DNA from: Parasphingorhabdus halotolerans
GTDB lineage: Bacteria > Pseudomonadota > Alphaproteobacteria > Sphingomonadales > Sphingomonadaceae
Length of the DNA: 64,000 nt
NCBI RefSeq assembly: GCF_012516475.1
Contig: NZ_CP051217.1
Coordinates: 124,001 to 188,000 of the forward strand
Direction: 5' to 3'
Positions within the stretch are counted from its first letter, which is position 1. Every line of letters begins with the position of its first letter. Below, one piece after another: positions 1 through 64,000 of this stretch. Under the pieces are notes generated by a model. It did not search any database, was not told the origin of the DNA, and saw nothing but the letters and a program-made list of their open reading frames with translations. The position numbers were made by a program, and so were the translations under genes.

Positions 1-78
1 TTGCTTTTTGTTGGCCTCAACACTGATCGAGCCCAGAGAAGAGGGTGCGGTGTGTGATGGGGATAAAATTACCGTCAT
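1..78 (-). CDS. Start of a flagellar gene after flgI, possibly flgJ-like rod-binding protein (partial)
   Basis: The flgI stop codon overlaps an ATG in the ATGA arrangement, and an open frame of 26 codons runs from it to the window edge. The peptide is rich in Ser and Pro and has no signal peptide. In flg operons the gene after flgI is commonly flgJ, whose N-terminal domain caps the growing rod. This stretch is too short to identify by itself, so the flgJ suggestion rests only on position. A separate lytic transglycosylase gene (8640-9467) would fit a FlgJ here that has only the rod-binding half. Confidence 0.45.
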   Translation of the reverse strand, partial: MTVILSPSHTAPSSLGSISVEANKKQ

Positions 79-1208
79 ATGATGATCAATTCTGCTGACA
101 GCGCGCCTGCTTGTTTCAAACCCTCCAATATTGCTGTTAAGTCAGACGGTGGAACTCCTAAAGAATTAATAGTCTCGACAATTTCCGCGAGCGATGCACG
201 TCGTCCGATTTCAAAGGTACGGTTGACAGGTTCATCGACGGCAATGTCACTATTCTGTTCTGTGGCGGTCCTTCCGCGGCTCAAAGGTGCGGGTTGCACT
301 ACTCGGGGATTTTCTTCCACGCGGACGGTGAGCTTCCCGTGACTGACAGCGGCCGGTCCAATGCGAACTGCGCCATTGATAACAACGGTTCCTGTTCGGG
401 CATTGACGATGATCCGGGCGGGTGCATCGGCCGGCTTGACGATCAGATTCTCGATCTTGCCCATCAATATCACGCGCTCCTGCGCTCCAAGTGGTGCGGC
501 AATCCGGACGGTTACGGCATCTGCGGCAATTGCCTGCTGGGACTGCAAGGCTTCGTTTATGGCGTCTGCAACCCGCAAAGAGGTGGTCAGGTCTGCGTCG
601 GTCAGGTTGAAGCTGAGAAATGGTTCGCTTTCAAAACCGGTTGCCACGGTTCTTTCTATCGAAGCACCGCCGGGGATGCGCCCGACCGAAGGCACATTGA
701 CGGCAAGTTTTGAACCATCAGCAGCGGATACACCCAAGCCACCAACCGCCAGATTGCCCTGAGCCATGGCATATATCTGTTGATCGGCACCATAGAGCGG
801 CATCAGTATCAACGTACCGCCACGTAACGACTTTGATTTGCCGATTGCCGACACGGTAATGTCGAGGCGTTGACCAGGTTTTGCAAAGGCCGGCATTTCT
901 GCCGTGACCAAAACCGCTGCAGCATTTTTGGATGCCGGATTGACTTCCGGGGGCAGGGTTAGCCCAAACCGGTTCGCGACACCTTTGAGGCCAACCGTCG
1001 CATATTCCAGACTGTCATCGCCAGTTCCGGCGAGCCCCACGACGACACCATAGCCAACTAGCTGGTTGGTTCGCAGGCCGGCGAAGGTTCCGATATCTTT
1101 GATGCGTTCAGCCTGCACCGGCTGGGTGACAACCACAGCCGCCGACACCAGTGCGAAAAATATCGCTAGCCATTTTATTGACCGGAAAATTCTTGATGAT
1201 TGGGTCAT
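75..1208 (-). CDS. flgI: Flagellar P-ring protein FlgI
   Basis: FlgI forms the P-ring around the rod in the peptidoglycan layer. The 377-residue product has a Sec signal peptide ending near residue 33 (…QPVQA) and then the family's conserved start of the mature protein, ERIKDIGTFAGLRTNQLVGY, followed by GVVVGLAGTGD. The length is normal for the family. It follows flgH by 20 bp and overlaps the next gene by 4 bp. The assembly chaperone FlgA is encoded separately at 7314. It is the last complete gene of the minus-strand operon led by flgB. Confidence 0.97.
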   Translation of the reverse strand: MTQSSRIFRSIKWLAIFFALVSAAVVVTQPVQAERIKDIGTFAGLRTNQLVGYGVVVGLAGTGDDSLEYATVGLKGVANRFGLTLPPEVNPASKNAAAVLVTAEMPAFAKPGQRLDITVSAIGKSKSLRGGTLILMPLYGADQQIYAMAQGNLAVGGLGVSAADGSKLAVNVPSVGRIPGGASIERTVATGFESEPFLSFNLTDADLTTSLRVADAINEALQSQQAIAADAVTVRIAAPLGAQERVILMGKIENLIVKPADAPARIIVNARTGTVVINGAVRIGPAAVSHGKLTVRVEENPRVVQPAPLSRGRTATEQNSDIAVDEPVNRTFEIGRRASLAEIVETINSLGVPPSDLTAILEGLKQAGALSAELIII

Positions 1209-1228
1209 ATGAACTTTGATCCCTGAGG

Positions 1229-1909
1229 CTAAAATGGCGAGATGAAGGAAAAGAATTTCTGCAGCCAGCCCTGTTTGCTCGCCGAGGCGATCTCGCCGGT
1301 TCCGCCATAAATGATCCGCGCGTCGGCCACTTTGGTGGACGGGATAGTGTTGTCGGCAGATACATCGATGGCGCGAATTAATCCGCTAAACTGGGTGTGT
1401 TCGTCGCCCCGGTTTAACGACGTCAGTTTTTGCCCGCGGACCAGCATAGTCCCGTTAGGATAGCTTTCCGCCACGGTAACGCTGATCTGTCCCTGCAGGC
1501 TGTTAGACTGGTCGGCGCTGCCGTTACCGGAAAAATTTTGGGACCCACCTGTCGCTACATCGCTGGACGAAAATATCGAAAAAAGGCCGGTTTTCGGCGG
1601 TGATAGAGAAAATCCGCCATCACGGACTTTAGATGCGCTATTGGATTTTGACGCGCGGGTTTTCTCGACCAGCAATATGCTGATGATATCGCCCTTCCGG
1701 CTTGCCCTTGATCCGTTTGTCAGAGCCGAATAGCCGGAGGCTACCTGAAATATCGCCCCGTTAGCCGCGGCTGGTTCAGGCGGGGGTGCGGCCGTAACTG
1801 GTGCAAATTCTTGCGCAGAGATGCTGGAGTTCGACCCCATGCAACTGACGAGCAGAAATGGTACCGCGCCGATCAGTAGGCTTCGTTTTGAAAACAATCT
1901 AGATGTCAT
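1229..1909 (-). CDS. flgH: Flagellar L-ring lipoprotein FlgH
   Basis: FlgH builds the L-ring in the outer membrane. The 226-residue protein begins with a lipoprotein signal; the lipobox LVSC places the lipidated Cys at residue 23. The mature part contains the family pattern around residues 65-90 (…GDIISILLVEKTRASKSNSAS) and a C-terminal half with VRGQKLTSLN and IRAIDVSADNTIPSTKVADARI. It lies between flgG and flgI, which is the usual order. Nothing is unusual in length or sequence. Confidence 0.97.
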   Translation of the reverse strand: MTSRLFSKRSLLIGAVPFLLVSCMGSNSSISAQEFAPVTAAPPPEPAAANGAIFQVASGYSALTNGSRASRKGDIISILLVEKTRASKSNSASKVRDGGFSLSPPKTGLFSIFSSSDVATGGSQNFSGNGSADQSNSLQGQISVTVAESYPNGTMLVRGQKLTSLNRGDEHTQFSGLIRAIDVSADNTIPSTKVADARIIYGGTGEIASASKQGWLQKFFSFISPF

Positions 1910-1938
1910 GATGGTTGGGCTTCTTTCTAGTGTTAGAT

Positions 1939-2727
1939 TTAGAGTTGCTGGTTCACGAATTGCAGCATTTCATCGGTCGCCGAGATCATTTTTGAGTTGA
2001 CCTCATAAGCGCGCTGCGTCTCGATCATGTTGACCAGTTCTTCGACAATATTGACGTTCGATCCTTCCAGAGCTCCTTGACGGACGTTGCCAAGGCCTTC
2101 TTGGCCTCCTTGCCCCACTTGTGGGGCGCCGCTTGCCGCTGTCTCGGTCAGGATGTTATTGCCAACCGAAAGGAGGCCGGCGGGATTAGTGAAATTCGCG
2201 AGTTCAATCTGTCCAAGCTCGCTGGCCTCGGTTTGCCCCGGCACCGTCGCGGAAACGGTACCGTTGGTGCCGATGGTTACTGCTGTGGCACCTTGTGGAA
2301 CCTGGATCGCCGGAACCAGCGGCAAGCCATCGCTCGTGACCATATTGCCTTCGGCGGTTAGGCTGAAATTGCCAGCTCTTGTGTAGCCGGTCGTTCCATC
2401 CGGTCGTTCGACCTGGAAATAACCGGCGCCTTCGATGGCCAAATCCATGGCATTTTCGGTATTTTGTAAGGTACCTTGGGTGTCTATCTTGCCGATACCT
2501 GATAGCCTGACTCCGGTTCCCAGTTGGATCCCGCTAGCATAGCGGTTCTGTGCGTCGGAAGGCGCACCGGGCGTTACGACATTCTGATATGCAAGGGTTG
2601 CAAAATCTGCCCGATCCCGTTTGAATCCGGTTGTGTTCACGTTCGCCAGATTGTTGGCGATCACACGCATCTTGGTATTTTGCGCATCCAGTCCGGTGCG
2701 CGCAACTTGTAGGGCGGCATTAGTCAT
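1939..2727 (-). CDS. flgG: Flagellar distal rod protein FlgG
   Basis: FlgG forms the distal rod that crosses the periplasm. The 262-residue protein has the N-terminal rod/hook signature (TGLDAQNTKMRVIANNLANVN then TTGFKRDRADF), the central LAIEGAGYFQV motif and the C-terminal helix NIVEELVNMIETQRAYEVNS that forms the D0 coiled coil. It has no signal peptide, as expected for a type III export substrate. Its length equals that of typical FlgG. It sits between the interrupted flgF and flgH. Confidence 0.97.
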   Translation of the reverse strand: MTNAALQVARTGLDAQNTKMRVIANNLANVNTTGFKRDRADFATLAYQNVVTPGAPSDAQNRYASGIQLGTGVRLSGIGKIDTQGTLQNTENAMDLAIEGAGYFQVERPDGTTGYTRAGNFSLTAEGNMVTSDGLPLVPAIQVPQGATAVTIGTNGTVSATVPGQTEASELGQIELANFTNPAGLLSVGNNILTETAASGAPQVGQGGQEGLGNVRQGALEGSNVNIVEELVNMIETQRAYEVNSKMISATDEMLQFVNQQL

Positions 2728-2751
2728 CTTATCTTCTCCTGCATCAGGTTA

Positions 2752-3493
2752 TCATTGCGGCAGTGACATTATTCCTGCGCCGCTATCATCAAGCTCCTCG
2801 GCTGTTTTGAGCAAGCGTGCCTGAGTTTCCCATGCCCGGCTGGTTTCAATCATGTCGACCAGAGCACTGGTCATATTGACGTTCGAACTTTCCAGCGCGC
2901 CGGAAATGACTTTTGCATTTTCATCGACGGGCAAAGTGCCGTCATCGGCGACGTGGAACAGAGTATCTGGACCTTTTGAAATTTGGCTGCCCGTGACGCT
3001 GACCAGCTTGAGCTTACCAAGTTGCTGCGGCTGGGTTGGGTCTCCACCGACCGGCACATATGAAATCGTACCGTCCGAGCTGATGTCCACACGCTCCGAG
3101 GGGGTAGGGTCACCGGGCCGCTGTCGCCCAAGACGGGGAAGCCATCGCCGGTAAGCAACGTGCCAGACGGGTTGATTTTCAGATCTCCCCGCTTGGTATA
3201 TGCTTCTTTACCATCGGCATCTTGCACGGCGAGCATTGCATCGCCCTCCAGGGCAATGTCGAGGGGGCGATCGGTTTTTGTAATCGCCCCCCGTTCATAT
3301 CTGCCTGCATATCCCGGTCCACAGACATTGCGCGACTGTTATGGCCCGGACCATTCAAATATTGGGCCTTTGCCGAGACCATGTCGGATTTGAAACCGGC
3401 CGTCTCTGAGTTGGCCATATTATTCGCGATGACGGTTTGGCGGTTCATAAGCGATTTCATCGCGTTGACCGTCGTATATGCAAGCTTATCCAT
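2752..3493 (-). CDS. flgF: Flagellar proximal rod protein FlgF, interrupted by two -1 frameshifts as sequenced
   Basis: Three consecutive reading frames together encode a complete FlgF. Frame one (from 3493) has the rod signature RQTVIANNMANSETAGFKSD. Frame two carries RPLDIALEGDAMLAVQDADG and the KRGDLKINPSGTLLTGDGFP segment. Frame three carries VDISSDGTISYVPVGG and the C-terminal helix MTSALVDMIETSRAWETQ. Frame is restored by adding one base to the C6 run at 3287-3292 (giving NGGAITKTDRPLDIALEG) and one to the G5 run at 3100-3104 (giving TLPPSERVDISSDG). Both changes are -1 in homopolymers. FlgF is normally needed for a flagellum and the rest of the locus is intact, so sequence error is more likely than true loss. 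Confidence 0.9.
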
Positions 3494-3519
3494 GGTTCAT
3501 TCCTTCAGCTGATCAGAAA

Positions 3520-4350
3520 TTAGATCTGAAGGTTTATGATCGTCTGCGTAAGGGTATTGGACGTTTCGATAGCTTGCGCATTGGCTTGGAAATTGCGCTG
3601 CGCGGAAATCAGCGAGACCAGTTCTTCAGTGATATCGACGTTTGCTAGTTCCAGAGAGCCCGAGCGGACTTGTCCGAGAGGACCGTTTGCTGCCTGGTTG
3701 ATCTGCGCCGGGCCGGAATCGCCCGTCGACTGCCAATGAGCATCACCGACGGGGCGAAGGCCCTCAATCGCGGCGAAACTTGCCATCGCGAGGGCGCCAA
3801 CTTTCATCTGGTTGCCGTTCGAGAATGTGGCTGAAACGACGCCTTCGTTGTTGATTGATATGTTAGCCAACAGGGCCGCCGGATCGGCGGGATCCGAAGC
3901 CGGTAAAACGAAATCGAACATGTCGGCGGCTGTTGTGCCAGTGGCTACACCATTGGCATCGACTGGCAGCAACTGCACTGTTGAACCGATGGTATCGATG
4001 ACTTCGCGATTGTTATTTACCGCAAATGCACCGTTGCGGGTAAAGGTCAAATCCTGACGCGGGGGCTGGCCTTTCACGGCAAAAAATCCGTCGCCCGCAA
4101 TCGCCAAATCCAGTGTTTTGTCGGTTGACTGTAAAGTGCCCTGCGTAAATTGCTGGGTTATTCCATTCAGTCTCGTGCCCTGGCCCGCTACAGACTTTGT
4201 CTGTTGGGTAGGAGCGGCTGCAAAAAGGTCACCAAATTGCGCGCGGCTTTTCTTGAAGCCGGTGGAATTGGTGTTGGCGACGTTGTTTGAAATAACATTC
4301 AAGTCAGTCTGGGCCGCTTTTAGACCGCTTAATGAGGTAAAGAATGACAT
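3520..4350 (-). CDS. flgE: Flagellar hook protein FlgE (short form)
   Basis: This is the hook subunit by position (after flgD, before flgF) and by motifs. The N-terminal D0 stretch is SGLKAAQTDLNVISNNVANT followed by NSTGFKKSRAQFGDLF. LAIAGDGFFAVKG lies near residue 83, and the C-terminal helix is NVDITEELVSLISAQRNFQA. At 276 residues it is well below the roughly 400 residues of enterobacterial FlgE, and the outer D2 domain appears reduced. The frame is clean, so this is a compact hook protein and not a truncation. A FlgF/FlgG-type rod protein is the alternative, but those are accounted for downstream. Confidence 0.88.
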   Translation of the reverse strand: MSFFTSLSGLKAAQTDLNVISNNVANTNSTGFKKSRAQFGDLFAAAPTQQTKSVAGQGTRLNGITQQFTQGTLQSTDKTLDLAIAGDGFFAVKGQPPRQDLTFTRNGAFAVNNNREVIDTIGSTVQLLPVDANGVATGTTAADMFDFVLPASDPADPAALLANISINNEGVVSATFSNGNQMKVGALAMASFAAIEGLRPVGDAHWQSTGDSGPAQINQAANGPLGQVRSGSLELANVDITEELVSLISAQRNFQANAQAIETSNTLTQTIINLQI

Positions 4351-4392
4351 TTTATCTTCTCCTGTGTTGAAATAGATGTCGGAAGGTTGGAA

Positions 4393-5061
4393 TTATCCGA
4401 TTTTTAGGGCCTCGGCGGGGAACACGTTGCCGATCGGGGTAACAAGAATAGGGGGACCATTGCCTTCGGTTGTTTTTACGGATGCTACAGGCACCCATGT
4501 GGCTAGGTTGGTCACAGATCCGCCGTTGACTCGAACGCGCAAGCGTCCTTGATCAAGCGATTTTCCGGCTTCATCCTTGCTGTCGAAATTAAACTCGACC
4601 GGACCGGCTTCCTGCTGACCAAGCTCAACAAACATTACGATCTCTCCGGCTTCGTTAAGCAAGTCGATCGAGAGATTGTCAGTTGCCTTGGTTAGTTCGA
4701 ATTCGCCTGCATATTGACCATTTGCGCCCGCGACCGAAATATTCCCGGGAACCAGGACCGTATGGCCAATCCATTCTTTGGCGTCTGAGAGACGATTATT
4801 GCCGAGGATTGATGCAATATCCGACAGTGACTGTTTCATTTCAGAAATGCCGGCCACGCTGGAAAATTGTGCCAGTTGCGCAACCATCGCTTGGTTGTCG
4901 AGCGGGTCGAACGGGTCCTGGAATTTCAACTGGGTCGTCATCAGGCGCAGAAAGGAATCTTGATCGAGGCTATTGTCACCTTTTGCGTTCTCCGGCTGTG
5001 CTTGAGAGAGGCCGGCGATATTTGTGACCGGTTTCTGGAAAGTTTCTGGTGCAATGTTCAT
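4393..5061 (-). CDS. flgD: Hook-capping/scaffold protein FlgD
   Basis: FlgD caps the growing hook and guides FlgE polymerisation. The 222-residue product has the diagnostic N-terminal segment DSFLRLMTTQLKFQDPFDPL followed by DNQAMVAQLAQFSSVAGI. A C-terminal FlgD Ig/Tudor-like region contains FELTKATDNLSIDLLNEAGE and VPVASVKTTEG. Its start codon overlaps the flgC stop by one base (TAATG), indicating translational coupling. Length is normal. Confidence 0.96.
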   Translation of the reverse strand: MNIAPETFQKPVTNIAGLSQAQPENAKGDNSLDQDSFLRLMTTQLKFQDPFDPLDNQAMVAQLAQFSSVAGISEMKQSLSDIASILGNNRLSDAKEWIGHTVLVPGNISVAGANGQYAGEFELTKATDNLSIDLLNEAGEIVMFVELGQQEAGPVEFNFDSKDEAGKSLDQGRLRVRVNGGSVTNLATWVPVASVKTTEGNGPPILVTPIGNVFPAEALKIG

Positions 5062-5462
5062 TATTGGTTCCTCACTGTTTCAAGAATTAAAGATTTCGCG
5101 GTTTGTAAGACCTGCACGTTATTTTGGTAATTTCTGGCTGTTTCCAGCATATCGATCAGCTCTGCCGTTTCATCGACAGCGGCTTCCCAGACAAACCCGT
5201 CCTTGTCCGCAATCGGATTGGTCGGGTCGTGCCGCTTTTGCGGTGCGGCATCTGATTTGACGATGCGCTCGACGTCGACCGTTGCAAGATTGTCCTCGAC
5301 CACCGAACGGAAAACCGGACGCATTGCACGAAAAGCCTCTTCTTCGCTGGCATAGTCCGTGCGGGCGTTCGCCAGGTTGGATGCGGTCGTGTTTAACCGG
5401 ACCATTTGTGCAGACATTGCTCTGCTGGCGACGTCGAAGACGTTCATGCTACCCATGATCAT
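5061..5462 (-). CDS. flgC: Flagellar proximal rod protein FlgC
   Basis: This rod protein of 133 residues has NVFDVASRAMSAQMVRLNTTASNLANA at its N-terminus and the C-terminal helix DMLETARNYQNNVQVLQTAKSL. The annotated ATG at 5462 overlaps the flgB stop codon (ATGA). An internal ATG at 5447 (MNVFDV) matches the usual start of the family better, so the first five residues are uncertain. It sits between flgB and flgD in the standard order. Confidence 0.95.
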   Translation of the reverse strand: MIMGSMNVFDVASRAMSAQMVRLNTTASNLANARTDYASEEEAFRAMRPVFRSVVEDNLATVDVERIVKSDAAPQKRHDPTNPIADKDGFVWEAAVDETAELIDMLETARNYQNNVQVLQTAKSLILETVRNQ

Positions 5463-5812
5463 TCCCCTTTCAAGGCGCGCTGAATTGAAGACACTTGTCC
5501 CTGCAGAAAGGATAAGGTCGTGCGATACTGAATGGCATTTTCGGCGAAGAGCGTTTGTTCTACAGACAGCTCTACTGTGTTTCCGTCCGCCGAAGGTTGA
5601 AGCGGAACACGGTAACCGGTGTGATCATTCATAGCCTGATTGAGCGAACCACCATTTTGCGCTTGCTTCATGGCAAGATCAAAATCGAGGTCCTTCGCTT
5701 TATATCCAGGCGTTGAAGCATTCGCGATATTTGACGCGAGCATATTAAGGCGCTGAGAGCGGAGCTGTAGCGCGCCGCCGTTCAATGCAAATATCTGATC
5801 CAAACTAGGCAT
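5459..5812 (-). CDS. flgB: Flagellar proximal rod protein FlgB
   Basis: First gene of the minus-strand rod/hook operon. The 117-residue protein shows LRSQRLNMLASNIANASTPGYKAKDLDFD, the FlgB/C rod signature, and a C-terminal helix with AIQYRTTLSFLQGQVSSIQRAL. Upstream lie a sigma54-type promoter (5899-5914) and two palindromes (5990-6006 and 6018-6039). The whole flgB-flgI operon is therefore likely driven by sigma54 with an FlbD-type activator. The next gene, flgC, overlaps by 4 bp. Confidence 0.96.
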   Translation of the reverse strand: MPSLDQIFALNGGALQLRSQRLNMLASNIANASTPGYKAKDLDFDLAMKQAQNGGSLNQAMNDHTGYRVPLQPSADGNTVELSVEQTLFAENAIQYRTTLSFLQGQVSSIQRALKGE

Positions 5813-5828
5813 CGTATCTAATCCCGTA

Positions 5829-5855
5829 TTAATTATCCGGTCCGCTGACCGTTCT
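5829..5855 (+). promoter_or_regulatory. Weak sigma28-like promoter reading toward the MotA-like gene
   Basis: TTAA at 5829-5832, 15 bases, then ACCGTTCT. The spacing matches the fliC and fliD sites in this window, but the -10 element is imperfect and the gene start lies about 200 bp downstream. Could be chance. Confidence 0.3.
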
Positions 5856-5898
5856 TGTTCATGAGATACACCGCTATTGGAGTACTCGAACGGGACAT

Positions 5899-5914
5899 TG
5901 CAAAGGGCATGCCA
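5899..5914 (-). promoter_or_regulatory. Sigma54 promoter of the flgB operon
   Basis: On the minus strand this reads TGGCATG-CCCT-TTGCA, a GG-N10-GC element close to the TGGCACG-N4-TTGCW consensus. It lies 87 bp upstream of the flgB start, with palindromes 76-125 bp further upstream at usual enhancer distance. Confidence 0.8.
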
Positions 5915-5989
5915 ACTTATCCGGATCGTTCGGTAAATGGCGGTTTTTCGGGATTTATCTCCAAGGCGCTTGGGAGGATTGTTCCGGAT

Positions 5990-6006
5990 TTTGCCAAAGC
6001 GGCAAA
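5990..6006. promoter_or_regulatory. Palindromic activator site (TTTGCC-N5-GGCAAA) upstream of flgB
   Basis: Perfect six-base arms around a five-base centre. It shares the GGCAA/TTGCC core with the sites at 6018, 14286 and 40909. From memory this resembles the ftr elements bound by FlbD in Caulobacter. Assignment to the FlbD-type proteins encoded here is inference. Confidence 0.55.
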
Positions 6007-6017
6007 GTTCTGCCCCC

Positions 6018-6039
6018 GACCGGCAAGTTTTTGCCGGTC
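6018..6039. promoter_or_regulatory. Palindromic activator site (GACCGGCAA-N4-TTGCCGGTC) between flgB and the MotA-like gene
   Basis: Nine-base perfect arms around GTTT, the strongest copy of the palindrome family in the window. It lies 104 bp upstream of the flgB sigma54 element and just before the divergent MotA-like gene, so it may serve both directions. Confidence 0.6.
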
Positions 6040-6057
6040 AATTCAGGATTGGGATCG

Positions 6058-6753
6058 ATGGACATTCTACTGACGAACATCTGGCGATTTTTTGACCCTG
6101 TCTTATTCAGCGTAGTTCTGGGCTGTGTTTTGATAATGGCTTGGGTTCAGAACGGCCGCCATTCGCTTACCCAATCCTTCGCGGCACTCGCCAACTGCGG
6201 CAGAAATCCGTTTGAAGAAAGCGGGGAGAACGCAACATATATGTGCCGGAGGATCGACTTCACTTTGCGGGAATCTGGGGTTCCAGGCTTGGACAAGGTA
6301 CGGAGCCAAGACCCTTTTGTGATGCGAATTCTAAACTATCTGGCGAATGCCAAGGATGCCAAGGACTATGAGGAATGGGTCCGTCTGGAAGAGCATTCCG
6401 CCGAAACAAAGCAAAATTCGACCGCGGACTATTGGTTTTCGGCTGCCGAGATTGCGCCCGCCATCGGTCTGATCGGAACGATTACCGGACTCATCCAATT
6501 ATTCGCTACCGGCATTGATCCATTGAAAATGGGTCCTGCGATGAGCTTCACTTTGCTTACCAGTCTATATGGTCTGTTCGTGTCCCACATCATTGCATTT
6601 CCAATCTATATGCGCCTGCACACGAGAGCGGAGATACTGAATGGCTATCGGTCAAAGATTGTTCAACATACGATCAATATCGCAGGGATAGAACTTGCTT
6701 CGGTTGGTCGGGTACATTTTGTTCCGGCTAACCCATCGAAGACGGCGGCTTGA
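6058..6753 (+). CDS. MotA/ExbB-type proton-channel stator protein
   Basis: This is a membrane protein of 231 residues from the ATG at 6058. Translation from the TTG at 6031 would start inside the palindrome and is less likely. It has a first TM segment near residues 10-28, a cytoplasmic region, and then two TM helices in EIAPAIGLIGTITGLIQLFA and MSFTLLTSLYGLFVSHIIAF. The Pro/Gly-rich pattern is typical of MotA helices 3 and 4. It is followed after 3 bp by the MotB-like partner, and its place inside the flagellar locus supports a role as flagellar stator. It is closer in size to compact MotA/ExbB proteins than to enterobacterial MotA (about 295 residues). Confidence 0.85.
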   Translation: MDILLTNIWRFFDPVLFSVVLGCVLIMAWVQNGRHSLTQSFAALANCGRNPFEESGENATYMCRRIDFTLRESGVPGLDKVRSQDPFVMRILNYLANAKDAKDYEEWVRLEEHSAETKQNSTADYWFSAAEIAPAIGLIGTITGLIQLFATGIDPLKMGPAMSFTLLTSLYGLFVSHIIAFPIYMRLHTRAEILNGYRSKIVQHTINIAGIELASVGRVHFVPANPSKTAA

Positions 6754-6756
6754 TCA

Positions 6757-7233
6757 ATGAACTCCAGCCGCACCACATTATCCTTTCTTGATCTGGCTCT
6801 CATGTTGCTCAGCGCGTTCGCCTATACCCATTTTGTAAATATAGCGGATTCTGAAACTCGGCAGAAAATGGCCAAGGCAGGCGGGCCGGTTGAAGAAATT
6901 CTGGGTTCCTATGATTATGCTGCGCCAGATTTTTTTGGTGATAGCAACGCGATGCTTACGGACTTTGCGAAAAAGGAAATCGTTGAAATATTGACGATGC
7001 AACCGAAGCAGATGTTGATAATAGAGGTCGCTGCAGCACCGGAAGCGCAAAACGGATCTCGCCTGCGTCAGTGGGAAACGGTTTCCGCGCGATCAGCAGC
7101 AATCGCAGATGCATTTGAAAAGGTTGGTCAGAATGGGCGGATGATCGTCCTGAAAGTTCCCGAAAAACTAGTCTCCAAGCCAGGCCAGAAACAAAGCGTT
7201 AAATTGACATTTCTCCCGTTAGAAACGAAATGA
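6757..7233 (+). CDS. Short MotB-like stator partner
   Basis: The 158-residue protein has one N-terminal membrane helix (about residues 9-27, FLDLALMLLSAFAYTHFV) preceded by an Asp, as in MotB/ExbD proteins. A periplasmic part follows with a weak OmpA-like pattern: LTDFAKKEIVEILTMQPKQ, then RLRQWETVSARSAAIADAFE. MotB normally has a much longer periplasmic region of 230 or more residues with a clear peptidoglycan-binding motif, which is hard to see here. The partner gene is immediately upstream. It could be a reduced MotB or an ExbD-like protein recruited to the flagellum. Confidence 0.65.
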   Translation: MNSSRTTLSFLDLALMLLSAFAYTHFVNIADSETRQKMAKAGGPVEEILGSYDYAAPDFFGDSNAMLTDFAKKEIVEILTMQPKQMLIIEVAAAPEAQNGSRLRQWETVSARSAAIADAFEKVGQNGRMIVLKVPEKLVSKPGQKQSVKLTFLPLETK

Positions 7234-7263
7234 TTGCAGCTCGACAAGAGTTTTTCATAAAAC

Positions 7264-7279
7264 TGGCATGATATCTGCG
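7264..7279 (+). promoter_or_regulatory. Sigma54-like promoter of flgA
   Basis: TGGCATG-ATAT-CTGCG, GG-N10-GC spacing conserved, 35 bp before the flgA start. The -12 block deviates from TTGCA. No CGGCAA palindrome is seen nearby. Confidence 0.6.
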
Positions 7280-7313
7280 TGGTTCCTTAGACTATAGAAT
7301 AGGAACAAATCAT

Positions 7314-7811
7314 ATGTCTCATTATTATCTCGCACTGCCGATAGTGGCTGTCATCTGTATGGGAGCGGCGCCGCCGTTTGAAGATACCGCATCTCTTGAT
7401 CGGCAAGTCGCATCGCATTTGGGGGCAGGGGTCGGGGATGTTGGCGGCGCTCGTGCGGCTATAGACCCCAAGCTCAAATTGAAGCGTTGCGCAAATCCCG
7501 TCGAGATATCAGAGACAAACAGGAATGCGTTGCAGCTCGGTTGTCAGAATCTCGGATGGAGGATATTCGTTCCGATTCGCCTCGGCGGCAACGGGGGCAG
7601 CCAAGATGGCGGCAGCTCCAACGAACCGTTGGTACAGCGGAACCAGCCCGTCACTCTTATCATACGGCGGTCAAATTTTAGCATCAGCTATGGAGTGATC
7701 GCGCAGGAGAGCGGCGCGATGGGAGAGTATATTCCTGTTCGATCCGACCGCAAGTCCAAGGAATTGATGGCCAGAATATCCGGGCCGGGCGTGGTTGAAA
7801 TGACGCCTTGA
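7314..7811 (+). CDS. flgA: P-ring assembly chaperone FlgA
   Basis: FlgA is a periplasmic chaperone for FlgI. The 165-residue protein starts with a signal peptide (residues 1-18 hydrophobic, cleavage near CMGAAP). A region with two Cys residues (KRCANP and QLGCQN, a likely disulfide) follows. The C-terminal SAF-type domain contains LVQRNQPVTLIIRRSNFSIS, MGEYIPVRSDRKSKELMARI and the closing GPGVVEM typical of FlgA. It is separated from the stator genes by 80 bp that contain its own sigma54-like promoter. Confidence 0.88.
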   Translation: MSHYYLALPIVAVICMGAAPPFEDTASLDRQVASHLGAGVGDVGGARAAIDPKLKLKRCANPVEISETNRNALQLGCQNLGWRIFVPIRLGGNGGSQDGGSSNEPLVQRNQPVTLIIRRSNFSISYGVIAQESGAMGEYIPVRSDRKSKELMARISGPGVVEMTP

Positions 7812-7831
7812 AAAAAATATCGATCAAGAAC

Positions 7832-7857
7832 TTAATTTTTTCCGAACAAGCCGTAAA
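7832..7857 (+). promoter_or_regulatory. Sigma28-like promoter of flgM
   Basis: TTAA, 14 bases, GCCGTAAA. The -10 half is close to the enteric GCCGATAA. One base shorter spacing than the fliC, fliD and PilZ sites. Control of the anti-sigma factor by its own sigma factor would be normal feedback. Confidence 0.5.
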
Positions 7858-7943
7858 TTGTTACGAAAGAAGTTATAAGCGCCGGTTGACACGGTACAGC
7901 AAACTTCAAATTTGTTTATGTGGCGCAGTAAGGATGTAGTGAT

Positions 7944-8234
7944 ATGAAACCTGTTGATAGCTATTTGACCATTAATACGCGGTTGGATCGTCCAGCTCTG
8001 AATGAAGCTGCGGCAAAAAACGTGGAAGCTGCTGCGGGCACCGGAAAAGCAACGGTGCCGAGCTCGATTTCGACAACAGCTTCTCAACTGGCGACCGAAA
8101 AGCCGCCATTTGATGCGCAGAAGGTCTCAGAGATCAAGCAGCAAATCGCTTCGGGAAATTATCAGGTTGATACTGATGCCCTGGCCGCAAAGATGCTTGA
8201 TGCAGGTGTACTCGGAGTGGCTTCGAAGAAATGA
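7944..8234 (+). CDS. flgM: Anti-sigma28 factor FlgM
   Basis: FlgM binds and inhibits sigma28 until the hook is finished and FlgM is exported. The 96-residue protein has a low-complexity N-terminal half and the family C-terminus PFDAQKVSEIKQQIASGNYQ followed by VDTDALAAKML, the sigma-binding helices. The partner FliA is encoded at 11603. Its stop overlaps the flgN start by 4 bp. A sigma28-like site lies upstream. Confidence 0.92.
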   Translation: MKPVDSYLTINTRLDRPALNEAAAKNVEAAAGTGKATVPSSISTTASQLATEKPPFDAQKVSEIKQQIASGNYQVDTDALAAKMLDAGVLGVASKK

Positions 8235-8542
8235 ACCAGATCGTCGAGACATTTCGTCACTCGCAGAATAATTTGATATCCGCATTGGACGGACATGACA
8301 GCGATGCGATTTTCCAAGCCAGCAAAGAGCTCAGCAGGGCTGTCTCCAGATTGGGGAGTCTGGAGGCCGCTGATATCGAAAAATATCTGCGTCCACTGAT
8401 GTCAGAAGTTGACGAATTGATGCAAGCATCGATTTATCGCCTCCGTTTTCTGAGGGACCATAGTTCCAGCCGCCTGCAACTATTGTCGGGATGGCAGGCC
8501 AATCACGCAGATACTTATTCGAACTCGGCACGCAGTCGGTAA
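8231..8542 (+). CDS. flgN: FlgN-like flagellar export chaperone
   Basis: The 103-residue protein is predicted to be all-helical and is coupled to flgM through an ATGA overlap, the usual flgM-flgN arrangement. FlgN escorts hook-associated proteins FlgK and FlgL to the export gate. Primary sequence similarity within this family is low. The call rests on position, size, helical character and charge pattern (SKELSRAVSRLGSLEAADIE), with no decisive motif. The flgK and flgL genes are not in this window. Confidence 0.65.
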   Translation: MNQIVETFRHSQNNLISALDGHDSDAIFQASKELSRAVSRLGSLEAADIEKYLRPLMSEVDELMQASIYRLRFLRDHSSSRLQLLSGWQANHADTYSNSARSR

Positions 8543-8592
8543 TAGCCAAAAAGCTGAACATTATTTCAGCGAGGGCCGTTAAATCTAACTAT

Positions 8593-8608
8593 TGGCACGA
8601 TCATTGCT
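8593..8608 (+). promoter_or_regulatory. Sigma54 promoter of the flagellar lytic transglycosylase
   Basis: TGGCACG-ATCA-TTGCT is an exact match to the sigma54 consensus, 32 bp before the ATG at 8640. No palindrome of the CGGCAA type is visible close by. Confidence 0.85.
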
Positions 8609-8639
8609 TCTCCCCTCAACAGGAGAATTCGAGCAATAT

Positions 8640-9467
8640 ATGTCAAACCTATCCATCATTCAAAGCTCTGAACGGCGTAGTTTGCCCAACGTGATTGCGC
8701 AATCTGCGCAACGCACGGGCGTTGATTTCAAATATTTGATGGCCCAGGCGCAGCTCGAAAGCGGAATGCGTCCGGACGCCAAGGCGAGCACCTCTTCCGC
8801 AACCGGCCTATATCAGTTTGTCGAACAAACATGGCTTGGTCTGGTTAAGAAAAAGGGCGGTGAATACGGCCTTGGTTGGGCGCAAAATGCGATCTCGCAG
8901 AACCGCAATGGCAAGTTTACTATTGCCGACAATTCCCAGAAATCAGCAATTCTCGCATTGCGTAACAACCCCGAACTATCTGCCAATCTGGCCGGGGAGT
9001 TCGCTCGGGATAATAGCGATTATCTCGAAAACCGGATCGGTCGGGAACCAGAATCGGTTGACCTATATCTCGCGCATTTTCTCGGCCCAGCAGGCGCAGG
9101 AAAATTCTTAAGCGCATTGGATGCTAATCCCCACGCACCGGCGGCACCATCCTTTGCAAATGCTGCGCAATCCAATCGGTCGATATTCTACACCAAGGCC
9201 GGCGCTGCCAGAAGCTTTCAGGATATCCGGAACCTTTTCGCTAACAAGCTCGAAAACGCGTCCATGTTTGCCGGAGGCGGCAATAGTTTTCCGACAGCTG
9301 GAAATAATTTGCCGCAATCCCAAAGGCCGATGCCGATGGTTCAGCCAGCGGATTATCTCCGGATCGCAAAAAACCATATCAATGACCAGGGCAATCCAGA
9401 CAAGTCGAGGCCGTTCGATGAATCGGCCAAGGTTGCTTATCTGATGCTCGCCTCACTTGGATTATAA
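8640..9467 (+). CDS. Flagellum-associated lytic transglycosylase (SLT domain)
   Basis: This cleaves peptidoglycan strands, presumably to let the rod pass. The 275-residue protein has an SLT-type fold: catalytic Glu in AQAQLESGMRPDAKA (about residue 40), then SSATGLYQFVEQTWLGLV, and later ESVDLYLAHFLGPAGAGKFL. No signal peptide is visible, so like FlgJ it may be exported through the flagellar apparatus. The start is set by the sigma54 promoter at 8593. An ORF beginning at 8592 would lie inside that promoter. It ends one base before flhA. It likely supplies the muramidase activity missing from a short FlgJ. Confidence 0.88.
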   Translation: MSNLSIIQSSERRSLPNVIAQSAQRTGVDFKYLMAQAQLESGMRPDAKASTSSATGLYQFVEQTWLGLVKKKGGEYGLGWAQNAISQNRNGKFTIADNSQKSAILALRNNPELSANLAGEFARDNSDYLENRIGREPESVDLYLAHFLGPAGAGKFLSALDANPHAPAAPSFANAAQSNRSIFYTKAGAARSFQDIRNLFANKLENASMFAGGGNSFPTAGNNLPQSQRPMPMVQPADYLRIAKNHINDQGNPDKSRPFDESAKVAYLMLASLGL

Positions 9468-11582
9468 ATGAACATGACACAGAATATTTTCGCTCTCAAC
9501 AAAATAGGCGGCCATCTAAAGTCGGGACTGCTCCCGATGGCTACGCTCTTGCTGGTCATCTTCATGGTGCTGCCGCTGCCGACGATATTGCTGGATATCG
9601 GTTTCATTACCAATATCATGATCTCACTCGCGATCCTGATGGTTGCGCTCAACGCCAAAAAGCCGCTTGATTTTTCCAGCTTCCCAACGGTTCTCCTCTT
9701 CGCCACGCTTCTGCGACTGGGTTTGAACGTCGCCTCAACCCGGGTGGTGCTTATGGAAGGCCATGCCGGCGGTGAGTCGGCAGGGCAGATTATCGAAGCC
9801 TTTGGCGGATTGTTACTCGGCGGCAATTATGTGGTCGGTATATTCGTGTTCTGTATTGTGATGATTATCAACCTCATCGTTATCACAAAAGGCGCCGGCA
9901 GGGTTTCCGAAGTTTCCGCGCGTTTCACTCTGGACGCCCTGCCTGGCAAACAGATGGCGATCGACGCTGACTTGAACGCGGGCCTGATTGCCCCCGAAGA
10001 AGCAAAGGAACGGCGGTCCGAAGTCGCAACCGAAGCGGACTTTTACGGTTCAATGGATGGTGCTTCGAAATTTGTAAAAGGGGATGCCGTTGCGGGGGTC
10101 TTGATTCTTGCGGTCAACATTATCGGCGGTATCATTTTGGGACTGACGACCCACGGACTTTCCTTTGGTGAAGCGGCAAGCACTTACTCGATGCTCGCCA
10201 TTGGTGATGCTCTGGTTGCACAGGTCCCGGCACTGGTGCTGTCAATCGCCGCAGCAGCCATTGTGACGCGGGTTTCCTCGGCTCAGAATTTGGCCGATCA
10301 GGTCACGGGCCAATTCAGTTCGGGAGCGGCGTGGGTGCCCGTTGCTGTCATATTAACGATCCTCGGCATTCTTCCCGGTATGCCCCATGTGATCGTACTT
10401 TCAGCAGCGGCGGTTGCGGGCGGACTTGCCATTTATCTGATCCGCAAACCTAAGCCTGTGGACACGGTCGTTGAACCCGTCAAAGAGAAAAACGCGGAAC
10501 AGATTGACTGGGAGGATGTGTCTGAAAAGGCGCGTCTTGGTATCGAAATTGGATATGGTCTTGTTCCGCTGGTTGAAGATCGCAAGGGCGCGCCGTTGAT
10601 GAAACGGATTACCGGTATCCGGCGCCAGATCTCCAAAGAACTGGGTTTTGTTATTCCGCTTGTCCGGATCAAAGACGATTTGTCGCTTGAACCCAATGGC
10701 TATCGGATAATGATGGGTGGCATGGTTCTCGGTGAAGACACCGTCTGGCCTAATGATTTTATCGCGCTCGATGACGGCCATGTCGATTCGGTGATCGAAG
10801 GGCGGCCTTGCAAAGATCCGACGTTCGGAATGGATGCAATCTGGATTAGTGCAGGCAAAAAGTCTCAGGCGATTGCCGAAGGTTATACTGTCGTGGATGC
10901 ACCCACTGTGATCGCGACCCATCTCAACGATGTTGTCCGGCGCAATGCAGCGCAGCTATTTGGTATGGACGAAGCGCAGAAGCTGCTCGACTTCCTCAAG
11001 GAATCTTCGCCGCAGCTGGTCGACAGTCTTACGCCGCAACCCCTGTCGCTATATGCTATCACTGCAATATGCCGTGACCTTCTCGCCGACAAAGTACCGG
11101 TTAAAGATTTCCAGCAGATATGCTTGGCAATGCTGGAAGCATCCAGCATGCACACGGACACACCGCATATGGTCGATGCAATCCGGCAGAAAATCGGCAA
11201 TTTGATCGTGCAAACCATGGTACCCATCAGTCTGCCCCTTCCGGTTGTGACGCTGGATGCGGAACTAGAAAGTTTGCTCGTTAAGGCCCTGAAATTGGGC
11301 GAAGAGGCTAATTACCCTATCGAACCGCAGCTAGCTCAGAAGATAATTGAAGCGGTCGATGAAGCTGCTCGCGGGTTGCCATTGGAATCCCAAAGCGTGG
11401 CTCTCATTACGTCGCCGATTGTGCGGCGGCCGCTTGGTGCGCTGCTTAAACAGCGGTTCCCGGATCTGACCGTCCTTTCCTACCAAGAATTGCCTGATGA
11501 TAAATCGATCGAAGTGCTGACCAAGATCGGGGTGCCGCAATCCAGCCAGACAATGGCTATCACTGATGCAAATCAATTCTAA
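9468..11582 (+). CDS. flhA: Flagellar export gate protein FlhA
   Basis: FlhA is the major membrane component of the flagellar type III export gate. The 704-residue protein has about eight TM helices in residues 18-330. The FHIPEP-family block is FPTVLLFATLLRLGLNVAST followed by RVVL, and the cytoplasmic loop includes GRVSEVSARFTLDALPGKQM. The soluble C-terminal domain binds chaperone-substrate complexes and ends in TKIGVPQSSQTMAITDANQF. Length is normal. Start ATG directly follows the transglycosylase stop. fliA follows after 20 bp. Confidence 0.98.
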   Translation: MNMTQNIFALNKIGGHLKSGLLPMATLLLVIFMVLPLPTILLDIGFITNIMISLAILMVALNAKKPLDFSSFPTVLLFATLLRLGLNVASTRVVLMEGHAGGESAGQIIEAFGGLLLGGNYVVGIFVFCIVMIINLIVITKGAGRVSEVSARFTLDALPGKQMAIDADLNAGLIAPEEAKERRSEVATEADFYGSMDGASKFVKGDAVAGVLILAVNIIGGIILGLTTHGLSFGEAASTYSMLAIGDALVAQVPALVLSIAAAAIVTRVSSAQNLADQVTGQFSSGAAWVPVAVILTILGILPGMPHVIVLSAAAVAGGLAIYLIRKPKPVDTVVEPVKEKNAEQIDWEDVSEKARLGIEIGYGLVPLVEDRKGAPLMKRITGIRRQISKELGFVIPLVRIKDDLSLEPNGYRIMMGGMVLGEDTVWPNDFIALDDGHVDSVIEGRPCKDPTFGMDAIWISAGKKSQAIAEGYTVVDAPTVIATHLNDVVRRNAAQLFGMDEAQKLLDFLKESSPQLVDSLTPQPLSLYAITAICRDLLADKVPVKDFQQICLAMLEASSMHTDTPHMVDAIRQKIGNLIVQTMVPISLPLPVVTLDAELESLLVKALKLGEEANYPIEPQLAQKIIEAVDEAARGLPLESQSVALITSPIVRRPLGALLKQRFPDLTVLSYQELPDDKSIEVLTKIGVPQSSQTMAITDANQF

Positions 11583-11602
11583 CTACCAATCGGGAATACG
11601 AT

Positions 11603-12322
11603 ATGTTGAAAACAAAGAGCCGCGCATCACAAGCCTACGGCGCGATGAAAATTGACGAAAATCGGTTGATTGAAGAAAATCAGTCTCTGGTCACAAAGAT
11701 TGCCTGGCAGGTTAAGTCTTTCGCGCCCGATCAAATGGAAATCGAAGACCTGATCCAAGTCGGTCTGGTTGCCATGGTCGAGGCCGCGAAAAAATATGTT
11801 GATCAGGGACATAGTTTCAGCACCTATCTTTATGTGCGTGTTCGCGGAGCGATGATTGATGATCTGAGATCAACGTGCAATTTGCGCAGAACATCTGTCG
11901 ATTGGCACAAAAAAGTGCGCAGGTTCCGGGACAAGCTGGTGCAGGAACTTAACCGGGAGCCCAACGAGGGGGAACTGGCGCTTGCGATGGACATGAATCC
12001 TGCCGATTTTCGCCAGAACACGGATCGCGCGATTGATGTTCATATCGGTTCACTGGATGAAGTTTATTGCGATTCCAGTAGCTGGTTTACAGATCAAGAG
12101 GATAATCAGCACCAAACATTGGAAAAGTCCCAGATGGTAGAACTGCTTTCCGCAAAACTGAAGCAACTGAACGAACGCGAACAACTTGTGCTCAATTGCT
12201 ATTTTGTGGAGGAAATGCAGCTTGATGAGATCGGGGACATTCTTGACGTATCTTCGGTACGTATCTGCCAGATTAAAAAGCGTGCGTTGGAGAAGCTGCA
12301 AGTAGCAATGACCGAGAACTAA
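11603..12322 (+). CDS. fliA: Flagellar sigma factor FliA (sigma28)
   Basis: A sigma70-family factor of 239 residues directs late flagellar genes. Region 2 is visible as EDLIQVGLVAMVEAAKKYVD and FSTYLYVRVRGAMIDDLRS (about residues 48-90). Region 4 is LNEREQLVLNCYFVEEMQLDE and the recognition helix DVSSVRICQIKKRALEKL. It is co-oriented with flhA. Candidate target sites in the window precede flgM, fliC, fliD and the PilZ gene. The IS element at 12345 inserted only 22 bp after its stop codon. Confidence 0.95.
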   Translation: MLKTKSRASQAYGAMKIDENRLIEENQSLVTKIAWQVKSFAPDQMEIEDLIQVGLVAMVEAAKKYVDQGHSFSTYLYVRVRGAMIDDLRSTCNLRRTSVDWHKKVRRFRDKLVQELNREPNEGELALAMDMNPADFRQNTDRAIDVHIGSLDEVYCDSSSWFTDQEDNQHQTLEKSQMVELLSAKLKQLNEREQLVLNCYFVEEMQLDEIGDILDVSSVRICQIKKRALEKLQVAMTEN

Positions 12323-12344
12323 ACTTCGTGCTTAGACTTTACTA

Positions 12345-13187
12345 GGGTCCAGACCCATTAACGGGATTCCCAAAGTGATATAATTGTGATTCAATGCCTT
12401 GAGCAAGGAGGTATTGGATATGTCTGATTTCTTTTGGTTTTCGGATGAGCAGTGGGCGCGGATTGAGCCGCTTTTGCCGACGAAGACGCGCGGCATACTG
12501 CGTGTCGATGACCGGCACGTGCTTTCGGGGATTGTCCACGCGTTACAAAGCGGCGGGCGCTGGAGTGATTGTCCGCCGGTTTATGGGCCGAAGAAGACAC
12601 TCTATAACCGCTTCGTACGCTGGGCCGAGCGCGGGATATGGGAAGATATCTTCAGTGCTCTGGCTGGAGCCGAGGGCGTACCAGACAGGCTGTTCATCGA
12701 CAGCAGTTGCATCAAGGTCCACCGGACTGCCGGAGGCGCAAAAGGGGGGCCTTGGCCAATGGTATCGGTCAGACACGGGGCGGCCGGAACACCAAGCTCC
12801 ACGCCATCTGCGATATAAAAGGAAGACCCTGTGTCCTCCTGCTAACGCCCGGGAACGTGCACGATATGAAGGTCGCCAAGCAGTGTATCGCGGCAATGCC
12901 ACCGTCTGCTGAACTGGTTGGCGACAAAGGATATGACAGCAATGATCTGCGCGACTGGCTCGCCTCTCGTGGTACCACCGCCGTTATCCCGCCCAAGCGG
13001 CATCGCAAGGTCAAACTTGACTGCGATCCCGCCATCTACAAACAGCGCAATGTCGTCGAGCGCATGTTCTGCCGCTTCAAGGACTGGCGTCGTGTCGCAA
13101 CACGCTTCGACCGCAATATCAAAACCTTTATGGCAACCATCGCCATAGCTGCTACCGTAATCTGGTGGCTATAATGAGTCTGGACCC
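12345..13187 (+). mobile_element. IS5-family insertion sequence (IS427-like), 843 bp
   Basis: Eighteen-base terminal inverted repeats with one mismatch (TAGGGTCCAGACyCATTA) lie at 12343-12360 and 13172-13189. They include the flanking TA on each side, which fits a TA target duplication. One transposase region fills the element. It lies between fliA and fliC, whose reading frames are untouched. Confidence 0.85.
12420..13174 (+). CDS. IS5-family DDE transposase in two overlapping frames
   Basis: The first frame from 12420 (excellent RBS AAGGAGGT) encodes DFFWFSDEQWARIEPLLPTK, the IS5-type helix region, and then DRLFIDSSCIKVHRTAGGAK, which holds the first catalytic Asp. The second frame carries GQTRGGRNTKLHAICDIKGR, ELVGDKGYDSNDLRDWL (second Asp) and RNVVERMFCRFKDWRRVATR (Glu). 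The frames join if one G is added to AAAAGGGGGG at 12740-12749. IS427-group elements are known to use frameshifting between two ORFs, so this may be programmed. The same -1 homopolymer lesion occurs elsewhere in the window, so a sequence error is equally possible. Confidence 0.85.
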
Positions 13188-13222
13188 TAACAAACCGGCT
13201 TTCAATATTTGCCAACGAAGAG

Positions 13223-13248
13223 AGCCTCCTCCCGATTGGGAAGAGGCT
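13223..13248. terminator. Hairpin terminator downstream of fliC
   Basis: AGCCTCCTCCC-GATT-GGGAAGAGGCT forms an 11-bp stem with one mismatch, 25 bp after the fliC stop. T-rich sequence follows on the plus side, and weaker T runs on the minus side. It may act in both directions, also shielding fliC from IS transcription. Confidence 0.65.
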
Positions 13249-13272
13249 TTCTCGCTTTCATGAATTAAGGTG

Positions 13273-14088
13273 TTACCGGATAAGGCTCAGTACAGACTGC
13301 TGAGACTGGTTAGCCTGAGACAACATCGCTGTTGAAGCCTGGCTTAAGATCTGGTTTTTGGCCAGTTCTGTGGTCTCGGCAGAGAAGTCTACGTCCATGA
13401 TACGTGAACGTGATTCAGTGATGTTTGCAACACGGTCAGACAGGTTGGAAACCGTTGTCTGCAAACGGTTTTGCGAAGCACCCAACGATGCCTGTGCGCT
13501 GGTGACCGTATCCAGTGCGGTGTCCAGAAGACCAAGTGCAGTTGCAGCGCCAGCTTCAGTGGTAATGTCGATTGCAGCGACGCCAAGTGCTGCAGCATCA
13601 ACATCGGTCATTGCAAGAGAAACGGTTTCTGAAGCGTTTGAACCAGTTTGGATGTTGATAGTGGCGTTGGTACCATCTAGCAATGCGACGCCATTGAAAT
13701 CAGTGCGGGTTGCTACATCGCCAATTTGTGCGATCAATGCGGTAACCTCGGTCTGCAGGTTGGTGCGGTCACCAGCTGCAAGCGTGCCGTTGGCCGATTG
13801 TACGGATAGCTCGCGCATACGTTGCAACATGCTGGTGATCTCGTTCATGCCACCTTCTGCAGTCTGGGCAAGCGAAATACCGTCATTGGCATTGCGAATA
13901 GCCATGTTCAAACCGCGCACTTCTGAAGTCATGCGAGTAGCAATCGAGTTGCCAGCAGCATCGTCAGCTGCAGAGTTTACACGGCGGCCAGTTGAAAGGC
14001 GTTCGATTGATTTTGCAAGACCCATTTCTGCTTGGTTAGAAGCGTAGCTAGTACGCAGGGCCGTGACGTTTGTTCCTATTACAGTCAT
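13273..14088 (-). CDS. fliC: Flagellin FliC
   Basis: This is the filament subunit. The 271-residue protein has the conserved N-terminal D0/D1 helices (ANQ-type start [40 protein letters not shown]) and the C-terminal helix [20 protein letters not shown], ending [11 protein letters not shown]. The central variable region is short, so the filament surface is compact. No signal peptide, as expected for export through the flagellum. A sigma28-like promoter lies at 14166-14192 and a hairpin terminator follows. It is the only flagellin in the window. Confidence 0.97.
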
Positions 14089-14165
14089 GGTTTCATCCTT
14101 CTTAAAATTAACATAATCGTTTCATCTAGTGGGTCACCTCGTCAGATGAAGTGGCCTCGAAGAAG

Positions 14166-14192
14166 TTAACGGTGACGCTGAAACGAAATTAA
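14166..14192 (-). promoter_or_regulatory. Sigma28-like promoter of fliC
   Basis: Minus strand TTAA, 15 bases, ACCGTTAA, about 80 bp before the flagellin start. It compares well with the enteric TAAA-N15-GCCGATAA and with the fliD and PilZ sites here. Confidence 0.6.
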
Positions 14193-14202
14193 GGAAAAAA
14201 AT

Positions 14203-14218
14203 TGTCGGGATTCCGACA
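14203..14218. promoter_or_regulatory. Palindrome TGTCGG-GATT-CCGACA in the fliC-flbD intergenic region
   Basis: Perfect six-base arms. Further CCGAC(A) half-sites occur at 14241-14248 and 14262-14269, and a TGTCGGAA lies near 31346 upstream of the second activator gene. Candidate operator of an unidentified regulator. Confidence 0.4.
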
Positions 14219-14285
14219 GCCATCTTGCAAAGTGTCCATATTCCGACGTTAGTGACGAAAAGCCGACAGTAAGATTGCCGGTAAT

Positions 14286-14301
14286 CGGCATTTTTTTGCC
14301 G
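14286..14301. promoter_or_regulatory. CGGCA-N6-TGCCG palindrome abutting the flbD promoter
   Basis: It belongs to the same family as the sites upstream of flgB. Its right edge is only 10 bp from the -24 element of the flbD promoter, a position more suited to repression than to activation through DNA looping. Confidence 0.5.
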
Positions 14302-14311
14302 TTTTAGAAAC

Positions 14312-14327
14312 TGGCACGCTCATTGCA
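14312..14327 (+). promoter_or_regulatory. Sigma54 promoter of flbD
   Basis: TGGCACG-CTCA-TTGCA is an exact consensus match, 35 bp upstream of the first ATG of the activator gene. It may also serve the fliE-flhB genes that follow. Confidence 0.88.
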
Positions 14328-14361
14328 ATGTGTTTGAGCGAGTACATGGACACTGGGTTCG

Positions 14362-15663
14362 ATGCTCGACTTACAACGCAAGGGAATGGCCATGATCAAC
14401 GATAAACTGAACCCTAGCCTGGTCTCTAGGTTTCCAGAACTTGTCGATTTGCTAGCGAGTGTTGATACGATTCACTCAGCCTCCGATTATTCATCCTCTG
14501 CAGCGCAACTACCCCACACTACCCGCGACGCATCCAAAGGTGAATGTCGAGGAGCAAAAGATCCAGTCGTGGTATTCCGCGATGGACCATTCCACTTCGT
14601 TCCGGCTACCCTCAGCCAACCACTGCGTATCGAATTCGGCAATGCAGACAGAGAATTTGGTCTGTCTTGCATTGTTGAATCGATGCGCGGTGGCAAGGGG
14701 CCTGCTTTTGCCGATCCTAATTCAATAGCCCTCTATAAATATGCCGCCCGTGTGGCGGGCAGCGATGCCAATGTCATGATTACCGGCGAGACCGGTACTG
14801 GCAAAGAGGGAATGGCCAGATTTATTCACGAAAACAGCGAGCGGGCAAACAATCCGTTTGTCACTGTAAACTGTGCCGCGATCACAGAATCGATGATCGA
14901 GTCCATCTTGTTTGGACATAAGAAGGGAGCCTTTACAGGCGCGTATAATAGTGCGGTTGGTTTGTTTAAAGAAGCTGACGGCGGCACAATCTTTCTTGAC
15001 GAGATTACCGAGATGCCGCTGGAAAGCCAATCCAAGCTGCTCCGTGTCCTCCAGGAAGGCGAAATACTTCCGGTTGGCGCGTCACGTCATGAAAAAATTG
15101 ATGTTCGCGTGTTTTGTGCCGCTAACCGTGATTTTGCCGAAGAAGTCGGGGCAGGCCGGTTTCGCGAAGATCTATACTGGCGCTTGAACGTCATGCCGGT
15201 CGAACTTTCTCCCCTTGCTCATCGGCCGGCGGATATCATTGCAATCGCTGCCTTCATGATGATCGGTTTCCAAAAGCGGAGCAAAAGATTCATATCGCTC
15301 TCTCGTTGTTGCGTACAGCGCTTGAAAGAACACAACTGGCCGGGTAATGTGCGGGAACTGTCCAACGTCCTGCAGCGTGCCTTGGTAATGTGCGATGGCG
15401 AGCGGATCGAAGCAGATGATCTGATCTTTGCAGGTGCGCGACTGAAGGTCTCTCCAAAACAGGACGATGTTTCAAGCCGGCCATCTTCGCAGTTCATTCG
15501 CGGACGCGACCTGCATTCGATTTCGAAAAATGTCGAATATGAAGCGATCAACCAAACATTAGAAAAAACCAACGGCAACCGTCGTGACGCTGCAAAAGAG
15601 CTCGGCATCTCGGAACGCACCTTGCGTTACCGGATGGCTGATATGCGCGCGCTTGCCGCATAG
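14362..15663 (+). CDS. flbD: Sigma54-dependent flagellar activator, FlbD/FleQ-like
   Basis: This 433-residue AAA+ activator has Walker A GETGTGKE (142-149), the sigma54-contacting GAFTGA loop (189-194), Walker B GTIFLDEI (208-215) and a C-terminal Fis-type helix-turn-helix (RRDAAKELGISERTLRYRMA). The N-terminal 110 residues contain no receiver Asp pattern, so it is probably not controlled by ordinary phosphorylation. Caulobacter FlbD also has an atypical receiver. ATGs at 14386 and 14392 are alternative starts. It lies 14 bp upstream of fliE and has a consensus sigma54 promoter with an adjacent palindrome. The symbol is by analogy. Confidence 0.85.
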   Translation: MLDLQRKGMAMINDKLNPSLVSRFPELVDLLASVDTIHSASDYSSSAAQLPHTTRDASKGECRGAKDPVVVFRDGPFHFVPATLSQPLRIEFGNADREFGLSCIVESMRGGKGPAFADPNSIALYKYAARVAGSDANVMITGETGTGKEGMARFIHENSERANNPFVTVNCAAITESMIESILFGHKKGAFTGAYNSAVGLFKEADGGTIFLDEITEMPLESQSKLLRVLQEGEILPVGASRHEKIDVRVFCAANRDFAEEVGAGRFREDLYWRLNVMPVELSPLAHRPADIIAIAAFMMIGFQKRSKRFISLSRCCVQRLKEHNWPGNVRELSNVLQRALVMCDGERIEADDLIFAGARLKVSPKQDDVSSRPSSQFIRGRDLHSISKNVEYEAINQTLEKTNGNRRDAAKELGISERTLRYRMADMRALAA

Positions 15664-15677
15664 AGGGGAGATAGAAA

Positions 15678-16037
15678 ATGTCTTCAGTCAATATGAACAG
15701 CCTGATGGCAGCCCGCAATGCCATCCTGAACCAAAACAACGCGTTGCAGGATATTGCCAAAAACGCGAGCCTTGGCGGACCTGGACAGACTTCTGGTCCG
15801 AAGGAAACCGCGGGCTCGAACAGCTTCTCCACGCAACTCACCAGCGCGCTTCAAGAAGTTAATAGACTTCAATCGACCGCGGAAGAAGAAATGAAATCCT
15901 ATCAGATGGGCGAATCCAACGACGTCGCGGCCGTGATGCTCGCGAAGCACAAGGCATCCCTGGGATTTGAAACCACTTTGCAAGTCCGAAACAAATTATT
16001 GTCTGCGTACAAAGACATTATGAATATGCCGGTATAA
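15678..16037 (+). CDS. fliE: Hook-basal body protein FliE
   Basis: FliE joins the MS ring to the rod. The 119-residue protein has the C-terminal pattern ESNDVAAVMLAKHKASLGFE followed by TTLQVRNKLLSAYKDIMNMP, the family signature. RBS GGGGAGA precedes the ATG. It is the first structural gene of the fliE-flhB operon and is followed by fliF after 3 bp. Confidence 0.94.
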   Translation: MSSVNMNSLMAARNAILNQNNALQDIAKNASLGGPGQTSGPKETAGSNSFSTQLTSALQEVNRLQSTAEEEMKSYQMGESNDVAAVMLAKHKASLGFETTLQVRNKLLSAYKDIMNMPV

Positions 16038-16040
16038 TAG

Positions 16041-17786
16041 ATGGCCGAGCAACCATCTTCCGGTCAGGCGCTGACGCCTGCGAGCCCCAATGGACTAACA
16101 GGTGGCTATGACAGTTCGGGTGGCCCGCTGGGCGCCTTGCGGGCCTTTCTTAAACAGCCCGCCATTGCGCGGGCGATGCCGCTGATCATATTGTCGGCTG
16201 TCATATTGGCTGCAATCACCGTGTGGCTGGTTCTTCGCGAGCCACCACAGCGAGATCTGTTCCGTGGTCTACCCGACAATGACAAATCAGCGGTGATGCA
16301 GGCACTGCAAGCCGCCAATATTGTTTATGAAGTCGACGATGACACCGGTACTCTAACCGTTAGTAACGAAGACTATCACTCGGCCAAGATCGAGTTGGCG
16401 GGGCAGGGTTTGCCGCGATCCGCCCCAAGTGGTGACTCTATTATGTCGAGCATACCCATGGGCGCGAGCAGGGCAGTTGAGTCAGAAAAACTGCGCAATG
16501 CCCGTGAAATGGATCTGGCTCGATCAATCGAGGCGATCGACAGTGTCTTGTCGGCGCGAGTTCACCTAGCTGTTGAACAGCCCAGCATATTCCTGCGAGA
16601 CCGGAATGAGCCGTCTGCCTCTGTGGTTTTGCATCTCGCAAGTTCTGCAAGACTGGATGAAAAAGAGACGCAAGCGATCCTGAACCTGGTTGCCAGCTCG
16701 GTGCCGGGGCTTTCTGCATCAAATGTATCCGTGATCGATCAAAATGGCCGACTATTGTCGAGCAACGGAGACGAAGCGTCTCCTGGCAGTGACGCGCAAT
16801 TGAAAGTGAAAGCGGCGATTGAAGATCGCTATAGGCTCTCGCTAGTTAGTCTGCTCACACCTCTTGTCGGTCCCGGCAATTTTGTTGCGGAAGTTACTGC
16901 CGACGTGAATTTTGATGAAAGACAGGCAACCAGCGAGACCTATCCAGTCGACGGTTCGGTGTTGCGTTCCGAACAAGGGCAAAAATCGAACGAGATTGGC
17001 GGGGTCGGAAGCGGTGTAGGCGGTATTCCCGGCGCTCTTTCCAATCGACCCGCCGAAGCTGCAGAGTTCGGGGATCAGCCCGACGGCGCTGCAGATCAAG
17101 CGGCTGGAGCGACCGAACCAAGTAAAACCAGCGAAGAATATCGTCGGAATTTTGAACTTGCCCGGGAAGTTGCGGTCATCAATCAAGCTCCAGGGCAAGT
17201 GTCACGTTTGTCCGTCGCAGTTGCAATTGACGAGCGCGCGCTGAAAAACAAAAAGTCTCCTAAAGAAATTCTGGAAATTGAAAAACTCATCAAAGGTACG
17301 GTCGGATATCGTCTCGATCGGGGAGACCAAATTGCGGTAACGGCGCGTCGTTTTAAAGCGCTTGCAGACGATCCGGCGTCAGAAACTTGGTATGAATCAT
17401 CTTGGTTCAGCATGCTTATACGAAATCTGTCTGCACTTCTGGTGGCCTTGCTATTAATATTCGGCATCGGTCGGCCGGTTCTGAAACGCTGGAAAACAGC
17501 TGAAAAAGCGACCCCCGCAAATCTAGCGCAACAAGCAAAATTAGAAAATGCCAATGCGACGACAAGCCTCAATCAGCGTGGTACCGAGGATGGTGGTCCG
17601 TTAGCAAACCAGACGGCAGGAGCGCTTGATGCTCCTGTAACGATCGACATGATTACGTCGGCCAAAAGCTATCAGGAACGGGCAATTCTCACTCAGAACT
17701 TCGTTAAACAGAACCCGGATCACGCGGCGCTGGTGGTGAAGGAATTGCTCAAGGAATCTGACGCACTGGAGGAAGCAGATGGCTGA
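16041..17786 (+). CDS. fliF: MS-ring protein FliF
   Basis: FliF forms the MS ring and export-gate housing. The 581-residue protein has a first TM helix near residues 46-66 and the YscJ-like ring domain (DLFRGLPDNDKSAVMQALQA, DYHSAKIELAGQGLPRS). The long periplasmic region includes ALRAREVHL-type features (SVLSARVHLAVEQPSIFLRD). A second TM is near 452-472, and the C-terminal FliG-binding tail contains ALVVKELLKES. It overlaps fliG by 8 bp. Length is typical. Confidence 0.97.
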   Translation: MAEQPSSGQALTPASPNGLTGGYDSSGGPLGALRAFLKQPAIARAMPLIILSAVILAAITVWLVLREPPQRDLFRGLPDNDKSAVMQALQAANIVYEVDDDTGTLTVSNEDYHSAKIELAGQGLPRSAPSGDSIMSSIPMGASRAVESEKLRNAREMDLARSIEAIDSVLSARVHLAVEQPSIFLRDRNEPSASVVLHLASSARLDEKETQAILNLVASSVPGLSASNVSVIDQNGRLLSSNGDEASPGSDAQLKVKAAIEDRYRLSLVSLLTPLVGPGNFVAEVTADVNFDERQATSETYPVDGSVLRSEQGQKSNEIGGVGSGVGGIPGALSNRPAEAAEFGDQPDGAADQAAGATEPSKTSEEYRRNFELAREVAVINQAPGQVSRLSVAVAIDERALKNKKSPKEILEIEKLIKGTVGYRLDRGDQIAVTARRFKALADDPASETWYESSWFSMLIRNLSALLVALLLIFGIGRPVLKRWKTAEKATPANLAQQAKLENANATTSLNQRGTEDGGPLANQTAGALDAPVTIDMITSAKSYQERAILTQNFVKQNPDHAALVVKELLKESDALEEADG

Positions 17787-18831
17787 TACAAAAGAAAAAG
17801 ACGAAGCCGCAACTGGTGAGGAAAAGGGGCAGTTGGAACTGATCACTGGGCGCCAGACCGCAGCAATATTGATGCTGTTATTCAATGATGAGGAAGCCGC
17901 CCAGATATTGGAACGTCTTGAGCCCCATGAAGTTGAAGCACTAGGGGAAGCGATGTTCAGCGTTGCGGACGTTGATGCGACGCAAATCGATGGCTCACTG
18001 GACCGGTTCCTGGTGTTGACCATGAACCGGTCGATGTTGGCCTACAAGTCCGATGAAAAAGTTAGCCGGGTTTTCCGCCGTGCTTTGGGCACATCCCGCG
18101 CCGAAACGATCATGAACCGTTTTGCACCAAAAAGGCCCAACAATATTGCCGAAATGTTGAAATGGGTTCCGGCAAAGGATCTCGCACAGCTGATGTCGGA
18201 TGAGCCGCCGCAGATATCTGCGTTGCTCATGTCATTTCTAACGCCCGAGATGGCTGCACAAATATTGGATTTGTTGCCAGGAGAAATCCAGTCAGACCTG
18301 ATTTACCGCTTAGCGACGCTCGGGCCGGTCAGTGCAAAAGCGCTCGCCCACATTCAAGGGTTGTTGGATAATACAACGCCAGTGGAAGAAGAAGTCGCTC
18401 CTCCAATGCAGGTCGGCGGTGTGCTCGACAGTGCCACGATTATCAACAATCTATCCAAGGAACGGGGTCGGGCGCTGCTGAAGGAATTGATGAAGCGCGA
18501 CAAGGTAACCGCGAAATTGATCGAAGATGAATTGTTTATTTTCGCCGATCTCATGAACCTGTCCAAGAAAGACATTGGTTCCGTGGTCCGGAAAGTCGAT
18601 TCCAGTATTCTTGTTCCTGCGCTGAGAGGGGCATCGGCCGAGCTCAAGGCTAAAATCTTTGGAGCGATGTCCAAACGTGCTGCAGAAACCATTCAGGATG
18701 ATATGGCCGAAGCACCGCCACAACCGATGGACGCCGTCGTAGCAGCACAGAAAGCCGTCATTGCAGTGGCCAAAGCCATGCTCGACAGTGGCGAAATAAA
18801 CATGACTGGTGCCGGAGCTGATTATGTCTGA
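17779..18831 (+). CDS. fliG: Motor switch protein FliG
   Basis: FliG is the rotor protein that receives torque from the stator. The 350-residue product has the N-terminal FliF-binding domain (GRQTAAILMLLFNDEEAAQI, LEPHEVEALGEAMFSV), the middle FliM-binding domain (EPPQISALLMSFLTPEMAAQIL) and the C-terminal torque helix region (FIFADLMNLSKKDIGSVVRK, KIFGAMSKRAAETIQDDM). Charged torque residues are present in the last block. It overlaps both fliF and fliH. Confidence 0.97.
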   Translation: MADTKEKDEAATGEEKGQLELITGRQTAAILMLLFNDEEAAQILERLEPHEVEALGEAMFSVADVDATQIDGSLDRFLVLTMNRSMLAYKSDEKVSRVFRRALGTSRAETIMNRFAPKRPNNIAEMLKWVPAKDLAQLMSDEPPQISALLMSFLTPEMAAQILDLLPGEIQSDLIYRLATLGPVSAKALAHIQGLLDNTTPVEEEVAPPMQVGGVLDSATIINNLSKERGRALLKELMKRDKVTAKLIEDELFIFADLMNLSKKDIGSVVRKVDSSILVPALRGASAELKAKIFGAMSKRAAETIQDDMAEAPPQPMDAVVAAQKAVIAVAKAMLDSGEINMTGAGADYV

Positions 18832-19507
18832 GCGCAATCCAGCCGATAACTCTGACAATGGCGGAGTGATCCCACTGTGGCGGACGACTTCGGCACAAAG
18901 ACAATTTTCTTCCTGGACCAGCGGACTGGGCGCGGATGGAGGCGTTGGCGATGTTGACAGTTTTTCGGGCCTCACCGGTCGCGACCTGCTTGAAAATATG
19001 CCACCATCCGATGATCAGGATGCCGATATATTCAGTGTAGCCTATAAAAAGGGATGGGAAGACGGTCAGACCGCGTTCGGCGACGAACATGTTACGTCCA
19101 ACCAAAAAACCGGTGCATTGGCAGAGGCGATACAGCATCTGAACGATCTGTCTTCGCGGGGCAGTTATACGTTCATTTTATCAGCTGTGGAATCCCTGTT
19201 CAGGCGTTGTGCCGAATTGGCGATTCCCGATCCGGGCTTGCTACAGGCCTGGGCATTGCAATTGGCAGAGTTGGTAGACCAAGATCAGAAAGGGGTGACG
19301 CTTGTCCTGCATCCCGATGATGTCAGTCTGATCGATGGCAACATATGTAAACTGGCCCTGCGCGGCGATGGGTCGATGCTGCGTGGCAATCTGAAGCTCA
19401 GCCATTCCGGCGGCTGGATTGAAAAAGGCTCGGAAGTCGTACTGGATGAACTGCGGACCCTGATCGACGAGTTTAGCGGCACAACGTCGGCGGCTGATCA
19501 TGACTGA
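18824..19507 (+). CDS. fliH: Flagellar export ATPase regulator FliH
   Basis: A 227-residue protein starts at the ATG overlapping the fliG stop by 8 bp. The upstream in-frame start at 18809 is inside fliG and less likely. The N-terminal half is acidic and low in complexity. The GWEDGQTAFGDE stretch recalls the GxxxG-bearing helix of FliH, and the C-terminal domain with LVLHPDDVSLIDGNICKLAL resembles the FliH/YscL ATPase-binding end. Position between fliG and fliI supports the call. FliH tethers and restrains the FliI ATPase. Confidence 0.8.
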   Translation: MSERNPADNSDNGGVIPLWRTTSAQRQFSSWTSGLGADGGVGDVDSFSGLTGRDLLENMPPSDDQDADIFSVAYKKGWEDGQTAFGDEHVTSNQKTGALAEAIQHLNDLSSRGSYTFILSAVESLFRRCAELAIPDPGLLQAWALQLAELVDQDQKGVTLVLHPDDVSLIDGNICKLALRGDGSMLRGNLKLSHSGGWIEKGSEVVLDELRTLIDEFSGTTSAADHD

Positions 19508-20857
19508 CGGTTCAACCTTCACCGCGGAAACAATCGGATCTCCACCCGCTGTTTGTGATGTTCTGGCGCGGCTTGATGATATCGGAAATGAGCTGAGATA
19601 TGTCGGGAAATTATCGGCCCATGACAATGGCATGATGGAGGTGACCGGCTTTGCATATCCGCTCGGCTATTCGGGGCGGGTAACCGCGACCGATGGCCGT
19701 GAAATCAGCGCAGAGGTTGTCGGTTTCAAAGGTGCTAGGACTCTGATGATACCGATGGTGCAAGATGCTCCATTGCGCAGCGGAAGCCGGGTCCTGCCAT
19801 ATGCAAAATCCAATCAGGCTGCGGTCGGAGAAGCCCTCTTTGGCCGGGTGATAGGACCAATGGGTGAGCCGATTGACGGCAAAGGCCCCATTTTGACCAC
19901 CGAAACCGTGCCGTTGGCGGGACAGGAAGGCAATGTCCTTCGGCGCGCCAGCGTATCCCGGCCAATCGACATTGGTATTCGCGCGCTAAACGGCCTGCTC
20001 ACGATCGGGCAGGGGCAGCGCATAGGGATTATTGCGGGTTCGGGGGTCGGCAAGTCGATGTTGATCAACCAGATATTGGACGGAGTGGTCGCCGATGTCA
20101 TTGTCGTCGGTCTGATTGGCGAACGTGGCCGCGAGGTGAACGATTTTGTCAGCCGCCGCCGCGAAAAAAAGGACGCTGTGCCTACGGTGACTATCGCGGT
20201 TCCAGCCGATCATTCACCATCTTCTCGATTGAAAGCGGCTTACCGGGCCACCGCTATCGCCGAACATTTCAGATCAAAGGGACTGTCGGTAGTTCTGGTT
20301 ATGGATAGCCTCACCCGTGTGGCTCACGCGCAGCGAGAGATCGGACTGGCCGCAGGCGAACCTCCGACGATGAAGGGTTATCCGCCATCCGCGCTCTCGT
20401 TGATTCCGCGATTGGTCGAGCGAGCCGGGAACGACAGTGAAACAGGTGGCTCGATAACCGCAATTTATACCGTGCTGGCAGATGGCGATGACATGGACGA
20501 TCCCGTGGTTGATAGCGCTCGTGCCATAGCTGACGGTCATATCATATTATCCAGGTCGTTGGCCGAGCAGGGAATTTTCCCGGCAATTGATGTGGGAAGA
20601 TCAATCAGCCGCGTCGCGGTCGATATTATCGAGCCTGAACATCTGGAAGCCCAGCTTCACTTTCGCCGCCTGTGGTCAATTTACGAGGAAAACCGGGATC
20701 TGGTGCTGATGGGGCCTATCAGGCGGGCAATGACACCAATATTGATGAAGCTTTGGCCAGCTGGCCGCTGCTGATAGACTATATCAAGCAGAAACCGCGT
20801 GAACTTGTTGATCTCCGGACAAGTGTGACCCTGCTTTCTGATCTGTTTGCGCCATGA
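19500..20857 (+). CDS. fliI: Flagellum-specific export ATPase FliI, -1 frameshift near the 3' end as sequenced
   Basis: FliI is the F1-beta-like ATPase of the export system. It has Walker A GIIAGSGVGKSMLINQIL, the GLIGERGREVNDFV motif, VVLVMDSLTRVAHAQREIGL (Walker B) and GSITAIYTVLADGDDMDDPV. The first frame departs from the family after NRDLVLMG (20774 would be its end). The second frame supplies the missing C-terminus AYQAGNDTNIDEALASWPLL to TLLSDLFAP, ending at 20857. Adding one G to the G4 run at 20711-20714 joins them. The corrected end overlaps the fliJ start by 4 bp, as expected for this operon, so a sequence error is likely. Confidence 0.93.
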
Positions 20858-21300
20858 AGCAGCGCGTACGGGCACTGAGGCGGATATTGAAGGTTCGCAA
20901 CACGCAGAAGCGTTTGAAAGAGCGCGCCCTGATGCGGGCAGGCAGCCATTACGCTTTTTTGGAAAGCAACGCGCAGAGAATAAGAAATCTTCGCGCCGAA
21001 ACCCATGAGAGTGAAGTCGTATTAACCGCAGGCCTTTTTGCCGCCAAGATGGAATTGTCGGATCGTTTGATGGAAGCTTCGCGGGTGGTGGAGGTTTCGG
21101 TTCAAGCCGCGATGCAGATTCTTGCCGCGGCAGAGCGGCAAAATTCTGCCGCTCAGGCAATTCATGAGGGTACCGAGAAATTGTTGAAATCGAAAGTTTC
21201 GATACTCCGCAAAATGGAGAATCGGCAAGCGGATGTATCAAGTAACATATTGTATAATATAGAAAATTATAGAAAGAAGGAAAGTTGTGATGATTGGTAA
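20854..21300 (+). CDS. fliJ: Flagellar export chaperone/ATPase stalk protein FliJ
   Basis: This is a 148-residue, strongly charged, almost entirely alpha-helical protein with coiled-coil character (VRALRRILKVRNTQKRLKER, AQRIRNLRAETHESEVVLTA). It is located between fliI and fliK, the standard fliJ place. FliJ is a coiled-coil that contacts the ATPase ring and FlhA. Sequence conservation in this family is low, so the call is mostly positional. Its start overlaps the corrected fliI end and its 3' end overlaps fliK by about 11 bp. Confidence 0.8.
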   Translation: MKQRVRALRRILKVRNTQKRLKERALMRAGSHYAFLESNAQRIRNLRAETHESEVVLTAGLFAAKMELSDRLMEASRVVEVSVQAAMQILAAAERQNSAAQAIHEGTEKLLKSKVSILRKMENRQADVSSNILYNIENYRKKESCDDW

Positions 21301-23125
21301 AATCATGTCCGAAGCTGCTCACTCCATAATTGGCATGTTTTCTGCAGAGCCATTGGTCATGGATAACAAAGCTTCAATTTCTGATTTTGGATCACTTTTA
21401 AGATCCCCCAAGGAGCAGCCTCATTCCGATCCCGTTGGAACGGAAATCAATCCTGCTGATATCGACCATGTTGGTGTTGGCGAGATAGTTTCGGTCCCGG
21501 TTAGACATTGGGAAACCACAAACTTCTTGCCCTTCATCAAAGACAGCGTTGGCGATCGGAAGTTCAGCCAGGATCGCATTTCAGGAAAAGTCGAACAAAA
21601 TCAAACCACCGCCGATCTAGTAGATTCGGCCATGATTGCCGATCCTGCAGCCGTGGTTGTGCCAGCCAGCCCTGATAGCCAGACCGGTCTTGGCGTTCCC
21701 GCCGGTTCGATTGATTTGGAACAGCCGGAAGCGAGATTGTCGCTCGCATTCCATCAAGATCTGATGATCAATCCGGGTATAATCGAAAATAGAAAAACCA
21801 CCGCATTGTCTGCCGATGACCAAGCGGTCAGACCGAATGTCAAACTTGCCTCGGACATATTGTCGCCGCGAGAAAATATCGGCCTGGGCGGTGGTCCGAA
21901 AATTGATATGGCGGCGGCTTTTGTTGCACCTAATATTGTCGATGGCGGATCTGCCAACGATAAGCTTTCGCCCGTGCAAACGGCGGACGTCCTCGACGGA
22001 AAAACATTTCGAAGCCATCAGGCGCCTAGAACCGGGGAATTCCAGCTTCGCCCGCTGCTTCGTGAGTCTGTTGCCAGCTCAGAAATTTTGCCAGGCAGCG
22101 ATAAAGGGCTGTTGAAACTGCCAGAGCAAATGTCAGAAGTCATCGATGGAAAATCACTTCGGAGCCGACCGGCACCTAGAACCGAAGAATTTCAGTTCCG
22201 GCCGCAGATTCGTGAAAATACGCCCAGCATCGAGATTTTCCCGAGCAGCGACAAGGGGCTTTTGAAACTTCAAAGTCTGCAACCACAATTGCGCGGCGAA
22301 ATGGGTGAGCCTGTTTCGCCAGCGGCCAAGGCCTCCACATCCAACGCAACTGAACTGCCCGACGTCCGGTTCATCCATCCAGCAATCAAATCTGAGGCAG
22401 ACACGCAAGCGCCAACAATTTCACCTCTAGTTATGAAGGGAGGGCAACAGAAGGATGCGCGGTCAGAATTGGGTCACTTTGGCTTTCGGTCGTCGGGACG
22501 GGAACCCTTGCCTGTAGCGCCGACCAGCTTGCAGAAATCGATCGTCAACGACGGTGAGTCAATCGAGCCGGTCAAGTTTGATTTGCCACCGGTGGCAAAA
22601 AGCCTTGAAACGTCAATCGAGCAACAACCGATTGCCAATTCTTCGGCGCAATTGGCAGTTCGCGCCACGATCCAGAAGCCCGCCACTTTTGACATGTCTT
22701 CACCACAGCTCGCGCAACGGCTTGCCACCGAAATCTCCGATGTTTCGGTAACTGGCGGAACAAGGACATTTGAAATCAATCCGCGCAACCTTGGCCGGAT
22801 GGAGATTACCTTCACCACCCGAGGTTCAGCCGAGATCATCGAAATTCAGACCGATCATCGGGCGGCTAAGGACATCATTGTCCAACATAGTCAGGTGCTG
22901 CAGGACATTCTGAAGTCCCAGGGCCGCGATGACCTGACCTTCCGCGTTGATGTGAAAGATAACATGTTTTCATCGTCAAAAAACGATGGCGCTGGTCTTG
23001 CACAGCAAGAAAATCGCGACGCGCGCGAACAGCAATCTAGACCTTCACAGCGTCAGAAAATGGCATCGTCGTTCGACAGCACCAGCGAAAACGATCCCGC
23101 ATCAGACAATAGCCGATACGCCTAA
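21290..23125 (+). CDS. fliK: Hook-length control protein FliK
   Basis: FliK measures hook length and switches export specificity by contacting FlhB. It has about 611 residues, of which some 470 are low in hydrophobic order, as usual for FliK. A conserved C-terminal domain follows: SPQLAQRLATEISDVSVTGG, TRTFEINPRNLGRMEITFTT, and DIIVQHSQVLQDILKSQGRD. Two adjacent 50-residue repeats lie at 21986-22135 and 22136-22285. A GTG at 21287 just before the ATG is an alternative start. The tail after the domain is Gln/Ser/Asp rich. Confidence 0.92.
   Translation: MIGKIMSEAAHSIIGMFSAEPLVMDNKASISDFGSLLRSPKEQPHSDPVGTEINPADIDHVGVGEIVSVPVRHWETTNFLPFIKDSVGDRKFSQDRISGKVEQNQTTADLVDSAMIADPAAVVVPASPDSQTGLGVPAGSIDLEQPEARLSLAFHQDLMINPGIIENRKTTALSADDQAVRPNVKLASDILSPRENIGLGGGPKIDMAAAFVAPNIVDGGSANDKLSPVQTADVLDGKTFRSHQAPRTGEFQLRPLLRESVASSEILPGSDKGLLKLPEQMSEVIDGKSLRSRPAPRTEEFQFRPQIRENTPSIEIFPSSDKGLLKLQSLQPQLRGEMGEPVSPAAKASTSNATELPDVRFIHPAIKSEADTQAPTISPLVMKGGQQKDARSELGHFGFRSSGREPLPVAPTSLQKSIVNDGESIEPVKFDLPPVAKSLETSIEQQPIANSSAQLAVRATIQKPATFDMSSPQLAQRLATEISDVSVTGGTRTFEINPRNLGRMEITFTTRGSAEIIEIQTDHRAAKDIIVQHSQVLQDILKSQGRDDLTFRVDVKDNMFSSSKNDGAGLAQQENRDAREQQSRPSQRQKMASSFDSTSENDPASDNSRYA
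21986..22285 (+). repeat. Tandem 150-bp repeat inside fliK
   Basis: Two in-frame copies of 50 codons. Both contain the pattern DGK-(T/S)-(F/L)RS…APRT-x-EFQ-(L/F)RP…E(I)-(L/F)P-x-SDKGLLKL. The copies have diverged but align without gaps. They lie in the ruler part of FliK. Confidence 0.85.
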
Positions 23126-23169
23126 AAGCCATTCCCGGATCCAGAAATATAGTTAACCCAGAGGTCAAA

Positions 23170-23745
23170 ATGTCAGAGACGAAATCAGAAGAAGAAATCC
23201 CGGTGGTCAAGAAAAAGGGCAAGCTTAAACCCTTGCTCTTGGGAACGGTATTGATTGTGTTGTTTGGAGGCGGTGGTGCCGCCGGGGGCTTTTATGCGGC
23301 CGGGATTATTGGCGGTGGCAGCGAGCAGGCTGAAGATCCTAACAAACCCAAAATCGTTTTGAAAGACGGGACCGCCGTTAGTGACAAGGAAGCAGGCAAA
23401 GCCGCGCCGAAGCAGTCGTCGAGTGCTTTCAAGGTTACCTATCACCAGATTGAACAACCGTTTACATCGAATCTTTCGAATTCAGACAGTTTCGCGCAAT
23501 TGTCGATTGCAGTCTCGACTTATTATGACGAGCGCGTTTTCGAAAATGTGGTCAATCACGAAATTGCCATCCGATCGGCAGTTCTCATGGAACTGGGTCA
23601 GCAGGACGCGTTCGAACTGGAAGCACCGGAAGGCAAGCTCAAGCTAAAGAAACGGCTGCGGGAGATTATCAATCAAACGCTGGAAGAGAAAACCGGTTTT
23701 GGCGGCATTGAGGATGTCTACTTCACCAACATGGTTGTTCAGTAA
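23170..23745 (+). CDS. fliL: Flagellar basal body-associated protein FliL
   Basis: FliL surrounds or supports the stator at the motor. The 191-residue protein has a short cytoplasmic Lys-rich start, one TM helix (about residues 19-45, PLLLGTVLIVLFGGGGAAGG), and a periplasmic domain. That domain contains LSNSDSFAQLSIAVSTYYDE, VVNHEIAIRSAVLMELGQQD and LREIINQTLEEKTGFGGIED, ending VYFTNMVVQ as is typical. It lies between fliK and fliM. Confidence 0.94.
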   Translation: MSETKSEEEIPVVKKKGKLKPLLLGTVLIVLFGGGGAAGGFYAAGIIGGGSEQAEDPNKPKIVLKDGTAVSDKEAGKAAPKQSSSAFKVTYHQIEQPFTSNLSNSDSFAQLSIAVSTYYDERVFENVVNHEIAIRSAVLMELGQQDAFELEAPEGKLKLKKRLREIINQTLEEKTGFGGIEDVYFTNMVVQ

Positions 23746-23768
23746 ACGCTTCGGAAAGTAGCAAGATC

Positions 23769-24692
23769 ATGACGAAATCCCATACATCATTGACCGATTC
23801 CGGAACTGCCGCGACGGAGAATGTTATCGGCTCGGCAAATCACAGCCTGCTTAAGAAAGGTGGTCCGGACGACATTTTGTTGCTGGCCTACAAGAAGGTT
23901 GAGAGAAAACTGGAAAGTGGTTTGAAAGTGCACCTTTCAGATCTCATTGATTGTGACATGAAATTGGAAGTTGGTGACAGCGCAAAGTCACCATTCAAGG
24001 ATTGGATTTCCGGACAGGCGACAATGTCCGTCTATCTCGAGTTTCAATTGGGCGCTTTGGAAAGCCCGATATTGGTTCGTGTCGCTCGGACATTTTTGAA
24101 TGCATCGGTAGATTGTTTCTTCGGCGGACAATTTGATGGTGAAGCGCAAAGCACCGGCGAACTGAAAAAATCTGAAATTGCAATGATCGAACGGTTGGGT
24201 GGCGCGATTGCCACCGGTCTGTCCCAGGCCTGGTCGGCGCTTCTCGATACGACGGTCCGCTACAGCGGCTGTGCCCTCGCCAAGGACGACATCGAATTGG
24301 ACATGGACGATGAAAATGTTCTGGTCTCCGCTATATCTGTTCAGCTCTCTGGACACCCGATCGCGGCGTTTGATGTCATCCAGACATTGGATGGATTGAT
24401 AGCAATTGAACCACAATTGAACCGCCCCCATCTCCGCGAGGTGAATGAGGTTGATCCGATTTGGAAGGCCGATCTCAAAGATTCCGTGGAACAAATATAC
24501 CTGCCGGTCCGTTCTGTTCTCGCCCGTCCGACTATGCAGCTTTCCGAACTTTCCCGACTTGCTGTTGGAGATATTTTGCCCGTCGCCCCGACGGACAATG
24601 TTCCGCTGATCGTGGGAGACCGGGTTTTCGCTCATGGCAGCATAGGTGAGCAAAACGGCGGCGTAGCCTTCAAAATCAAAAATTTTTTATAG
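23769..24692 (+). CDS. fliM: Motor switch protein FliM
   Basis: FliM is the C-ring protein that binds CheY-P. The 307-residue protein has a CheC-like middle domain and a C-terminal SpoA domain (LKDSVEQIYLPVRSVLARPT, ELSRLAVGDILPVAPTDNVP, ending NGGVAFKIKNFL). The N-terminal CheY-binding motif LSQxEIDALL is not evident in the first 20 residues (MTKSHTSLTDSGTAATENVI). Either the signal is strongly diverged or CheY acts elsewhere. No che genes occur in this window. It is followed by fliN after 6 bp. Confidence 0.88.
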   Translation: MTKSHTSLTDSGTAATENVIGSANHSLLKKGGPDDILLLAYKKVERKLESGLKVHLSDLIDCDMKLEVGDSAKSPFKDWISGQATMSVYLEFQLGALESPILVRVARTFLNASVDCFFGGQFDGEAQSTGELKKSEIAMIERLGGAIATGLSQAWSALLDTTVRYSGCALAKDDIELDMDDENVLVSAISVQLSGHPIAAFDVIQTLDGLIAIEPQLNRPHLREVNEVDPIWKADLKDSVEQIYLPVRSVLARPTMQLSELSRLAVGDILPVAPTDNVPLIVGDRVFAHGSIGEQNGGVAFKIKNFL

Positions 24693-24698
24693 GACCAG

Positions 24699-25043
24699 AT
24701 GATGAATGATATGACACATGATAGCGAAATGCTGGACGCCGCAACGCGCACCGATATCGACGGGGCATCGTCCCAGGACCATTATCGGTTCTTGTCCGAC
24801 ATCAAAGTACGGCTTTCGGTCGAAGTCGGCAATGTGTCGATGACAATATCCGAAATCATGGATCTGCGCGAAGGGTCTGTGGTCGAACTCGATCGGCAAG
24901 TCGATCAGCTTATCGACATCAACGTAAACGGAACGCTCGTTGCTCGCGGTGAGGTTGTTCCCGTCAAGAATAAATTCGGAGTGCGGATAGCGGAGATCGT
25001 TTCCAACGGGATGACACGCGCGCGCGTGGAAAGGCGCAACTGA
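24699..25043 (+). CDS. fliN: Motor switch protein FliN
   Basis: FliN forms the lower C-ring. The 114-residue protein carries the SpoA signature: FLSDIKVRLSVEVGNVSMTI, then SEIMDLREGSVVELDRQVDQ, then LVARGEVVPVKNKFGVRIAE. The start may be the ATG at 24699 or the next one at 24702. The stop overlaps the fliO start by one base. Confidence 0.96.
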   Translation: MMNDMTHDSEMLDAATRTDIDGASSQDHYRFLSDIKVRLSVEVGNVSMTISEIMDLREGSVVELDRQVDQLIDINVNGTLVARGEVVPVKNKFGVRIAEIVSNGMTRARVERRN

Positions 25044-25297
25044 TGACCTTCTATATCATCAAGCTGTTTATCATGGTGCCATTGATCGGCCTGCTGATCT
25101 TTGGATGCCTCTGGCTTTATCGCAAATATCAACCCCAGATGATGATGCGGCAGAATTCGAACCTTTTGAATGTTGTCGAAACGCTTCCCCTGGGTGTCCA
25201 GAGCAAATTGGCGGTGGTCGAATTTGGTGGTCAGAAAATATTGTTGGCCGTGACCCGTAACGGTATTCAAAAGATCGATACTCACCATGCGGAATAG
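25043..25297 (+). CDS. fliO: Flagellar export protein FliO
   Basis: The small membrane protein of 84 residues has one TM helix (about 4-25) and a cytoplasmic domain, [20 protein letters not shown] then [17 protein letters not shown]. This is the FliO pattern. FliO assists FliP assembly in the export gate. It overlaps the fliP start by 11 bp. Confidence 0.9.
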
Positions 25298-26093
25298 TCT
25301 AAAAATAGCGTTGGTTGTTGGTCTGTTTTGTGCATCTGCATATGTGGCAGATCCGGCATTTGCGCAAGCTGCGGTACAGGCTCCTGCACAGGTACAGGCT
25401 CCGGCTCCGGGGGCGTCTGTCGCCCTGGAACGCGCATTGGACGACATCTCGGGCGATGGCCAGCCACTGAGCACAACATTGCAAATTCTGATTGTCATGG
25501 GTTTGATGACGGTGTTGCCGTCGATCATATTGATGATGACCAGCTTTACCCGGATCATCATCGTCCTGTCGATATTGCGCCATGCGCTGGGTTTGCAGCA
25601 ATCACCGCCGAATCAGGTATTGCTTGGATTGGCTTTGTTCTTGTCGATGTTCGTCATGGCGCCGCAAATCGAACAGATAAACGAGCAAGCAATTGCACCT
25701 TATTCTGCGGACGAGATCGAGCTCACTGAAGCTATCGAAAAATCCGGAACGATTATGCACAGCTTCATGGCCAAACAGACACGGCAAAGCGATCTGAAGC
25801 TGTTCATGGAACTGTCCAACAAGGATGGCTTTGCCTCGGCCGAAGAGATTCCGTTTTCGATCATGTTGCCGGCTTTCGTAACCAGCGAACTGAAGACGGC
25901 CTTTCAAATCGGATTTCTCATTTTTCTGCCCTTCCTGATCATTGACCTCGTGGTTGCTGCGGTCTTGATGGCCTTGGGCATGATGATGCTTTCGCCCGTG
26001 ATTATATCCATGCCGTTCAAATTGCTTTTGTTCGTGATGATCGATGGCTGGGCATTGACCATGGGTTCTCTCGCCGGCTCGTTTGCGACCTAG
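25287..26093 (+). CDS. fliP: Flagellar export gate protein FliP
   Basis: The 268-residue protein has a signal peptide (residues 1-26, …DPAFA). An Ala/Pro/Gln-rich linker ([11 protein letters not shown]) follows. The FliP core contains [52 protein letters not shown] and [20 protein letters not shown]. FliP, with FliQ and FliR, forms the helical export channel. Length is slightly longer than average because of the linker. Confidence 0.97.
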
Positions 26094-26096
26094 ATC

Positions 26097-26372
26097 ATGA
26101 CCGATAGTCCAGATTTCTTCATCGGCATTGCGCAACAGGCGCTTTGGATCACCGCGCTGGCTGCTGCCCCGTTGCTTATACCGGCACTATTGGTCGGTCT
26201 ATTGCTGGGCATGGTGCAGGCCGCGACGTCGATCAACGAGCAAACCTTGAGCTTTGTTCCGAAGCTGGTCGTAGTGGCTGCCGTCGTCGCTATTTTCGGC
26301 GGTTCGATTTTGCTGCTGATCGCCGACTTTACCCGTGAAGTCTACGCCCGCATTCCGGATCTGCTGCTATGA
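26097..26372 (+). CDS. fliQ: Flagellar export gate protein FliQ
   Basis: A 91-residue protein with two TM hairpin helices contains LVGLLLGMVQAATSINEQTL and FVPKLVVVAAVVAIFGGSIL, the FliQ signature. It lies 3 bp after fliP and overlaps fliR by 4 bp. Confidence 0.96.
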   Translation: MTDSPDFFIGIAQQALWITALAAAPLLIPALLVGLLLGMVQAATSINEQTLSFVPKLVVVAAVVAIFGGSILLLIADFTREVYARIPDLLL

Positions 26373-27151
26373 TTGCTCCGGGTTTTGCAGAGTTCGAAAG
26401 CCAGATGTGGATGTGGCTGATGGCGATGATCCGGCCGGGTGCCGCGATGGTCGTGGCGCCTATTTTCGGAGCAGCGAACATACCCATCCAGATCCGAATT
26501 ATCCTTGCATTCATGATCGGGATGGTTGCGACGAATAGCGTCGCCTTCGATCTACCTTCTGAAACCGCGATTTCCCTCGGCAACAGTCTGTTTGTGATGG
26601 GTGAGGTCGTGACGGGTCTGGCGATCGGGTTTGCGCTTCAGCTCGGCTATTCCAGCGTGTTGATTGCAGGGGAAACGATCAGCAACGCGATGGGTCTGGG
26701 TTTCGCCAGCATGTCAGACCCGCAAACCGGCCAATCGACTCCGGTAATCGGTCAATTTCTAACCATTTTCGCAACTTTGCTTTTGCTCGCGATTGACGGG
26801 CATTTGTTGCTGATTGCGACCATTGTCAAAAGCTATGCCGCGCTTCCCCCAGGCTTCGCGATGATGGGTCCGGACATGCTTTACAGCATGGTCCAATTCG
26901 GCGGAACGTTGTTTTCGATGGGATTGCTCATCGCCCTGCCAGTCGGTGGCGCCCTTATCCTGGTGCAGTTAATGATGGGCTTCCTGGCCAGGACCGCGCC
27001 CGCGCTCAATCTGTTCGCCGTCGGTATTCCCGTAACGATTACCGTCGGTTTGGTGGCTTTGGCGGTGACCGCGCCAATCATTGCCGATGCCGTCATTATG
27101 GGACTGGGTATGGGACTTGACCAGGCGGCGCTCGTCGCTGGAGGTGGCTAG
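26369..27151 (+). CDS. fliR: Flagellar export gate protein FliR
   Basis: FliR is a 260-residue gate component with about six hydrophobic helices. It shows FliR features such as MIRPGAAMVVAPIFGAANIP, GEVVTGLAIGFALQLGYSSV and GETISNAMGLGFASMSDPQT. It is directly coupled to fliQ and, through a one-base overlap, to flhB. Confidence 0.96.
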   Translation: MIAPGFAEFESQMWMWLMAMIRPGAAMVVAPIFGAANIPIQIRIILAFMIGMVATNSVAFDLPSETAISLGNSLFVMGEVVTGLAIGFALQLGYSSVLIAGETISNAMGLGFASMSDPQTGQSTPVIGQFLTIFATLLLLAIDGHLLLIATIVKSYAALPPGFAMMGPDMLYSMVQFGGTLFSMGLLIALPVGGALILVQLMMGFLARTAPALNLFAVGIPVTITVGLVALAVTAPIIADAVIMGLGMGLDQAALVAGGG

Positions 27152-28293
27152 TGGCGGAAGAATCCCCCGGCGGCGGTGAAAAAACCGAAGCACCAACCCC
27201 GAAGAAATTAGAGGACAGTTCCAAAAAGGGCGATGTCGTCCAGTCGCGCGATCTGGGCGGTGCGATGATCATCTTTGTCGGTACGGTCGCATTTCTGATG
27301 TTTGGCGGCATGCTTTACGGCGCGCTGGCCAATATGGTGACCAGTGCGCTGATCATTCATCCCGAAGATATCGAGGCATTTGATGTTGGCGGGCGCAGCG
27401 CTGCTTTGGTGTCGAGCATAGTACCGGAATTTATGAGCTTGTTTGCATTGTTGATGGTCGCTGCGGTTGCGACGCCGGCAATGCTGGGATCATTGGGCTT
27501 TCGATGGTCCGCGATGAAACCTAAACCGTCAAAACTGGATCCGATCAAGGGCTTGAAACGCATTTTTGGTTCCAACGGTGTGATGGAACTCGGCAAATCC
27601 TTGATGAAAATCATTTTGATCGGAGCAGTGGGAGGATCGGTATTATATACCCATCTCGACCAGATCGCCCAGCTTGCTGCGCAAGACCTCAACAACGCGA
27701 TTGAGAGCTTTGCATCACTATTCATGAAGCTTCTTATTGGTATCTGCGTCAGCATGGTGCTGATTGCGATGATTGATGTTCCGATCCAGCTATTCCAGCG
27801 CGGCAAGCGGCTGAAAATGACGAAGCAGGAAATCAAGGACGAATATAAGGAAAGCGAGGGTTCTCCCGATGTTCGCGCACTCCAGCGTCAGCGGCGCAGC
27901 GAGATGCTTAACGATTCCACCCGCAAGGCTGTTTCCGAAGCAACGGTCATCCTCGTCAACCCGACCCACTTTGCTGTCGCGTTGCGCTATGACCGGGACA
28001 AGGATATGGCTCCCGTTGTGCTTGGCAAGGGTTGCGATGCTATCGCGCTGGCCATGAGGGAAATGGCCGGGGAACTTGGCAAGCCGGTCATGGAATATCC
28101 AGACCTCACAAGATCGATATATTATACATCGGACGTCGGGGATGTGATCGATGACCGGCTCTACGCCGCGGTCGCGATGATCCTGAGTTTCCTGATCCAG
28201 CTGGATGCCAAATTGGTCAGCCCGGTCCACAAACCAAAAATCTTGCTGCCGGATGACGTCAAATATAGCGTCGATGGCGCGCGGCTGGCGTAA
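27151..28293 (+). CDS. flhB: Export specificity switch protein FlhB
   Basis: FlhB, 380 residues, has a GTG start overlapping the fliR stop by one base. The N-terminal GEKTEAPTPKKLEDSSKKGD motif is typical. Four TM helices follow, then the cytoplasmic domain with the NPTH autocleavage site (Asn270-Pro271). Cleavage there and contact with FliK switch export from rod/hook to filament proteins. It is the last gene of the fliE-flhB operon; fliD follows after 67 bp with its own promoter. Confidence 0.97.
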   Translation: MAEESPGGGEKTEAPTPKKLEDSSKKGDVVQSRDLGGAMIIFVGTVAFLMFGGMLYGALANMVTSALIIHPEDIEAFDVGGRSAALVSSIVPEFMSLFALLMVAAVATPAMLGSLGFRWSAMKPKPSKLDPIKGLKRIFGSNGVMELGKSLMKIILIGAVGGSVLYTHLDQIAQLAAQDLNNAIESFASLFMKLLIGICVSMVLIAMIDVPIQLFQRGKRLKMTKQEIKDEYKESEGSPDVRALQRQRRSEMLNDSTRKAVSEATVILVNPTHFAVALRYDRDKDMAPVVLGKGCDAIALAMREMAGELGKPVMEYPDLTRSIYYTSDVGDVIDDRLYAAVAMILSFLIQLDAKLVSPVHKPKILLPDDVKYSVDGARLA

Positions 28294-28313
28294 TTTCAAA
28301 TTTTATCAAACCA

Positions 28314-28340
28314 TTAATTCCTGTCCAGACACGCCGTAGA
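28314..28340 (+). promoter_or_regulatory. Sigma28-like promoter of fliD
   Basis: TTAA, 15 bases, GCCGTAGA, 20 bp before the fliD ATG. Spacing and -35 half agree with the fliC and PilZ sites. Confidence 0.55.
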
Positions 28341-28360
28341 ATACCCAAAGGAAGTTTATC

Positions 28361-29718
28361 ATGTTCGCAAATATCGCAAATAGCCTTGGGGTTGGCTCTG
28401 GAATCAACACGGTGCAACTTGTCACCGACCTATTGGCTGCCTCCCAAGGCGCAAAGCTCGGTCAACTCAATCAGCGTTCGCAATTAAATTCTTCCCGCAT
28501 ATCCGCCATGGCCGCCACCCAGTCCGCTCTGACCACTTTCGCTGCTGCGGTGAAAGAGACTTTGAACGGACAAGGCTTTATCGGTGATCTGGTCTCTGGT
28601 CGTCAGGATCTGGCAACCGCATCGGTACTGAAAGGGGGCGGCCAGAAGGCTTGCCTGCTTCGGTTGAGATCGTGCAAATTGCAGTCGCCCAACGCGAGAT
28701 ATCGGATATCTTTGCCAGTGCTTCCACTGCCGTTGGCGAGCGAACGCTTACCATCAACAATAGTGGCGGAAGTTTTGATGTTGTCATCGACAGCACCAAC
28801 GATAGCCTTGCTGGCATGCGCGATGCGATAAATGCCAGCAATAGTGGCGTAACGGCGATGATATTGACGGATAAAGCCGGCTCACGTCTCGTGATGGAAG
28901 CGCAAGAAGGTGTTGAGAACAGCTTCACTGTGACGCAAAGCGGCGTTTCTCCGGCGATGAACCTGACCAATATCGCGACAGCCTTGGACAGCATCGTCAA
29001 AGTCGATGGTATCGAGCTCACCAATAGCAGCAACACTGTCACCGGGGCGATACCGGGTGTCCAAATTTCAATATTGGCGGCTCAAGCAGGAACGCAATTC
29101 ACCATTAACGGGGCCTCCGAACCGTTGGATGTCGCCGGTTTGGTGTCCGAGTTTGTGACCGCCTATAACGAACTGCGCAGTTCGCTGAACAACGCAACCA
29201 AACCCGGGTTGGCTGGAGCCAGCGGGGGGCCGTTGGCGGGCGACCGCGGCGCGCGAGAAGTCATCCGCAAGCTTAGCCAGCTGACATCAACGCGGCTTAC
29301 CGATGTCGGTGATTTCAAGACCCTTGCCGATATCGGTGTGCGAACGGAAACTGATGGTACGCTAAGTATCGACAAGACGCGTCTTGATGCCGCCGTTGCA
29401 TCCGATAGTGGCGCAGTTAAATTGATGCTCGAACCCGCTGTTGCCACCGATACCAAGATTGGTTTGTCCGGCGCGCTCGACGCCATCACGACCTCGCTAA
29501 AGAGCGAAAGTGGCGCTTTGACAGTGGCCCAGACGCGTTTGGAAGCAATCCGGGAATCGATCACACAGTCGCGCGAAAAGATCGCCGAAGACGGTGAACG
29601 ACTTCGCGAACAGCTACAGACTACCTTTGCGGGACTTGAACGGCAACTGTCGGTTTTGCGTTCGACACAAGCCTATGTTGAGCAGCAATTCGCTTCTCTT
29701 GACAATTATAACAACTGA
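28361..29718 (+). CDS. fliD: Filament cap protein FliD, -1 frameshift as sequenced
   Basis: FliD caps the filament and folds flagellin. The first frame (from 28361) has the family start SLGVGSGINTVQLVTDLLAA. The second frame (to 29718) contains SVEIVQIAVAQREISDIFAS, the central domains with LVMEAQEGVENSFTVTQSG, and the C-terminal domain with DIGVRTETDGTLSIDKTRLD and a helical end. Adding one G to the G5 run at 28634-28638 joins them as LKGGRPEGLPASVEIVQ. Corrected length is about 452 residues, normal for FliD. Sequence error is the likelier explanation because the downstream frame is perfectly kept. Confidence 0.92.
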
Positions 29719-29737
29719 TCTGGGAAAGCAGTAAAAC

Positions 29738-30133
29738 ATGACATTTCAATCCCGAATTCAACGAGCCTCTAGATATCAATCTATTGCAAAGGAAAGCCGC
29801 GTCGCGGCGGCCAATCCGTATGAACTAGTCGCAGTGCTTTTTGAAGAACTGCGCGAAACGCTTAACCTGATGATTGAAAGTGCTCGTCGCGGTGACGATG
29901 CACGCATTTTTCAATATCGAGCGAAATCATTGTCTATTCTCAATGGTTTGGATGAATCATTGGACTTTGAAGTGGCGGGAGACTTGGCACAAACTTTGCA
30001 TATTATCTACACTGAAGCCGCGAAGCGTATTCAGATGGACGCAAGGGAATCCAGTATCGAGCGTGTCGAGTCTGCCCGAGAAATGATTCACGAGATTGAG
30101 AAGGCTTGGACCGCGATCGCGCCCTTCAACTAG
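29738..30133 (+). CDS. fliS: Flagellin export chaperone FliS
   Basis: FliS binds unfolded flagellin in the cytoplasm. The 131-residue helical protein has the family elements SRVAAANPYELVAVLFEELR, RAKSLSILNGLDESLDFEVA and an N-terminal Tyr-containing segment (RASRYQSIAKES). It lies 19 bp downstream of fliD and is converging on the second activator gene, 16 bp away. Confidence 0.93.
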   Translation: MTFQSRIQRASRYQSIAKESRVAAANPYELVAVLFEELRETLNLMIESARRGDDARIFQYRAKSLSILNGLDESLDFEVAGDLAQTLHIIYTEAAKRIQMDARESSIERVESAREMIHEIEKAWTAIAPFN

Positions 30134-30149
30134 TTTGAGTTGTCCAGTG

Positions 30150-31250
30150 CTAAACCGCAATTTGGTAATCCACGCGATCTTCCACCCGCCAGTCGATATT
30201 ATGCTTGCGCATCTTGTCGATCAGAGTCGTCCGTTTGATATTGATCGAGCGTGCTGCCCGAGCGACCACGCCATGCGACGTATCCAGCGCTTTCATGATG
30301 ATGCGACGTTCTTCAAATTGCAAATGGACATTCAGGTCTCGAACCGTGTCTTCTTGGTGCGCGAAATTTGGGGCGCTTTGAGCGGCAGGAAAAGGCACAG
30401 TTCGATCGGTGGGCGACAATTCTTTAGAAGTAGATGCAGTAGCATCAATATCAGAAATGGCCTGCGCGAAATCTGATTGTAGCAGCGTGGCAACGTCGCC
30501 GACTAAAATCTGCTGGCCGGAAAAGAAAACCGAAGCGCGTTCAACGACATTGCGTAGTTCACGAACATTGCCCGGCCAACTATAACGCTGCAGCGCCACC
30601 AGAGCCTCGGCGCTAAAAATGGGGAGGGGGTTTGCTCCATCCTGATGTTTCAGAAAATGCGCAATCAATGCAGGAATGTCCTCAACTCGCTCGTTGAGCG
30701 CCGGCACTTCGATCGGAACGACACAAAGGCGGTAGTAAAGGTCTTCGCGGAATGACTTGCTTTTGATGCATTCGCCGAGATGCTTGTGCGTCGCGGCGAT
30801 CACCCTCACGTCGACGCCGATATTGCGATTCCCACCCACCCGGTTGACGACACGTGTTTCCAAGACCCGCAGTAGCTTGACCTGCATGTTGACCGGCATG
30901 TCCCCAATCTCATCGAGGAAGATTGTACCGTTATTCGCTTGTTCAAACAGTCCGACATGTTGGTTCACGGCGCCGGTAAAACTGCCCTTTTCGTGACCGA
31001 AAAGTTCGGATTCAATCAATTGCTCGGCTAGTGCTCCGCAATTAACGGCAATATGCGGAGCGGTTCCGCGATCTGAAATAGCATGAATGGCTTCGGCAAC
31101 AACTTCCTTACCGCTACCGGAAGGCCCCGTGATCATGATAGAGCTGTTACAGCGTCCGGCAAATTTTATGATTGTACGCAATTGTTGCATTTTTCGACTA
31201 TCGCCGATAAGCTTCCTAGCAAGCAATCTCTCTAAATTTACATCGGTCAT
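30150..31250 (-). CDS. Second sigma54-dependent activator without receiver domain (FleQ/FlbD-like)
   Basis: The protein of 366 residues starts almost directly with the AAA+ domain. Walker A is GPSGSGKE (42-49), the sigma54 loop reads GSFTGA (89-94) in place of GAFTGA, and Walker B is GTIFLDEIGD. The linker is low in complexity, and a C-terminal Fis-type HTH (GVVARAARSINIKRTTLIDK) follows. With no sensory domain, it is probably controlled by its amount, by nucleotides (FleQ binds c-di-GMP in its AAA+ domain) or by a partner. It lies next to fliS, so a flagellar role is likely. How it shares work with the protein at 14362 is unknown. Confidence 0.85.
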   Translation of the reverse strand: MTDVNLERLLARKLIGDSRKMQQLRTIIKFAGRCNSSIMITGPSGSGKEVVAEAIHAISDRGTAPHIAVNCGALAEQLIESELFGHEKGSFTGAVNQHVGLFEQANNGTIFLDEIGDMPVNMQVKLLRVLETRVVNRVGGNRNIGVDVRVIAATHKHLGECIKSKSFREDLYYRLCVVPIEVPALNERVEDIPALIAHFLKHQDGANPLPIFSAEALVALQRYSWPGNVRELRNVVERASVFFSGQQILVGDVATLLQSDFAQAISDIDATASTSKELSPTDRTVPFPAAQSAPNFAHQEDTVRDLNVHLQFEERRIIMKALDTSHGVVARAARSINIKRTTLIDKMRKHNIDWRVEDRVDYQIAV

Positions 31251-31514
31251 TTAACTATCCAGATAACAAATCCACACGCATCCCCGAATTGCCGGAGAAG
31301 GGTGGTTCGAAGATCCCGCAATCTCCGAACCGTCACCTGGTAATGTCGGAAATGGACAAATATGGTTAAATTGAAGTTAACAAAAATCGGCAAGCCTTGC
31401 ACGATTGTTGTTTAGCATTACAGTTGCATTTTTAATCAAACACTGAATCGATGTGTCTCCATGATATGGAGGTCATGGATAATGAGTGCATCTATCGAGA
31501 CGACGTTGGAACTT

Positions 31515-31991
31515 TCAACCAGGATAACTAATCAGCACGTTGGTGGTCCGTTCAATAGAATCCATCGACATGGAAACGAGAAACATGCGATTATCAGACG
31601 GGTTTGGCGTTTTAATTAGAAGGCCCTGTTTGACCATTACGTTAATGTACCTCATCGCCGTGGTCATTGGAATACCGGAGCTGTGAGCAATCGAAGAAAC
31701 CGTAATAGGTTCACGATTCAGATTACAAATATAGATGTCGAGGCACATATTCCAACAAGCGTCACTAAATAGGCCATAGCCCGAATCCATCGCTTGGACT
31801 TTTGAGCGACTCCACCGTAAATTCTTTCTCGCACGCTCTATCAACTCGCCAGTGCCCAGTTTTTTGGCGGTCTTTTCTTCCACCCCGGATTTCTCATTCA
31901 CCGTGATCAACTCTTCCAGGGCTTTGAGTTTAACCATCACCTTTTTTAGAGAAGATTTTATCTCAATAACTTCTTCAGATATTTTATTCAT
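31515..31991 (-). CDS. Winged-helix (MarR-like) DNA-binding protein
   Basis: The start was taken at the ATG at 31991 (MNKISEEVIEIKSS). Upstream in-frame residues are Cys/Arg rich and overlap the preceding ORF. It has 158 residues: an N-terminal helical, Lys/Glu-rich coiled coil (about 1-60) and a C-terminal winged-helix domain (EPITVSSIAHSSGIPMTTAM, RYINVMVKQGLLIKTPNPSD). The wing pattern is that of MarR-type regulators. The target is unknown. The start overlaps a 65-codon ORF by 8 bp, suggesting a two-gene unit. The 264 bp between this gene and the activator at 31250 hold a CTCCAT-GAT-ATGGAG palindrome (31457-31471) but no clear gene. Confidence 0.7.
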   Translation of the reverse strand: MNKISEEVIEIKSSLKKVMVKLKALEELITVNEKSGVEEKTAKKLGTGELIERARKNLRWSRSKVQAMDSGYGLFSDACWNMCLDIYICNLNREPITVSSIAHSSGIPMTTAMRYINVMVKQGLLIKTPNPSDNRMFLVSMSMDSIERTTNVLISYPG

Positions 31992-32181
31992 TCTCATTGA
32001 CCTGCAATTGCAATACCCCTTTGCAAGCAATGCGATACCACTTCTCTTCCGTTGTTTGCAATACGAGTGCCCGGCCAATCTCAAACAAGCTCTTATGATC
32101 GGTAACATTGGAGGCTTGGAAAAAACAAACTAGCTCGGCATATAAAGCTTTGTTCGCAGACTTATGTCTGAGGAATGTCAT
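31984..32181 (-). CDS. Small protein of unknown function upstream of winged-helix gene
   Basis: The open frame of 65 codons (MTFLRHKSANKALYAELVCF…) ends in a Val-Asn-Glu-Asn-Glu tail whose stop overlaps the start of the winged-helix gene. No motif was recognised. The pattern RHKSANKALYAELVCFFQAS could be a short helical domain. Evidence for expression is only the tight coupling. Confidence 0.4.
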   Translation of the reverse strand: MTFLRHKSANKALYAELVCFFQASNVTDHKSLFEIGRALVLQTTEEKWYRIACKGVLQLQVNENE

Positions 32182-32290
32182 AGTTCGTAACGCCTTATAA
32201 AGGGAGCGGTTTCCTATTCACATTGATGTAATTAAAGATTAGTTATATGCAATTACATAATTCGCGAATATAAATTCCCGGAGTAATTTC

Positions 32291-32461
32291 ATGCCGCCAG
32301 ACGATGAATTTAATGAACTACAAATTACTGAATTGAAGATGCGTGCACATAGTGTGTTGGAAGAGGCACTTAAACTTCTCGACACGACGGGAGATCATTT
32401 AGTCGGTGCGAAGCTTGATGATGCGATTTGCGCCTTGGGCCTAAGGTCTAACTCCAAATAG
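32291..32461 (+). CDS. Small acidic helical protein (56 aa)
   Basis: ATG at 32291, TAG at 32459-32461. The peptide begins MPPDDEFNELQITELKMRAH and ends with AKLDDAICALGLRSNSK. It resembles in size and pattern (an LD…G-x-H…A-x-L/I-D-x-A-I-x-x-L core) the 60-residue product at 37667. Both genes converge on a winged-helix gene. Function unknown. Confidence 0.55.
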   Translation: MPPDDEFNELQITELKMRAHSVLEEALKLLDTTGDHLVGAKLDDAICALGLRSNSK

Positions 32462-32467
32462 GCGGTG

Positions 32468-32791
32468 CTACGCTGGAGAGAGAAAAACCGCAGCCAGATG
32501 CATTTTTGCCGTATCAGATATCCTTATTTCTGCCGGCTGTGACAAATCGGCTTGCAAAAATTCGATCATTCCCTCTGATGCGAGCAGCTCAACATAGCGA
32601 TCAAAGGTGGATGCCGGGGCATCAATCATTTTATTGAGTTCATCGCTCTTAACACCATTTACCAAACCCTTCACCATAAACAAGTGCAGCAAAATCTTTG
32701 AAGGAATATTCTGAGATATGGATTTGCCAATTGCTTCGTCGAGAGCAGTTATCTGACGGAGTAATTGTTGTGCTGATTGTTGCGGTTGCAT
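32468..32791 (-). CDS. Winged-helix regulator-like protein
   Basis: This protein of 107 residues has an N-terminal helix followed by a winged-helix-like region: IPSKILLHLFMVKGLVNGVK, DELNKMIDAPASTFDRYVEL, LASEGMIEFLQAD. The last block has a close counterpart in the 72-residue product at 37846 (LLATEGLIEL). The gene starts one base after the RadC-like gene's stop, so the two form a transcription unit. The target is unknown. Confidence 0.65.
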   Translation of the reverse strand: MQPQQSAQQLLRQITALDEAIGKSISQNIPSKILLHLFMVKGLVNGVKSDELNKMIDAPASTFDRYVELLASEGMIEFLQADLSQPAEIRISDTAKMHLAAVFLSPA

Positions 32792-33562
32792 TTATGCTCT
32801 TCCAAATGTTTTAAAGACAGATTCGATCCAGCTTTCGATAACGCTACGATAGAAAGTGGGTAGTTTTGGCGAAACTGAAATCTCACCTTCATCAAGCAGA
32901 CCCATGCTTCGCAGGCTGGCCACACCACTTTTGGCTACAATCAGATGATCAAGGACGTCCAGATCAAATGATTGGCACAGATTGATGATTTTGTTCGTCA
33001 ACGCGATATCGAACTTGCTTGGACTTGGATCGCCGCAAGGATGATTGTGGACCAAGATCAAGGCCGTTGCATCCAGTTCGAGAGCATCGCGGATGATCTC
33101 ACGGACATAGATCTGAATACGGTTGACTGTCCCAATGCCCATTAGCCTGTCTTCGATCAGGCGACTATTGGTATCAAGGAAAAGAACGCGAAACATTTCC
33201 TTTTTGGATGATGACAGGCTGTGGAACAGGTATTTACGCAAAGAACCGGAAGCGGCGAGAACGGGACCTGAAACAAGTTCCTCCTCCAACGCGAAATTGA
33301 AAGACATCGCGATAATCTTGAGATATTCGATTGCTTCGCGGTTTAGAGCTTCGGGTATCGCTGTTTGATTGCCAATTTTCTGAAAAAGCTCCCGGAATGT
33401 TCCAAATTTTGCTAAAATTTTCTCGGCTTCGGCTTCAGCTTGGTTGCTGACTATAGGACTGATGATGCCAGCTAAAGTCTCTATGTCTCGTCGGGGCGCT
33501 TTCCCAGATTTCGGCCCCTGATTGAAGCGACAATCAGAATCAGCAGTTGTGCGTAACCCCAC
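32792..33562 (-). CDS. RadC-like JAMM/JAB-domain protein, uncertain start
   Basis: The C-terminal half is a RadC (UPF0758) JAMM metal-binding domain: Glu in FLDTNSRLIEDRLMGIGTVN, then HNHPCGDPSPSKFD with the H-x-H-x10-D metal motif, and FDLDVLDHLIVAKSG. The N-terminal part (ETLAGIISPIVSNQAEAEAE, LAKFGTFRELFQ) looks like the RadC helical region. No ATG lies near the natural start of similarity (about 33487). A GTG at 33562 is in frame but lies within the upstream gene. The true start may be unusual, or a base may be missing. RadC function is not established; the old DNA-repair role is doubted. Confidence 0.78.
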   Translation of the reverse strand: MGLRTTADSDCRFNQGPKSGKAPRRDIETLAGIISPIVSNQAEAEAEKILAKFGTFRELFQKIGNQTAIPEALNREAIEYLKIIAMSFNFALEEELVSGPVLAASGSLRKYLFHSLSSSKKEMFRVLFLDTNSRLIEDRLMGIGTVNRIQIYVREIIRDALELDATALILVHNHPCGDPSPSKFDIALTNKIINLCQSFDLDVLDHLIVAKSGVASLRSMGLLDEGEISVSPKLPTFYRSVIESWIESVFKTFGRA

Positions 33563-33912
33563 GCTCCCTGCGTGATTCCCACGCCTTGCGAACTGAGGTC
33601 GATTCCCATAAAGGTCACGAAAGACGTCATGACTGGAACCATTTGAAATGCGGCTACCGGTAGGGGCCAAAATCTTTTACTCCGAAATGCGATGAGGACA
33701 AAAAAGAACAGACAGGCGAGATCTATAAGGAAAACACCAAATTTCGGTTGCAACCAGTCACCACCACCAATCCAATAAGCGATTGCTGTTCCAAAAAAAT
33801 TGAAAACCAATACCAATAAAGTAAGGCGTTCTTCAGACTTGCCAAACCGAAGCACAAAAACGAGTGCCGAGAATATAAGAAAGAGGAAAACCCATTTTGC
33901 CATATTCGACAA
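33481..33912 (-). CDS. Four-helix membrane protein of unknown function
   Basis: The 143-residue product has four hydrophobic segments (about 5-22, 29-47, 58-75 and 84-104, plus a fifth weaker one at 118-132) with short loops. No conserved motif was recognised. The C-terminus is Arg/Lys rich (RGRNLGKRPDET), suggesting a cytoplasmic end. Its 3' end overlaps the region where the RadC-like protein must begin, so the two may be translationally coupled. Confidence 0.6.
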   Translation of the reverse strand: MSNMAKWVFLFLIFSALVFVLRFGKSEERLTLLVLVFNFFGTAIAYWIGGGDWLQPKFGVFLIDLACLFFFVLIAFRSKRFWPLPVAAFQMVPVMTSFVTFMGIDLSSQGVGITQGAWGYAQLLILIVASIRGRNLGKRPDET

Positions 33913-33952
33913 ATCTCATATTATCGGCACTCCAGTCAACGCGGGTGTTCTT

Positions 33953-34315
33953 TTAGGCAGCTTTCGTTCCTTCCGAATGCACCAGCTTCACTGGACTCTG
34001 ATCATCGGCCTTGGGCACAAATTTCCATAGATCGCCACCTGCTAGAGTCTTAAACCCAAGTTGGCCTCTAACTTCACTAAAGGATTGGTGAGCTTCCACA
34101 ATTCGCGCGCGGGCGGCATGGAGCGCAGTGACAGATTCACCTGTTAGTGAGATCGCATCTTGACCGACAAGGGCAGAAAGATTGGCGCGTTGTCGCGCCG
34201 CTGAAGTTGCGGATGTGAGTTCACCTGCGCAAATCAGTGCGTTATCAATCGCCTCTTCCAATGCGTTGAGTTTTTCGGTTACGTCTTTGACGGCGCCTAA
34301 GCGTTCTTTGAGCAT
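33953..34315 (-). CDS. Hypothetical helical protein (120 aa)
   Basis: The start is placed at ATG 34315 (MLKERLGAVKDVTEKLNALE). The longer frame to 34369 lacks a good start context. The protein is mostly helical with an Ala-rich coiled coil (ALICAGELTSATSAARQRAN) and a C-terminal segment FKTLAGGDLWKFVPKADDQS. No family was recognised. It lies 75 bp downstream of the LuxR-type regulator gene in the same direction, so it may be co-transcribed. Confidence 0.55.
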   Translation of the reverse strand: MLKERLGAVKDVTEKLNALEEAIDNALICAGELTSATSAARQRANLSALVGQDAISLTGESVTALHAARARIVEAHQSFSEVRGQLGFKTLAGGDLWKFVPKADDQSPVKLVHSEGTKAA

Positions 34316-34390
34316 GAATATTCTCCTACGCGCCCGATGAGTTCCCGGTGCACATAATTTTAGAAACAATAAGAGAGAGAAGATCGCTAT

Positions 34391-34951
34391 TCAGGTTAGT
34401 CGGGAAAGACCTTCGGCCAGGTTTACCAGCAAAGCAAATGCAAGCAATCCGACCATCATGATCAAAACTATAAGACCCGCCCGTGCAGGGATCGATAGAT
34501 TATTCTCTCTTTTCGCTTCCAACAGAACCGACAGAAAAGAAGGATTTTGAGCGCTTTGAAAGACATTATGAGAAAAAAATGCCTGTTCATCGCGAAACTC
34601 GTCTTGCCCCCTGACATTCGGCGGGTTCCATTCACCGGATGACGCTTGCTCATCGCGTGCATATCGGTATCTTGGTAGGTCCGAGCTTTGGTGTACCAAA
34701 TCATCGTATAGTTTTGGATCGCCAGCGGCATGCTGCTTTTCGTGCTTGACGAACATACGTGCCGCTTCCGCTCTCGATGACGCGCCCAAAATGGTCTGAG
34801 CCCGCTTTAATCGCTGATCCACAGTATGAGGTGAAATATCGAGAATTCGGGCTATCTCTTTAGATGACCTTAGTGATGCGACTAACCGCAGGCATTCCTT
34901 TTGCGGTTCGCTAAGATTATCGATCCGGTCGATAGAATTGTTCTTATTCAA
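34391..34951 (-). CDS. LuxR-type HTH regulator with C-terminal membrane helix
   Basis: The 186-residue protein has an N-terminal LuxR/GerE helix-turn-helix: LSEPQKECLRLVASLRSSKE, then IARILDISPHTVDQRLKRAQ, followed by TILGASSRAEAARMFV. A hydrophilic linker follows. Near the C-terminus a single TM helix (about 157-180, GLIVLIMMVGLLAFALLVNL) tethers it to the membrane. There is no acyl-homoserine-lactone-binding domain, so it is not a quorum-sensing LuxR. Membrane-tethered HTH proteins of this shape may respond to envelope signals. The target is unknown. Confidence 0.75.
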   Translation of the reverse strand: MNKNNSIDRIDNLSEPQKECLRLVASLRSSKEIARILDISPHTVDQRLKRAQTILGASSRAEAARMFVKHEKQHAAGDPKLYDDLVHQSSDLPRYRYARDEQASSGEWNPPNVRGQDEFRDEQAFFSHNVFQSAQNPSFLSVLLEAKRENNLSIPARAGLIVLIMMVGLLAFALLVNLAEGLSRLT

Positions 34952-35013
34952 TACGATATCTCCATATTCTTCTTAATAGCAAATTAAACAACATCGCGCA
35001 ATCAAACAGCCCA

Positions 35014-35241
35014 TTACCCTGGTACTTCTGATCCCGTCTCGCCTACTGTTTTGCCATATCCTCGTGCGACCTGAGCTCTGTAATCCTCGATCTCCGTCAA
35101 CACTGCCCAGACAATGCGCGCAGTGTTGTAAGTAAGTGCAAACCTGACCAGCATCTGTTCCAACCACGATCCTGTAGGAGCACCTCGTTTACTTGCCTGG
35201 AGCACGACGGCGCGGTGGCCGAGAATCATAAGCCTTCGCAA
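35014..35241 (-). pseudogene. Remnant of an IS110-family transposase C-terminus
   Basis: An open frame reads VVLQASKRGAPTGSWLEQML, then VRFALTYNTARIVWAVLTEI and EDYRA. This matches from memory the extreme C-terminus of IS110-type transposases (…SWL…ML…ALANKTARIVWALL…YRAP). Only about 60 residues remain, and a short deletion seems to lie between WLEQML and VRFAL. No terminal repeats were found. Its upstream end overlaps the 3' end of the neighbouring gene at 35226. Confidence 0.55.
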
Positions 35242-35927
35242 ACTGCGGCTGCAACTTCGACGCCAACGTCATGTGACCACGCTTTGAGATCACGAACTAT
35301 GTTATCTTTGGAAAAGCTCGACATTTTGAACACTGCTAGCAGCAGTGATCCTATTAATTGTCGCAGATCAATTATCGCATATGGAGAATTAAAGCGATCA
35401 TCACCCTGTTCCGAAAAAATCATACCAATTTCCGACTGAGTTACGAGTTTCACTCTGTCTGCCCAGCAATGTTCCTTCCGTAAGACGAGTAAACCAGAAA
35501 GCTCTGTTATTAGAAAGTAAGCTTCTTTTTCGGCGTTATGTGAGGAAACCACTTTTGCAATTCCAATTGTCAAATTATCCTCAAATTTTGATATTTCTTG
35601 AACTGATCGCTCCGGTGTTGACCCAATCTCTAGGTATTCCAATGCCAAAGCCAATAAAAATAATTCCCGCCAGCCGTATTTTGCTGGATTGCCTTTTCCC
35701 GTGTTCACTCCGGATGGAAAATTTAGTCGTTGAAAATGCTGTAATCGTCCACGAAACGCAACTTCCTTGTTTATCGAAATGTCGTGTTTTTCCGCCAATA
35801 TTGCGAACGCATCGGCATATTGAAATGAAATATGATTTGATGAAAACATGATGGCCTTGTTTGCCTCCTTACGCTGATGGACAATGTTGTTATTGTCTCG
35901 TAGCTGATAGATTTTGTTCAGATACAT
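35226..35927 (-). CDS. Putative DNA-binding protein of unknown family
   Basis: The start is set at ATG 35927 (MYLNKIYQLRDNNN), giving 233 residues. Residues about 50-110 (FRGRLQHFQRLNFPSGVNTG, KYGWRELFLLALALEYLEIG, STPERSVQEI) look like a MerR-style or related helical DNA-binding module: a basic stretch, a Tyr-Gly-x-x-Glu-Leu helix and an LG…PE motif. This is pattern recognition and not a firm family call. The last residues run into the IS110 remnant, so the C-terminus could be altered. The low base composition here differs from the flagellar genes and suggests transfer. Confidence 0.5.
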   Translation of the reverse strand: MYLNKIYQLRDNNNIVHQRKEANKAIMFSSNHISFQYADAFAILAEKHDISINKEVAFRGRLQHFQRLNFPSGVNTGKGNPAKYGWRELFLLALALEYLEIGSTPERSVQEISKFEDNLTIGIAKVVSSHNAEKEAYFLITELSGLLVLRKEHCWADRVKLVTQSEIGMIFSEQGDDRFNSPYAIIDLRQLIGSLLLAVFKMSSFSKDNIVRDLKAWSHDVGVEVAAAVCEGL

Positions 35928-35957
35928 AGTTATTTTGAGTCCCAATCCCGCCAGCAT

Positions 35958-36327
35958 ATTGAGCTGCTACCAATGCGAATAAGAACAATATTTTTTGTTT
36001 GCGCTGACGCCGGACTATTTAAAAAATATCCCCTTGAACTGACATAGGGCAGAGTATCCAGGCTATGTTTTTCTTTTTCTGGTTTCAAAGGATTCGGAAA
36101 AAAGAAAGAATAGGCTTGTTGTTTGTACGTTGATCGACCATGTTTGCGGCGCTCATTGGCAGATTCAGGGCGCTGATTCGGGGTATGCGTTGTCTGATAC
36201 ATTTTTTACACCCTCCGCTAGTCATTGATGATGGCTATCATGTCGAACGGAATGTCGTCTAACGGAATTAGACTCATAATGGTTGTATTTTGGAAAGCCT
36301 CTGGGCTTCAACAACCCGAATCCCTTA
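35958..36327. other. Intergenic region before the second IS element, no supported gene
   Basis: A 90-codon minus-strand frame (35930-36202) is present but has no recognisable protein pattern and poor start context. Nothing else clear is seen. The sequence is relatively rich in A and T. Confidence 0.4.
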
Positions 36328-37282
36328 GAGTCTGACCGATAATTATTCTATTTAATATCATTATCTTGCGATACGTCTCGTGAGGAGTTGGACGGAGGCC
36401 ATGAAGATCCATGCCGTTGCCGAAGCGATAGATTGCTCGAAGTCCTTGGCAAGGCGGCGGTTGCGGTTCAACCATGCGAAAGTGCGTTCGACGACCCATC
36501 GGCGGGGGAGAACGATGAAGCCTTTTGCGCGATCTGACCGTTTGATAATCTCGATGGTCCAGTCGCCGATTTTTGTCAGTGCCTTTCTGAGCTTGTCGCC
36601 TGCATAGCCGCCATCGGCGAAGACATGACGCAGCCACGGGAAGGTGGAACGGATGTTGGCGAGCACAAGCGGCGCGCCATCGCGGTCTTGTATGTCGGCG
36701 CTGTGGATGACGGCATGAACCAGAAAGCCATTGGTATCGGTAATGATATGGCGCTTTCTGCCTTTGGTCTTCTTGCCCGCGTCATAGCCGCGTATCCCGC
36801 CGCTTTCTGTCGTTTTGACCGACTGGCTATCGATGACACCAGCGCTGGGCGAGGCTTCACTGCCTTGCGCTATTCGCGCATCCTGGATCAGGTAATGGTT
36901 GATCCGCGCCCATGTGCCATCGTCGCGCCAGAGGTAAAAATAGTGCTGCACCGTGGTTGCTGGGGGAAAGCCCGGTGGCATCATCCGCCAAGGCAGGCCG
37001 CCGCGCAGCATATACAGCATTGCCTCAACGATCCGCCGCATCGGCCATTTGCGCGGGCGGCCAACATGACAAGGGCGGGGCAGAAACGGTTCAAGCAAAG
37101 CCCATTCCCCATCGGTTAAATCACTTGGCAAACGCTGCTCTTTGCGGGCATGTTGCATGCGGGTGGTATCAGTCCACATCATCGGTCCTTTGCGAAGTTT
37201 TGTCACTTGCGTTGAATCAATGACCTGGGAATGCGTCAAGCTAAACCGCTGATACCACTCAACTTAGTTTTCGGTCAGACAC
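36328..37282 (-). mobile_element. IS5-family element (IS1031-like), 955 bp, with TTA target duplication
   Basis: Terminal repeats GAGTCTGACCGA and (reverse) GTGTCTGACCGA match at 11 of 12 bases. The element is flanked by TTA at 36325-36327 and 37283-37285. It contains one intact transposase gene and so may be active. It is distinct from the element at 12345. Confidence 0.9.
36361..37182 (-). CDS. IS5-family transposase, intact
   Basis: The DDE transposase starts at MMWTDTTRMQHARKEQRLPS (ATG 37182). The frame extends upstream to 37239 without a good RBS. Motifs include DLTDGEWALLEPFLPRP, GVIDSQSVKTTESGGIRGYD (first Asp), KTKGRKRHIITDTNGFLVHA, HVFADGGYAGDKLRKAL (second Asp) and PRRWVVERTFAWLNRNRRLA (Glu). 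About 273 residues, single frame. The frame is uninterrupted, unlike the other IS5 copy. Confidence 0.92.
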   Translation of the reverse strand: MMWTDTTRMQHARKEQRLPSDLTDGEWALLEPFLPRPCHVGRPRKWPMRRIVEAMLYMLRGGLPWRMMPPGFPPATTVQHYFYLWRDDGTWARINHYLIQDARIAQGSEASPSAGVIDSQSVKTTESGGIRGYDAGKKTKGRKRHIITDTNGFLVHAVIHSADIQDRDGAPLVLANIRSTFPWLRHVFADGGYAGDKLRKALTKIGDWTIEIIKRSDRAKGFIVLPRRWVVERTFAWLNRNRRLAKDFEQSIASATAWIFMASVQLLTRRIAR

Positions 37283-37666
37283 TTAATTTATGGCTCCTTT
37301 ATCCGTTGATATATTTAGGCAATAGATTTTGTCTGCACTTCATCAGATTTGTGCATCATCCGTTCCCACATGAGATGCGATAAATCTGGAAAGGTCGCGA
37401 AGGAGTGTTTCTGGTCGGTTGGTCCCTCCCGGGGCACTCCTTCTACCGATCAAGCCCTCAAGAAGACTCTATTTTCGCATTGGCAAAGCCGTGAAGCGTG
37501 ATCTCGGTATAATCAACTATGACGATGCTGAAGCGAATTATCAAAACGCATCTTGTATCATCCAAAAGTATGAGACCGCTGGAAAAATATTCTAATCGCG
37601 GAATGAACATTGCCATCTATGGACGACGGTGATAGTTTCGTATAAAAATAGGTCGGGTCCTAAAAC
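37283..37666. other. 384-bp intergenic region, a hairpin only
   Basis: Nine-base arms GAAGGAGTG (37399-37407) and CACTCCTTC (37435-37443) enclose a GC-rich loop. No T tract follows, so this is not a clear terminator. It could be a remnant or a structured RNA. No gene is supported. Confidence 0.35.
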
Positions 37667-37849
37667 ATGACTTCCTCAGAAAAAAACGAGAGCGAGATTC
37701 TCTCCGGCGCTCCGCTCATTCAAAATATCATCGATCAATTAGCAAAGGTTTTGGCCGAACTCGATGCCTTGGGCAGCCATGAAATTGCTGCATTACGTAT
37801 CGACGAAGCCATACATACATTATCGGATTTTGTTGAACCGCAAAATTAA
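37667..37849 (+). CDS. Small acidic helical protein (60 aa)
   Basis: The 60-residue product begins MTSSEKNESEILSGAPLIQN and has the core LAELDALGSHEIAALRIDEA then IHTLSDFVEPQN. It resembles the 56-residue product at 32291 and likewise faces a convergent winged-helix fragment, here overlapping by 4 bp. Function unknown. Confidence 0.5.
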   Translation: MTSSEKNESEILSGAPLIQNIIDQLAKVLAELDALGSHEIAALRIDEAIHTLSDFVEPQN

Positions 37850-38064
37850 CTTTGTGCGAAAAATGCTTTCGCGTCCGTGGTATCAATTTCAAGCGAGAGC
37901 TCGTCCGCACTTTCATTTAAAATTTGCGTAACTTTAGAAACACCGAGTTCCGATAGAGAAAGATTTTCGTCCAACGCGCTTTCTGACTTTTCGGATAACT
38001 CTATCAAACCTTCTGTAGCCAATAAAGCAACGAGTCTCTTGGCCAACGATTCCGGTAACATCAT
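37846..38064 (-). CDS. Short winged-helix-like protein, possibly truncated
   Basis: The 72-residue product starts MMLPESLAKRLVALLATEGL. The block LVALLATEGLIELSEKSESA corresponds to YVELLASEGMIEF in the regulator at 32468, but the helices in front of it are missing, so it may be a 3' fragment of a paralogue. It ends in an acidic helix (NESADELSLEIDTTDAKAFF). An IS3 remnant begins about 100 bp beyond its start. Confidence 0.45.
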   Translation of the reverse strand: MMLPESLAKRLVALLATEGLIELSEKSESALDENLSLSELGVSKVTQILNESADELSLEIDTTDAKAFFAQS

Positions 38065-38164
38065 TGTTAGGGCAAGGTCGTGACGTGACCCCCAACATTC
38101 ATCCAGTTGCGATTAGAGTTTCGGCATTGTTTGACGGTCCCCCGGTTTTGTGTCCAGGTTCAAT

Positions 38165-38560
38165 GTTAGCCTCCCGCCTTCATCGGTCGGGGTTAACCCC
38201 GACCGATGAAGCAAATTCAGCTGGTGTCATCCAGCCAAGCGAGGTGTGAGGACGACACTCATTATAGTCCCGTCGCCACGCTTCGATCTTGCTCCTTGCA
38301 TCGTCCAATGACAAGAACCAATGTGTATTCAGACATTCGTCCCGCAGACGCCCATTGAACGATTCCACGAAGGCATTGTCGGCGTGCTTGCCGGGCGTCG
38401 TGTAATGCCATTTGACCCGTGCTTCGCCACACTAGGCCAGCACCGCATTGGAGGTCAGTTCCGTCCCATTGTCGCTGACGATCATCCCAGGCTTGCCGCG
38501 CTTGCAGATCAAGTCTGTCAACTCACGCACTACTCTGCGACCAGATATTGACGTATCAGG
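38165..38560 (-). pseudogene. Remnant of an IS3-family transposase (OrfB C-terminal part)
   Basis: The minus-strand frame reads SGRRVVRELTDLICKRGKPG, IVSDNGTELTSNAVLA, then an in-frame TAG where Trp is expected. It continues with [40 protein letters not shown] and [13 protein letters not shown] to the natural end. This is the rve integrase core with part of the DDE triad. The N-terminal half and OrfA are missing, so the element is dead. It marks the border between the RadC-like island and the c-di-GMP genes. Confidence 0.85.
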
Positions 38561-38701
38561 TTCGCCTCATCAAAACAAATGTGCCTAGCCGACATTGGTT
38601 AGTCGGATAGTCGCTCATTGAAACTCAAAAAAGCTTAATCTGACCCACAAATGTTCGTAACCAATATATGGTCGAATTTACGATCTTGGATTGAGGATGG
38701 A

Positions 38702-39697
38702 ATGACTTTGCATGTAAATTTGGATGACGAAGCAGGTAGACTTTCTGCCCTTAAGCGGTATCAAATTCTTGATACTAATCCCGAAGAACGTTTTGATCGT
38801 ATTACTAAAGTCGTGCAATTGTCGCTTGATGTTCCAATAGCACTAATCTCGCTTGTTGACGAAGATCGCCAATGGTTCAAATCCGTTCATGGTTTGGATG
38901 TCACAGAAACTGCGAGAGACATTTCATTCTGCACACACACAGTTGCCGACAAATCTCCTTTGATGGTGGAAGATGCCAGTACGGATGCTCGATTTTGCAA
39001 CAACCCACTGGTAAGGGGAGATCCTAATATCAGAAGTTACATCGGAGTGCCGCTAGTCTCCCCTGATGGCTATGCAATCGGTACATTGTGCGCAATAGAT
39101 ACGTCGCCGAGACAGCACAACGTTGAAAATATTGCTTTAATAACGAGTCTCAGTGAGCTGGTAATCCACGAAATGGAACTGCGCCAGCAGGCTGAAACAG
39201 ATGCATTGACAGGGGCATTAAATCGAAGCGCTTTTGGATCCGAAGTGCAGAAATGTGTTTCTCTATTTGAGCGGCAGAAAATCGAAAGTTCGCTTTTGGT
39301 TTTCGATTTGGATCATTTCAAACAAGTTAACGACAATTTTGGACATGCCGCAGGAGACGAGGTCCTGCGCACCATCGCATCAGAAGTCAAAATGAGCTTG
39401 AGGCCAACTGATGTTTTCGCTCGCATTGGCGGAGAGGAATTCGCCATATTAATGACTGGGACAACACGAAATGAACCAGTCGCTGCCGCTGAGCGCTTTC
39501 GCAAGACAATAGCGAACTGCAAATTCGAAGGCCTGCCAGATTTAGAAGTTACAGCGAGTTTCGGGATTGCAAAAATCTCAAAAGACATCGGTCAATATTC
39601 GGATTGGCTCAAAAAAGCTGATAGGGGTCTGTATATTGCTAAAGATTGTGGACGGAACCTAATCTTCGATACAAATGGTCCTTGCGGGTCGCAATGA
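38702..39697 (+). CDS. Diguanylate cyclase with GAF sensor domain
   Basis: This makes c-di-GMP from GTP. From ATG 38702 it has 331 residues. A GAF domain lies at about 10-165 (RFDRITKVVQLSLDVPIALI, FCTHTVADKSPLMVEDASTD, YIGVPLVSPDGYAIGTLCAI) and a GGDEF domain at about 170-325 (DALTGALNRSAFGSEV, LLVFDLDHFKQVNDNFGHAA). The active site is RIGGEEFAILM. An inhibitory I-site RPTD sits five residues before the active loop, so product inhibition is expected. The frame is open upstream to 38651, within IS3 debris. The neighbouring PilZ gene is a possible downstream receptor. Confidence 0.92.
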   Translation: MTLHVNLDDEAGRLSALKRYQILDTNPEERFDRITKVVQLSLDVPIALISLVDEDRQWFKSVHGLDVTETARDISFCTHTVADKSPLMVEDASTDARFCNNPLVRGDPNIRSYIGVPLVSPDGYAIGTLCAIDTSPRQHNVENIALITSLSELVIHEMELRQQAETDALTGALNRSAFGSEVQKCVSLFERQKIESSLLVFDLDHFKQVNDNFGHAAGDEVLRTIASEVKMSLRPTDVFARIGGEEFAILMTGTTRNEPVAAAERFRKTIANCKFEGLPDLEVTASFGIAKISKDIGQYSDWLKKADRGLYIAKDCGRNLIFDTNGPCGSQ

Positions 39698-39761
39698 TTG
39701 TCAAGAAACCCGGAAAAGATCGACGGGAATATTTTGGAATATTCTGCGATGGACATTGATC

Positions 39762-40103
39762 TTAATTGCCGAATTCTCGCAACTTCGAAATTAAGTGTTC
39801 CAAAACAGCCGGATGGAGTGAATTAACGAACTCGCATCCATAGTCTTGATATTCGCCCCACCTTATATGAGCACCAAGTGTTTGCAGTCCTTGAAGAGTG
39901 ACGAATATTAGCTTTTCCGGATCAAGGCTTGAGAAACTGTGCAATTTAAATCCTGATACCGAAATGTCAGACAATGTCGCCCGAAATAATTGCGACGAGG
40001 ACTGTCTTATGAATATCTCTGTTGCAACGGTAGTTCGGTAATTGAGCCTACGACTGTTGAATTTGCGGCCAGAACCGAACCTATTTTGATGGGTTCCCAT
40101 CAT
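39762..40103 (-). CDS. PilZ-domain c-di-GMP receptor, candidate member of the flagellar regulon
   Basis: The protein is 113 residues long and is a single PilZ domain. It has the RxxxR motif (RLNYR) and the DxSxxG motif (LSDISVSGFKL), the c-di-GMP contacts, followed by the beta-barrel strands up to GAHIRWGEYQDYGCEFV. A sigma28-like promoter (40134-40160) lies about 30 bp before the start, so it may be made with late flagellar genes. It could then act as a motor brake, like YcgR but without its N-terminal domain. ATG at 40100 is an alternative start. Confidence 0.85.
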   Translation of the reverse strand: MMGTHQNRFGSGRKFNSRRLNYRTTVATEIFIRQSSSQLFRATLSDISVSGFKLHSFSSLDPEKLIFVTLQGLQTLGAHIRWGEYQDYGCEFVNSLHPAVLEHLISKLREFGN

Positions 40104-40133
40104 CGCATTTCGCCTAAAATTTTCACGTTAATA

Positions 40134-40160
40134 TAAACGGCAAAGACCCCAAGCACTTAA
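40134..40160 (-). promoter_or_regulatory. Sigma28-like promoter of the PilZ gene
   Basis: Minus strand TTAA, 15 bases, GCCGTTTA. It has the same spacing as the fliC and fliD sites and lies at a natural distance from the start codon. Confidence 0.55.
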
Positions 40161-40203
40161 CTACGCTATGGTCGTTGCTTTCATTACACTATCGACAAGA
40201 TTG

Positions 40204-40758
40204 TTAGTTGGACTTTGTCCGGCAGGAATTGATAAAAGTTCCTATTGCTTTAGCCGACCCGTCCAGATGGATAGAGAATTTATTGCCATTCAAGTTTATA
40301 TAGGCACGCTTTCCGTGACGCAACAAATCCCAGAGGTCATGTTTATCGGTGATTTCGAACTGGGGAAAATAAGTGTCATAGCCTTGAACTTGGAATGGCC
40401 CCCTATTGGCGACCAGTCCAACTGATTTTCCTTTATCAATGCGAACTGAAAAGCCAAATTGGTCATCCGGTTGTATCTCAGGCGGCTTAGCAAATATCGT
40501 ATTTGAGATTGTGCCGTGCTCACCTTCCATTTTTGAACATGAGAACTCCCATAATCGATCAAGCCGGTGGCCGGTTTCTTTGACGCCAAACTCCAAGTTT
40601 GGAACCCCGTCCTTGATCTGGTAATGCCATTCCATCCCTGCTCCTTGGCCAACATCTTCATAATCTTCCATCGGTGGGGAGGAATTATGCTGTGCGAAAA
40701 CTGGGATCGGGAGACTGCCCATAGCGATAGCAAAACATAGTTTTTTTGAGTTCGTCAT
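40204..40758 (-). CDS. Exported protein of unknown function under sigma54/FlbD-type control
   Basis: From ATG 40758 (good RBS AGGAG) the product has 184 residues with a clear signal peptide (MTNSKKLCFAIAMGSLPIPV, cleavage after VFA). The mature part has two Cys residues far apart (EFSCSKMEG and INSCRTKSN), possibly a disulfide, and is rich in Asp, Gly and aromatic residues, suggesting a beta-rich periplasmic or secreted protein. No family was recognised. Upstream are a GG-N10-GC sigma54 promoter and a CGGCAAA palindrome, the same signals as for flgB. It lies just upstream of the PilZ gene, same strand. Confidence 0.75.
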   Translation of the reverse strand: MTNSKKLCFAIAMGSLPIPVFAQHNSSPPMEDYEDVGQGAGMEWHYQIKDGVPNLEFGVKETGHRLDRLWEFSCSKMEGEHGTISNTIFAKPPEIQPDDQFGFSVRIDKGKSVGLVANRGPFQVQGYDTYFPQFEITDKHDLWDLLRHGKRAYINLNGNKFSIHLDGSAKAIGTFINSCRTKSN

Positions 40759-40786
40759 AATGAAACTCCTTTCTGACACCATTAAA

Positions 40787-40802
40787 AGCAAAACTCATGC
40801 CA
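40787..40802 (-). promoter_or_regulatory. Sigma54 promoter of the exported-protein gene
   Basis: Minus strand TGGCATG-AGTT-TTGCT, GG-N10-GC, 29 bp before the start codon. Confidence 0.75.
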
Positions 40803-40908
40803 GTTTGTTCAAAAGGGCCAGGCCGCCTCAAAGATTATGGCTATGGCCCTCCACAGCCATCCCAATCAGTTGGACAATCCCTGAATTAGGCATCGTTTTT
40901 CCGCCAAG

Positions 40909-40924
40909 CGGCAAATTTTTGCCG
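40909..40924. promoter_or_regulatory. CGGCAAA-TT-TTTGCCG palindrome, candidate FlbD-type activator site
   Basis: Perfect seven-base arms, 107 bp upstream of the sigma54 element of the exported-protein gene. Same core as the sites at 6018 and 5990. The rest of the 420-bp interval 40792-41212 shows no supported gene. Confidence 0.6.
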
Positions 40925-41182
40925 AGCGATCTAAAGTGAAATACTTACCAATCAAGGACGATATCCTGACGGCCTACTCGTCGGGCCTGCCATATGCACG
41001 AACTGTTCAAATTTACGGCAAAGCATATCAAAATTATTCAATTTTGTAGAGTGGAGCTACGATCCAGCCTGAAGTTTCAAAATATTCCCGTTCAGGCGAT
41101 TTTGTAGCAATTTCGCTGGAAAGCTCAAATAATTTGCCGATTGGGAAAATCAATGCATTACAAGGCGCGATAATGTCATATA

Positions 41183-41196
41183 TTACCGTTCGGTAA
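41183..41196. promoter_or_regulatory. TTACCG-TT-CGGTAA palindrome upstream of the HipB/HipA remnant
   Basis: Perfect six-base arms 17 bp before the ATG at 41213. Its position suits an operator for autoregulation by the HipB-type protein, now lost. Confidence 0.4.
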
Positions 41197-41212
41197 AATA
41201 GTGAAGATTGAC

Positions 41213-41902
41213 ATGCTGGATGTGAAATCACTGGGTTCCTTAATTCGGCAAGAGCGAAAGCGACAGGGGTTGGACGCGCCGACGGCAGAATGGCGAACTG
41301 CTGAAGGTAAGCCATATCTGCTGGTTGATCGTAATGACTGATCGGAAGTTGATGGAACGGTCCAGCGCATTCATCAAGAGGACTTTGCACAGGCGTTGGG
41401 TATTCCGTCGCATCGCAAATATGCAGCGGAAGGCGGGCCGGTGTTGCGTGAATGCTTTGCGTTGATTCGTGATGCAACTACGCGGCCAGCGCGGGAGGTT
41501 TCGAAGCTGGTCGATGCAGTGTTGTTTAACATCATCATTGGTAATGCGGACGCTCATGCTAAAAATTACAGCCTGCTTTACGCGGACGGTGCAGCCGGGA
41601 TCATCTTGGCCCCGCTCTATGATCTGGTTGCCACTTTGGCCTGGGAAGAATTGTCGCCGCGCTTTGCCATGAAATTTGGCGGCAAGAAAACATTGGAAGA
41701 AATCGAAACAAGACATTTTGATCAGTTTGCAGAAGAAGCTGGATTAAGCGCGCCATTCGTCAAACGCCGTGCACAGGAACTGGCGGATACGGTTGAGGAC
41801 AAATTGGATTAAGCCGGAAATGCGATTCCTGTAAAAAATGACGGCTTGGATTTACTCGCCGAAATGATTAGTAATCGAGCGCAGTTGGAAAAACAAAAAG
41901 TA
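41213..41902 (+). pseudogene. Decayed HipB/HipA toxin-antitoxin remnant (internal fusion)
   Basis: The frame starts with a HipB-like antitoxin N-terminus (LGSLIRQERKRQGL) and jumps directly into the middle of a HipA-type kinase (YLLVDRND, stop, then VQRIHQEDFAQALGIPSHRK). It then shows the kinase C-terminal core: LVDAVLFNIIIGNADAHAKN (catalytic loop) and LAPLYDLVATL. In-frame stops occur at 41339-41341, where HipA has Arg, and at 41810-41812. HipA-like sequence (LLAEMISNRAQLEKQKVA) continues to 41902. The deletion removed the HipB C-terminus and the HipA N-terminal half, so it is not functional. Confidence 0.8.
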
Positions 41903-42304
41903 GCCTAATCACGGTGTGGGACAAACTGTGGGGTAAACTAAATCCGGCAGCAGAATAGTGAAATCATTCTGGACCCTTGCCAGAAACGGCTTGCACCCTG
42001 TCTCTCCGCCATTTTCTGTTGTTCCGTAAGTCGCACTAATGATTTTATGTAAGTAGATTAACCCGCGGAATGTTACTGTTTACATCAAATGCGCCGGACC
42101 ATTTTTTGCAAAACCTTTGCCGGTAACTTTAGAGCGCCAACCGACTTGCCGCATTGAGAGTCCATATCCTGTGCGTCAAAGCGAGACAACCAACAGCGAA
42201 TTCAGGATTATTCTGGTCTGACTGGATTAAAAGCTGGGAAACAAGGTGTTTTTTTGGCAGTATACCTTTTGGGTAAGAGAAAGCCGGTCTGGCTGAGGAA
42301 AAAA
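41903..42304. other. 402-bp intergenic region with a tRNA-Ser-3'-end-like fragment
   Basis: At 41991-42011 the sequence CACCCTGTCTCTCCGCCA with flanking TTG resembles the T-arm/acceptor 3' end of a tRNA-Ser, without the rest of the tRNA. It may be an attachment-site scar of a lost element. No gene is otherwise supported. The promoter of the lipid cluster should lie in the 3' half. Confidence 0.35.
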
Positions 42305-44134
42305 ATGGCAAAACATGACTCGCATTTACAGGATGTTTTAAACGCTCCTGAGGGGCCGCATATTGCAGCACTGTTCGATTTTGATGGCACGATAATTGCG
42401 GGATATTCGGCCACTGCGATACTCAAGGAGAAGATAAAGCGCCGCGAGATGACGGCAGAAGAAGTTGTTGAGACAGCTAATGTAATGGCGCAATATGCCA
42501 TGGGTAACATGGGCTTTTCCGGCCTGATGACCGGCGCTGCGAAATTCATGAAGGGCGTAACCGAGGATAGCTATTTTGAATTTGGCGAGGAGCTTTACGA
42601 AAAACACATAGCGCGCAAAGTCTATCCAGAAGCGCGGGACCTTATTGAAGCGCACCGGGCAAAAGGTCATACCATAGCGATAATTTCGTCAGCCACAATT
42701 TACCAGATCGAGCCAACTGCGCGTGATCTGGATATTGAGCATGTTTTGTGCTCACAATATGAAGTAGAGAACGGAGAGTTTACCGGGAACATCATTCGCC
42801 CGCTGTGTTTTGGCGAGGGGAAGGTTCTGGCGGCCGAAGAACTGGCCAAAACCTACAAGCTTAATCTTGATAGAAGCTATTTCTATTCTGATAGTTACGA
42901 CGATATTGAACTGCTTGAGCGTGTTGGCAAACCGCGCCCGCTAAATCCCAACGGCAAACTGCGTGAAGTTGCGATGGAGCGGGGTTGGCCGTTGCAGCAA
43001 TTTGATAGCCGAGGGCAGGGCAAACCCGTGGATTATCTGCGGACCATATACGCAACCGGTTCGCTTGTTGGGGCCGCTGTGGCCTCGCTACCGATCTGGG
43101 GATTAACCGGATCGCAGCGGGAAGCGATGAATTTTTCCACCGGGTTATTTGGTGACATTGCCACAGCGCTGACGGGATGCGAACTAGAGGTAACCGGAGA
43201 AGAAAATCTCTGGACAGCGCGGCCTTGCATCTTCGTCTTCAATCACCAGAGCAAAGCGGATGTGATGATCCTAGCCAAGCTTATCCGCAAGGATATGGGC
43301 GGGGTTGGCAAAAAGGAAATTCGCGATACGCCGATTATCGGTAAATTGATGGAGCTCGCCGGAACGGTGTTCATTGATCGCGCTGACGGCAGAAGTGCGA
43401 TCAAGGCGATGGAGCCATTGATTGAAGCTATACAAGTCGATCGCAAGTCTATTGTCATTGCCCCGGAAGGCACGCGAACATTATCACCCAAACTTGGACC
43501 ATTTAAAAAGGGCGCATTCCACATGGCGATGCAGGCCGGTGTTCCGATGGTGCCGATTGTTATTCACAATGCCGGCGATATCGCTCCGAAAAACGAGTTT
43601 CTGATGAGGCCAGCCAGAGTAAGGGTCGAGGTTTTGCCGCCGGTGGATACGAGCGATTGGAGCGTAAAATCAATTAACGAACATGTCGCCGAGGTGCGAG
43701 GCATGTTCTTGAAAGCGCTTGGTCAGGATACCGAAGAGGAAGCGCTCGAAGCTCTGGTCAGCGGCGGTGCAGGTGCCAATGTCAAAGACAGTAAGTCTCG
43801 AAGATCGACAAAGGCACCCAAGAGAACAGCCGGAACCAAAGTTGTGTCGAAGCGCAAGCCTGTTGCCATCCAAAAGTCTGGGGTGGAGAAAACAGAGGTC
43901 CGGAAACCTGTGACGCGGAAGGTGGCACCGAAAAAACCAGCTGCTGTAAAAGCGTCGGTTACCAAAAATACCGTTGCCAAAAAACGTGTTACAAGACGGG
44001 CTGCGAAGTCCACTAGCAATTCTTCGGCGCGCACCGCGACAGCAAAACCGGTGCCACGAAAGCTGACCCAGGCCGAGCCAGCCACTAAAACGCGATCAAA
44101 AAAGGCAGCAGCCACAGCGAGTGCAAAGAAATAA
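42305..44134 (+). CDS. HAD-IB phosphatase-PlsC acyltransferase fusion with Lys/Ala-rich basic tail
   Basis: The 609-residue product has three parts. Residues about 20-240 form a HAD-IB phosphatase (ALFDFDGTI nucleophile motif, IAIISSATIYQIEPTARDL, YFYSDSYDDIELLERVGKP). Residues about 270-480 form a PlsC-type 1-acylglycerol-3-phosphate acyltransferase (NHQSKAD = HX4D, FIDRADGRSAIKA, APEGTRTLSP). The final ~115 residues are histone H1-like, rich in Lys, Ala, Thr, Pro and Arg. The acyltransferase would make phosphatidate, and the HAD domain could remove phosphate to give diacylglycerol. ATG 42305 has a GAGG RBS. First gene of the lipid cluster. Confidence 0.88.
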   Translation: MAKHDSHLQDVLNAPEGPHIAALFDFDGTIIAGYSATAILKEKIKRREMTAEEVVETANVMAQYAMGNMGFSGLMTGAAKFMKGVTEDSYFEFGEELYEKHIARKVYPEARDLIEAHRAKGHTIAIISSATIYQIEPTARDLDIEHVLCSQYEVENGEFTGNIIRPLCFGEGKVLAAEELAKTYKLNLDRSYFYSDSYDDIELLERVGKPRPLNPNGKLREVAMERGWPLQQFDSRGQGKPVDYLRTIYATGSLVGAAVASLPIWGLTGSQREAMNFSTGLFGDIATALTGCELEVTGEENLWTARPCIFVFNHQSKADVMILAKLIRKDMGGVGKKEIRDTPIIGKLMELAGTVFIDRADGRSAIKAMEPLIEAIQVDRKSIVIAPEGTRTLSPKLGPFKKGAFHMAMQAGVPMVPIVIHNAGDIAPKNEFLMRPARVRVEVLPPVDTSDWSVKSINEHVAEVRGMFLKALGQDTEEEALEALVSGGAGANVKDSKSRRSTKAPKRTAGTKVVSKRKPVAIQKSGVEKTEVRKPVTRKVAPKKPAAVKASVTKNTVAKKRVTRRAAKSTSNSSARTATAKPVPRKLTQAEPATKTRSKKAAATASAKK

Positions 44135-44154
44135 TCTGCCAATAGGGAGCAAGA

Positions 44155-46497
44155 ATGGACGGAACCGCAGCGATAGCTAAAACTGGACCGCTGCTAGCGC
44201 AGGGACCGAAGCTATTTGTTCTCGATGCGCGCAATCGAGTGGAGAGAAAATATCTGCTCGATTGGCTTCACACTTCGTTGGCCGAAGGCGGTCCCGGCCA
44301 AAAAATTAACTGGATAAGCCTACCGATATCGGATGAGCGCGCGGATTTGCGGCTAGATGGTTTGATTGAAAAACTGCAGGATGATCCGAACACCATGGTT
44401 GTCCCCGTTCGCATTGTTTGGCGAATCCCGAATTTCGAAAAAAGCCGTGCGATAAAAAAGCGGCACATATTGTTTGGTGACCCCAGAACGCCAGGAAGTT
44501 TGCGCGCCCGCAGTATCTTAATGCGCGACAAACGCAGAGCGCATTGCCTCACTGGACAACCTGCGACAATTGCTGCGCTTAAGCAGCGCTTTGGCAATCA
44601 AGTGGTTGCCGATTCCAGTGATAGCGCAGAAGAATTCGCCAGCTTTGTATTGCGGCAAGCCAGCCTGGTGCTCGATATTTCGGAACGTGGCCTGAGAGGC
44701 AGGCGTTACAAGGTACCGCGTTATGTTGCAGATGGTTTGCGTACAAACCCGAAATTTCGTAGCGCGATGACCCAGCTCTCAACCGATCTCGGAAAATCAG
44801 AAACCTCGCTTTATGAAGAAGCGAGCAAATATATGAAGGAACTGATCGCGCGCCCCAGTCCTTTGTTTATTGATATGAAGGCCAAGCTCGACCGGTTCAT
44901 GCTCTCTCAAGGATATGAAGATGATGTGGTTTTCGATAAAGGAGAGTTGACACGGCTCAGGAAGACTATGCGCGAGCATCCAACGCTGCTGTTGTTTACG
45001 CACAAAACCTATATTGATGGTGTAACACCAACCGATCTGGCCTATCAGAACGATTTGCCGTTGATCCATGTATTCGGCGGCATCAACTTGGATTTCTTCG
45101 GTCTCGGCTTTGTGCTGCGCCGGGCGGGGACAATTTTTATTCGCCGTAGTTTCGAGAATAACCCCGTCTACAAGCTCGTTCTGCGACATTATGTCAGCTA
45201 TTTGCTGGAAAAGCGCTTTCCTATGACTTGGGCGTTTGAAGGGACGCGATCCCGGCTCGGGAAGCTCATGCCTCCACGCTATGGTTTGCTGAAGTATGTG
45301 ATGGATAGCGCCAACGCAAATGACATTGAGAATGTGCATATTATTCCAGTGGTTACCAGCTTTGATCTGATCCGCGATGTAGAAGAATATGCCAGTGAGC
45401 AGACTGGACGGGTTAAAAAAGCGGAATCGCTGAGTTGGTTTGTTGGTTATTTACGTAGCTTGCGTGAACCCATGGGTAAAGTTTATGTCGATTTTGGCGA
45501 GCCGGTTGTGATCAGAAAAGCGCCCGAACCGAATGATCGCATTGGTCTCTCAAAAATCGCGTTCGAGGTTGCGGTGGAGGCTAACCGAGCGACACCATTG
45601 ACGCTGACATCTCTAATGTGCCTAAGCTTGCTTGGCACAGCGCCGCGCGCGATGACGGCGCAGGAACTGCGCGCCATTATCAATTTCTTTGTTGATTGGG
45701 CGAAAGAACGCAATATCCGGTTCAGCGCTGATCTGACGGTCGATAGTATTGAAGATATTCAAAAGCTCGTCGATACGCTGGTAAACAGCGGGTTACTAGT
45801 TCGCTATGACAAGGGCTCCACGACGGTCTATGCAATTGAGCCTGAAAAGCACCCAATGGCGAGCTATTATCGCAATTCGATCATCCATCATTTTCTCGAC
45901 AAGGCGATAATCGAACTTTCGCTGCTTAAAGCTCGCGAAGAAAAGGATCAAATAGCATCGGAAGTTTTTTGGGAAGAGACCGACCGGCTTCGAGATTTGT
46001 TCAAATTCGAGTTTTTCTATCCGCCTAAAGATGAATATCGGGAAAATTTGAAAGCCGAACTTGATCGCTCCGACCCGGATTGGAAGAAGAAGCTCAATGA
46101 GGGCGGCGTGATGTTGACGAGCCTGACAAACCGTTTTCAGCCACTTATCGGACACGCAGTATTTCTGCCATTTGTTGAATCATACACCGTTGTACTCGAC
46201 ATATTGGCGCGACTGGAGCCCGGGCAGGCCATTGACAAGAAGACGTGTGTGGAAAATGCTCTGAAAGAGGGGCGGCAGGCTTATTTGCTGCGACGAATTA
46301 CCAGCGAAGCGTCCATTGGTAAAATCCTGTTTGAAAACGGCTTCAAAATGGCGGCAAGCCAGCATCTCACAGGTGAATCAACGGAAGAAACTATTGCCGC
46401 ACGAAAAGCATTGTTGCGCAAGTTTCGTGCACTTTCGCGCCGGATGGAAAAATCGCGACTGGAAGTGCTTCAGCTTGCCGACAAAATATTTGACTGA
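44155..46497 (+). CDS. plsB: Glycerol-3-phosphate acyltransferase, PlsB type
   Basis: This catalyses the first acylation of glycerol-3-phosphate. The 780-residue length fits the PlsB/GPAT family. Acyltransferase motifs are THKTYIDGVTPTDLAYQNDL (HX4D), GGINLDFFGLGFVLRRAGTI (FIRR follows), TWAFEGTRSRLGKLMPPRYG (EGTRSR) and IIPVVTSFDLI. The long N-terminal and C-terminal regions are typical of bacterial PlsB proteins. It lies 20 bp after the PlsC fusion gene and 28 bp before the WS/DGAT gene, which suggests co-transcription for triacylglycerol synthesis. Confidence 0.92.
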   Translation: MDGTAAIAKTGPLLAQGPKLFVLDARNRVERKYLLDWLHTSLAEGGPGQKINWISLPISDERADLRLDGLIEKLQDDPNTMVVPVRIVWRIPNFEKSRAIKKRHILFGDPRTPGSLRARSILMRDKRRAHCLTGQPATIAALKQRFGNQVVADSSDSAEEFASFVLRQASLVLDISERGLRGRRYKVPRYVADGLRTNPKFRSAMTQLSTDLGKSETSLYEEASKYMKELIARPSPLFIDMKAKLDRFMLSQGYEDDVVFDKGELTRLRKTMREHPTLLLFTHKTYIDGVTPTDLAYQNDLPLIHVFGGINLDFFGLGFVLRRAGTIFIRRSFENNPVYKLVLRHYVSYLLEKRFPMTWAFEGTRSRLGKLMPPRYGLLKYVMDSANANDIENVHIIPVVTSFDLIRDVEEYASEQTGRVKKAESLSWFVGYLRSLREPMGKVYVDFGEPVVIRKAPEPNDRIGLSKIAFEVAVEANRATPLTLTSLMCLSLLGTAPRAMTAQELRAIINFFVDWAKERNIRFSADLTVDSIEDIQKLVDTLVNSGLLVRYDKGSTTVYAIEPEKHPMASYYRNSIIHHFLDKAIIELSLLKAREEKDQIASEVFWEETDRLRDLFKFEFFYPPKDEYRENLKAELDRSDPDWKKKLNEGGVMLTSLTNRFQPLIGHAVFLPFVESYTVVLDILARLEPGQAIDKKTCVENALKEGRQAYLLRRITSEASIGKILFENGFKMAASQHLTGESTEETIAARKALLRKFRALSRRMEKSRLEVLQLADKIFD

Positions 46498-46525
46498 ATA
46501 TGAGCCTAATTGAAAGGACTCAACT

Positions 46526-48085
46526 ATGACCGAGCCGCATACTATCAACCAGTTAAGTGCGCAGGATGCGCAATTTCTATATGTTCAGTCCGCGACCAAT
46601 TTGACCCACGTGATGGCCGTCTATATTTACGATCCATCGACTGCGCCGGGCGGGAAAGTGCGTTTCAAGGATATTATCGAACATATGAGAAAGCGGCTGG
46701 ATGTGTCGCCAATGTTCAAGCGCAAGCTATACCGCCTGCCGCTAGATATTGATCATCCCTATTGGGTGGAAGACGAGCATTTTGATCTTGAAGCCCATAT
46801 CTCGCACAGCCGATTGCCTGAACCCGGTGATTGGCGGCAGTTCTGCATTCAGGTTGCTCGCCATCATAGCAAGCCGCTGGATATGAACCGGCCGCTCTGG
46901 GATATGTATGTCGTCGAGGGGCTGGATAATATTCCAGGGTATGCCAAAGGCAGCTACGCAATTTTGACCCGCATTCATCATTCGACAATTGATGGAGTAT
47001 CTGGAGCCCATTTTTTTGCGGCCGTGTCGGATATGGATGCGAAAGGGACACCGGCCATTCCTTTGCCAGAAGGCAAGCCCGAACAAAGCGATCTACCTAC
47101 CGCTGCAGAAATTCTGGAACGGGCAATATCAAGCACAGTGACGTCACCCGTAAAACTCACACAGGCGTTGATGAAATTTGCTCCGGCAATTCTGTCCACC
47201 GCAACCAAGTCCATTCGTGGAGGGGACGAAAAATCCGGAAACTCAGTGCCGGAAACACGATTTAATGGATCCGTGACACCGCATAAAATGTTTGACGCGG
47301 TCACATTCGATTTGGAAGAGCTTAAAAAAATCAGGCTCAAGGTTGATGGCGCGACGATCAACGATGTTGTGCTTGCCGTCTGTAGCGGCGCGATGCGGCA
47401 TTATCTCAAGAAGCACAAGGAACTACCGAAAGAATCGCTGGTCGCCGTAGCGCCAGTCAATGCGCGAAGCCGGTCAGGTGAAGAAAGCAATCCCGGCAAT
47501 AATATTTCGGCGATGACTATCAAAATCTGGTCCGATATCGCTGATCCTTTGCAGCGCTTGGGAGCGATTCGAGACACCACGAGAGAAACGAAGGCCGCAA
47601 AATCTGGTTTGAGCGCGAGGATTATGACGGATTTGTCCAAACATATTCCTGGCGTAACCATGGCCAGTGTTGCCCGTATTTTAACCGATGAACGGTTCGC
47701 GCCGAAAATGAGCAATTTGATGGTTTCCAATGTTCCGGGGCCGCAAATTCAATTGTATATGAACGGAGCGAAGCTCACACATCAATACGGCTTGGCTCCC
47801 TTGGCGCACGGGATGGGGCTGTTTATCGCCACGCCAAGTTACAACGGCACGATCTCGTTCAGCGTTATTTCCGACCGGAAAATGATGCCGGACATCGATT
47901 ATTTCGTCGAGTGCATAGAAAAATCTTTTAACGAATTGCGGCTTGCTAAAGTTAATAGCTCGGTTAAAAAGACGGCGGCAAAAGCGGAGGCAGCAAAGAA
48001 AGCTGCAACGCATTCGCCAACTGGCTCAAATTATCGGCGCGTATCAAAGACGCCGAGAAGAGCCAGTCAGGGCAAGACGAAATAG
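46526..48085 (+). CDS. Wax ester synthase/diacylglycerol acyltransferase (WS/DGAT)
   Basis: The 519-residue protein belongs to the bacterial WS/DGAT family, which makes wax esters and triacylglycerol from acyl-CoA. The catalytic HHxxxDG motif is present in ILTRIHHSTIDGVSGAHFFA (about residue 155). Other family blocks are PYWVEDEHFDLEAHISHSRL, PLDMNRPLWDMYVVEGLDN, and the later NVPGPQIQLYMNGAKL with GMGLFIATPSYNGTISFSVI. The last ~45 residues are Lys/Ala/Arg rich (VKKTAAKAEAAKKAATHSPT), echoing the basic tail of the PlsC fusion two genes upstream. This family is the key enzyme for storage lipid. Confidence 0.94.
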   Translation: MTEPHTINQLSAQDAQFLYVQSATNLTHVMAVYIYDPSTAPGGKVRFKDIIEHMRKRLDVSPMFKRKLYRLPLDIDHPYWVEDEHFDLEAHISHSRLPEPGDWRQFCIQVARHHSKPLDMNRPLWDMYVVEGLDNIPGYAKGSYAILTRIHHSTIDGVSGAHFFAAVSDMDAKGTPAIPLPEGKPEQSDLPTAAEILERAISSTVTSPVKLTQALMKFAPAILSTATKSIRGGDEKSGNSVPETRFNGSVTPHKMFDAVTFDLEELKKIRLKVDGATINDVVLAVCSGAMRHYLKKHKELPKESLVAVAPVNARSRSGEESNPGNNISAMTIKIWSDIADPLQRLGAIRDTTRETKAAKSGLSARIMTDLSKHIPGVTMASVARILTDERFAPKMSNLMVSNVPGPQIQLYMNGAKLTHQYGLAPLAHGMGLFIATPSYNGTISFSVISDRKMMPDIDYFVECIEKSFNELRLAKVNSSVKKTAAKAEAAKKAATHSPTGSNYRRVSKTPRRASQGKTK

Positions 48086-48170
48086 GAGTGGAAAGAACCC
48101 AACAGCAACTGAAATTCGGTTGTTCTCCATTGCCGTTGCGAGTTTTCGGCACAAATCAAGTGAGTAAGAT

Positions 48171-49648
48171 ATGATCCTGAACACCACATTGAAGATGGAA
48201 AAGGCGATGGCGCAAGCCACGAGCTATTCCGAGTGGGCGGACGCAGCGGCTGCGCATGACCGCTCGACTGGCGTGGATGTCTGGAAAGAGTCTGACGAAA
48301 GCAAGCACTTCGACAACAAATCAATTCGCCGCCGTCTTAAGCGACTGTCAAAACTGTGGAAAAGTCAGGATAATGCGGGACTTTTATACGCTCTAAACGA
48401 GGGCATTCATGGCAATATGGACGGTATGGGCAACAAGCGCCTCCACCAGAAAGCCAAATTTGGCACCAAGCAACTCATCCAGGATTACGTCGATGCCATT
48501 GTCAATTCGCTTGAGTATCTGGCGAGTGATAAAGTTAACGATATTCCGTTTGAAGAAAAACTGGATTTCTTTCGCCGCGCCCAGCATTGCTATGGTCGGT
48601 CCGCGTTTTTGATGAGTGGTTCGGGCGCATTTCTCTATTTTCATGTCGGTGTTGTAAAGGCGCTGTGGTCGGAAGGCCTCTTACCGCATATCATGTCCGG
48701 TTCCAGTGGCGGATCGGTTGTCGGCGCGCTCATCGCTACGCACACCGATGATGAAATTCCGCCATATTTCGAAGCGAAAAATCTGTTTGACGACTCTATC
48801 AGTGATGATGATGGAGAAGCCGGTTTCGGCCTTTTTGGCGGCTCGCGGCGGCTCAAAGCGGATGAAATTCGAGCGCGACTAACCACCATGCTACCTGATC
48901 TTACATTCCAGGAGGCCTATGAACTCACTGGTCGTCATCTCAATGTCTCGATTGCCCCTGCGGAAAAGCACCAAACGTCAAGGCTACTAAATGCCATTGC
49001 ATCACCGAATGTTTATATACGTGAGGCCGTATTGGCTTCTTGTGCCGTGCCGGGTGTATATCCGCCGGTCACCTTAGCAGCCAAAGACCACACCGGAAAA
49101 CGTATCCCGTATCTGCCTAATCGCAAATGGGTGGACGGTTCGGTTACCCATGATTTGCCAGCCAAGCGCCTTGCGCGGCTTTATGGTGTGAACCACCATA
49201 TCGTGAGTCAGGCTAATCCTTTGGTAACGCCCTTTGCCAGCGATGTCAGTCAGCAAAAAACTCCTATTTCAGCTATCCGCAACGCGACAACGACGACGAT
49301 GAAGGCCTGGATCAATGCCAATGTTGATATCATGCAGAAGCCGCTGTCCTATTTTCCACGTCTGAACAGCCTAGCGAATATGACGCTTTCGGTGATCAAT
49401 CAGGACTATATGGGCGACATCAATATCATCCGTCCCAGCATGTTTTGGGGCCATCGAAGATCCTCAGCAATCTTCCAGTTGAGGATATTGAAGAGTTGAT
49501 CCAGCTTGGTGAAAAAACGACCTGGCCGAAAATTGAAATGGTGCGGACCCAAACAAAAATTAGCCAAACTCTGGATAGAATTTTATTCGACTATGAAACA
49601 GAACTGGCACATGACCATGATGCTGCGATGAAAAGGAAAATCGCTTGA
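48171..49648 (+). CDS. Patatin-like triacylglycerol lipase with DUF3336, -1 frameshift near 3' end
   Basis: The N-terminal ~140 residues match the DUF3336 region that precedes the patatin domain in TGL-type lipases. The patatin domain has the oxyanion block SAFLMSGSGAFLYFHVGVVK, the nucleophile GSSGGS and the Asp of KWVDGSV. The first frame breaks off after INIIRPSMFWG; a second frame continues PSKILSNLPVEDIEELIQLG to 49648. Adding one base at the T4G4 run 49443-49450 restores a product of about 491 residues. It would release fatty acids from stored lipid. The corrected stop overlaps the next gene's TTG start. Confidence 0.88.
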
Positions 49649-50508
49649 AGCATGACGAAGGAAACCTGCGGCTAAGTGCCAGTTCCAAGGCAGCTGGCGC
49701 AAAGCTTTTTTTCCAGAAATGGTTGCCGGATACACCGCCTAAGGCGGTCATATTACTGATTCATGGTTATGCTGAACATAGCGGGCGCTATCAATATTTC
49801 GCCGAACATTGCGTAAATCGCGGCTACGCCGTTTTTGCAATCGACCATTGGGGCCATGGAAAATCCGATGGCGACCCGGGTTTTGTTCCTGATTTCTCGG
49901 TGTTTCATGATGGTGTTGATGCGCTTGTTGAAATGGCTCGGGCGGCTTATTCCGGCCTTCCAATAATGCTGGTGGGTCACAGCATGGGCGGATTGATCAG
50001 CGCGACCTATTTGCTGGAGAACCAGTCTAAGTTTGCTGCGGCTGTGCTCTCCGGCCCCGCTATCAAAGCTGCCGAGGAGCCTTCTGCTTTTCTCAAAGCA
50101 ATAAGCGGTTTGCTGTCACGATTTCTCCCGAAACTTGGAGTGCTGGCGCTGGATTCGAATGGCGTTAGCCGTGATCCCAAGGTGGTGGCTCATTATTTAG
50201 CAGACCCGCTTGTTTACAACGGAAAAATGGGCGCGCGTCTGGCGGCGGAAATGCTGAATAACATGACTGCTATCCAGCAGCAGGCATCGCAAATAGAGCT
50301 GCCAATGCTAATGTTGCACGGCTCTAATGATAGCCTTGCCGCCGCAGAAGGTTCGACCTTTTTGGACTCAAAAATATCGTCGCCTGAAAAGCAACTCAAG
50401 ATATATCCAGGCCTGTTTCATGAAATTTTCAACGAGCCTGAGAAAGATGCCGTTCTCACTGATATGACGGACTGGCTCGATGCCAGAATAGGCTCCAGCG
50501 CCGCATAA
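49645..50508 (+). CDS. Monoacylglycerol lipase-like alpha/beta hydrolase
   Basis: The 287-residue serine hydrolase is of the monoacylglycerol lipase/lysophospholipase group. It shows LLIHGYAEHSGRYQYFAEHC (oxyanion block), FAIDHWGHGKSDGDPGFVPD, nucleophile elbow VGHSMGG, and the Asp and His near MLMLHGSNDSLAAAEGSTF and LKIYPGLFHEIFNEPEKDAV. The start is a TTG that overlaps the patatin stop (TTGA); a nearby ATG is out of frame. It probably completes hydrolysis of monoacylglycerol from the lipase upstream. Confidence 0.9.
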   Translation: MKHDEGNLRLSASSKAAGAKLFFQKWLPDTPPKAVILLIHGYAEHSGRYQYFAEHCVNRGYAVFAIDHWGHGKSDGDPGFVPDFSVFHDGVDALVEMARAAYSGLPIMLVGHSMGGLISATYLLENQSKFAAAVLSGPAIKAAEEPSAFLKAISGLLSRFLPKLGVLALDSNGVSRDPKVVAHYLADPLVYNGKMGARLAAEMLNNMTAIQQQASQIELPMLMLHGSNDSLAAAEGSTFLDSKISSPEKQLKIYPGLFHEIFNEPEKDAVLTDMTDWLDARIGSSAA

Positions 50509-50527
50509 ATATCTGAAAGTTTCAAGC

Positions 50528-51460
50528 ATGTTAAACATTGTATTGTGGATAATCGCCGGTCTGATTGCAGGCTCATTGATACTCTATTTCGTTTTCCCGC
50601 GATTACTCTATTCTGCGATGCGAAACGGATTGCGTCGTAAGGGTGGGCTGGTTGAGAAATCGGTCAAGACAGGCGAATTTGACTGGCCCTATCTGGAAGG
50701 AGGACCGTCCGATGGCGAAGTTGTCTTGCTGGTTCACGGATTTGGCGGAGACAAAGATAATTGGGCGCTTTTCTCTCCCCAAATAACCGAAAAATACCGG
50801 CTCATTTCGATGGATTTGCCCGGATTTGGTGAAAATGACCGGTCGTTGAACCGTGAATATGACATTGCATCGCAAGTCGAACGGCTGCGTGAATTTCTTG
50901 ACGCTCTGCGTATTTCAAAATGCCATATCGGCGGCAACAGCATGGGCGGCCATATCGCCCTGCAATTTGCGCTGACCCATCCAGAATATCTGAAATCGCT
51001 GACGCTTTACAATAACGCCGGTGTTGAGGGTAAAAATGAAAGCGAGTTGGTGAAGTCAGTCGAAAATGGTGAGAATGCTCTGGCAATCAACTCGGTGGAA
51101 GACGTAAAACGCATGATGGCGTTTGTGACACATAATCCGCCACCAATTCCCGGCCAATTCCGCAAGGTTTTCTTCGAAGAAGCCAACGCGCACAAGGAAT
51201 TGCTCGACAAGATATTTTGGACGATTGTGAAAGACACCCAAGATCGCCCGTTAAATGGTGAACTGGGTGGTTTGAAAGTGCCCACTCTGATCATCTGGGG
51301 CCGTCATGACCAATTGATCGACGTGAGCTGCGCGGAGGCAATCCACGCCGGTGTCGAAAATAGCGAACTGGTCATTTTTGAAGATGTCGGCCACATCCCG
51401 ATGATAGAAAAGCCTAAAGAAGTCGCTGCGGCACAACTTGCTTTCCTTGCCAAACACTGA
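50528..51460 (+). CDS. Membrane-anchored alpha/beta hydrolase (lipase-like)
   Basis: This 310-residue hydrolase has an N-terminal TM anchor (about residues 4-24, VLWIIAGLIAGSLILYFVFP). The catalytic elements are VVLLVHGFGGDKDNWALFSP, nucleophile elbow GGNSMGGHIAL, Asp in LIIWGRHDQLIDVS and His in FEDVGHIPMIEKPKEVAAAQ. The shape is like ABHD6-type or bacterial lipase-1-type enzymes acting on acylglycerols at the membrane. It lies 19 bp after the previous hydrolase gene, in the same operon. Confidence 0.88.
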   Translation: MLNIVLWIIAGLIAGSLILYFVFPRLLYSAMRNGLRRKGGLVEKSVKTGEFDWPYLEGGPSDGEVVLLVHGFGGDKDNWALFSPQITEKYRLISMDLPGFGENDRSLNREYDIASQVERLREFLDALRISKCHIGGNSMGGHIALQFALTHPEYLKSLTLYNNAGVEGKNESELVKSVENGENALAINSVEDVKRMMAFVTHNPPPIPGQFRKVFFEEANAHKELLDKIFWTIVKDTQDRPLNGELGGLKVPTLIIWGRHDQLIDVSCAEAIHAGVENSELVIFEDVGHIPMIEKPKEVAAAQLAFLAKH

Positions 51461-51527
51461 TTTCCCCGCCAGTCTACTGTCTGCGAACTCCCGTTAAAGA
51501 GGAGTCGCTGGTAAGAGGGGACAATAT

Positions 51528-52529
51528 ATGAAATTGCGGGTTGGTCTATTAGGTGGCGGGTCTTGGGGCACAACGGTTGCTTCGCTGGTTTCCCGCAACG
51601 CTCCGATCAAGCTATGGGCGCGCGATGTAGAGACCGTAGCTGACATCAATGACAACCATCGAAACAGCAAGTATCTGCCTGATGCAGTGCTCCCTGATGA
51701 GCTAACCGCGACTTGTGAAATTGGTGAAGCGGTTTCGGATGCCGATGTACTTGTGATGGGTATTCCTTCCAGTAATTTTCGTGGGGTGCTGGAAGAGGCC
51801 AAGCAATATTTACGGCCTTGGGTGCCGGTCATTAGCCTCACGAAAGGGCTAGAGCTTTCTACCAGTAAGCGCATGACGGAGGTAATCGAGGAGGTTTTGC
51901 CGGGGCATCCTGTGGGTGTGCTCACTGGGCCTAATCTTGCCCGCGAGATCATGTCGGGTCAGGCAGCTGCGAGCGTCATTTCTATGGAAGATGAGATCAT
52001 CGTGAAGCAGTTGCAGCAGCTTTTTCATTCCGGAATGTTTCGGGTCTACACCAACACGGATTTGCTTGGTTGCGAATTGGGCGGTGTATTGAAAAATATC
52101 ATCGCCATTGCCGTGGGTATGGGTGATGGATTGGGGGCAGGGGACAACACCCGTTCTGCATTAATCACCAGAGGACTGGCTGAAATTACGCGACTGGGAG
52201 TTGCAATGGGCGGTCGCCCTGAAACTTTCTCAGGGCTTACAGGCATGGGCGATATGATCGCCACTTGTACCAGTTCTTTATCCCGCAACCGACACGTTGG
52301 CGTAGAGCTCGGTAAAGGACGGAAAATTGATGCGATCATCGCCGATATGTTGATGGTGGCGGAGGGGGTAAAAAGCGCGCCTACGGTTATCGCCTTGGCA
52401 AAAAAATACGGCGTCTCTATGCCTATTGCTGAAGACGTATACGAAGTCACAAAGGGCAATCGATCTGCCGTGCGAGCATTTCGCGGATTAATCAGCGCTT
52501 CAGCCGGTTCTGAGGCCGATGCAGGTTAG
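51528..52529 (+). CDS. gpsA: NAD(P)+-dependent glycerol-3-phosphate dehydrogenase GpsA
   Basis: GpsA reduces dihydroxyacetone phosphate to glycerol-3-phosphate, the backbone for all acylglycerols. The 333-residue protein has the Rossmann motif LLGGGSWGTTVASLVSRN, ISLTKGLELSTSKRMTEVIE, VGVLTGPNLAREIMSGQAAA and ELGGVLKNIIAIAVGMGDGL with the catalytic Lys, plus RNRHVGVELGKGRKIDAI. Length is normal. At the end of the lipid cluster it provides the substrate for the PlsB homologue. A short GTTGC-GGCT-GCAAC hairpin lies just after the stop. Confidence 0.96.
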   Translation: MKLRVGLLGGGSWGTTVASLVSRNAPIKLWARDVETVADINDNHRNSKYLPDAVLPDELTATCEIGEAVSDADVLVMGIPSSNFRGVLEEAKQYLRPWVPVISLTKGLELSTSKRMTEVIEEVLPGHPVGVLTGPNLAREIMSGQAAASVISMEDEIIVKQLQQLFHSGMFRVYTNTDLLGCELGGVLKNIIAIAVGMGDGLGAGDNTRSALITRGLAEITRLGVAMGGRPETFSGLTGMGDMIATCTSSLSRNRHVGVELGKGRKIDAIIADMLMVAEGVKSAPTVIALAKKYGVSMPIAEDVYEVTKGNRSAVRAFRGLISASAGSEADAG

Positions 52530-52828
52530 TCAGGTGGTTGCGGCTGCAACTAACTTGGCTGGAAATATCCGTTGATGGCCGAAAATGATAAACTTAAATT
52601 TGTAAAATAATGTCACATTTGCAGTCAATTATAAGCGATATTTGATGCGGCTTTGAAAGCAAGTGACTCAAACAAAAGAAAATTATCGAGTCAATTAAGG
52701 ATGTTAATTAAAAGGAGCGGATTTACTTGCTTCTTTATGGGGCGCGGCTTAAAAAAATGAATATAGCGCATTGGGATTTGATTAACCGGAGTTATGATGG
52801 TCAAGCTCAAAATGTGGAGAGTAAGAGT
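52530..52828 (+). other. AT-rich region upstream of rpfF
   Basis: About 300 bp with many A/T runs and no supported gene. The rpfF frame is open back to 52727, but protein similarity and RBS favour the start at 52829. The promoter of rpfF should lie here. No sigma54 or sigma28 match was found. Confidence 0.5.
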
Positions 52829-53782
52829 ATGAAGTTGAAGAGTATCATAGCAAATGATATGGAACAAAAAATGTTCCAGGATGGAACGGAATCGTTGATC
52901 CAATCCAATGCCGATTTTGATCACGATATACTTGGTAAATCTTTCAACGAAATATCTCTGCGTTTTGACAAGCCGGACGAAATTTTCTGGTGCTATATGA
53001 ACCAGAAATCACGACCGAGTTATACTTATGAGCTGGGTGATGAGATCCAGCAAGTGCAGGATTGGATTCACACCAATTACGCGATGGGCGCGACGAAACC
53101 AGATCATCCGCTGCGCTATTTCGTTTGTGGTTCAAAAACCCCCGGTATTTACAATCTGGGTGGTGATCTCGAGCATTTTGCGGATTGCATAAGGCGCCGG
53201 GACCTTGGCGCTCTCAAGAAATATGCACGGACCTGCGTTCACATGCAGTACGCCAACAGTACTGGTTACGGCGCGCCTGTAATTACCATGGCGTTGGTGC
53301 AGGGCGATGCGCTTGGCGGCGGCTTTGAGCATGCTTTGGCTTTTGATATTCTTGTCGCAGAAAAAAGCGCGCGAATGGGTTTGCCGGAAATATTGTTTAA
53401 TCTCTTTCCAGGAATGGGCGCATATAGCTTTTTGCGACAACGGCTGGGCAGAAAGGAAACAGAAAGATTCATTCTGGAAGGCAAGTTGTTCACGGCCACA
53501 GAATTATATGAAATGGGTGTTGTTGATATCTTGGCTGAAGATGGTCAGGGTGAAGCTGCAATCATTGAATATACAAAAGCCAACCAACGCCGGTTTCATG
53601 CCGAACGTGCAGTGTATCGTGCTCGCCGGATATCAGACCCTGTTTCGCTGGATGAATTGCTCGAAGTCACCGATATGTGGGCAGAAACTGCTCTCTATCT
53701 TGATGAAGCTGATGTTCGGAAAATGGAACGTTTGGCGATGGCTCAGGATCGGAGAATACGTCGCTCGTTGCAGTCTGTTTAG
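52829..53782 (+). CDS. rpfF: DSF synthase RpfF (crotonase family)
   Basis: RpfF makes cis-2-unsaturated fatty acid signals (DSF family) from acyl-ACP. The start is placed at ATG 52829 with GGAG 12 bp upstream, giving 317 residues. Compared from memory with Xanthomonas RpfF, it shares NLGGDLEHF, IAL/MALVQGDALGGGFEHAL, MGLPEILFNLFPGMGAYSF and TDMWAETALYLDEADVRKME. The two catalytic Glu residues, 141 and 161 in Xanthomonas, appear as Glu167 and Glu187 with the same 20-residue spacing. The gene converges on the rpfC-type kinase gene (11 bp apart), as in Xanthomonas. A simple enoyl-CoA hydratase is less likely. Confidence 0.92.
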   Translation: MKLKSIIANDMEQKMFQDGTESLIQSNADFDHDILGKSFNEISLRFDKPDEIFWCYMNQKSRPSYTYELGDEIQQVQDWIHTNYAMGATKPDHPLRYFVCGSKTPGIYNLGGDLEHFADCIRRRDLGALKKYARTCVHMQYANSTGYGAPVITMALVQGDALGGGFEHALAFDILVAEKSARMGLPEILFNLFPGMGAYSFLRQRLGRKETERFILEGKLFTATELYEMGVVDILAEDGQGEAAIIEYTKANQRRFHAERAVYRARRISDPVSLDELLEVTDMWAETALYLDEADVRKMERLAMAQDRRIRRSLQSV

Positions 53783-53793
53783 ATCATCTGGTT

Positions 53794-56373
53794 TTATTGA
53801 GAAAAGTTAACAGACGCGGAGCTGAACTTTTTGGCCTCATCCTGCGAGGGTGATCGTTGAGCTTCAAGATATTGCGTGATCGCCGACAGCTCGGTTTCAA
53901 CCAGAGATAAATATTCGTGTCGTCGGCTGTCAAAGTCTGGCTGTGTTATGACTTCGAGTTTTGAGCAGATTTCTGACAAACCTAACGCTCCAACATTGTT
54001 GGCGCCGCTTTTGAATGCGTGGGCCTGAAACCGAAATTCGGCGATATTCTCCTGCTCGACGGAAGATTTGAAAGCTGACAATATTGCGATGTTATCCTCA
54101 AGATAGGATTGAACGATGGATTGTACGAAATCGGAATCGCCGATTGAAGCCAGATATTCCATCTGGGTCTCATCGATTGGCGAAATCGCATCAACATCGT
54201 AAGTGCCGTCAATTGATTGTACAACATTGAAGGGGTCTGAGACCGGTCTATCAACAAAGTTGTTGCCTGAATTTCCGCTGCGCAAATGGTTTGTATGTTG
54301 GGCAATCACTTTCAAGAGAGAGCCTGTCTCCACAGGCTTGGTGATCCTGAGATCCATCCCGGCATTCAGGCATTTTTTTTCGGTTTCTTCAGTTGAATCA
54401 GCGGTTAATCCAATGATCGGAATATGGTTTCTCGGCCCCTCAATCTGGCGCCATAGTTTACAACATTCTATGCCGCCCAAACTTGGCATATTCACATCGA
54501 GAAAAACCAGATCAAAAGCATCCGCTTCCAGTTTTTCTAATACCTGATTGCCGTCACCTACGGTGACAACGTTGTGGCCGGCGTTAGACAGAATAGTGTC
54601 CAAAACCATCTGATTTGTGCGGTTATCATCAGCAACTAATATTCTGAGTGGAGGTCCGTTTTTATCGGGATTACTTTCAGTCTCTATCTCCAACACTTTA
54701 ACATGGTTGAACGAACACCCAATTTGTATGACGCTCCGAATCTCATCAAAATCAGGCGATGCCGGAAGAACTGATGCGAACGCTGCCCGCAGTCGAATAT
54801 CATCAAGATTAGCCGATTGCGATTGGGACAGCAAAACAGGGGCAAGTTTGGCAGCTTGGAAGAGCGGCCATGTTGCTGAATTCTCTTCGCACATTTCTGC
54901 TGCATTCTGATCCAGCACAGCAAGATGAAAATTGCTCAGATTCTTATTTTTGAGAATTGCACAGATGTCATCTTTGGAATGCAACTCAATATGCTCGACA
55001 TGAATCGTATCGATGTTATCGCTTTGAATTTCTGGACCCAAAGGTTTCGATCCCAGCGACAATAATCTGAAGCTATTCTCGTCTGGGCCATCGTTATTGC
55101 TCTCCGCAATTGCAACAGGGCAGGTTAGGGTAAATGTGCTCCCCATTCCAACTTGGCTTTCAACAATTACATCGCCGCCCATCTGGATTGCAAGCTTTCG
55201 ACAAATGGCAAGGCCCAGACCCGTGCCGCCAAAATCGGCCTGCACACCATCATTTGCCTGCTGGAAGACTTCAAAAATCTTGTTTTGCGCTTCTTCCGCA
55301 ATGCCTGGTCCTGTGTCGGTGACCGAGCACCAAAGCAAATGAGATCCGGAGTTTTTATGAATCCCGCATTTGAGGAGGATCGATCCCTTACAGGTAAATT
55401 TTACTGCGTTGCTGGTCAGGTTGATCAATATGTTTCGGATGTGGTCCAATTGTCCAGCAATTAGTCGATCGCTCATTGTTTCGGCCTGCAGATGAATTTC
55501 CAAATCCTTTTCATCAGCATTTATCTGCATGATATCCCGCACTTCAGAAAGCAGGTTTATGGCGGAAAACTCTTTTGGTTCCGGTAATTCGTCTCTCGAT
55601 TCTGAGTGCGAGAAGCTCAACAATTGATTGATAAGGTGCAAAAGATGCCGGCCCGCAGAAACACTTGTTGCCACCATTTGATTTTGTTTTTCCGGCAGGC
55701 CCATCTCGAGCATGTGGGTACCATATCCAATAATTGCGTTTAATGGCGTCCTTAGTTCATGGCTTATGTTGGCCAAAAATAGGCTTTTCGCCTTATTGGC
55801 ACTTTCTGCTTCCTCTTTTGCTTTGGACAGCTTCAAAATCAATGTTGAGCAATAGGCAGGTATGATAAACAATCCCGCGAGGAGACCTATCGACAGTGAT
55901 TTATTTTCGTACCAGAACGGAATATTATATACTGTCCACCCAAATGAAAGAGTACCCATAGTAGCTGCAATGAAGAGCCATTTTACGCCATAGCGGAAGC
56001 CGTAGCCCAGTATAACCCAGAGGTAGATCGGGTAAAAGGCAGCCACGCTCGCCCCGCCGATTGAGGAAAAATAGATTCCTGCCCCAAATTCCGTGCAGAG
56101 GCCAACTATTCGACGAACATTATTGGGTTTTGGATCAAGATGATAAGCAAGGGCGATACCAAGGCCAATCACTAGATAAACCAGAAATCCTTCGATAATT
56201 CCCGGGTAATCAGCATCAAAAAGCCAGCAGCATATTGAGACAACGATTATGAGTAGGATTCGGTTTTTTATTATTTCGTGTTCACGGTCTCTTGGCTGTG
56301 ACATTGATCTGTGAGAATGCCTGCTGTGATTGTCGCGAGGTTTCGTTCCAAATTTGTGTTTTAAAGAGAACAT
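53794..56373 (-). CDS. rpfC: RpfC-type hybrid sensor kinase (TM-HisKA-HATPase-REC-HPt)
   Basis: The 859-residue DSF-sensor candidate has an N-terminal region of about five or six TM helices (40-180). It contains the pattern ILGYGFRYGVKWLFIAATMG then TLSFGW, closely like the RpfC input domain as recalled (GNGLRYG…AATAMGSLCF). HisKA follows with His205 in FLANISHELRTPLNAIIGYG, then HATPase (ILINLTSNAVKF, DTGPGIAEEAQNKIFEVFQQ, GGTGLGLAI), REC (VFLDVNMPSLGGIECC) and a C-terminal HPt with His in FRFQAHAFKSGANNVGALGL. The gene is the second of an operon with the GGDEF-EAL regulator (5 bp gap). MSQPRDREHE (56304) is a possible later start. Confidence 0.9.
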   Translation of the reverse strand: MFSLKHKFGTKPRDNHSRHSHRSMSQPRDREHEIIKNRILLIIVVSICCWLFDADYPGIIEGFLVYLVIGLGIALAYHLDPKPNNVRRIVGLCTEFGAGIYFSSIGGASVAAFYPIYLWVILGYGFRYGVKWLFIAATMGTLSFGWTVYNIPFWYENKSLSIGLLAGLFIIPAYCSTLILKLSKAKEEAESANKAKSLFLANISHELRTPLNAIIGYGTHMLEMGLPEKQNQMVATSVSAGRHLLHLINQLLSFSHSESRDELPEPKEFSAINLLSEVRDIMQINADEKDLEIHLQAETMSDRLIAGQLDHIRNILINLTSNAVKFTCKGSILLKCGIHKNSGSHLLWCSVTDTGPGIAEEAQNKIFEVFQQANDGVQADFGGTGLGLAICRKLAIQMGGDVIVESQVGMGSTFTLTCPVAIAESNNDGPDENSFRLLSLGSKPLGPEIQSDNIDTIHVEHIELHSKDDICAILKNKNLSNFHLAVLDQNAAEMCEENSATWPLFQAAKLAPVLLSQSQSANLDDIRLRAAFASVLPASPDFDEIRSVIQIGCSFNHVKVLEIETESNPDKNGPPLRILVADDNRTNQMVLDTILSNAGHNVVTVGDGNQVLEKLEADAFDLVFLDVNMPSLGGIECCKLWRQIEGPRNHIPIIGLTADSTEETEKKCLNAGMDLRITKPVETGSLLKVIAQHTNHLRSGNSGNNFVDRPVSDPFNVVQSIDGTYDVDAISPIDETQMEYLASIGDSDFVQSIVQSYLEDNIAILSAFKSSVEQENIAEFRFQAHAFKSGANNVGALGLSEICSKLEVITQPDFDSRRHEYLSLVETELSAITQYLEAQRSPSQDEAKKFSSASVNFSQ

Positions 56374-56378
56374 GGAGT

Positions 56379-58532
56379 TCAGCCCTCAGCTGATCGGTTG
56401 GTATACCGCTGCTGATCGAACAGCTTTTTGAGGTTCTCTGCGCGTTGCGGACGTGCAATTTTGAAGCCCTGAATCTCGTCAACACCGGAAACCTGGAGAA
56501 GTTCCAACTGCGCATCATTTTCAACACCCTCTGCAATAACGCGCATATCAAGAGCATGAGCAAGGTGAGAGATTGTACCAATAATGGCTCGATCCGCTGC
56601 GGAATGTTCGATTCTCGAAACGAAGGTACGATCAATCTTTAGGCAGTTTGCTGGCAGATCCCGTAAATATTGGAGAGAGGAATAGCCGGTGCCGAAGTCA
56701 TCGATCGAAATGCCAACGCCGTGTCTTCTGAGGCGATTCAAGGAGTTACTCACATGTTCATTGTTGTCGAGCAGCAGTTCTTCGGTAATTTCGACGACAA
56801 TTTTGGAAGGTTCGATATTATGCAATTTGATGTTTTTTAGAATCTCATCGCAAACGTTCTGATTTTGAAATTGCCGCGGTGAAATATTGATTGCTACACG
56901 CGGCAAATCGACACCTTCGTCCGCTGAAGTGCGTATTTGTCTACAGACCTCCGCTATGACCCATTTGCCCATGTGATCCATCAAGCCGGTATCATCGGCA
57001 ACCCTTATGAACTGGACCGGTAACAGGCGACCGCGACTGGGGTGATCCCAACGTATCAAGGCTTCGAGGCCTACATATTCTAGTGTTTTAGCATCAACAA
57101 TTGGTTGATATTCTAGAGCAAATTGCTCTTGACTAAGCGCATCGCGCAATTCATTTTCCAGAGCTGCATCGGCTTGGGCGATCTGGTTCATTCCTTCCGA
57201 AAAGAAACGATGACAGTTTCGACCATTGGCTTTGGCATCATACATCGCCAAATCAGCCAATCGTAAGACTTCTTCATATTCCACGCCGTCATGAGGGATC
57301 AGGCTTACGCCGATACTTGCACCAATAACTTGTTCCATCCCGCTGATGGAATAAGGTTCATTTATAGCTTTCAGAATTTTTGTGCATCGTGAATTTATCG
57401 AATCTGCCCCATCTATCTCATTGAGAATTATTGCGAATTCATCCCCTCCAATTCGAGAGGCAAAATCTTTTGCTCCTATAATATTCGATAGCCGTTCGGC
57501 AACTTCGCGTAACAACGTGTCGCCGCTATGATGTCCGCGAGTATCATTGATCACTTTGAACCGATCAAGGTCAAGCAACAATAGCGCAGATTGGCTATTT
57601 TCACGCAGGCAGATATCGATTGCCTCACGCACTTTTTCTGCAAGCAATACGCGGTTCGGAAGGCCAGTTAGCATATCGTGCAATGCCAAATGTGTCCGGT
57701 GCTCCTCCGCAAATTTGCGTGCTGTAATATCAACAGCCGTTGTAAGCACACCTATTGTTTCACCCTTGTGATTAAGCAGGGGTGATTTGTTGCAGTGGAA
57801 AATCAACTGCACGCCGTCGCTGTTAATTTTTTCTTCGTAATGCGGAATGGGTTGGCCAGACTTCAAAACGATCGTGTTTCGTCGATTCGAATTATCGGCC
57901 TGAGTGGTGTCTAGAAAGGTGGTAAAGTCTCGGCCCACCATTTCATCCGGGCTCTTGTCAAATAGAGCAGATTGATAGGCATTGGTGAATAGACATTTTC
58001 CAGAGCGATCAGTCGCGTTGATCATGATCGGAATAGTGTCGATAATTTGTTCGAGGATGCTCTTGCCGCTTGTCGTCTCGGGTCCGGGTTCAACACCGAC
58101 CGCTGCATATTTTTTCTCAAGCTCGGAAGCACGTTTTTTCAGGTCACCACTTTTTTCCGTCTGACTGAGCAACGCAATGGCGCGGCTGCAAAATTCTACG
58201 TGAGAGACCGGGCTTTGAAGAAAATCTGTTGCACCTGCATCCAATGCCGATAGCCGACATTCGCGATCTTGATGAGCAGTGATTACGATTGCCGGAACTT
58301 CTGCGCCGGATGGCATCGCCCGCACTTTGCGAATAAACTCCGCGCCATTCATTTGTGGCATCCGATAGTCAACGATTAACAAGTCCACGCTTTCCATGCG
58401 CAGCCATTGCAGCGCTTCAAGCGGGTCTGCAAAGGTGACGGAGGAATATTTCTCCCCCATCAACGTCACAAACTGTGCATATATACGCAGATTGGTTGGT
58501 CGATCATCGACTATTAAGACACGCGTGCTCAT
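56379..58532 (-). CDS. REC-PAS-GGDEF-EAL response regulator in the rpfG position
   Basis: The 717-residue protein has four domains. REC (1-130) has Asp55 in LLIVDYRMPQMNGAEF and LDAGATDFLQSPVSHVEFCS, a stretch that recalls the RpfG receiver. PAS lies at about 160-285. GGDEF (about 290-450) has an intact RIGGDEFAIIL but no RxxD I-site. EAL (about 465-705) has GLEALIRWDHPSRGRLLP, SIDDFGTGYSSLQYL, LKIDRTF and AEGVENDAQLELL, the residues of an active phosphodiesterase. It is presumably the partner of the adjacent kinase and turns DSF into c-di-GMP change. In Xanthomonas the equivalent gene encodes an HD-GYP protein. Confidence 0.93.
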   Translation of the reverse strand: MSTRVLIVDDRPTNLRIYAQFVTLMGEKYSSVTFADPLEALQWLRMESVDLLIVDYRMPQMNGAEFIRKVRAMPSGAEVPAIVITAHQDRECRLSALDAGATDFLQSPVSHVEFCSRAIALLSQTEKSGDLKKRASELEKKYAAVGVEPGPETTSGKSILEQIIDTIPIMINATDRSGKCLFTNAYQSALFDKSPDEMVGRDFTTFLDTTQADNSNRRNTIVLKSGQPIPHYEEKINSDGVQLIFHCNKSPLLNHKGETIGVLTTAVDITARKFAEEHRTHLALHDMLTGLPNRVLLAEKVREAIDICLRENSQSALLLLDLDRFKVINDTRGHHSGDTLLREVAERLSNIIGAKDFASRIGGDEFAIILNEIDGADSINSRCTKILKAINEPYSISGMEQVIGASIGVSLIPHDGVEYEEVLRLADLAMYDAKANGRNCHRFFSEGMNQIAQADAALENELRDALSQEQFALEYQPIVDAKTLEYVGLEALIRWDHPSRGRLLPVQFIRVADDTGLMDHMGKWVIAEVCRQIRTSADEGVDLPRVAINISPRQFQNQNVCDEILKNIKLHNIEPSKIVVEITEELLLDNNEHVSNSLNRLRRHGVGISIDDFGTGYSSLQYLRDLPANCLKIDRTFVSRIEHSAADRAIIGTISHLAHALDMRVIAEGVENDAQLELLQVSGVDEIQGFKIARPQRAENLKKLFDQQRYTNRSAEG

Positions 58533-58638
58533 AACTTCGGATTAGCGAGCGATATTCAAGATAAGGTTAACGATAGTTTGATTATATTTTTTAGGCTAAT
58601 CAATGGCTTGAATTAGCGGAAGGATTCGGGATCACCCT

Positions 58639-61600
58639 CTAGCCGTTCAACAAGTTAACATCTCCGCCCGCGGCAGCAATGTTCCGGGTTATTGTTTTTT
58701 CATGAACATAGCGGTCGTGCTGACTTGCCGGGGTTAAAATCGGCAATATCGGACCGGCGCGATTTGCTAACGCCACACCCAGATCATGTACTCGATGATC
58801 ATCCGGTTCAGCTATTATGGCTCCTATTGGATGGGACTCTATCGCGCTTGTAAGCTCCCCCACACCCACCCTTTGGACGATTTGTACCAGCCCCTTTGCT
58901 GGAGCGGCCGTTTGGACCGTATCAGCTAGCGCTTGTATGATAGTTTTTGCACCACAGGCGATATGCAGAAAGCTGTTGCCAGTTACCAATGCTCGAATGC
59001 AGGCGATTAAAGCGGCATTTTCATCCTCAATAATGGAAATGATCAATCCTCGGCCATGGCAAGAGTAGGAGTTTGTTTCACCAACAGGTGAGGGTATCTG
59101 GAGATTACTCAATACCAGCTCGGTGCTTGCCATTTCTCGGGCGATGATTTTCCCGATATCCTTGACATTGCTCTTGGCTAATTGACTGATGATATCAAGC
59201 TTGCCGGGCGTATTGGCCCAGAGGCGTTGAGCGGCAATGCCCATTGTGATTATGGAATCCAGCGCTTGGTCCTCGCTTTTCTTTTGTTCAACCGAGGGCT
59301 TCTGTCCTGATGATGCGTTGAGAACTTCGGCGCCGTCCGCGCTAAGACGATGCAGGTAAAGCGGTCCGCCTGCCTTTGGTCCGGTCCCCGACAAGCCCTC
59401 GCCGCCAAACGGCTGGACGCCTACGACAGCGCCAATTTGATTGCGGTTAATATATATATTTCCGACCTTTGCCCGGCCCGCCATATCATCCGAAACGTTG
59501 TCGATGCGGCTTTGGATACCGAGCGTAAGCCCGTAGCCACTGGCGTTGATCTTATCGATCAAAGCCATCTTTGAATGCGCTGCATAACGAACGATGTGAA
59601 GGACCGGACCAAAGACTTCCACACTAAGGTCGGTAAAATCATTAAGTTCGAAGGCCACCGGAGCGATGAAGTGTCCAGAAGATGGCAATGAATCGGTTGC
59701 TAGTCCGCAACGTCTCGCGCTTGATTCCAGCAGGTCAATATGGCGCCTGATGTTGTCTTTTGCCTGCTCATCAATAACGGGTCCGATATCAGTTTCGATC
59801 AACATGGGATCACCGATGGTCAGCGATTCCATCGCGCCGCGCAATAACCCCAGAAACGCATCGGCGACATCTTCCTGAACGCACAAAATGCGTAGCGCTG
59901 AACAGCGTTGTCCCGCACTTTGAAATGCCGATGAAACAACCGCATCGATGGTTTGTTCAAGCAGGGCCGAGGAATCGACAATCATTGCATTGATGCCGCC
60001 GGTCTCTGCAATAAGCGGTGTTAAGGCACGGCCCGATGCCGCCAGCTTCCGGGCAATGTTTTTCGCGGTTGCTGTGGAACCGGTGAAGCAGACCGCAGCT
60101 GTTTGGTTATGCGAAACCAACGCCTCACCCACGGTGCTTCCAGCGCCCGGCACAAAGTTCAAAGCTGACGGGGGTATTCCCGCGTCATGCAACAGCCTGA
60201 TTGCTTCGGCTGCAATCAGCGGTGTCTGTTCAGCAGGTTTCGCAACCACGCTGTTGCCAGCTGCGAGCGCGGCGGTAACTTGGCCCATGAATATCGCGAG
60301 CGGAAAATTCCACGGTGATATACATATAACTACACCTACAGCTTTACGATTGACGAAGTCATCGTCGCGAGCGCGCTCTGCATAATAGCGACAAAAATCG
60401 ATGGCTTCACGTACCTCGTCAACGGCGTCAGACCAGGTCTTACCAGCCTCCTTTATAGCGAGATAATGGAATACGGAGGCGCGCTCTTCCAAAAGGTCGG
60501 CCGCCCTTTCCAGTTTTGCAGCACGCTTATTGGCAGGGATTTTAGACCATGTCTCGAAACCTTCTTGTGCCGATGCAATGGCGAGTTTCGCTATTTTGCG
60601 ATCTCCCGAATAGCATATACCGACACGGTCTGCTTTGTTGGCCGGATTGCAAATATCATGCTGCTCGGATCGCTCAAGTTTACCGTCAATAACCGGACCG
60701 GCAACATAGGCTTGTTTCGAGGCTTGCTCTATTCCGCTTTCGAACCTTTGGCGGATGGCAGGATTGGATAAATCCCAACCCTCCGCGCTCATGCGTTTGG
60801 TTTTCAAATAATTTCGTGGCTGGCCAATTTTTGGATTTTCGAGTTCACTATGTCTCAGCAGGGCATCAACCGGTGACTGTGAAAGTGATTTAGCCTCGAT
60901 AGCTGGATCAGCCAGCTTGTGAACGAAAGAACTGTTCGCTCCATTTTCCAGCAATCGGCGGATAAGATATGATAGCAAATCCTTCTGGGTTCCGACCGGA
61001 GCATAGATGCGGCTAATGATATTGGGCTGCTGCAATATGATATCATGAAGCTGCTGCCCCATGCCAAACAGGCGCTGAACCTCGATCGGCCGTTCCGTTC
61101 CGGCCATTTCCTGAATTGCCGCGATGCTATGCGCATTATGGGTTGCAAATTGCGGGCTGAATGCATCGGGATGAGCGAGCAGTTTTTTCGCGCAAGCGAG
61201 ATAGCTCAGATCGGTTATCTCTTTGCGGGTATAAACAGGATAGCTTTCGAGACCCATTTCTTGGGCGCGTTTGATTTCGCTATCCCAATAGGCGCCCTTG
61301 ACCAATCTGATAAACAATGGCGCGCCCAATTGTGCCGCTTGCGTCTCCAGCCAATTGAGCAGGGGCAGGGCGCGACGCTGATAGGCTTGCACTACAAATC
61401 CCAAGCCGTTCCAACCCCGTAACTCGGGTTCCGCAACCAGTACCGCCAGAACATCCATGGAAATATCCAGTCGCTCGGCCTCTTCAGCATCGATGGTGAT
61501 TTGCACGTTGGCGCTGCGAGCCTTTTTCGCCAGCGGCAGAAACAACCCAGCAATTTCCGGCACCACAGTTTTCGCCTGCGCAAATTCGTAGCGCGGATGC

Positions 61601-62355
61601 AAGGCGGACAATTTTATGGAGATACCGTGGTTGAGCCGGGGATCTTGCGATCCCGCACTTTGCGCAACCCTTTCAAGAGCATCTGCATAGGCCTGATAGT
61701 AATTTGCTGCCTGAGATTGTGTGCGAGCAGCTTCTCCCAACATGTCGAAGGAGAATAGATAGCCGTTTTTGCCATAAGCTTTGGCGCGTTTCAGCGCTCC
61801 GTTCAAATCTTCAGCAAATACAAATTGCGATGAGACTGCCTTTATGGCGGCGCGTGTTGAAGACCGGACCGCGCTGTTTCCCAGCTTGGCCAATTGTTCC
61901 GATAAACCCGATGACTGATTTTCCGACCATCGCAGCCATTTGCTGGTGAGGTCTAGCGCTCGCCCTGATGCACGCATAGCGATTTTGCGTCCAGCTCCTG
62001 TATGCGCAAGCCAGTCGCCACCAGCGATCTTGTCTCTTATCAATTCATCAGCGGTGACAGCATCGGTGGTCCGCGAGAGCGCTTCAGCAAGTCGCATGAG
62101 CTGCGCACCTTCGGGTGTGGACAGCCCATATTCGTTTAGAAACTGGTCGATTAATGGTTGCGACTGATCTGATCGGATTTTCTCGACCAACGCAATCGCG
62201 CGCGTTTCGATGCGGGACCATGACGCAGAATTCAGCCCGAGTTTTTGCGTCAATTGATCGCACAAAACACTTTCGCTTTGCGAAGTTGCTGTTGCGACCT
62301 GGTTGCGACGGTTTACATTTTCTGATGAAATCGGATTGTGCTGGTTCATGGACAT
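58639..62355 (-). CDS. putA: Bifunctional proline dehydrogenase/P5C dehydrogenase PutA
   Basis: PutA oxidises proline to glutamate in two steps. The 1238-residue protein has an N-terminal helical arm, a PRODH TIM barrel (about 200-490; HGISIKLSALHPRYEFAQAK, VQAYQRRALPLLNWLETQAA, IRLVKGAYWDSEIKRAQEMG) and a P5C dehydrogenase domain (about 560-1030). The latter has ISPWNFPLAIFMGQVTAALA, VCFTGSTATAKNIARKL, ETGG and the catalytic Cys in SAGQRCSALRIL. A C-terminal extension of about 200 residues follows. There is no ribbon-helix-helix at the N-terminus, so it is not its own repressor; the divergent Lrp-type gene probably regulates it. Start ATG 62355 or 62349. Confidence 0.96.
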   Translation of the reverse strand: MSMNQHNPISSENVNRRNQVATATSQSESVLCDQLTQKLGLNSASWSRIETRAIALVEKIRSDQSQPLIDQFLNEYGLSTPEGAQLMRLAEALSRTTDAVTADELIRDKIAGGDWLAHTGAGRKIAMRASGRALDLTSKWLRWSENQSSGLSEQLAKLGNSAVRSSTRAAIKAVSSQFVFAEDLNGALKRAKAYGKNGYLFSFDMLGEAARTQSQAANYYQAYADALERVAQSAGSQDPRLNHGISIKLSALHPRYEFAQAKTVVPEIAGLFLPLAKKARSANVQITIDAEEAERLDISMDVLAVLVAEPELRGWNGLGFVVQAYQRRALPLLNWLETQAAQLGAPLFIRLVKGAYWDSEIKRAQEMGLESYPVYTRKEITDLSYLACAKKLLAHPDAFSPQFATHNAHSIAAIQEMAGTERPIEVQRLFGMGQQLHDIILQQPNIISRIYAPVGTQKDLLSYLIRRLLENGANSSFVHKLADPAIEAKSLSQSPVDALLRHSELENPKIGQPRNYLKTKRMSAEGWDLSNPAIRQRFESGIEQASKQAYVAGPVIDGKLERSEQHDICNPANKADRVGICYSGDRKIAKLAIASAQEGFETWSKIPANKRAAKLERAADLLEERASVFHYLAIKEAGKTWSDAVDEVREAIDFCRYYAERARDDDFVNRKAVGVVICISPWNFPLAIFMGQVTAALAAGNSVVAKPAEQTPLIAAEAIRLLHDAGIPPSALNFVPGAGSTVGEALVSHNQTAAVCFTGSTATAKNIARKLAASGRALTPLIAETGGINAMIVDSSALLEQTIDAVVSSAFQSAGQRCSALRILCVQEDVADAFLGLLRGAMESLTIGDPMLIETDIGPVIDEQAKDNIRRHIDLLESSARRCGLATDSLPSSGHFIAPVAFELNDFTDLSVEVFGPVLHIVRYAAHSKMALIDKINASGYGLTLGIQSRIDNVSDDMAGRAKVGNIYINRNQIGAVVGVQPFGGEGLSGTGPKAGGPLYLHRLSADGAEVLNASSGQKPSVEQKKSEDQALDSIITMGIAAQRLWANTPGKLDIISQLAKSNVKDIGKIIAREMASTELVLSNLQIPSPVGETNSYSCHGRGLIISIIEDENAALIACIRALVTGNSFLHIACGAKTIIQALADTVQTAAPAKGLVQIVQRVGVGELTSAIESHPIGAIIAEPDDHRVHDLGVALANRAGPILPILTPASQHDRYVHEKTITRNIAAAGGDVNLLNG

Positions 62356-62404
62356 AGAATATCAACGACAATCAACACGAAAAATAGTCATTACGTTGCG
62401 CAAG

Positions 62405-62419
62405 CAGGAAATTTTCCTG
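62405..62419. promoter_or_regulatory. CAGGAAA-T-TTTCCTG palindrome between putA and the Lrp-type gene
   Basis: Perfect seven-base arms in the 105-bp divergent promoter region, AT-rich as is common for Lrp-family operators. Confidence 0.45.
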
Positions 62420-62460
62420 ATTTTAGTTAAATTCTTAGTTCTTAGGTGCTAAAATCCGTT

Positions 62461-62942
62461 ATGGATCGAATATTGGACAGGCATGATTGGCGCATTTTGG
62501 AAGCCATGCAGGACAATGGCAGGCTCCCGTTGTCAGAACTTTCCGAACGCGTTGGACTGACCAAAACGCCTTGCCAGATCAGGCTCAAGAAGCTTGAAGA
62601 AGAGGGCTACATTACAGGCTATCATGCCCGCCTCAATATGAGCAAAATCAAAAAAACTATGTGGTTTTCATCCAGATCAAGCTTGAGGCAACGAGCCGCC
62701 GTCATCTTGAGCAATTTAACGCCGCAGTCAAAAAAATGGATTCCATACAATCCTGCCATATGATGGCCGGTGGTTTTGACTATTTGTTGAAAGTGCGTTG
62801 CCGCAATATGGAAGAATATCGTGTCATTTTGACGGATCAGATCAACAGGTTACCCGGCGTTCATCAAACGACGACTTTCCCGGTGATGGAGGAGGTAAAG
62901 CGGGTGATCGGTGTGGATTTGAGTGATGCTGCAAATAGCTAG
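62461..62942 (+). CDS. Lrp/AsnC-family regulator, probable putA activator, -1 frameshift as sequenced
   Basis: From ATG 62461 the first frame encodes the HTH domain (RHDWRILEAMQDNGRLPLSE, LSERVGLTKTPCQIRLKKLE). The second frame encodes the RAM ligand domain (FIQIKLEATSRRHLEQFNAA, HMMAGGFDYLLKVRCRNMEE, HQTTTFPVMEEVKRV) and ends at 62942. Adding one A to the A7 run at 62650-62656 joins them as KIKKNYVVFIQIKLE, giving about 160 residues, the family's normal size. The Lrp-type gene divergent from putA is called PutR in several alphaproteobacteria and activates putA in response to proline. Confidence 0.88.
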
Positions 62943-63349
62943 AGATATCCGGCATCGCGAAAGCTGAAATGTTCCGATGGTGAGAAGATGATATGGTCAA
63001 TCAACGCTACCTTGAGAATTCCAAAAACCTGGCTGATTTTTCGGGTCGCTCGGATGTCAGCATTGCTGGGGAATGGGCTTCCTTCGGGATGATAATGGGC
63101 CAATATGAGTGCATTGCTATTGTGCGTTAGAACATATGATAGCATTGCCCTGATATCGAACGACACATTCGACGCGCTACCGGCTTCAAAGTATCGCACC
63201 GCCCAGTTTGAGCGGCAACGGTATATTATACAAGCCTGCTCAAAAGAAAACGTACGCCATCGATTATGCACGTCATCCAATATTATGAGCAATGCTTGCG
63301 ATGTTGCCTGGTGATGGTTGTTGGCGGATATTTGTGATTGCAACATCAC
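62939..63349 (-). CDS. Short RadC-like JAMM-domain protein
   Basis: The 136-residue protein has only the JAMM-type domain: an Asn/Ser-rich lead, VRYFEAGSASNVSFDIRAML, NALILAHYHPEGSPFPSNAD with the H-x-H-x10-D metal motif, and VALIDHIIFSPSEHFSFRDA. The expected catalytic Glu before the central helix is visible as FEAGSA. Full RadC is about 225 residues, so the helical N-terminal part is missing. It ends convergent with the Lrp-type gene, overlapping by 4 bp, and is divergent from thyA. It differs clearly from the RadC-like protein at 32792. Confidence 0.75.
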   Translation of the reverse strand: MMLQSQISANNHHQATSQALLIILDDVHNRWRTFSFEQACIIYRCRSNWAVRYFEAGSASNVSFDIRAMLSYVLTHNSNALILAHYHPEGSPFPSNADIRATRKISQVFGILKVALIDHIIFSPSEHFSFRDAGYL

Positions 63350-63495
63350 AAACCAATTTCAGTAACTGTACAGCCACGTGAGCCGTGTTTGCACCGTTTC
63401 GGGCATAGTCAAAAATTTGGCAATCAGAGCTTTGTTTGGTTGAGCATTTTGATTGTGCCGTCTAGCGTCAAACTCACCGATTCTGGAGCTGAAAT

Positions 63496-64000
63496 TTGAC
63501 CTCTCATCCGCATTACGAACAGCAATATCTTGATTTGATGCAGCGTATATGGACCGAAGGTGACGAGCGGATAGACCGGACCGGCGTTGGCACAAGGGCT
63601 GTGTTCGGCGCGACCATGCGGTTTAACCTCGCGAACGGCGCTATTCCCTTGCTTACGACCAAGCGGGTTTATTGGAAAACGGCAACTCGCGAGATGCTCT
63701 GGTTTCTCACCGGAGACACTAATATCCGCGAGCTTGTGAAGCAAAAAGTCCATATTTGGACCGATTGGCCGCTGGATAGGTACCGCAGGGAAATCGGCGA
63801 GGATATTGATCGCGATGCTTTTGAAGAGCGGATCATCAAGGACGATGATTTCGCTAAAAAATGGGGTGATCTGGGCCCCGTCTATGGCAAGCAGTGGGTG
63901 GACTGGCCGGTCTTTGAACCGGCTGGCGACGGGCTTTATCGAAAAGCGGAAAAAGGTATAAACCAGATTGAATTGCTGATTGATGGGCTCAAAAACAACC
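63496..64000 (+). CDS. thyA: Thymidylate synthase ThyA (partial, runs off the window)
   Basis: ThyA makes dTMP from dUMP using methylene-tetrahydrofolate. A TTG start at 63496 (GGAG 8 bases upstream) begins (M)TSHPHYEQQYLDLMQRIW. The family blocks follow: DRTGVGTRAVFGATMRFNLA, PLLTTKRVYWKTATREMLWF, LTGDTNIRELVKQKVHIWTD and the LGPVYGKQWVDW motif. The catalytic Cys lies beyond the window. The insert between IWTDWPL and LGPVYG is of the longer ThyA type. It is divergent from the short RadC-like gene, with about 145 bp between them. Confidence 0.95.
   Translation, partial: MTSHPHYEQQYLDLMQRIWTEGDERIDRTGVGTRAVFGATMRFNLANGAIPLLTTKRVYWKTATREMLWFLTGDTNIRELVKQKVHIWTDWPLDRYRREIGEDIDRDAFEERIIKDDDFAKKWGDLGPVYGKQWVDWPVFEPAGDGLYRKAEKGINQIELLIDGLKNN

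Follow-up and report, generated by a model that had tools for sequence, protein, structure and literature searches.

In Xanthomonas, rpfF converges on a kinase-regulator operon (rpfF/rpfGHC): the kinase RpfC carries a transmembrane (TM) input domain followed by HisKA, HATPase, REC and Hpt domains, and the regulator RpfG joins an N-terminal receiver to an HD-GYP output. The Burkholderia rpfF gene is also convergent with that of its partner, RpfR, a PAS-GGDEF-EAL protein (PMC6361424). In Leptospirillum, the genes for RpfF, RpfC and a response regulator are likewise clustered (rpfFCG), but they all run in one direction and the regulator is an HD-GYP RpfG (PMC8357829). PA1396 of Pseudomonas aeruginosa is described as having an RpfC-related TM input with a conserved Glu but no Hpt domain (PMC6536496, PMC4504480). 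An RpfC-RpfG pair has been reported in alphaproteobacteria from KEGG groups in a paper in which a term search finds no mention of EAL (PMC8895600). Among the matches listed for open-licence PMC articles, titles and abstract openings mention neither a sphingomonad rpf locus nor a GGDEF-EAL regulator paired with RpfC; the DSF papers among these matches deal mainly with plant and human pathogens.

The window analyzed here, a 64,000-nt stretch (bases 124001-188000) of the single-contig 3.27-Mb genome of Parasphingorhabdus halotolerans, contains a locus that can be compared with these systems (Table 1). The RpfF and kinase genes lie tail to tail (ends at 53782 and 53794). A gap of 5 bases separates the regulator stop from the kinase start codon, so these two genes look like one operon. 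The initial annotation had proposed three ORFs with these domains, a synthase with both catalytic Glu residues, a GGDEF-EAL output and the gene order and orientation of the Xanthomonas block. The ORF list and Pfam bear out the ORFs and domains, and the same convergent order is found in the HD-GYP loci L118-L123, termed xanthomonad-type here for their HD-GYP output, their gene order and the passing of the curated RpfF cut-off by L118-L120. A promoter scan was at chance level (9 versus 10.4 expected), and a terminator scan gave 10 versus 6.5 expected.

Table 1. Features of the rpf-type locus, in window coordinates
Feature	Position	Strand	Remarks
rpfF-type DSF synthase gene, 317 aa	52829..53782	+	ATG 52829; TTG start at 52727 also open
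First catalytic-type Glu, E167, in GGGFE	53327..53329	+	20 residues before E187
Second catalytic-type Glu, E187, in GLPEILF	53387..53389	+	20 residues after E167
RpfC-like hybrid histidine kinase gene, 859 aa	53794..56373	-	TM input, HisKA, HATPase_c, REC, Hpt
Hpt phospho-acceptor His, H785 (AHAFKSG)	54019..54021	-	Sequence motif
Kinase receiver phospho-acceptor Asp, D626 (FLDVNMP)	54496..54498	-	Sequence motif
Kinase phospho-acceptor His, H205 (SHELRTP)	55759..55761	-	Sequence motif
N-terminal sensor motif PRDREHEIIKNR, residues 27-38	56260..56295	-	Aligns with Xanthomonas-type RpfC from R15 through Q22 and beyond
REC-PAS-GGDEF-EAL response regulator gene, 717 aa	56379..58532	-	Stop 5 bases before kinase start codon
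Intact EAL motif, from residue 490	57057..57065	-	Sequence motif
Intact GGDEF motif, residues 362-366	57435..57449	-	Inhibitory-site position without Arg (GAKD for RxxD)
Ser107 at the usual receiver Lys place	58212..58214	-	Lys in the six HD-GYP regulators
Receiver phospho-acceptor Asp, D55	58368..58370	-	Asp in all 72 regulators

The locus resembles the Xanthomonas block in its convergent order, in the kinase with an RpfC-type TM input and the HisKA, HATPase, REC and Hpt domains, and in the RpfG-like receiver with which the regulator starts. It differs in its PAS-GGDEF-EAL output, which takes the place of HD-GYP, in a receiver whose Lys is replaced by Ser and in the change of three of the five DSF-sensing residues of the receptor. 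The convergence of rpfF with the gene of a PAS-GGDEF-EAL protein recalls Burkholderia rpfF/rpfR; unlike RpfR, however, the regulator has a receiver and a membrane kinase partner, and two of the four BDSF contacts are replaced. HD_5 (HD-GYP) has no match in the P. halotolerans genome, an absence that is not genus-wide: an HD_5 protein occurs in two of the six genus genomes drawn, this one included.

The RpfF protein contains the Pfam crotonase domain ECH_1, and its two catalytic-type Glu residues are spaced 20 residues apart, like the E141/E161 pair of Xanthomonas RpfF (PMC9040811). The best four PDB sequence matches (197-161 bits) are 7zq7, 3m6m, 6dgn and 5fus, of which 3m6m and 6dgn carry the RpfF name and 7zq7 and 5fus are named crotonase/enoyl-CoA hydratase; the fifth falls to 61.5 bits. 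RpfF scores 350 bits against the PRK08788 crotonase model (cut-off 177) and 223 bits against the curated NCBIfam RpfF model, far under the cut-off of 550; the latter cut-off looks narrow because it is passed in only 0 of 298 and 3 of 398 genomes of two genome sets. The P. halotolerans genome has one strong RpfF match (the protein itself, 719.9 bits), the nine other crotonase matches being far weaker (46.3 bits for the next). In a quick tree of 55 rows with long crotonase branches, from which 17 rows had been removed by hand (among these, seven divergent RpfF-like rows that lack an RpfC neighbor), 49 RpfF-type rows are split from six crotonases of the same genome (SH-aLRT 97). The tree and the scores rule out an ordinary enoyl-CoA hydratase.

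In the kinase, Pfam identifies HisKA, HATPase_c, Response_reg and Hpt, and the RpfC REC chain of 3m6m is the second-best PDB match of the REC domain. Against the L118-L123 kinases the TM input domain scores 71-80 bits, whereas none of 100 block-shuffled controls exceeds 9.0 bits; the domain is homologous to that of xanthomonad-type RpfC. A search with the input region recovers all nine kinases of the HD-GYP loci and L132 (33-80 bits), and the best other ORF among 374 reaches only 4.0 bits. None of the 23 other kinase/receiver matches in the P. halotolerans genome begins before query residue 184, so none of these covers the TM region. Regular-expression counts of the kinase phospho-residues are 70/72, 55/72 and 44/72, from patterns too strict for a missing match to mean absence. 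Since RpfF splits from the crotonases and the input domain matches the L118-L123 kinases, neither an enoyl-CoA hydratase nor an input domain unrelated to RpfC agrees with the data.

Pfam assigns Response_reg, PAS, GGDEF and EAL to the regulator, with the receiver at residues 5-115. This receiver matches the RpfG-type receivers of HD-GYP regulators at 68-88 bits, compared with 34-38 bits for four other stand-alone receivers in the loci. The phospho-accepting Asp is present in 72 of 72 regulators. A Lys is usual at the position of Ser107 in receivers; it is found in all six HD-GYP regulators, and the other 66 have Ser (65) or Thr (1). With Ser in place of Lys, phospho-signaling may be atypical. 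RxxD is the inhibitory-site motif of GGDEF domains, from which the regulator departs by the missing Arg. An EAL-type motif was found in 48 of 49 GGDEF-EAL regulators (EAL in 45, EVL in 3; L275 has ETL) and DDFGTG in all 49. GG(D/E)EF is present in all 32 regulators of family groups f1 (that of the window), f21 and f28, whereas no match to it was obtained for 12 of the 17 regulators in group f207; ten of these 12 have SDEF or SDEL at that place. As EAL-type motifs and DDFGTG are nearly always found while GG(D/E)EF is often not found in f207, phosphodiesterase would be the activity under selection, and the regulator is probably a phosphodiesterase; the GGDEF motif is intact in the window, so it could make c-di-GMP instead.

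We regard the locus as a likely DSF-family quorum-sensing module with a c-di-GMP output. RpfF would make a cis-2-unsaturated fatty acid that the membrane hybrid kinase would sense, and phosphate would then be relayed within the kinase via His205, Asp626 and His785 before it reaches Asp55 of the regulator encoded in the same operon. The regulator is a predicted c-di-GMP enzyme, and EAL phosphodiesterase is the most probable candidate for its conserved activity. If so, the signal would lower c-di-GMP as it does through RpfG, via another enzyme class. The proposal that DSF perception is wired to c-di-GMP by a different enzyme class thus holds for the output itself, which is a real GGDEF-EAL protein, and its functional part is a prediction from sequence. 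Homology, gene order, the phospho-accepting residues, the intact GGDEF and EAL motifs and the conservation can be read from the sequences directly; enzyme action, phosphotransfer and the sign of the output are predicted.

RpfF is encoded in 29 of 31 Parasphingorhabdus genomes (76-81% identity) and was not found in the remaining two, G009 (complete) and G022 (73% complete); the locus is thus dispensable in G009. GpsA, RpfF, the kinase and the regulator occur in this order in 15 of 16 genus regions, the other region ending at a contig end. The block is complete in 34 of 39 named loci, many of which share their genomes with these regions; a contig end truncates four others, and the last belongs to a MAG with the kinase in two ORFs. 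The same block is present in Sphingorhabdus and Novosphingopyxis baekryungensis. Its recurrence in genomes, regions and loci shows that the block is more than chance. All 16 genus regions also have a run of lipid-type genes (two hydrolases and GpsA, according to Pfam) ahead of rpfF.

A survey of 385 genomes of the class found RpfF (E <=1e-40) in 24, the kinase input domain (E <=0.001) in 26 and both in 22. G096 and G374 have RpfF without the input domain, and no RpfC-like kinase adjoins RpfF in the G374 region (L128). G762, G822, G998 and G1008 have the input domain, weakly matched in G822 and G998, without RpfF. Co-occurrence is not always adjacency, as the input domain of G1036 and G932 is located away from RpfF. 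In a scan of 139 loci, including the window, all three genes were recognized in 102; relatives are among these loci, which are not independent, at least one genome is represented twice (L133, L216), and the 16 genus regions were not re-counted. The order is convergent in 99 of the 102 complete loci (exceptions L038, L039 and L170). The outputs of these non-independent loci are GGDEF-EAL in 77, a histidine kinase in 17 and HD-GYP in 8; Pfam confirmed HD-GYP in all five of the eight that were submitted. The remaining 37 loci include some that are truncated at a contig end, some with RpfF but no RpfC-like kinase (including L040, L041 and L135), and L281 and L283, which have an RpfC-like kinase and a regulator with no RpfF in the stretch. 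GGDEF-EAL loci belong to family groups f1, f21, f28 and f207, and REC-PAS-kinase loci to several other alphaproteobacterial groups. The arrangement is not peculiar to the bacterial group of the window: regulators of either type are found at this place in several family groups of alphaproteobacteria, and the locus exemplifies a pattern that is widespread among them.

In a rival reading, the RpfF homolog would be a metabolic or envelope-lipid crotonase, the neighboring two-component system would sense something else and their adjacency would be historical. The same family does contain RpfF-type crotonases without an RpfC neighbor (L040 and L041, beside exosortase-like and asparagine-synthase-like ORFs named from translations alone), and a lipid-type gene run precedes rpfF throughout the genus regions. 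This reading is nevertheless improbable given that the input domain accompanies RpfF in 22 of 24 RpfF-bearing genomes and that the convergent order is nearly constant. The regulator could also sense the fatty acid through its own PAS domain, as RpfR does, with the kinase only modulating; RpfR shares both the PAS-GGDEF-EAL architecture and the convergence with rpfF (PMC6361424). At the RpfR residues that contact BDSF (S168, N171, R186 and N201), the PAS domain of the window keeps two of four, with Ser and Asn aligned to S168 and N201, but has Arg at N171 and Glu at R186 (columns read by eye in one alignment). The Asn at the N201 column is limited to the five sphingomonad regulators among 12 aligned. 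A profile built from the PAS domains of the regulators scores 25 bits on the PAS of B. cenocepacia RpfR, which is not special because the same profile gives 46 bits for an L130 PAS and 23 bits for the L136 PAS. We see little likelihood of direct PAS sensing. RpfR has an FI domain at its N-terminus and no receiver, whereas residues 5-115 of the regulator form a receiver. An RpfR hybrid is not supported, given this N-terminal receiver and the replaced BDSF contacts, and the mixture of RpfC receptor and RpfR-like output put forward in the initial annotation gives way to an RpfG-like receiver with a different output.

Within the preferred reading of a DSF-family module, the nature of the signal has to be weighed separately. 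Xanthomonas RpfC requires R15, D17, S18, E19 and Q22 for DSF sensing, and any change of S18 except to Thr, as well as Q22A, Q22E and Q22N, weakened the DSF response (PMC5391125). The kinase of the window retains D17 and E19 and has P, R and I at positions 15, 18 and 22; the receptor is thus not simply the Xanthomonas one supposed in the initial annotation. The combination of S/T18, E19 and Q22 is missing from every one of the 32 f1, f21 and f28 kinases with a GGDEF-EAL output, whereas the 17 of f207 all have it and retain all five residues. It is present in 14 of 17 kinase-output loci and 4 of 6 HD-GYP loci, so the test is not clean, the set being absent also in 3 of 17 and 2 of 6 kinases of these classes. 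L170, a kinase-output locus, has a kinase that shares the changed end of the motif; this and the unchanged motif of the f207 GGDEF-EAL kinases indicate that the motif tracks receptor lineage, not output. It is quite conceivable, if tentative, that the receptor lineage of this genus recognizes a ligand other than Xanthomonas DSF. The receptor may possibly still sense ordinary DSF or BDSF, the motif changes being neutral drift, as the retention of E19 in all 72 kinases and of D17 in the window would allow. The replacements are non-random, however: at position 22, the 32 kinases with a GGDEF-EAL output in f1, f21 and f28 have Met in 23 cases, Ile in 8 and Thr in one (L133), and Asn immediately precedes the invariant Arg in all 32.

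Sequence statistics and a model favor a receptor topology of six helices with the sensor motif inside. Fatty acids can cross membranes, so that a DSF response in inverted vesicles fits both this topology and one with the motif outside. Such a response of the kinase is described in PMC5391125, where the periplasmic place of the sensor is termed putative. Published reporter fusions of the related PA1396 favor five helices with the sensor motif outside.

A broader reading, unlikely to hold in all its parts, would treat alphaproteobacterial DSF loci as a family built from modules, with a single RpfC-type receptor and a single RpfG-like receiver lacking the Lys joined to interchangeable outputs. 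In the lineage of the window, enzyme and signal would both have changed, with RpfC recognizing some fatty acid that is neither DSF nor BDSF, and the receptor might also be a six-helix domain with its motif facing the cytoplasm, against the published periplasmic model. If this were true, many Alphaproteobacteria would use the same kind of fatty-acid signal via different output classes, and the genus would offer a system with shifts in the receptor as well as in the output. With its two sensor types, the receptor allows a direct test of fatty-acid recognition by a membrane kinase.

The RpfF tree does not recover a single origin of the changed-motif lineage, but such an origin is not rejected by the AU test (p 0.318). 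In the kinase tree, a quick tree of 72 retained rows after near-copies were removed by hand, at least five changes among the three outputs occur as drawn, with 18 of 69 inner branches weak. The same tree parts 39 kinases, including those of all HD-GYP loci and of f207, from the other 33 (SH-aLRT 99).

The rpf block lies in a stretch of lower G+C content (0.456 to 0.467 in window 52001-58000) than the adjoining 2-kb bins (about 0.50). It is preceded by a run of lipid-type genes, among which both alpha/beta hydrolases and GpsA are retained in all 16 genus regions; GpsA adjoining rpfF was not seen in loci L206 to L219.

RpfF-like genes also occur apart from an RpfC-like kinase. In two loci from other genera of the family (L040 and L041), the RpfF-like crotonase is adjoined by ORFs whose translations read as exosortase-like and asparagine synthase-like, and no RpfC-like kinase was found on reading these loci. 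The genome of L167, where a regulator with a HisKA_2-type kinase output adjoins RpfF, encodes an RpfC-like input domain at a separate locus (L282), away from RpfF. The gene layout of two plasmid loci, L284 and L285, is similar to that of the RpfR system.

Several RpfF proteins carry terminal extensions. The N-terminal extension of the L162 protein had no Pfam match. The C-terminal extension of L038 RpfF matches Haem_oxygenas_2 (iron-containing redox enzyme) in Pfam, and L039 RpfF is close in length to this extended protein. Such a fusion of the synthase with a possible fatty acid-modifying enzyme could result in a new signal. The kinase of L118, an HD-GYP-output locus, contains two RpfC-type input domains (residues 13-178 and 253-376) and is perhaps an RpfH-RpfC fusion.

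Features in the window and in loci of other genomes
Locus	Coordinates	Feature	Source or method
Window	46526-52529	WS/DGAT acyltransferase, patatin, two alpha/beta hydrolases, GpsA	Pfam
L040	7342-8298	RpfF-like crotonase	
L041	7035-8078	RpfF-like crotonase	
L167	9349-10887	Regulator adjoining RpfF, HisKA_2-type kinase output	Pfam
L284	8874-10832	RpfF-type gene convergent with single EAL-domain protein	Plasmid, Sphingomonas parapaucimobilis
L285	8853-11183	RpfF-type gene convergent with single EAL-domain protein	Plasmid, Methylobacterium radiotolerans
L038	6820-8886	RpfF with C-terminal extension	
L039	6019-7911	RpfF with C-terminal extension	
L162	7651-9873	RpfF with long N-terminal extension (about 460 residues)	
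L175	7910-9880	RpfF with long N-terminal extension (about 375 residues)	
L118	5100-7832	Kinase with duplicated input domain
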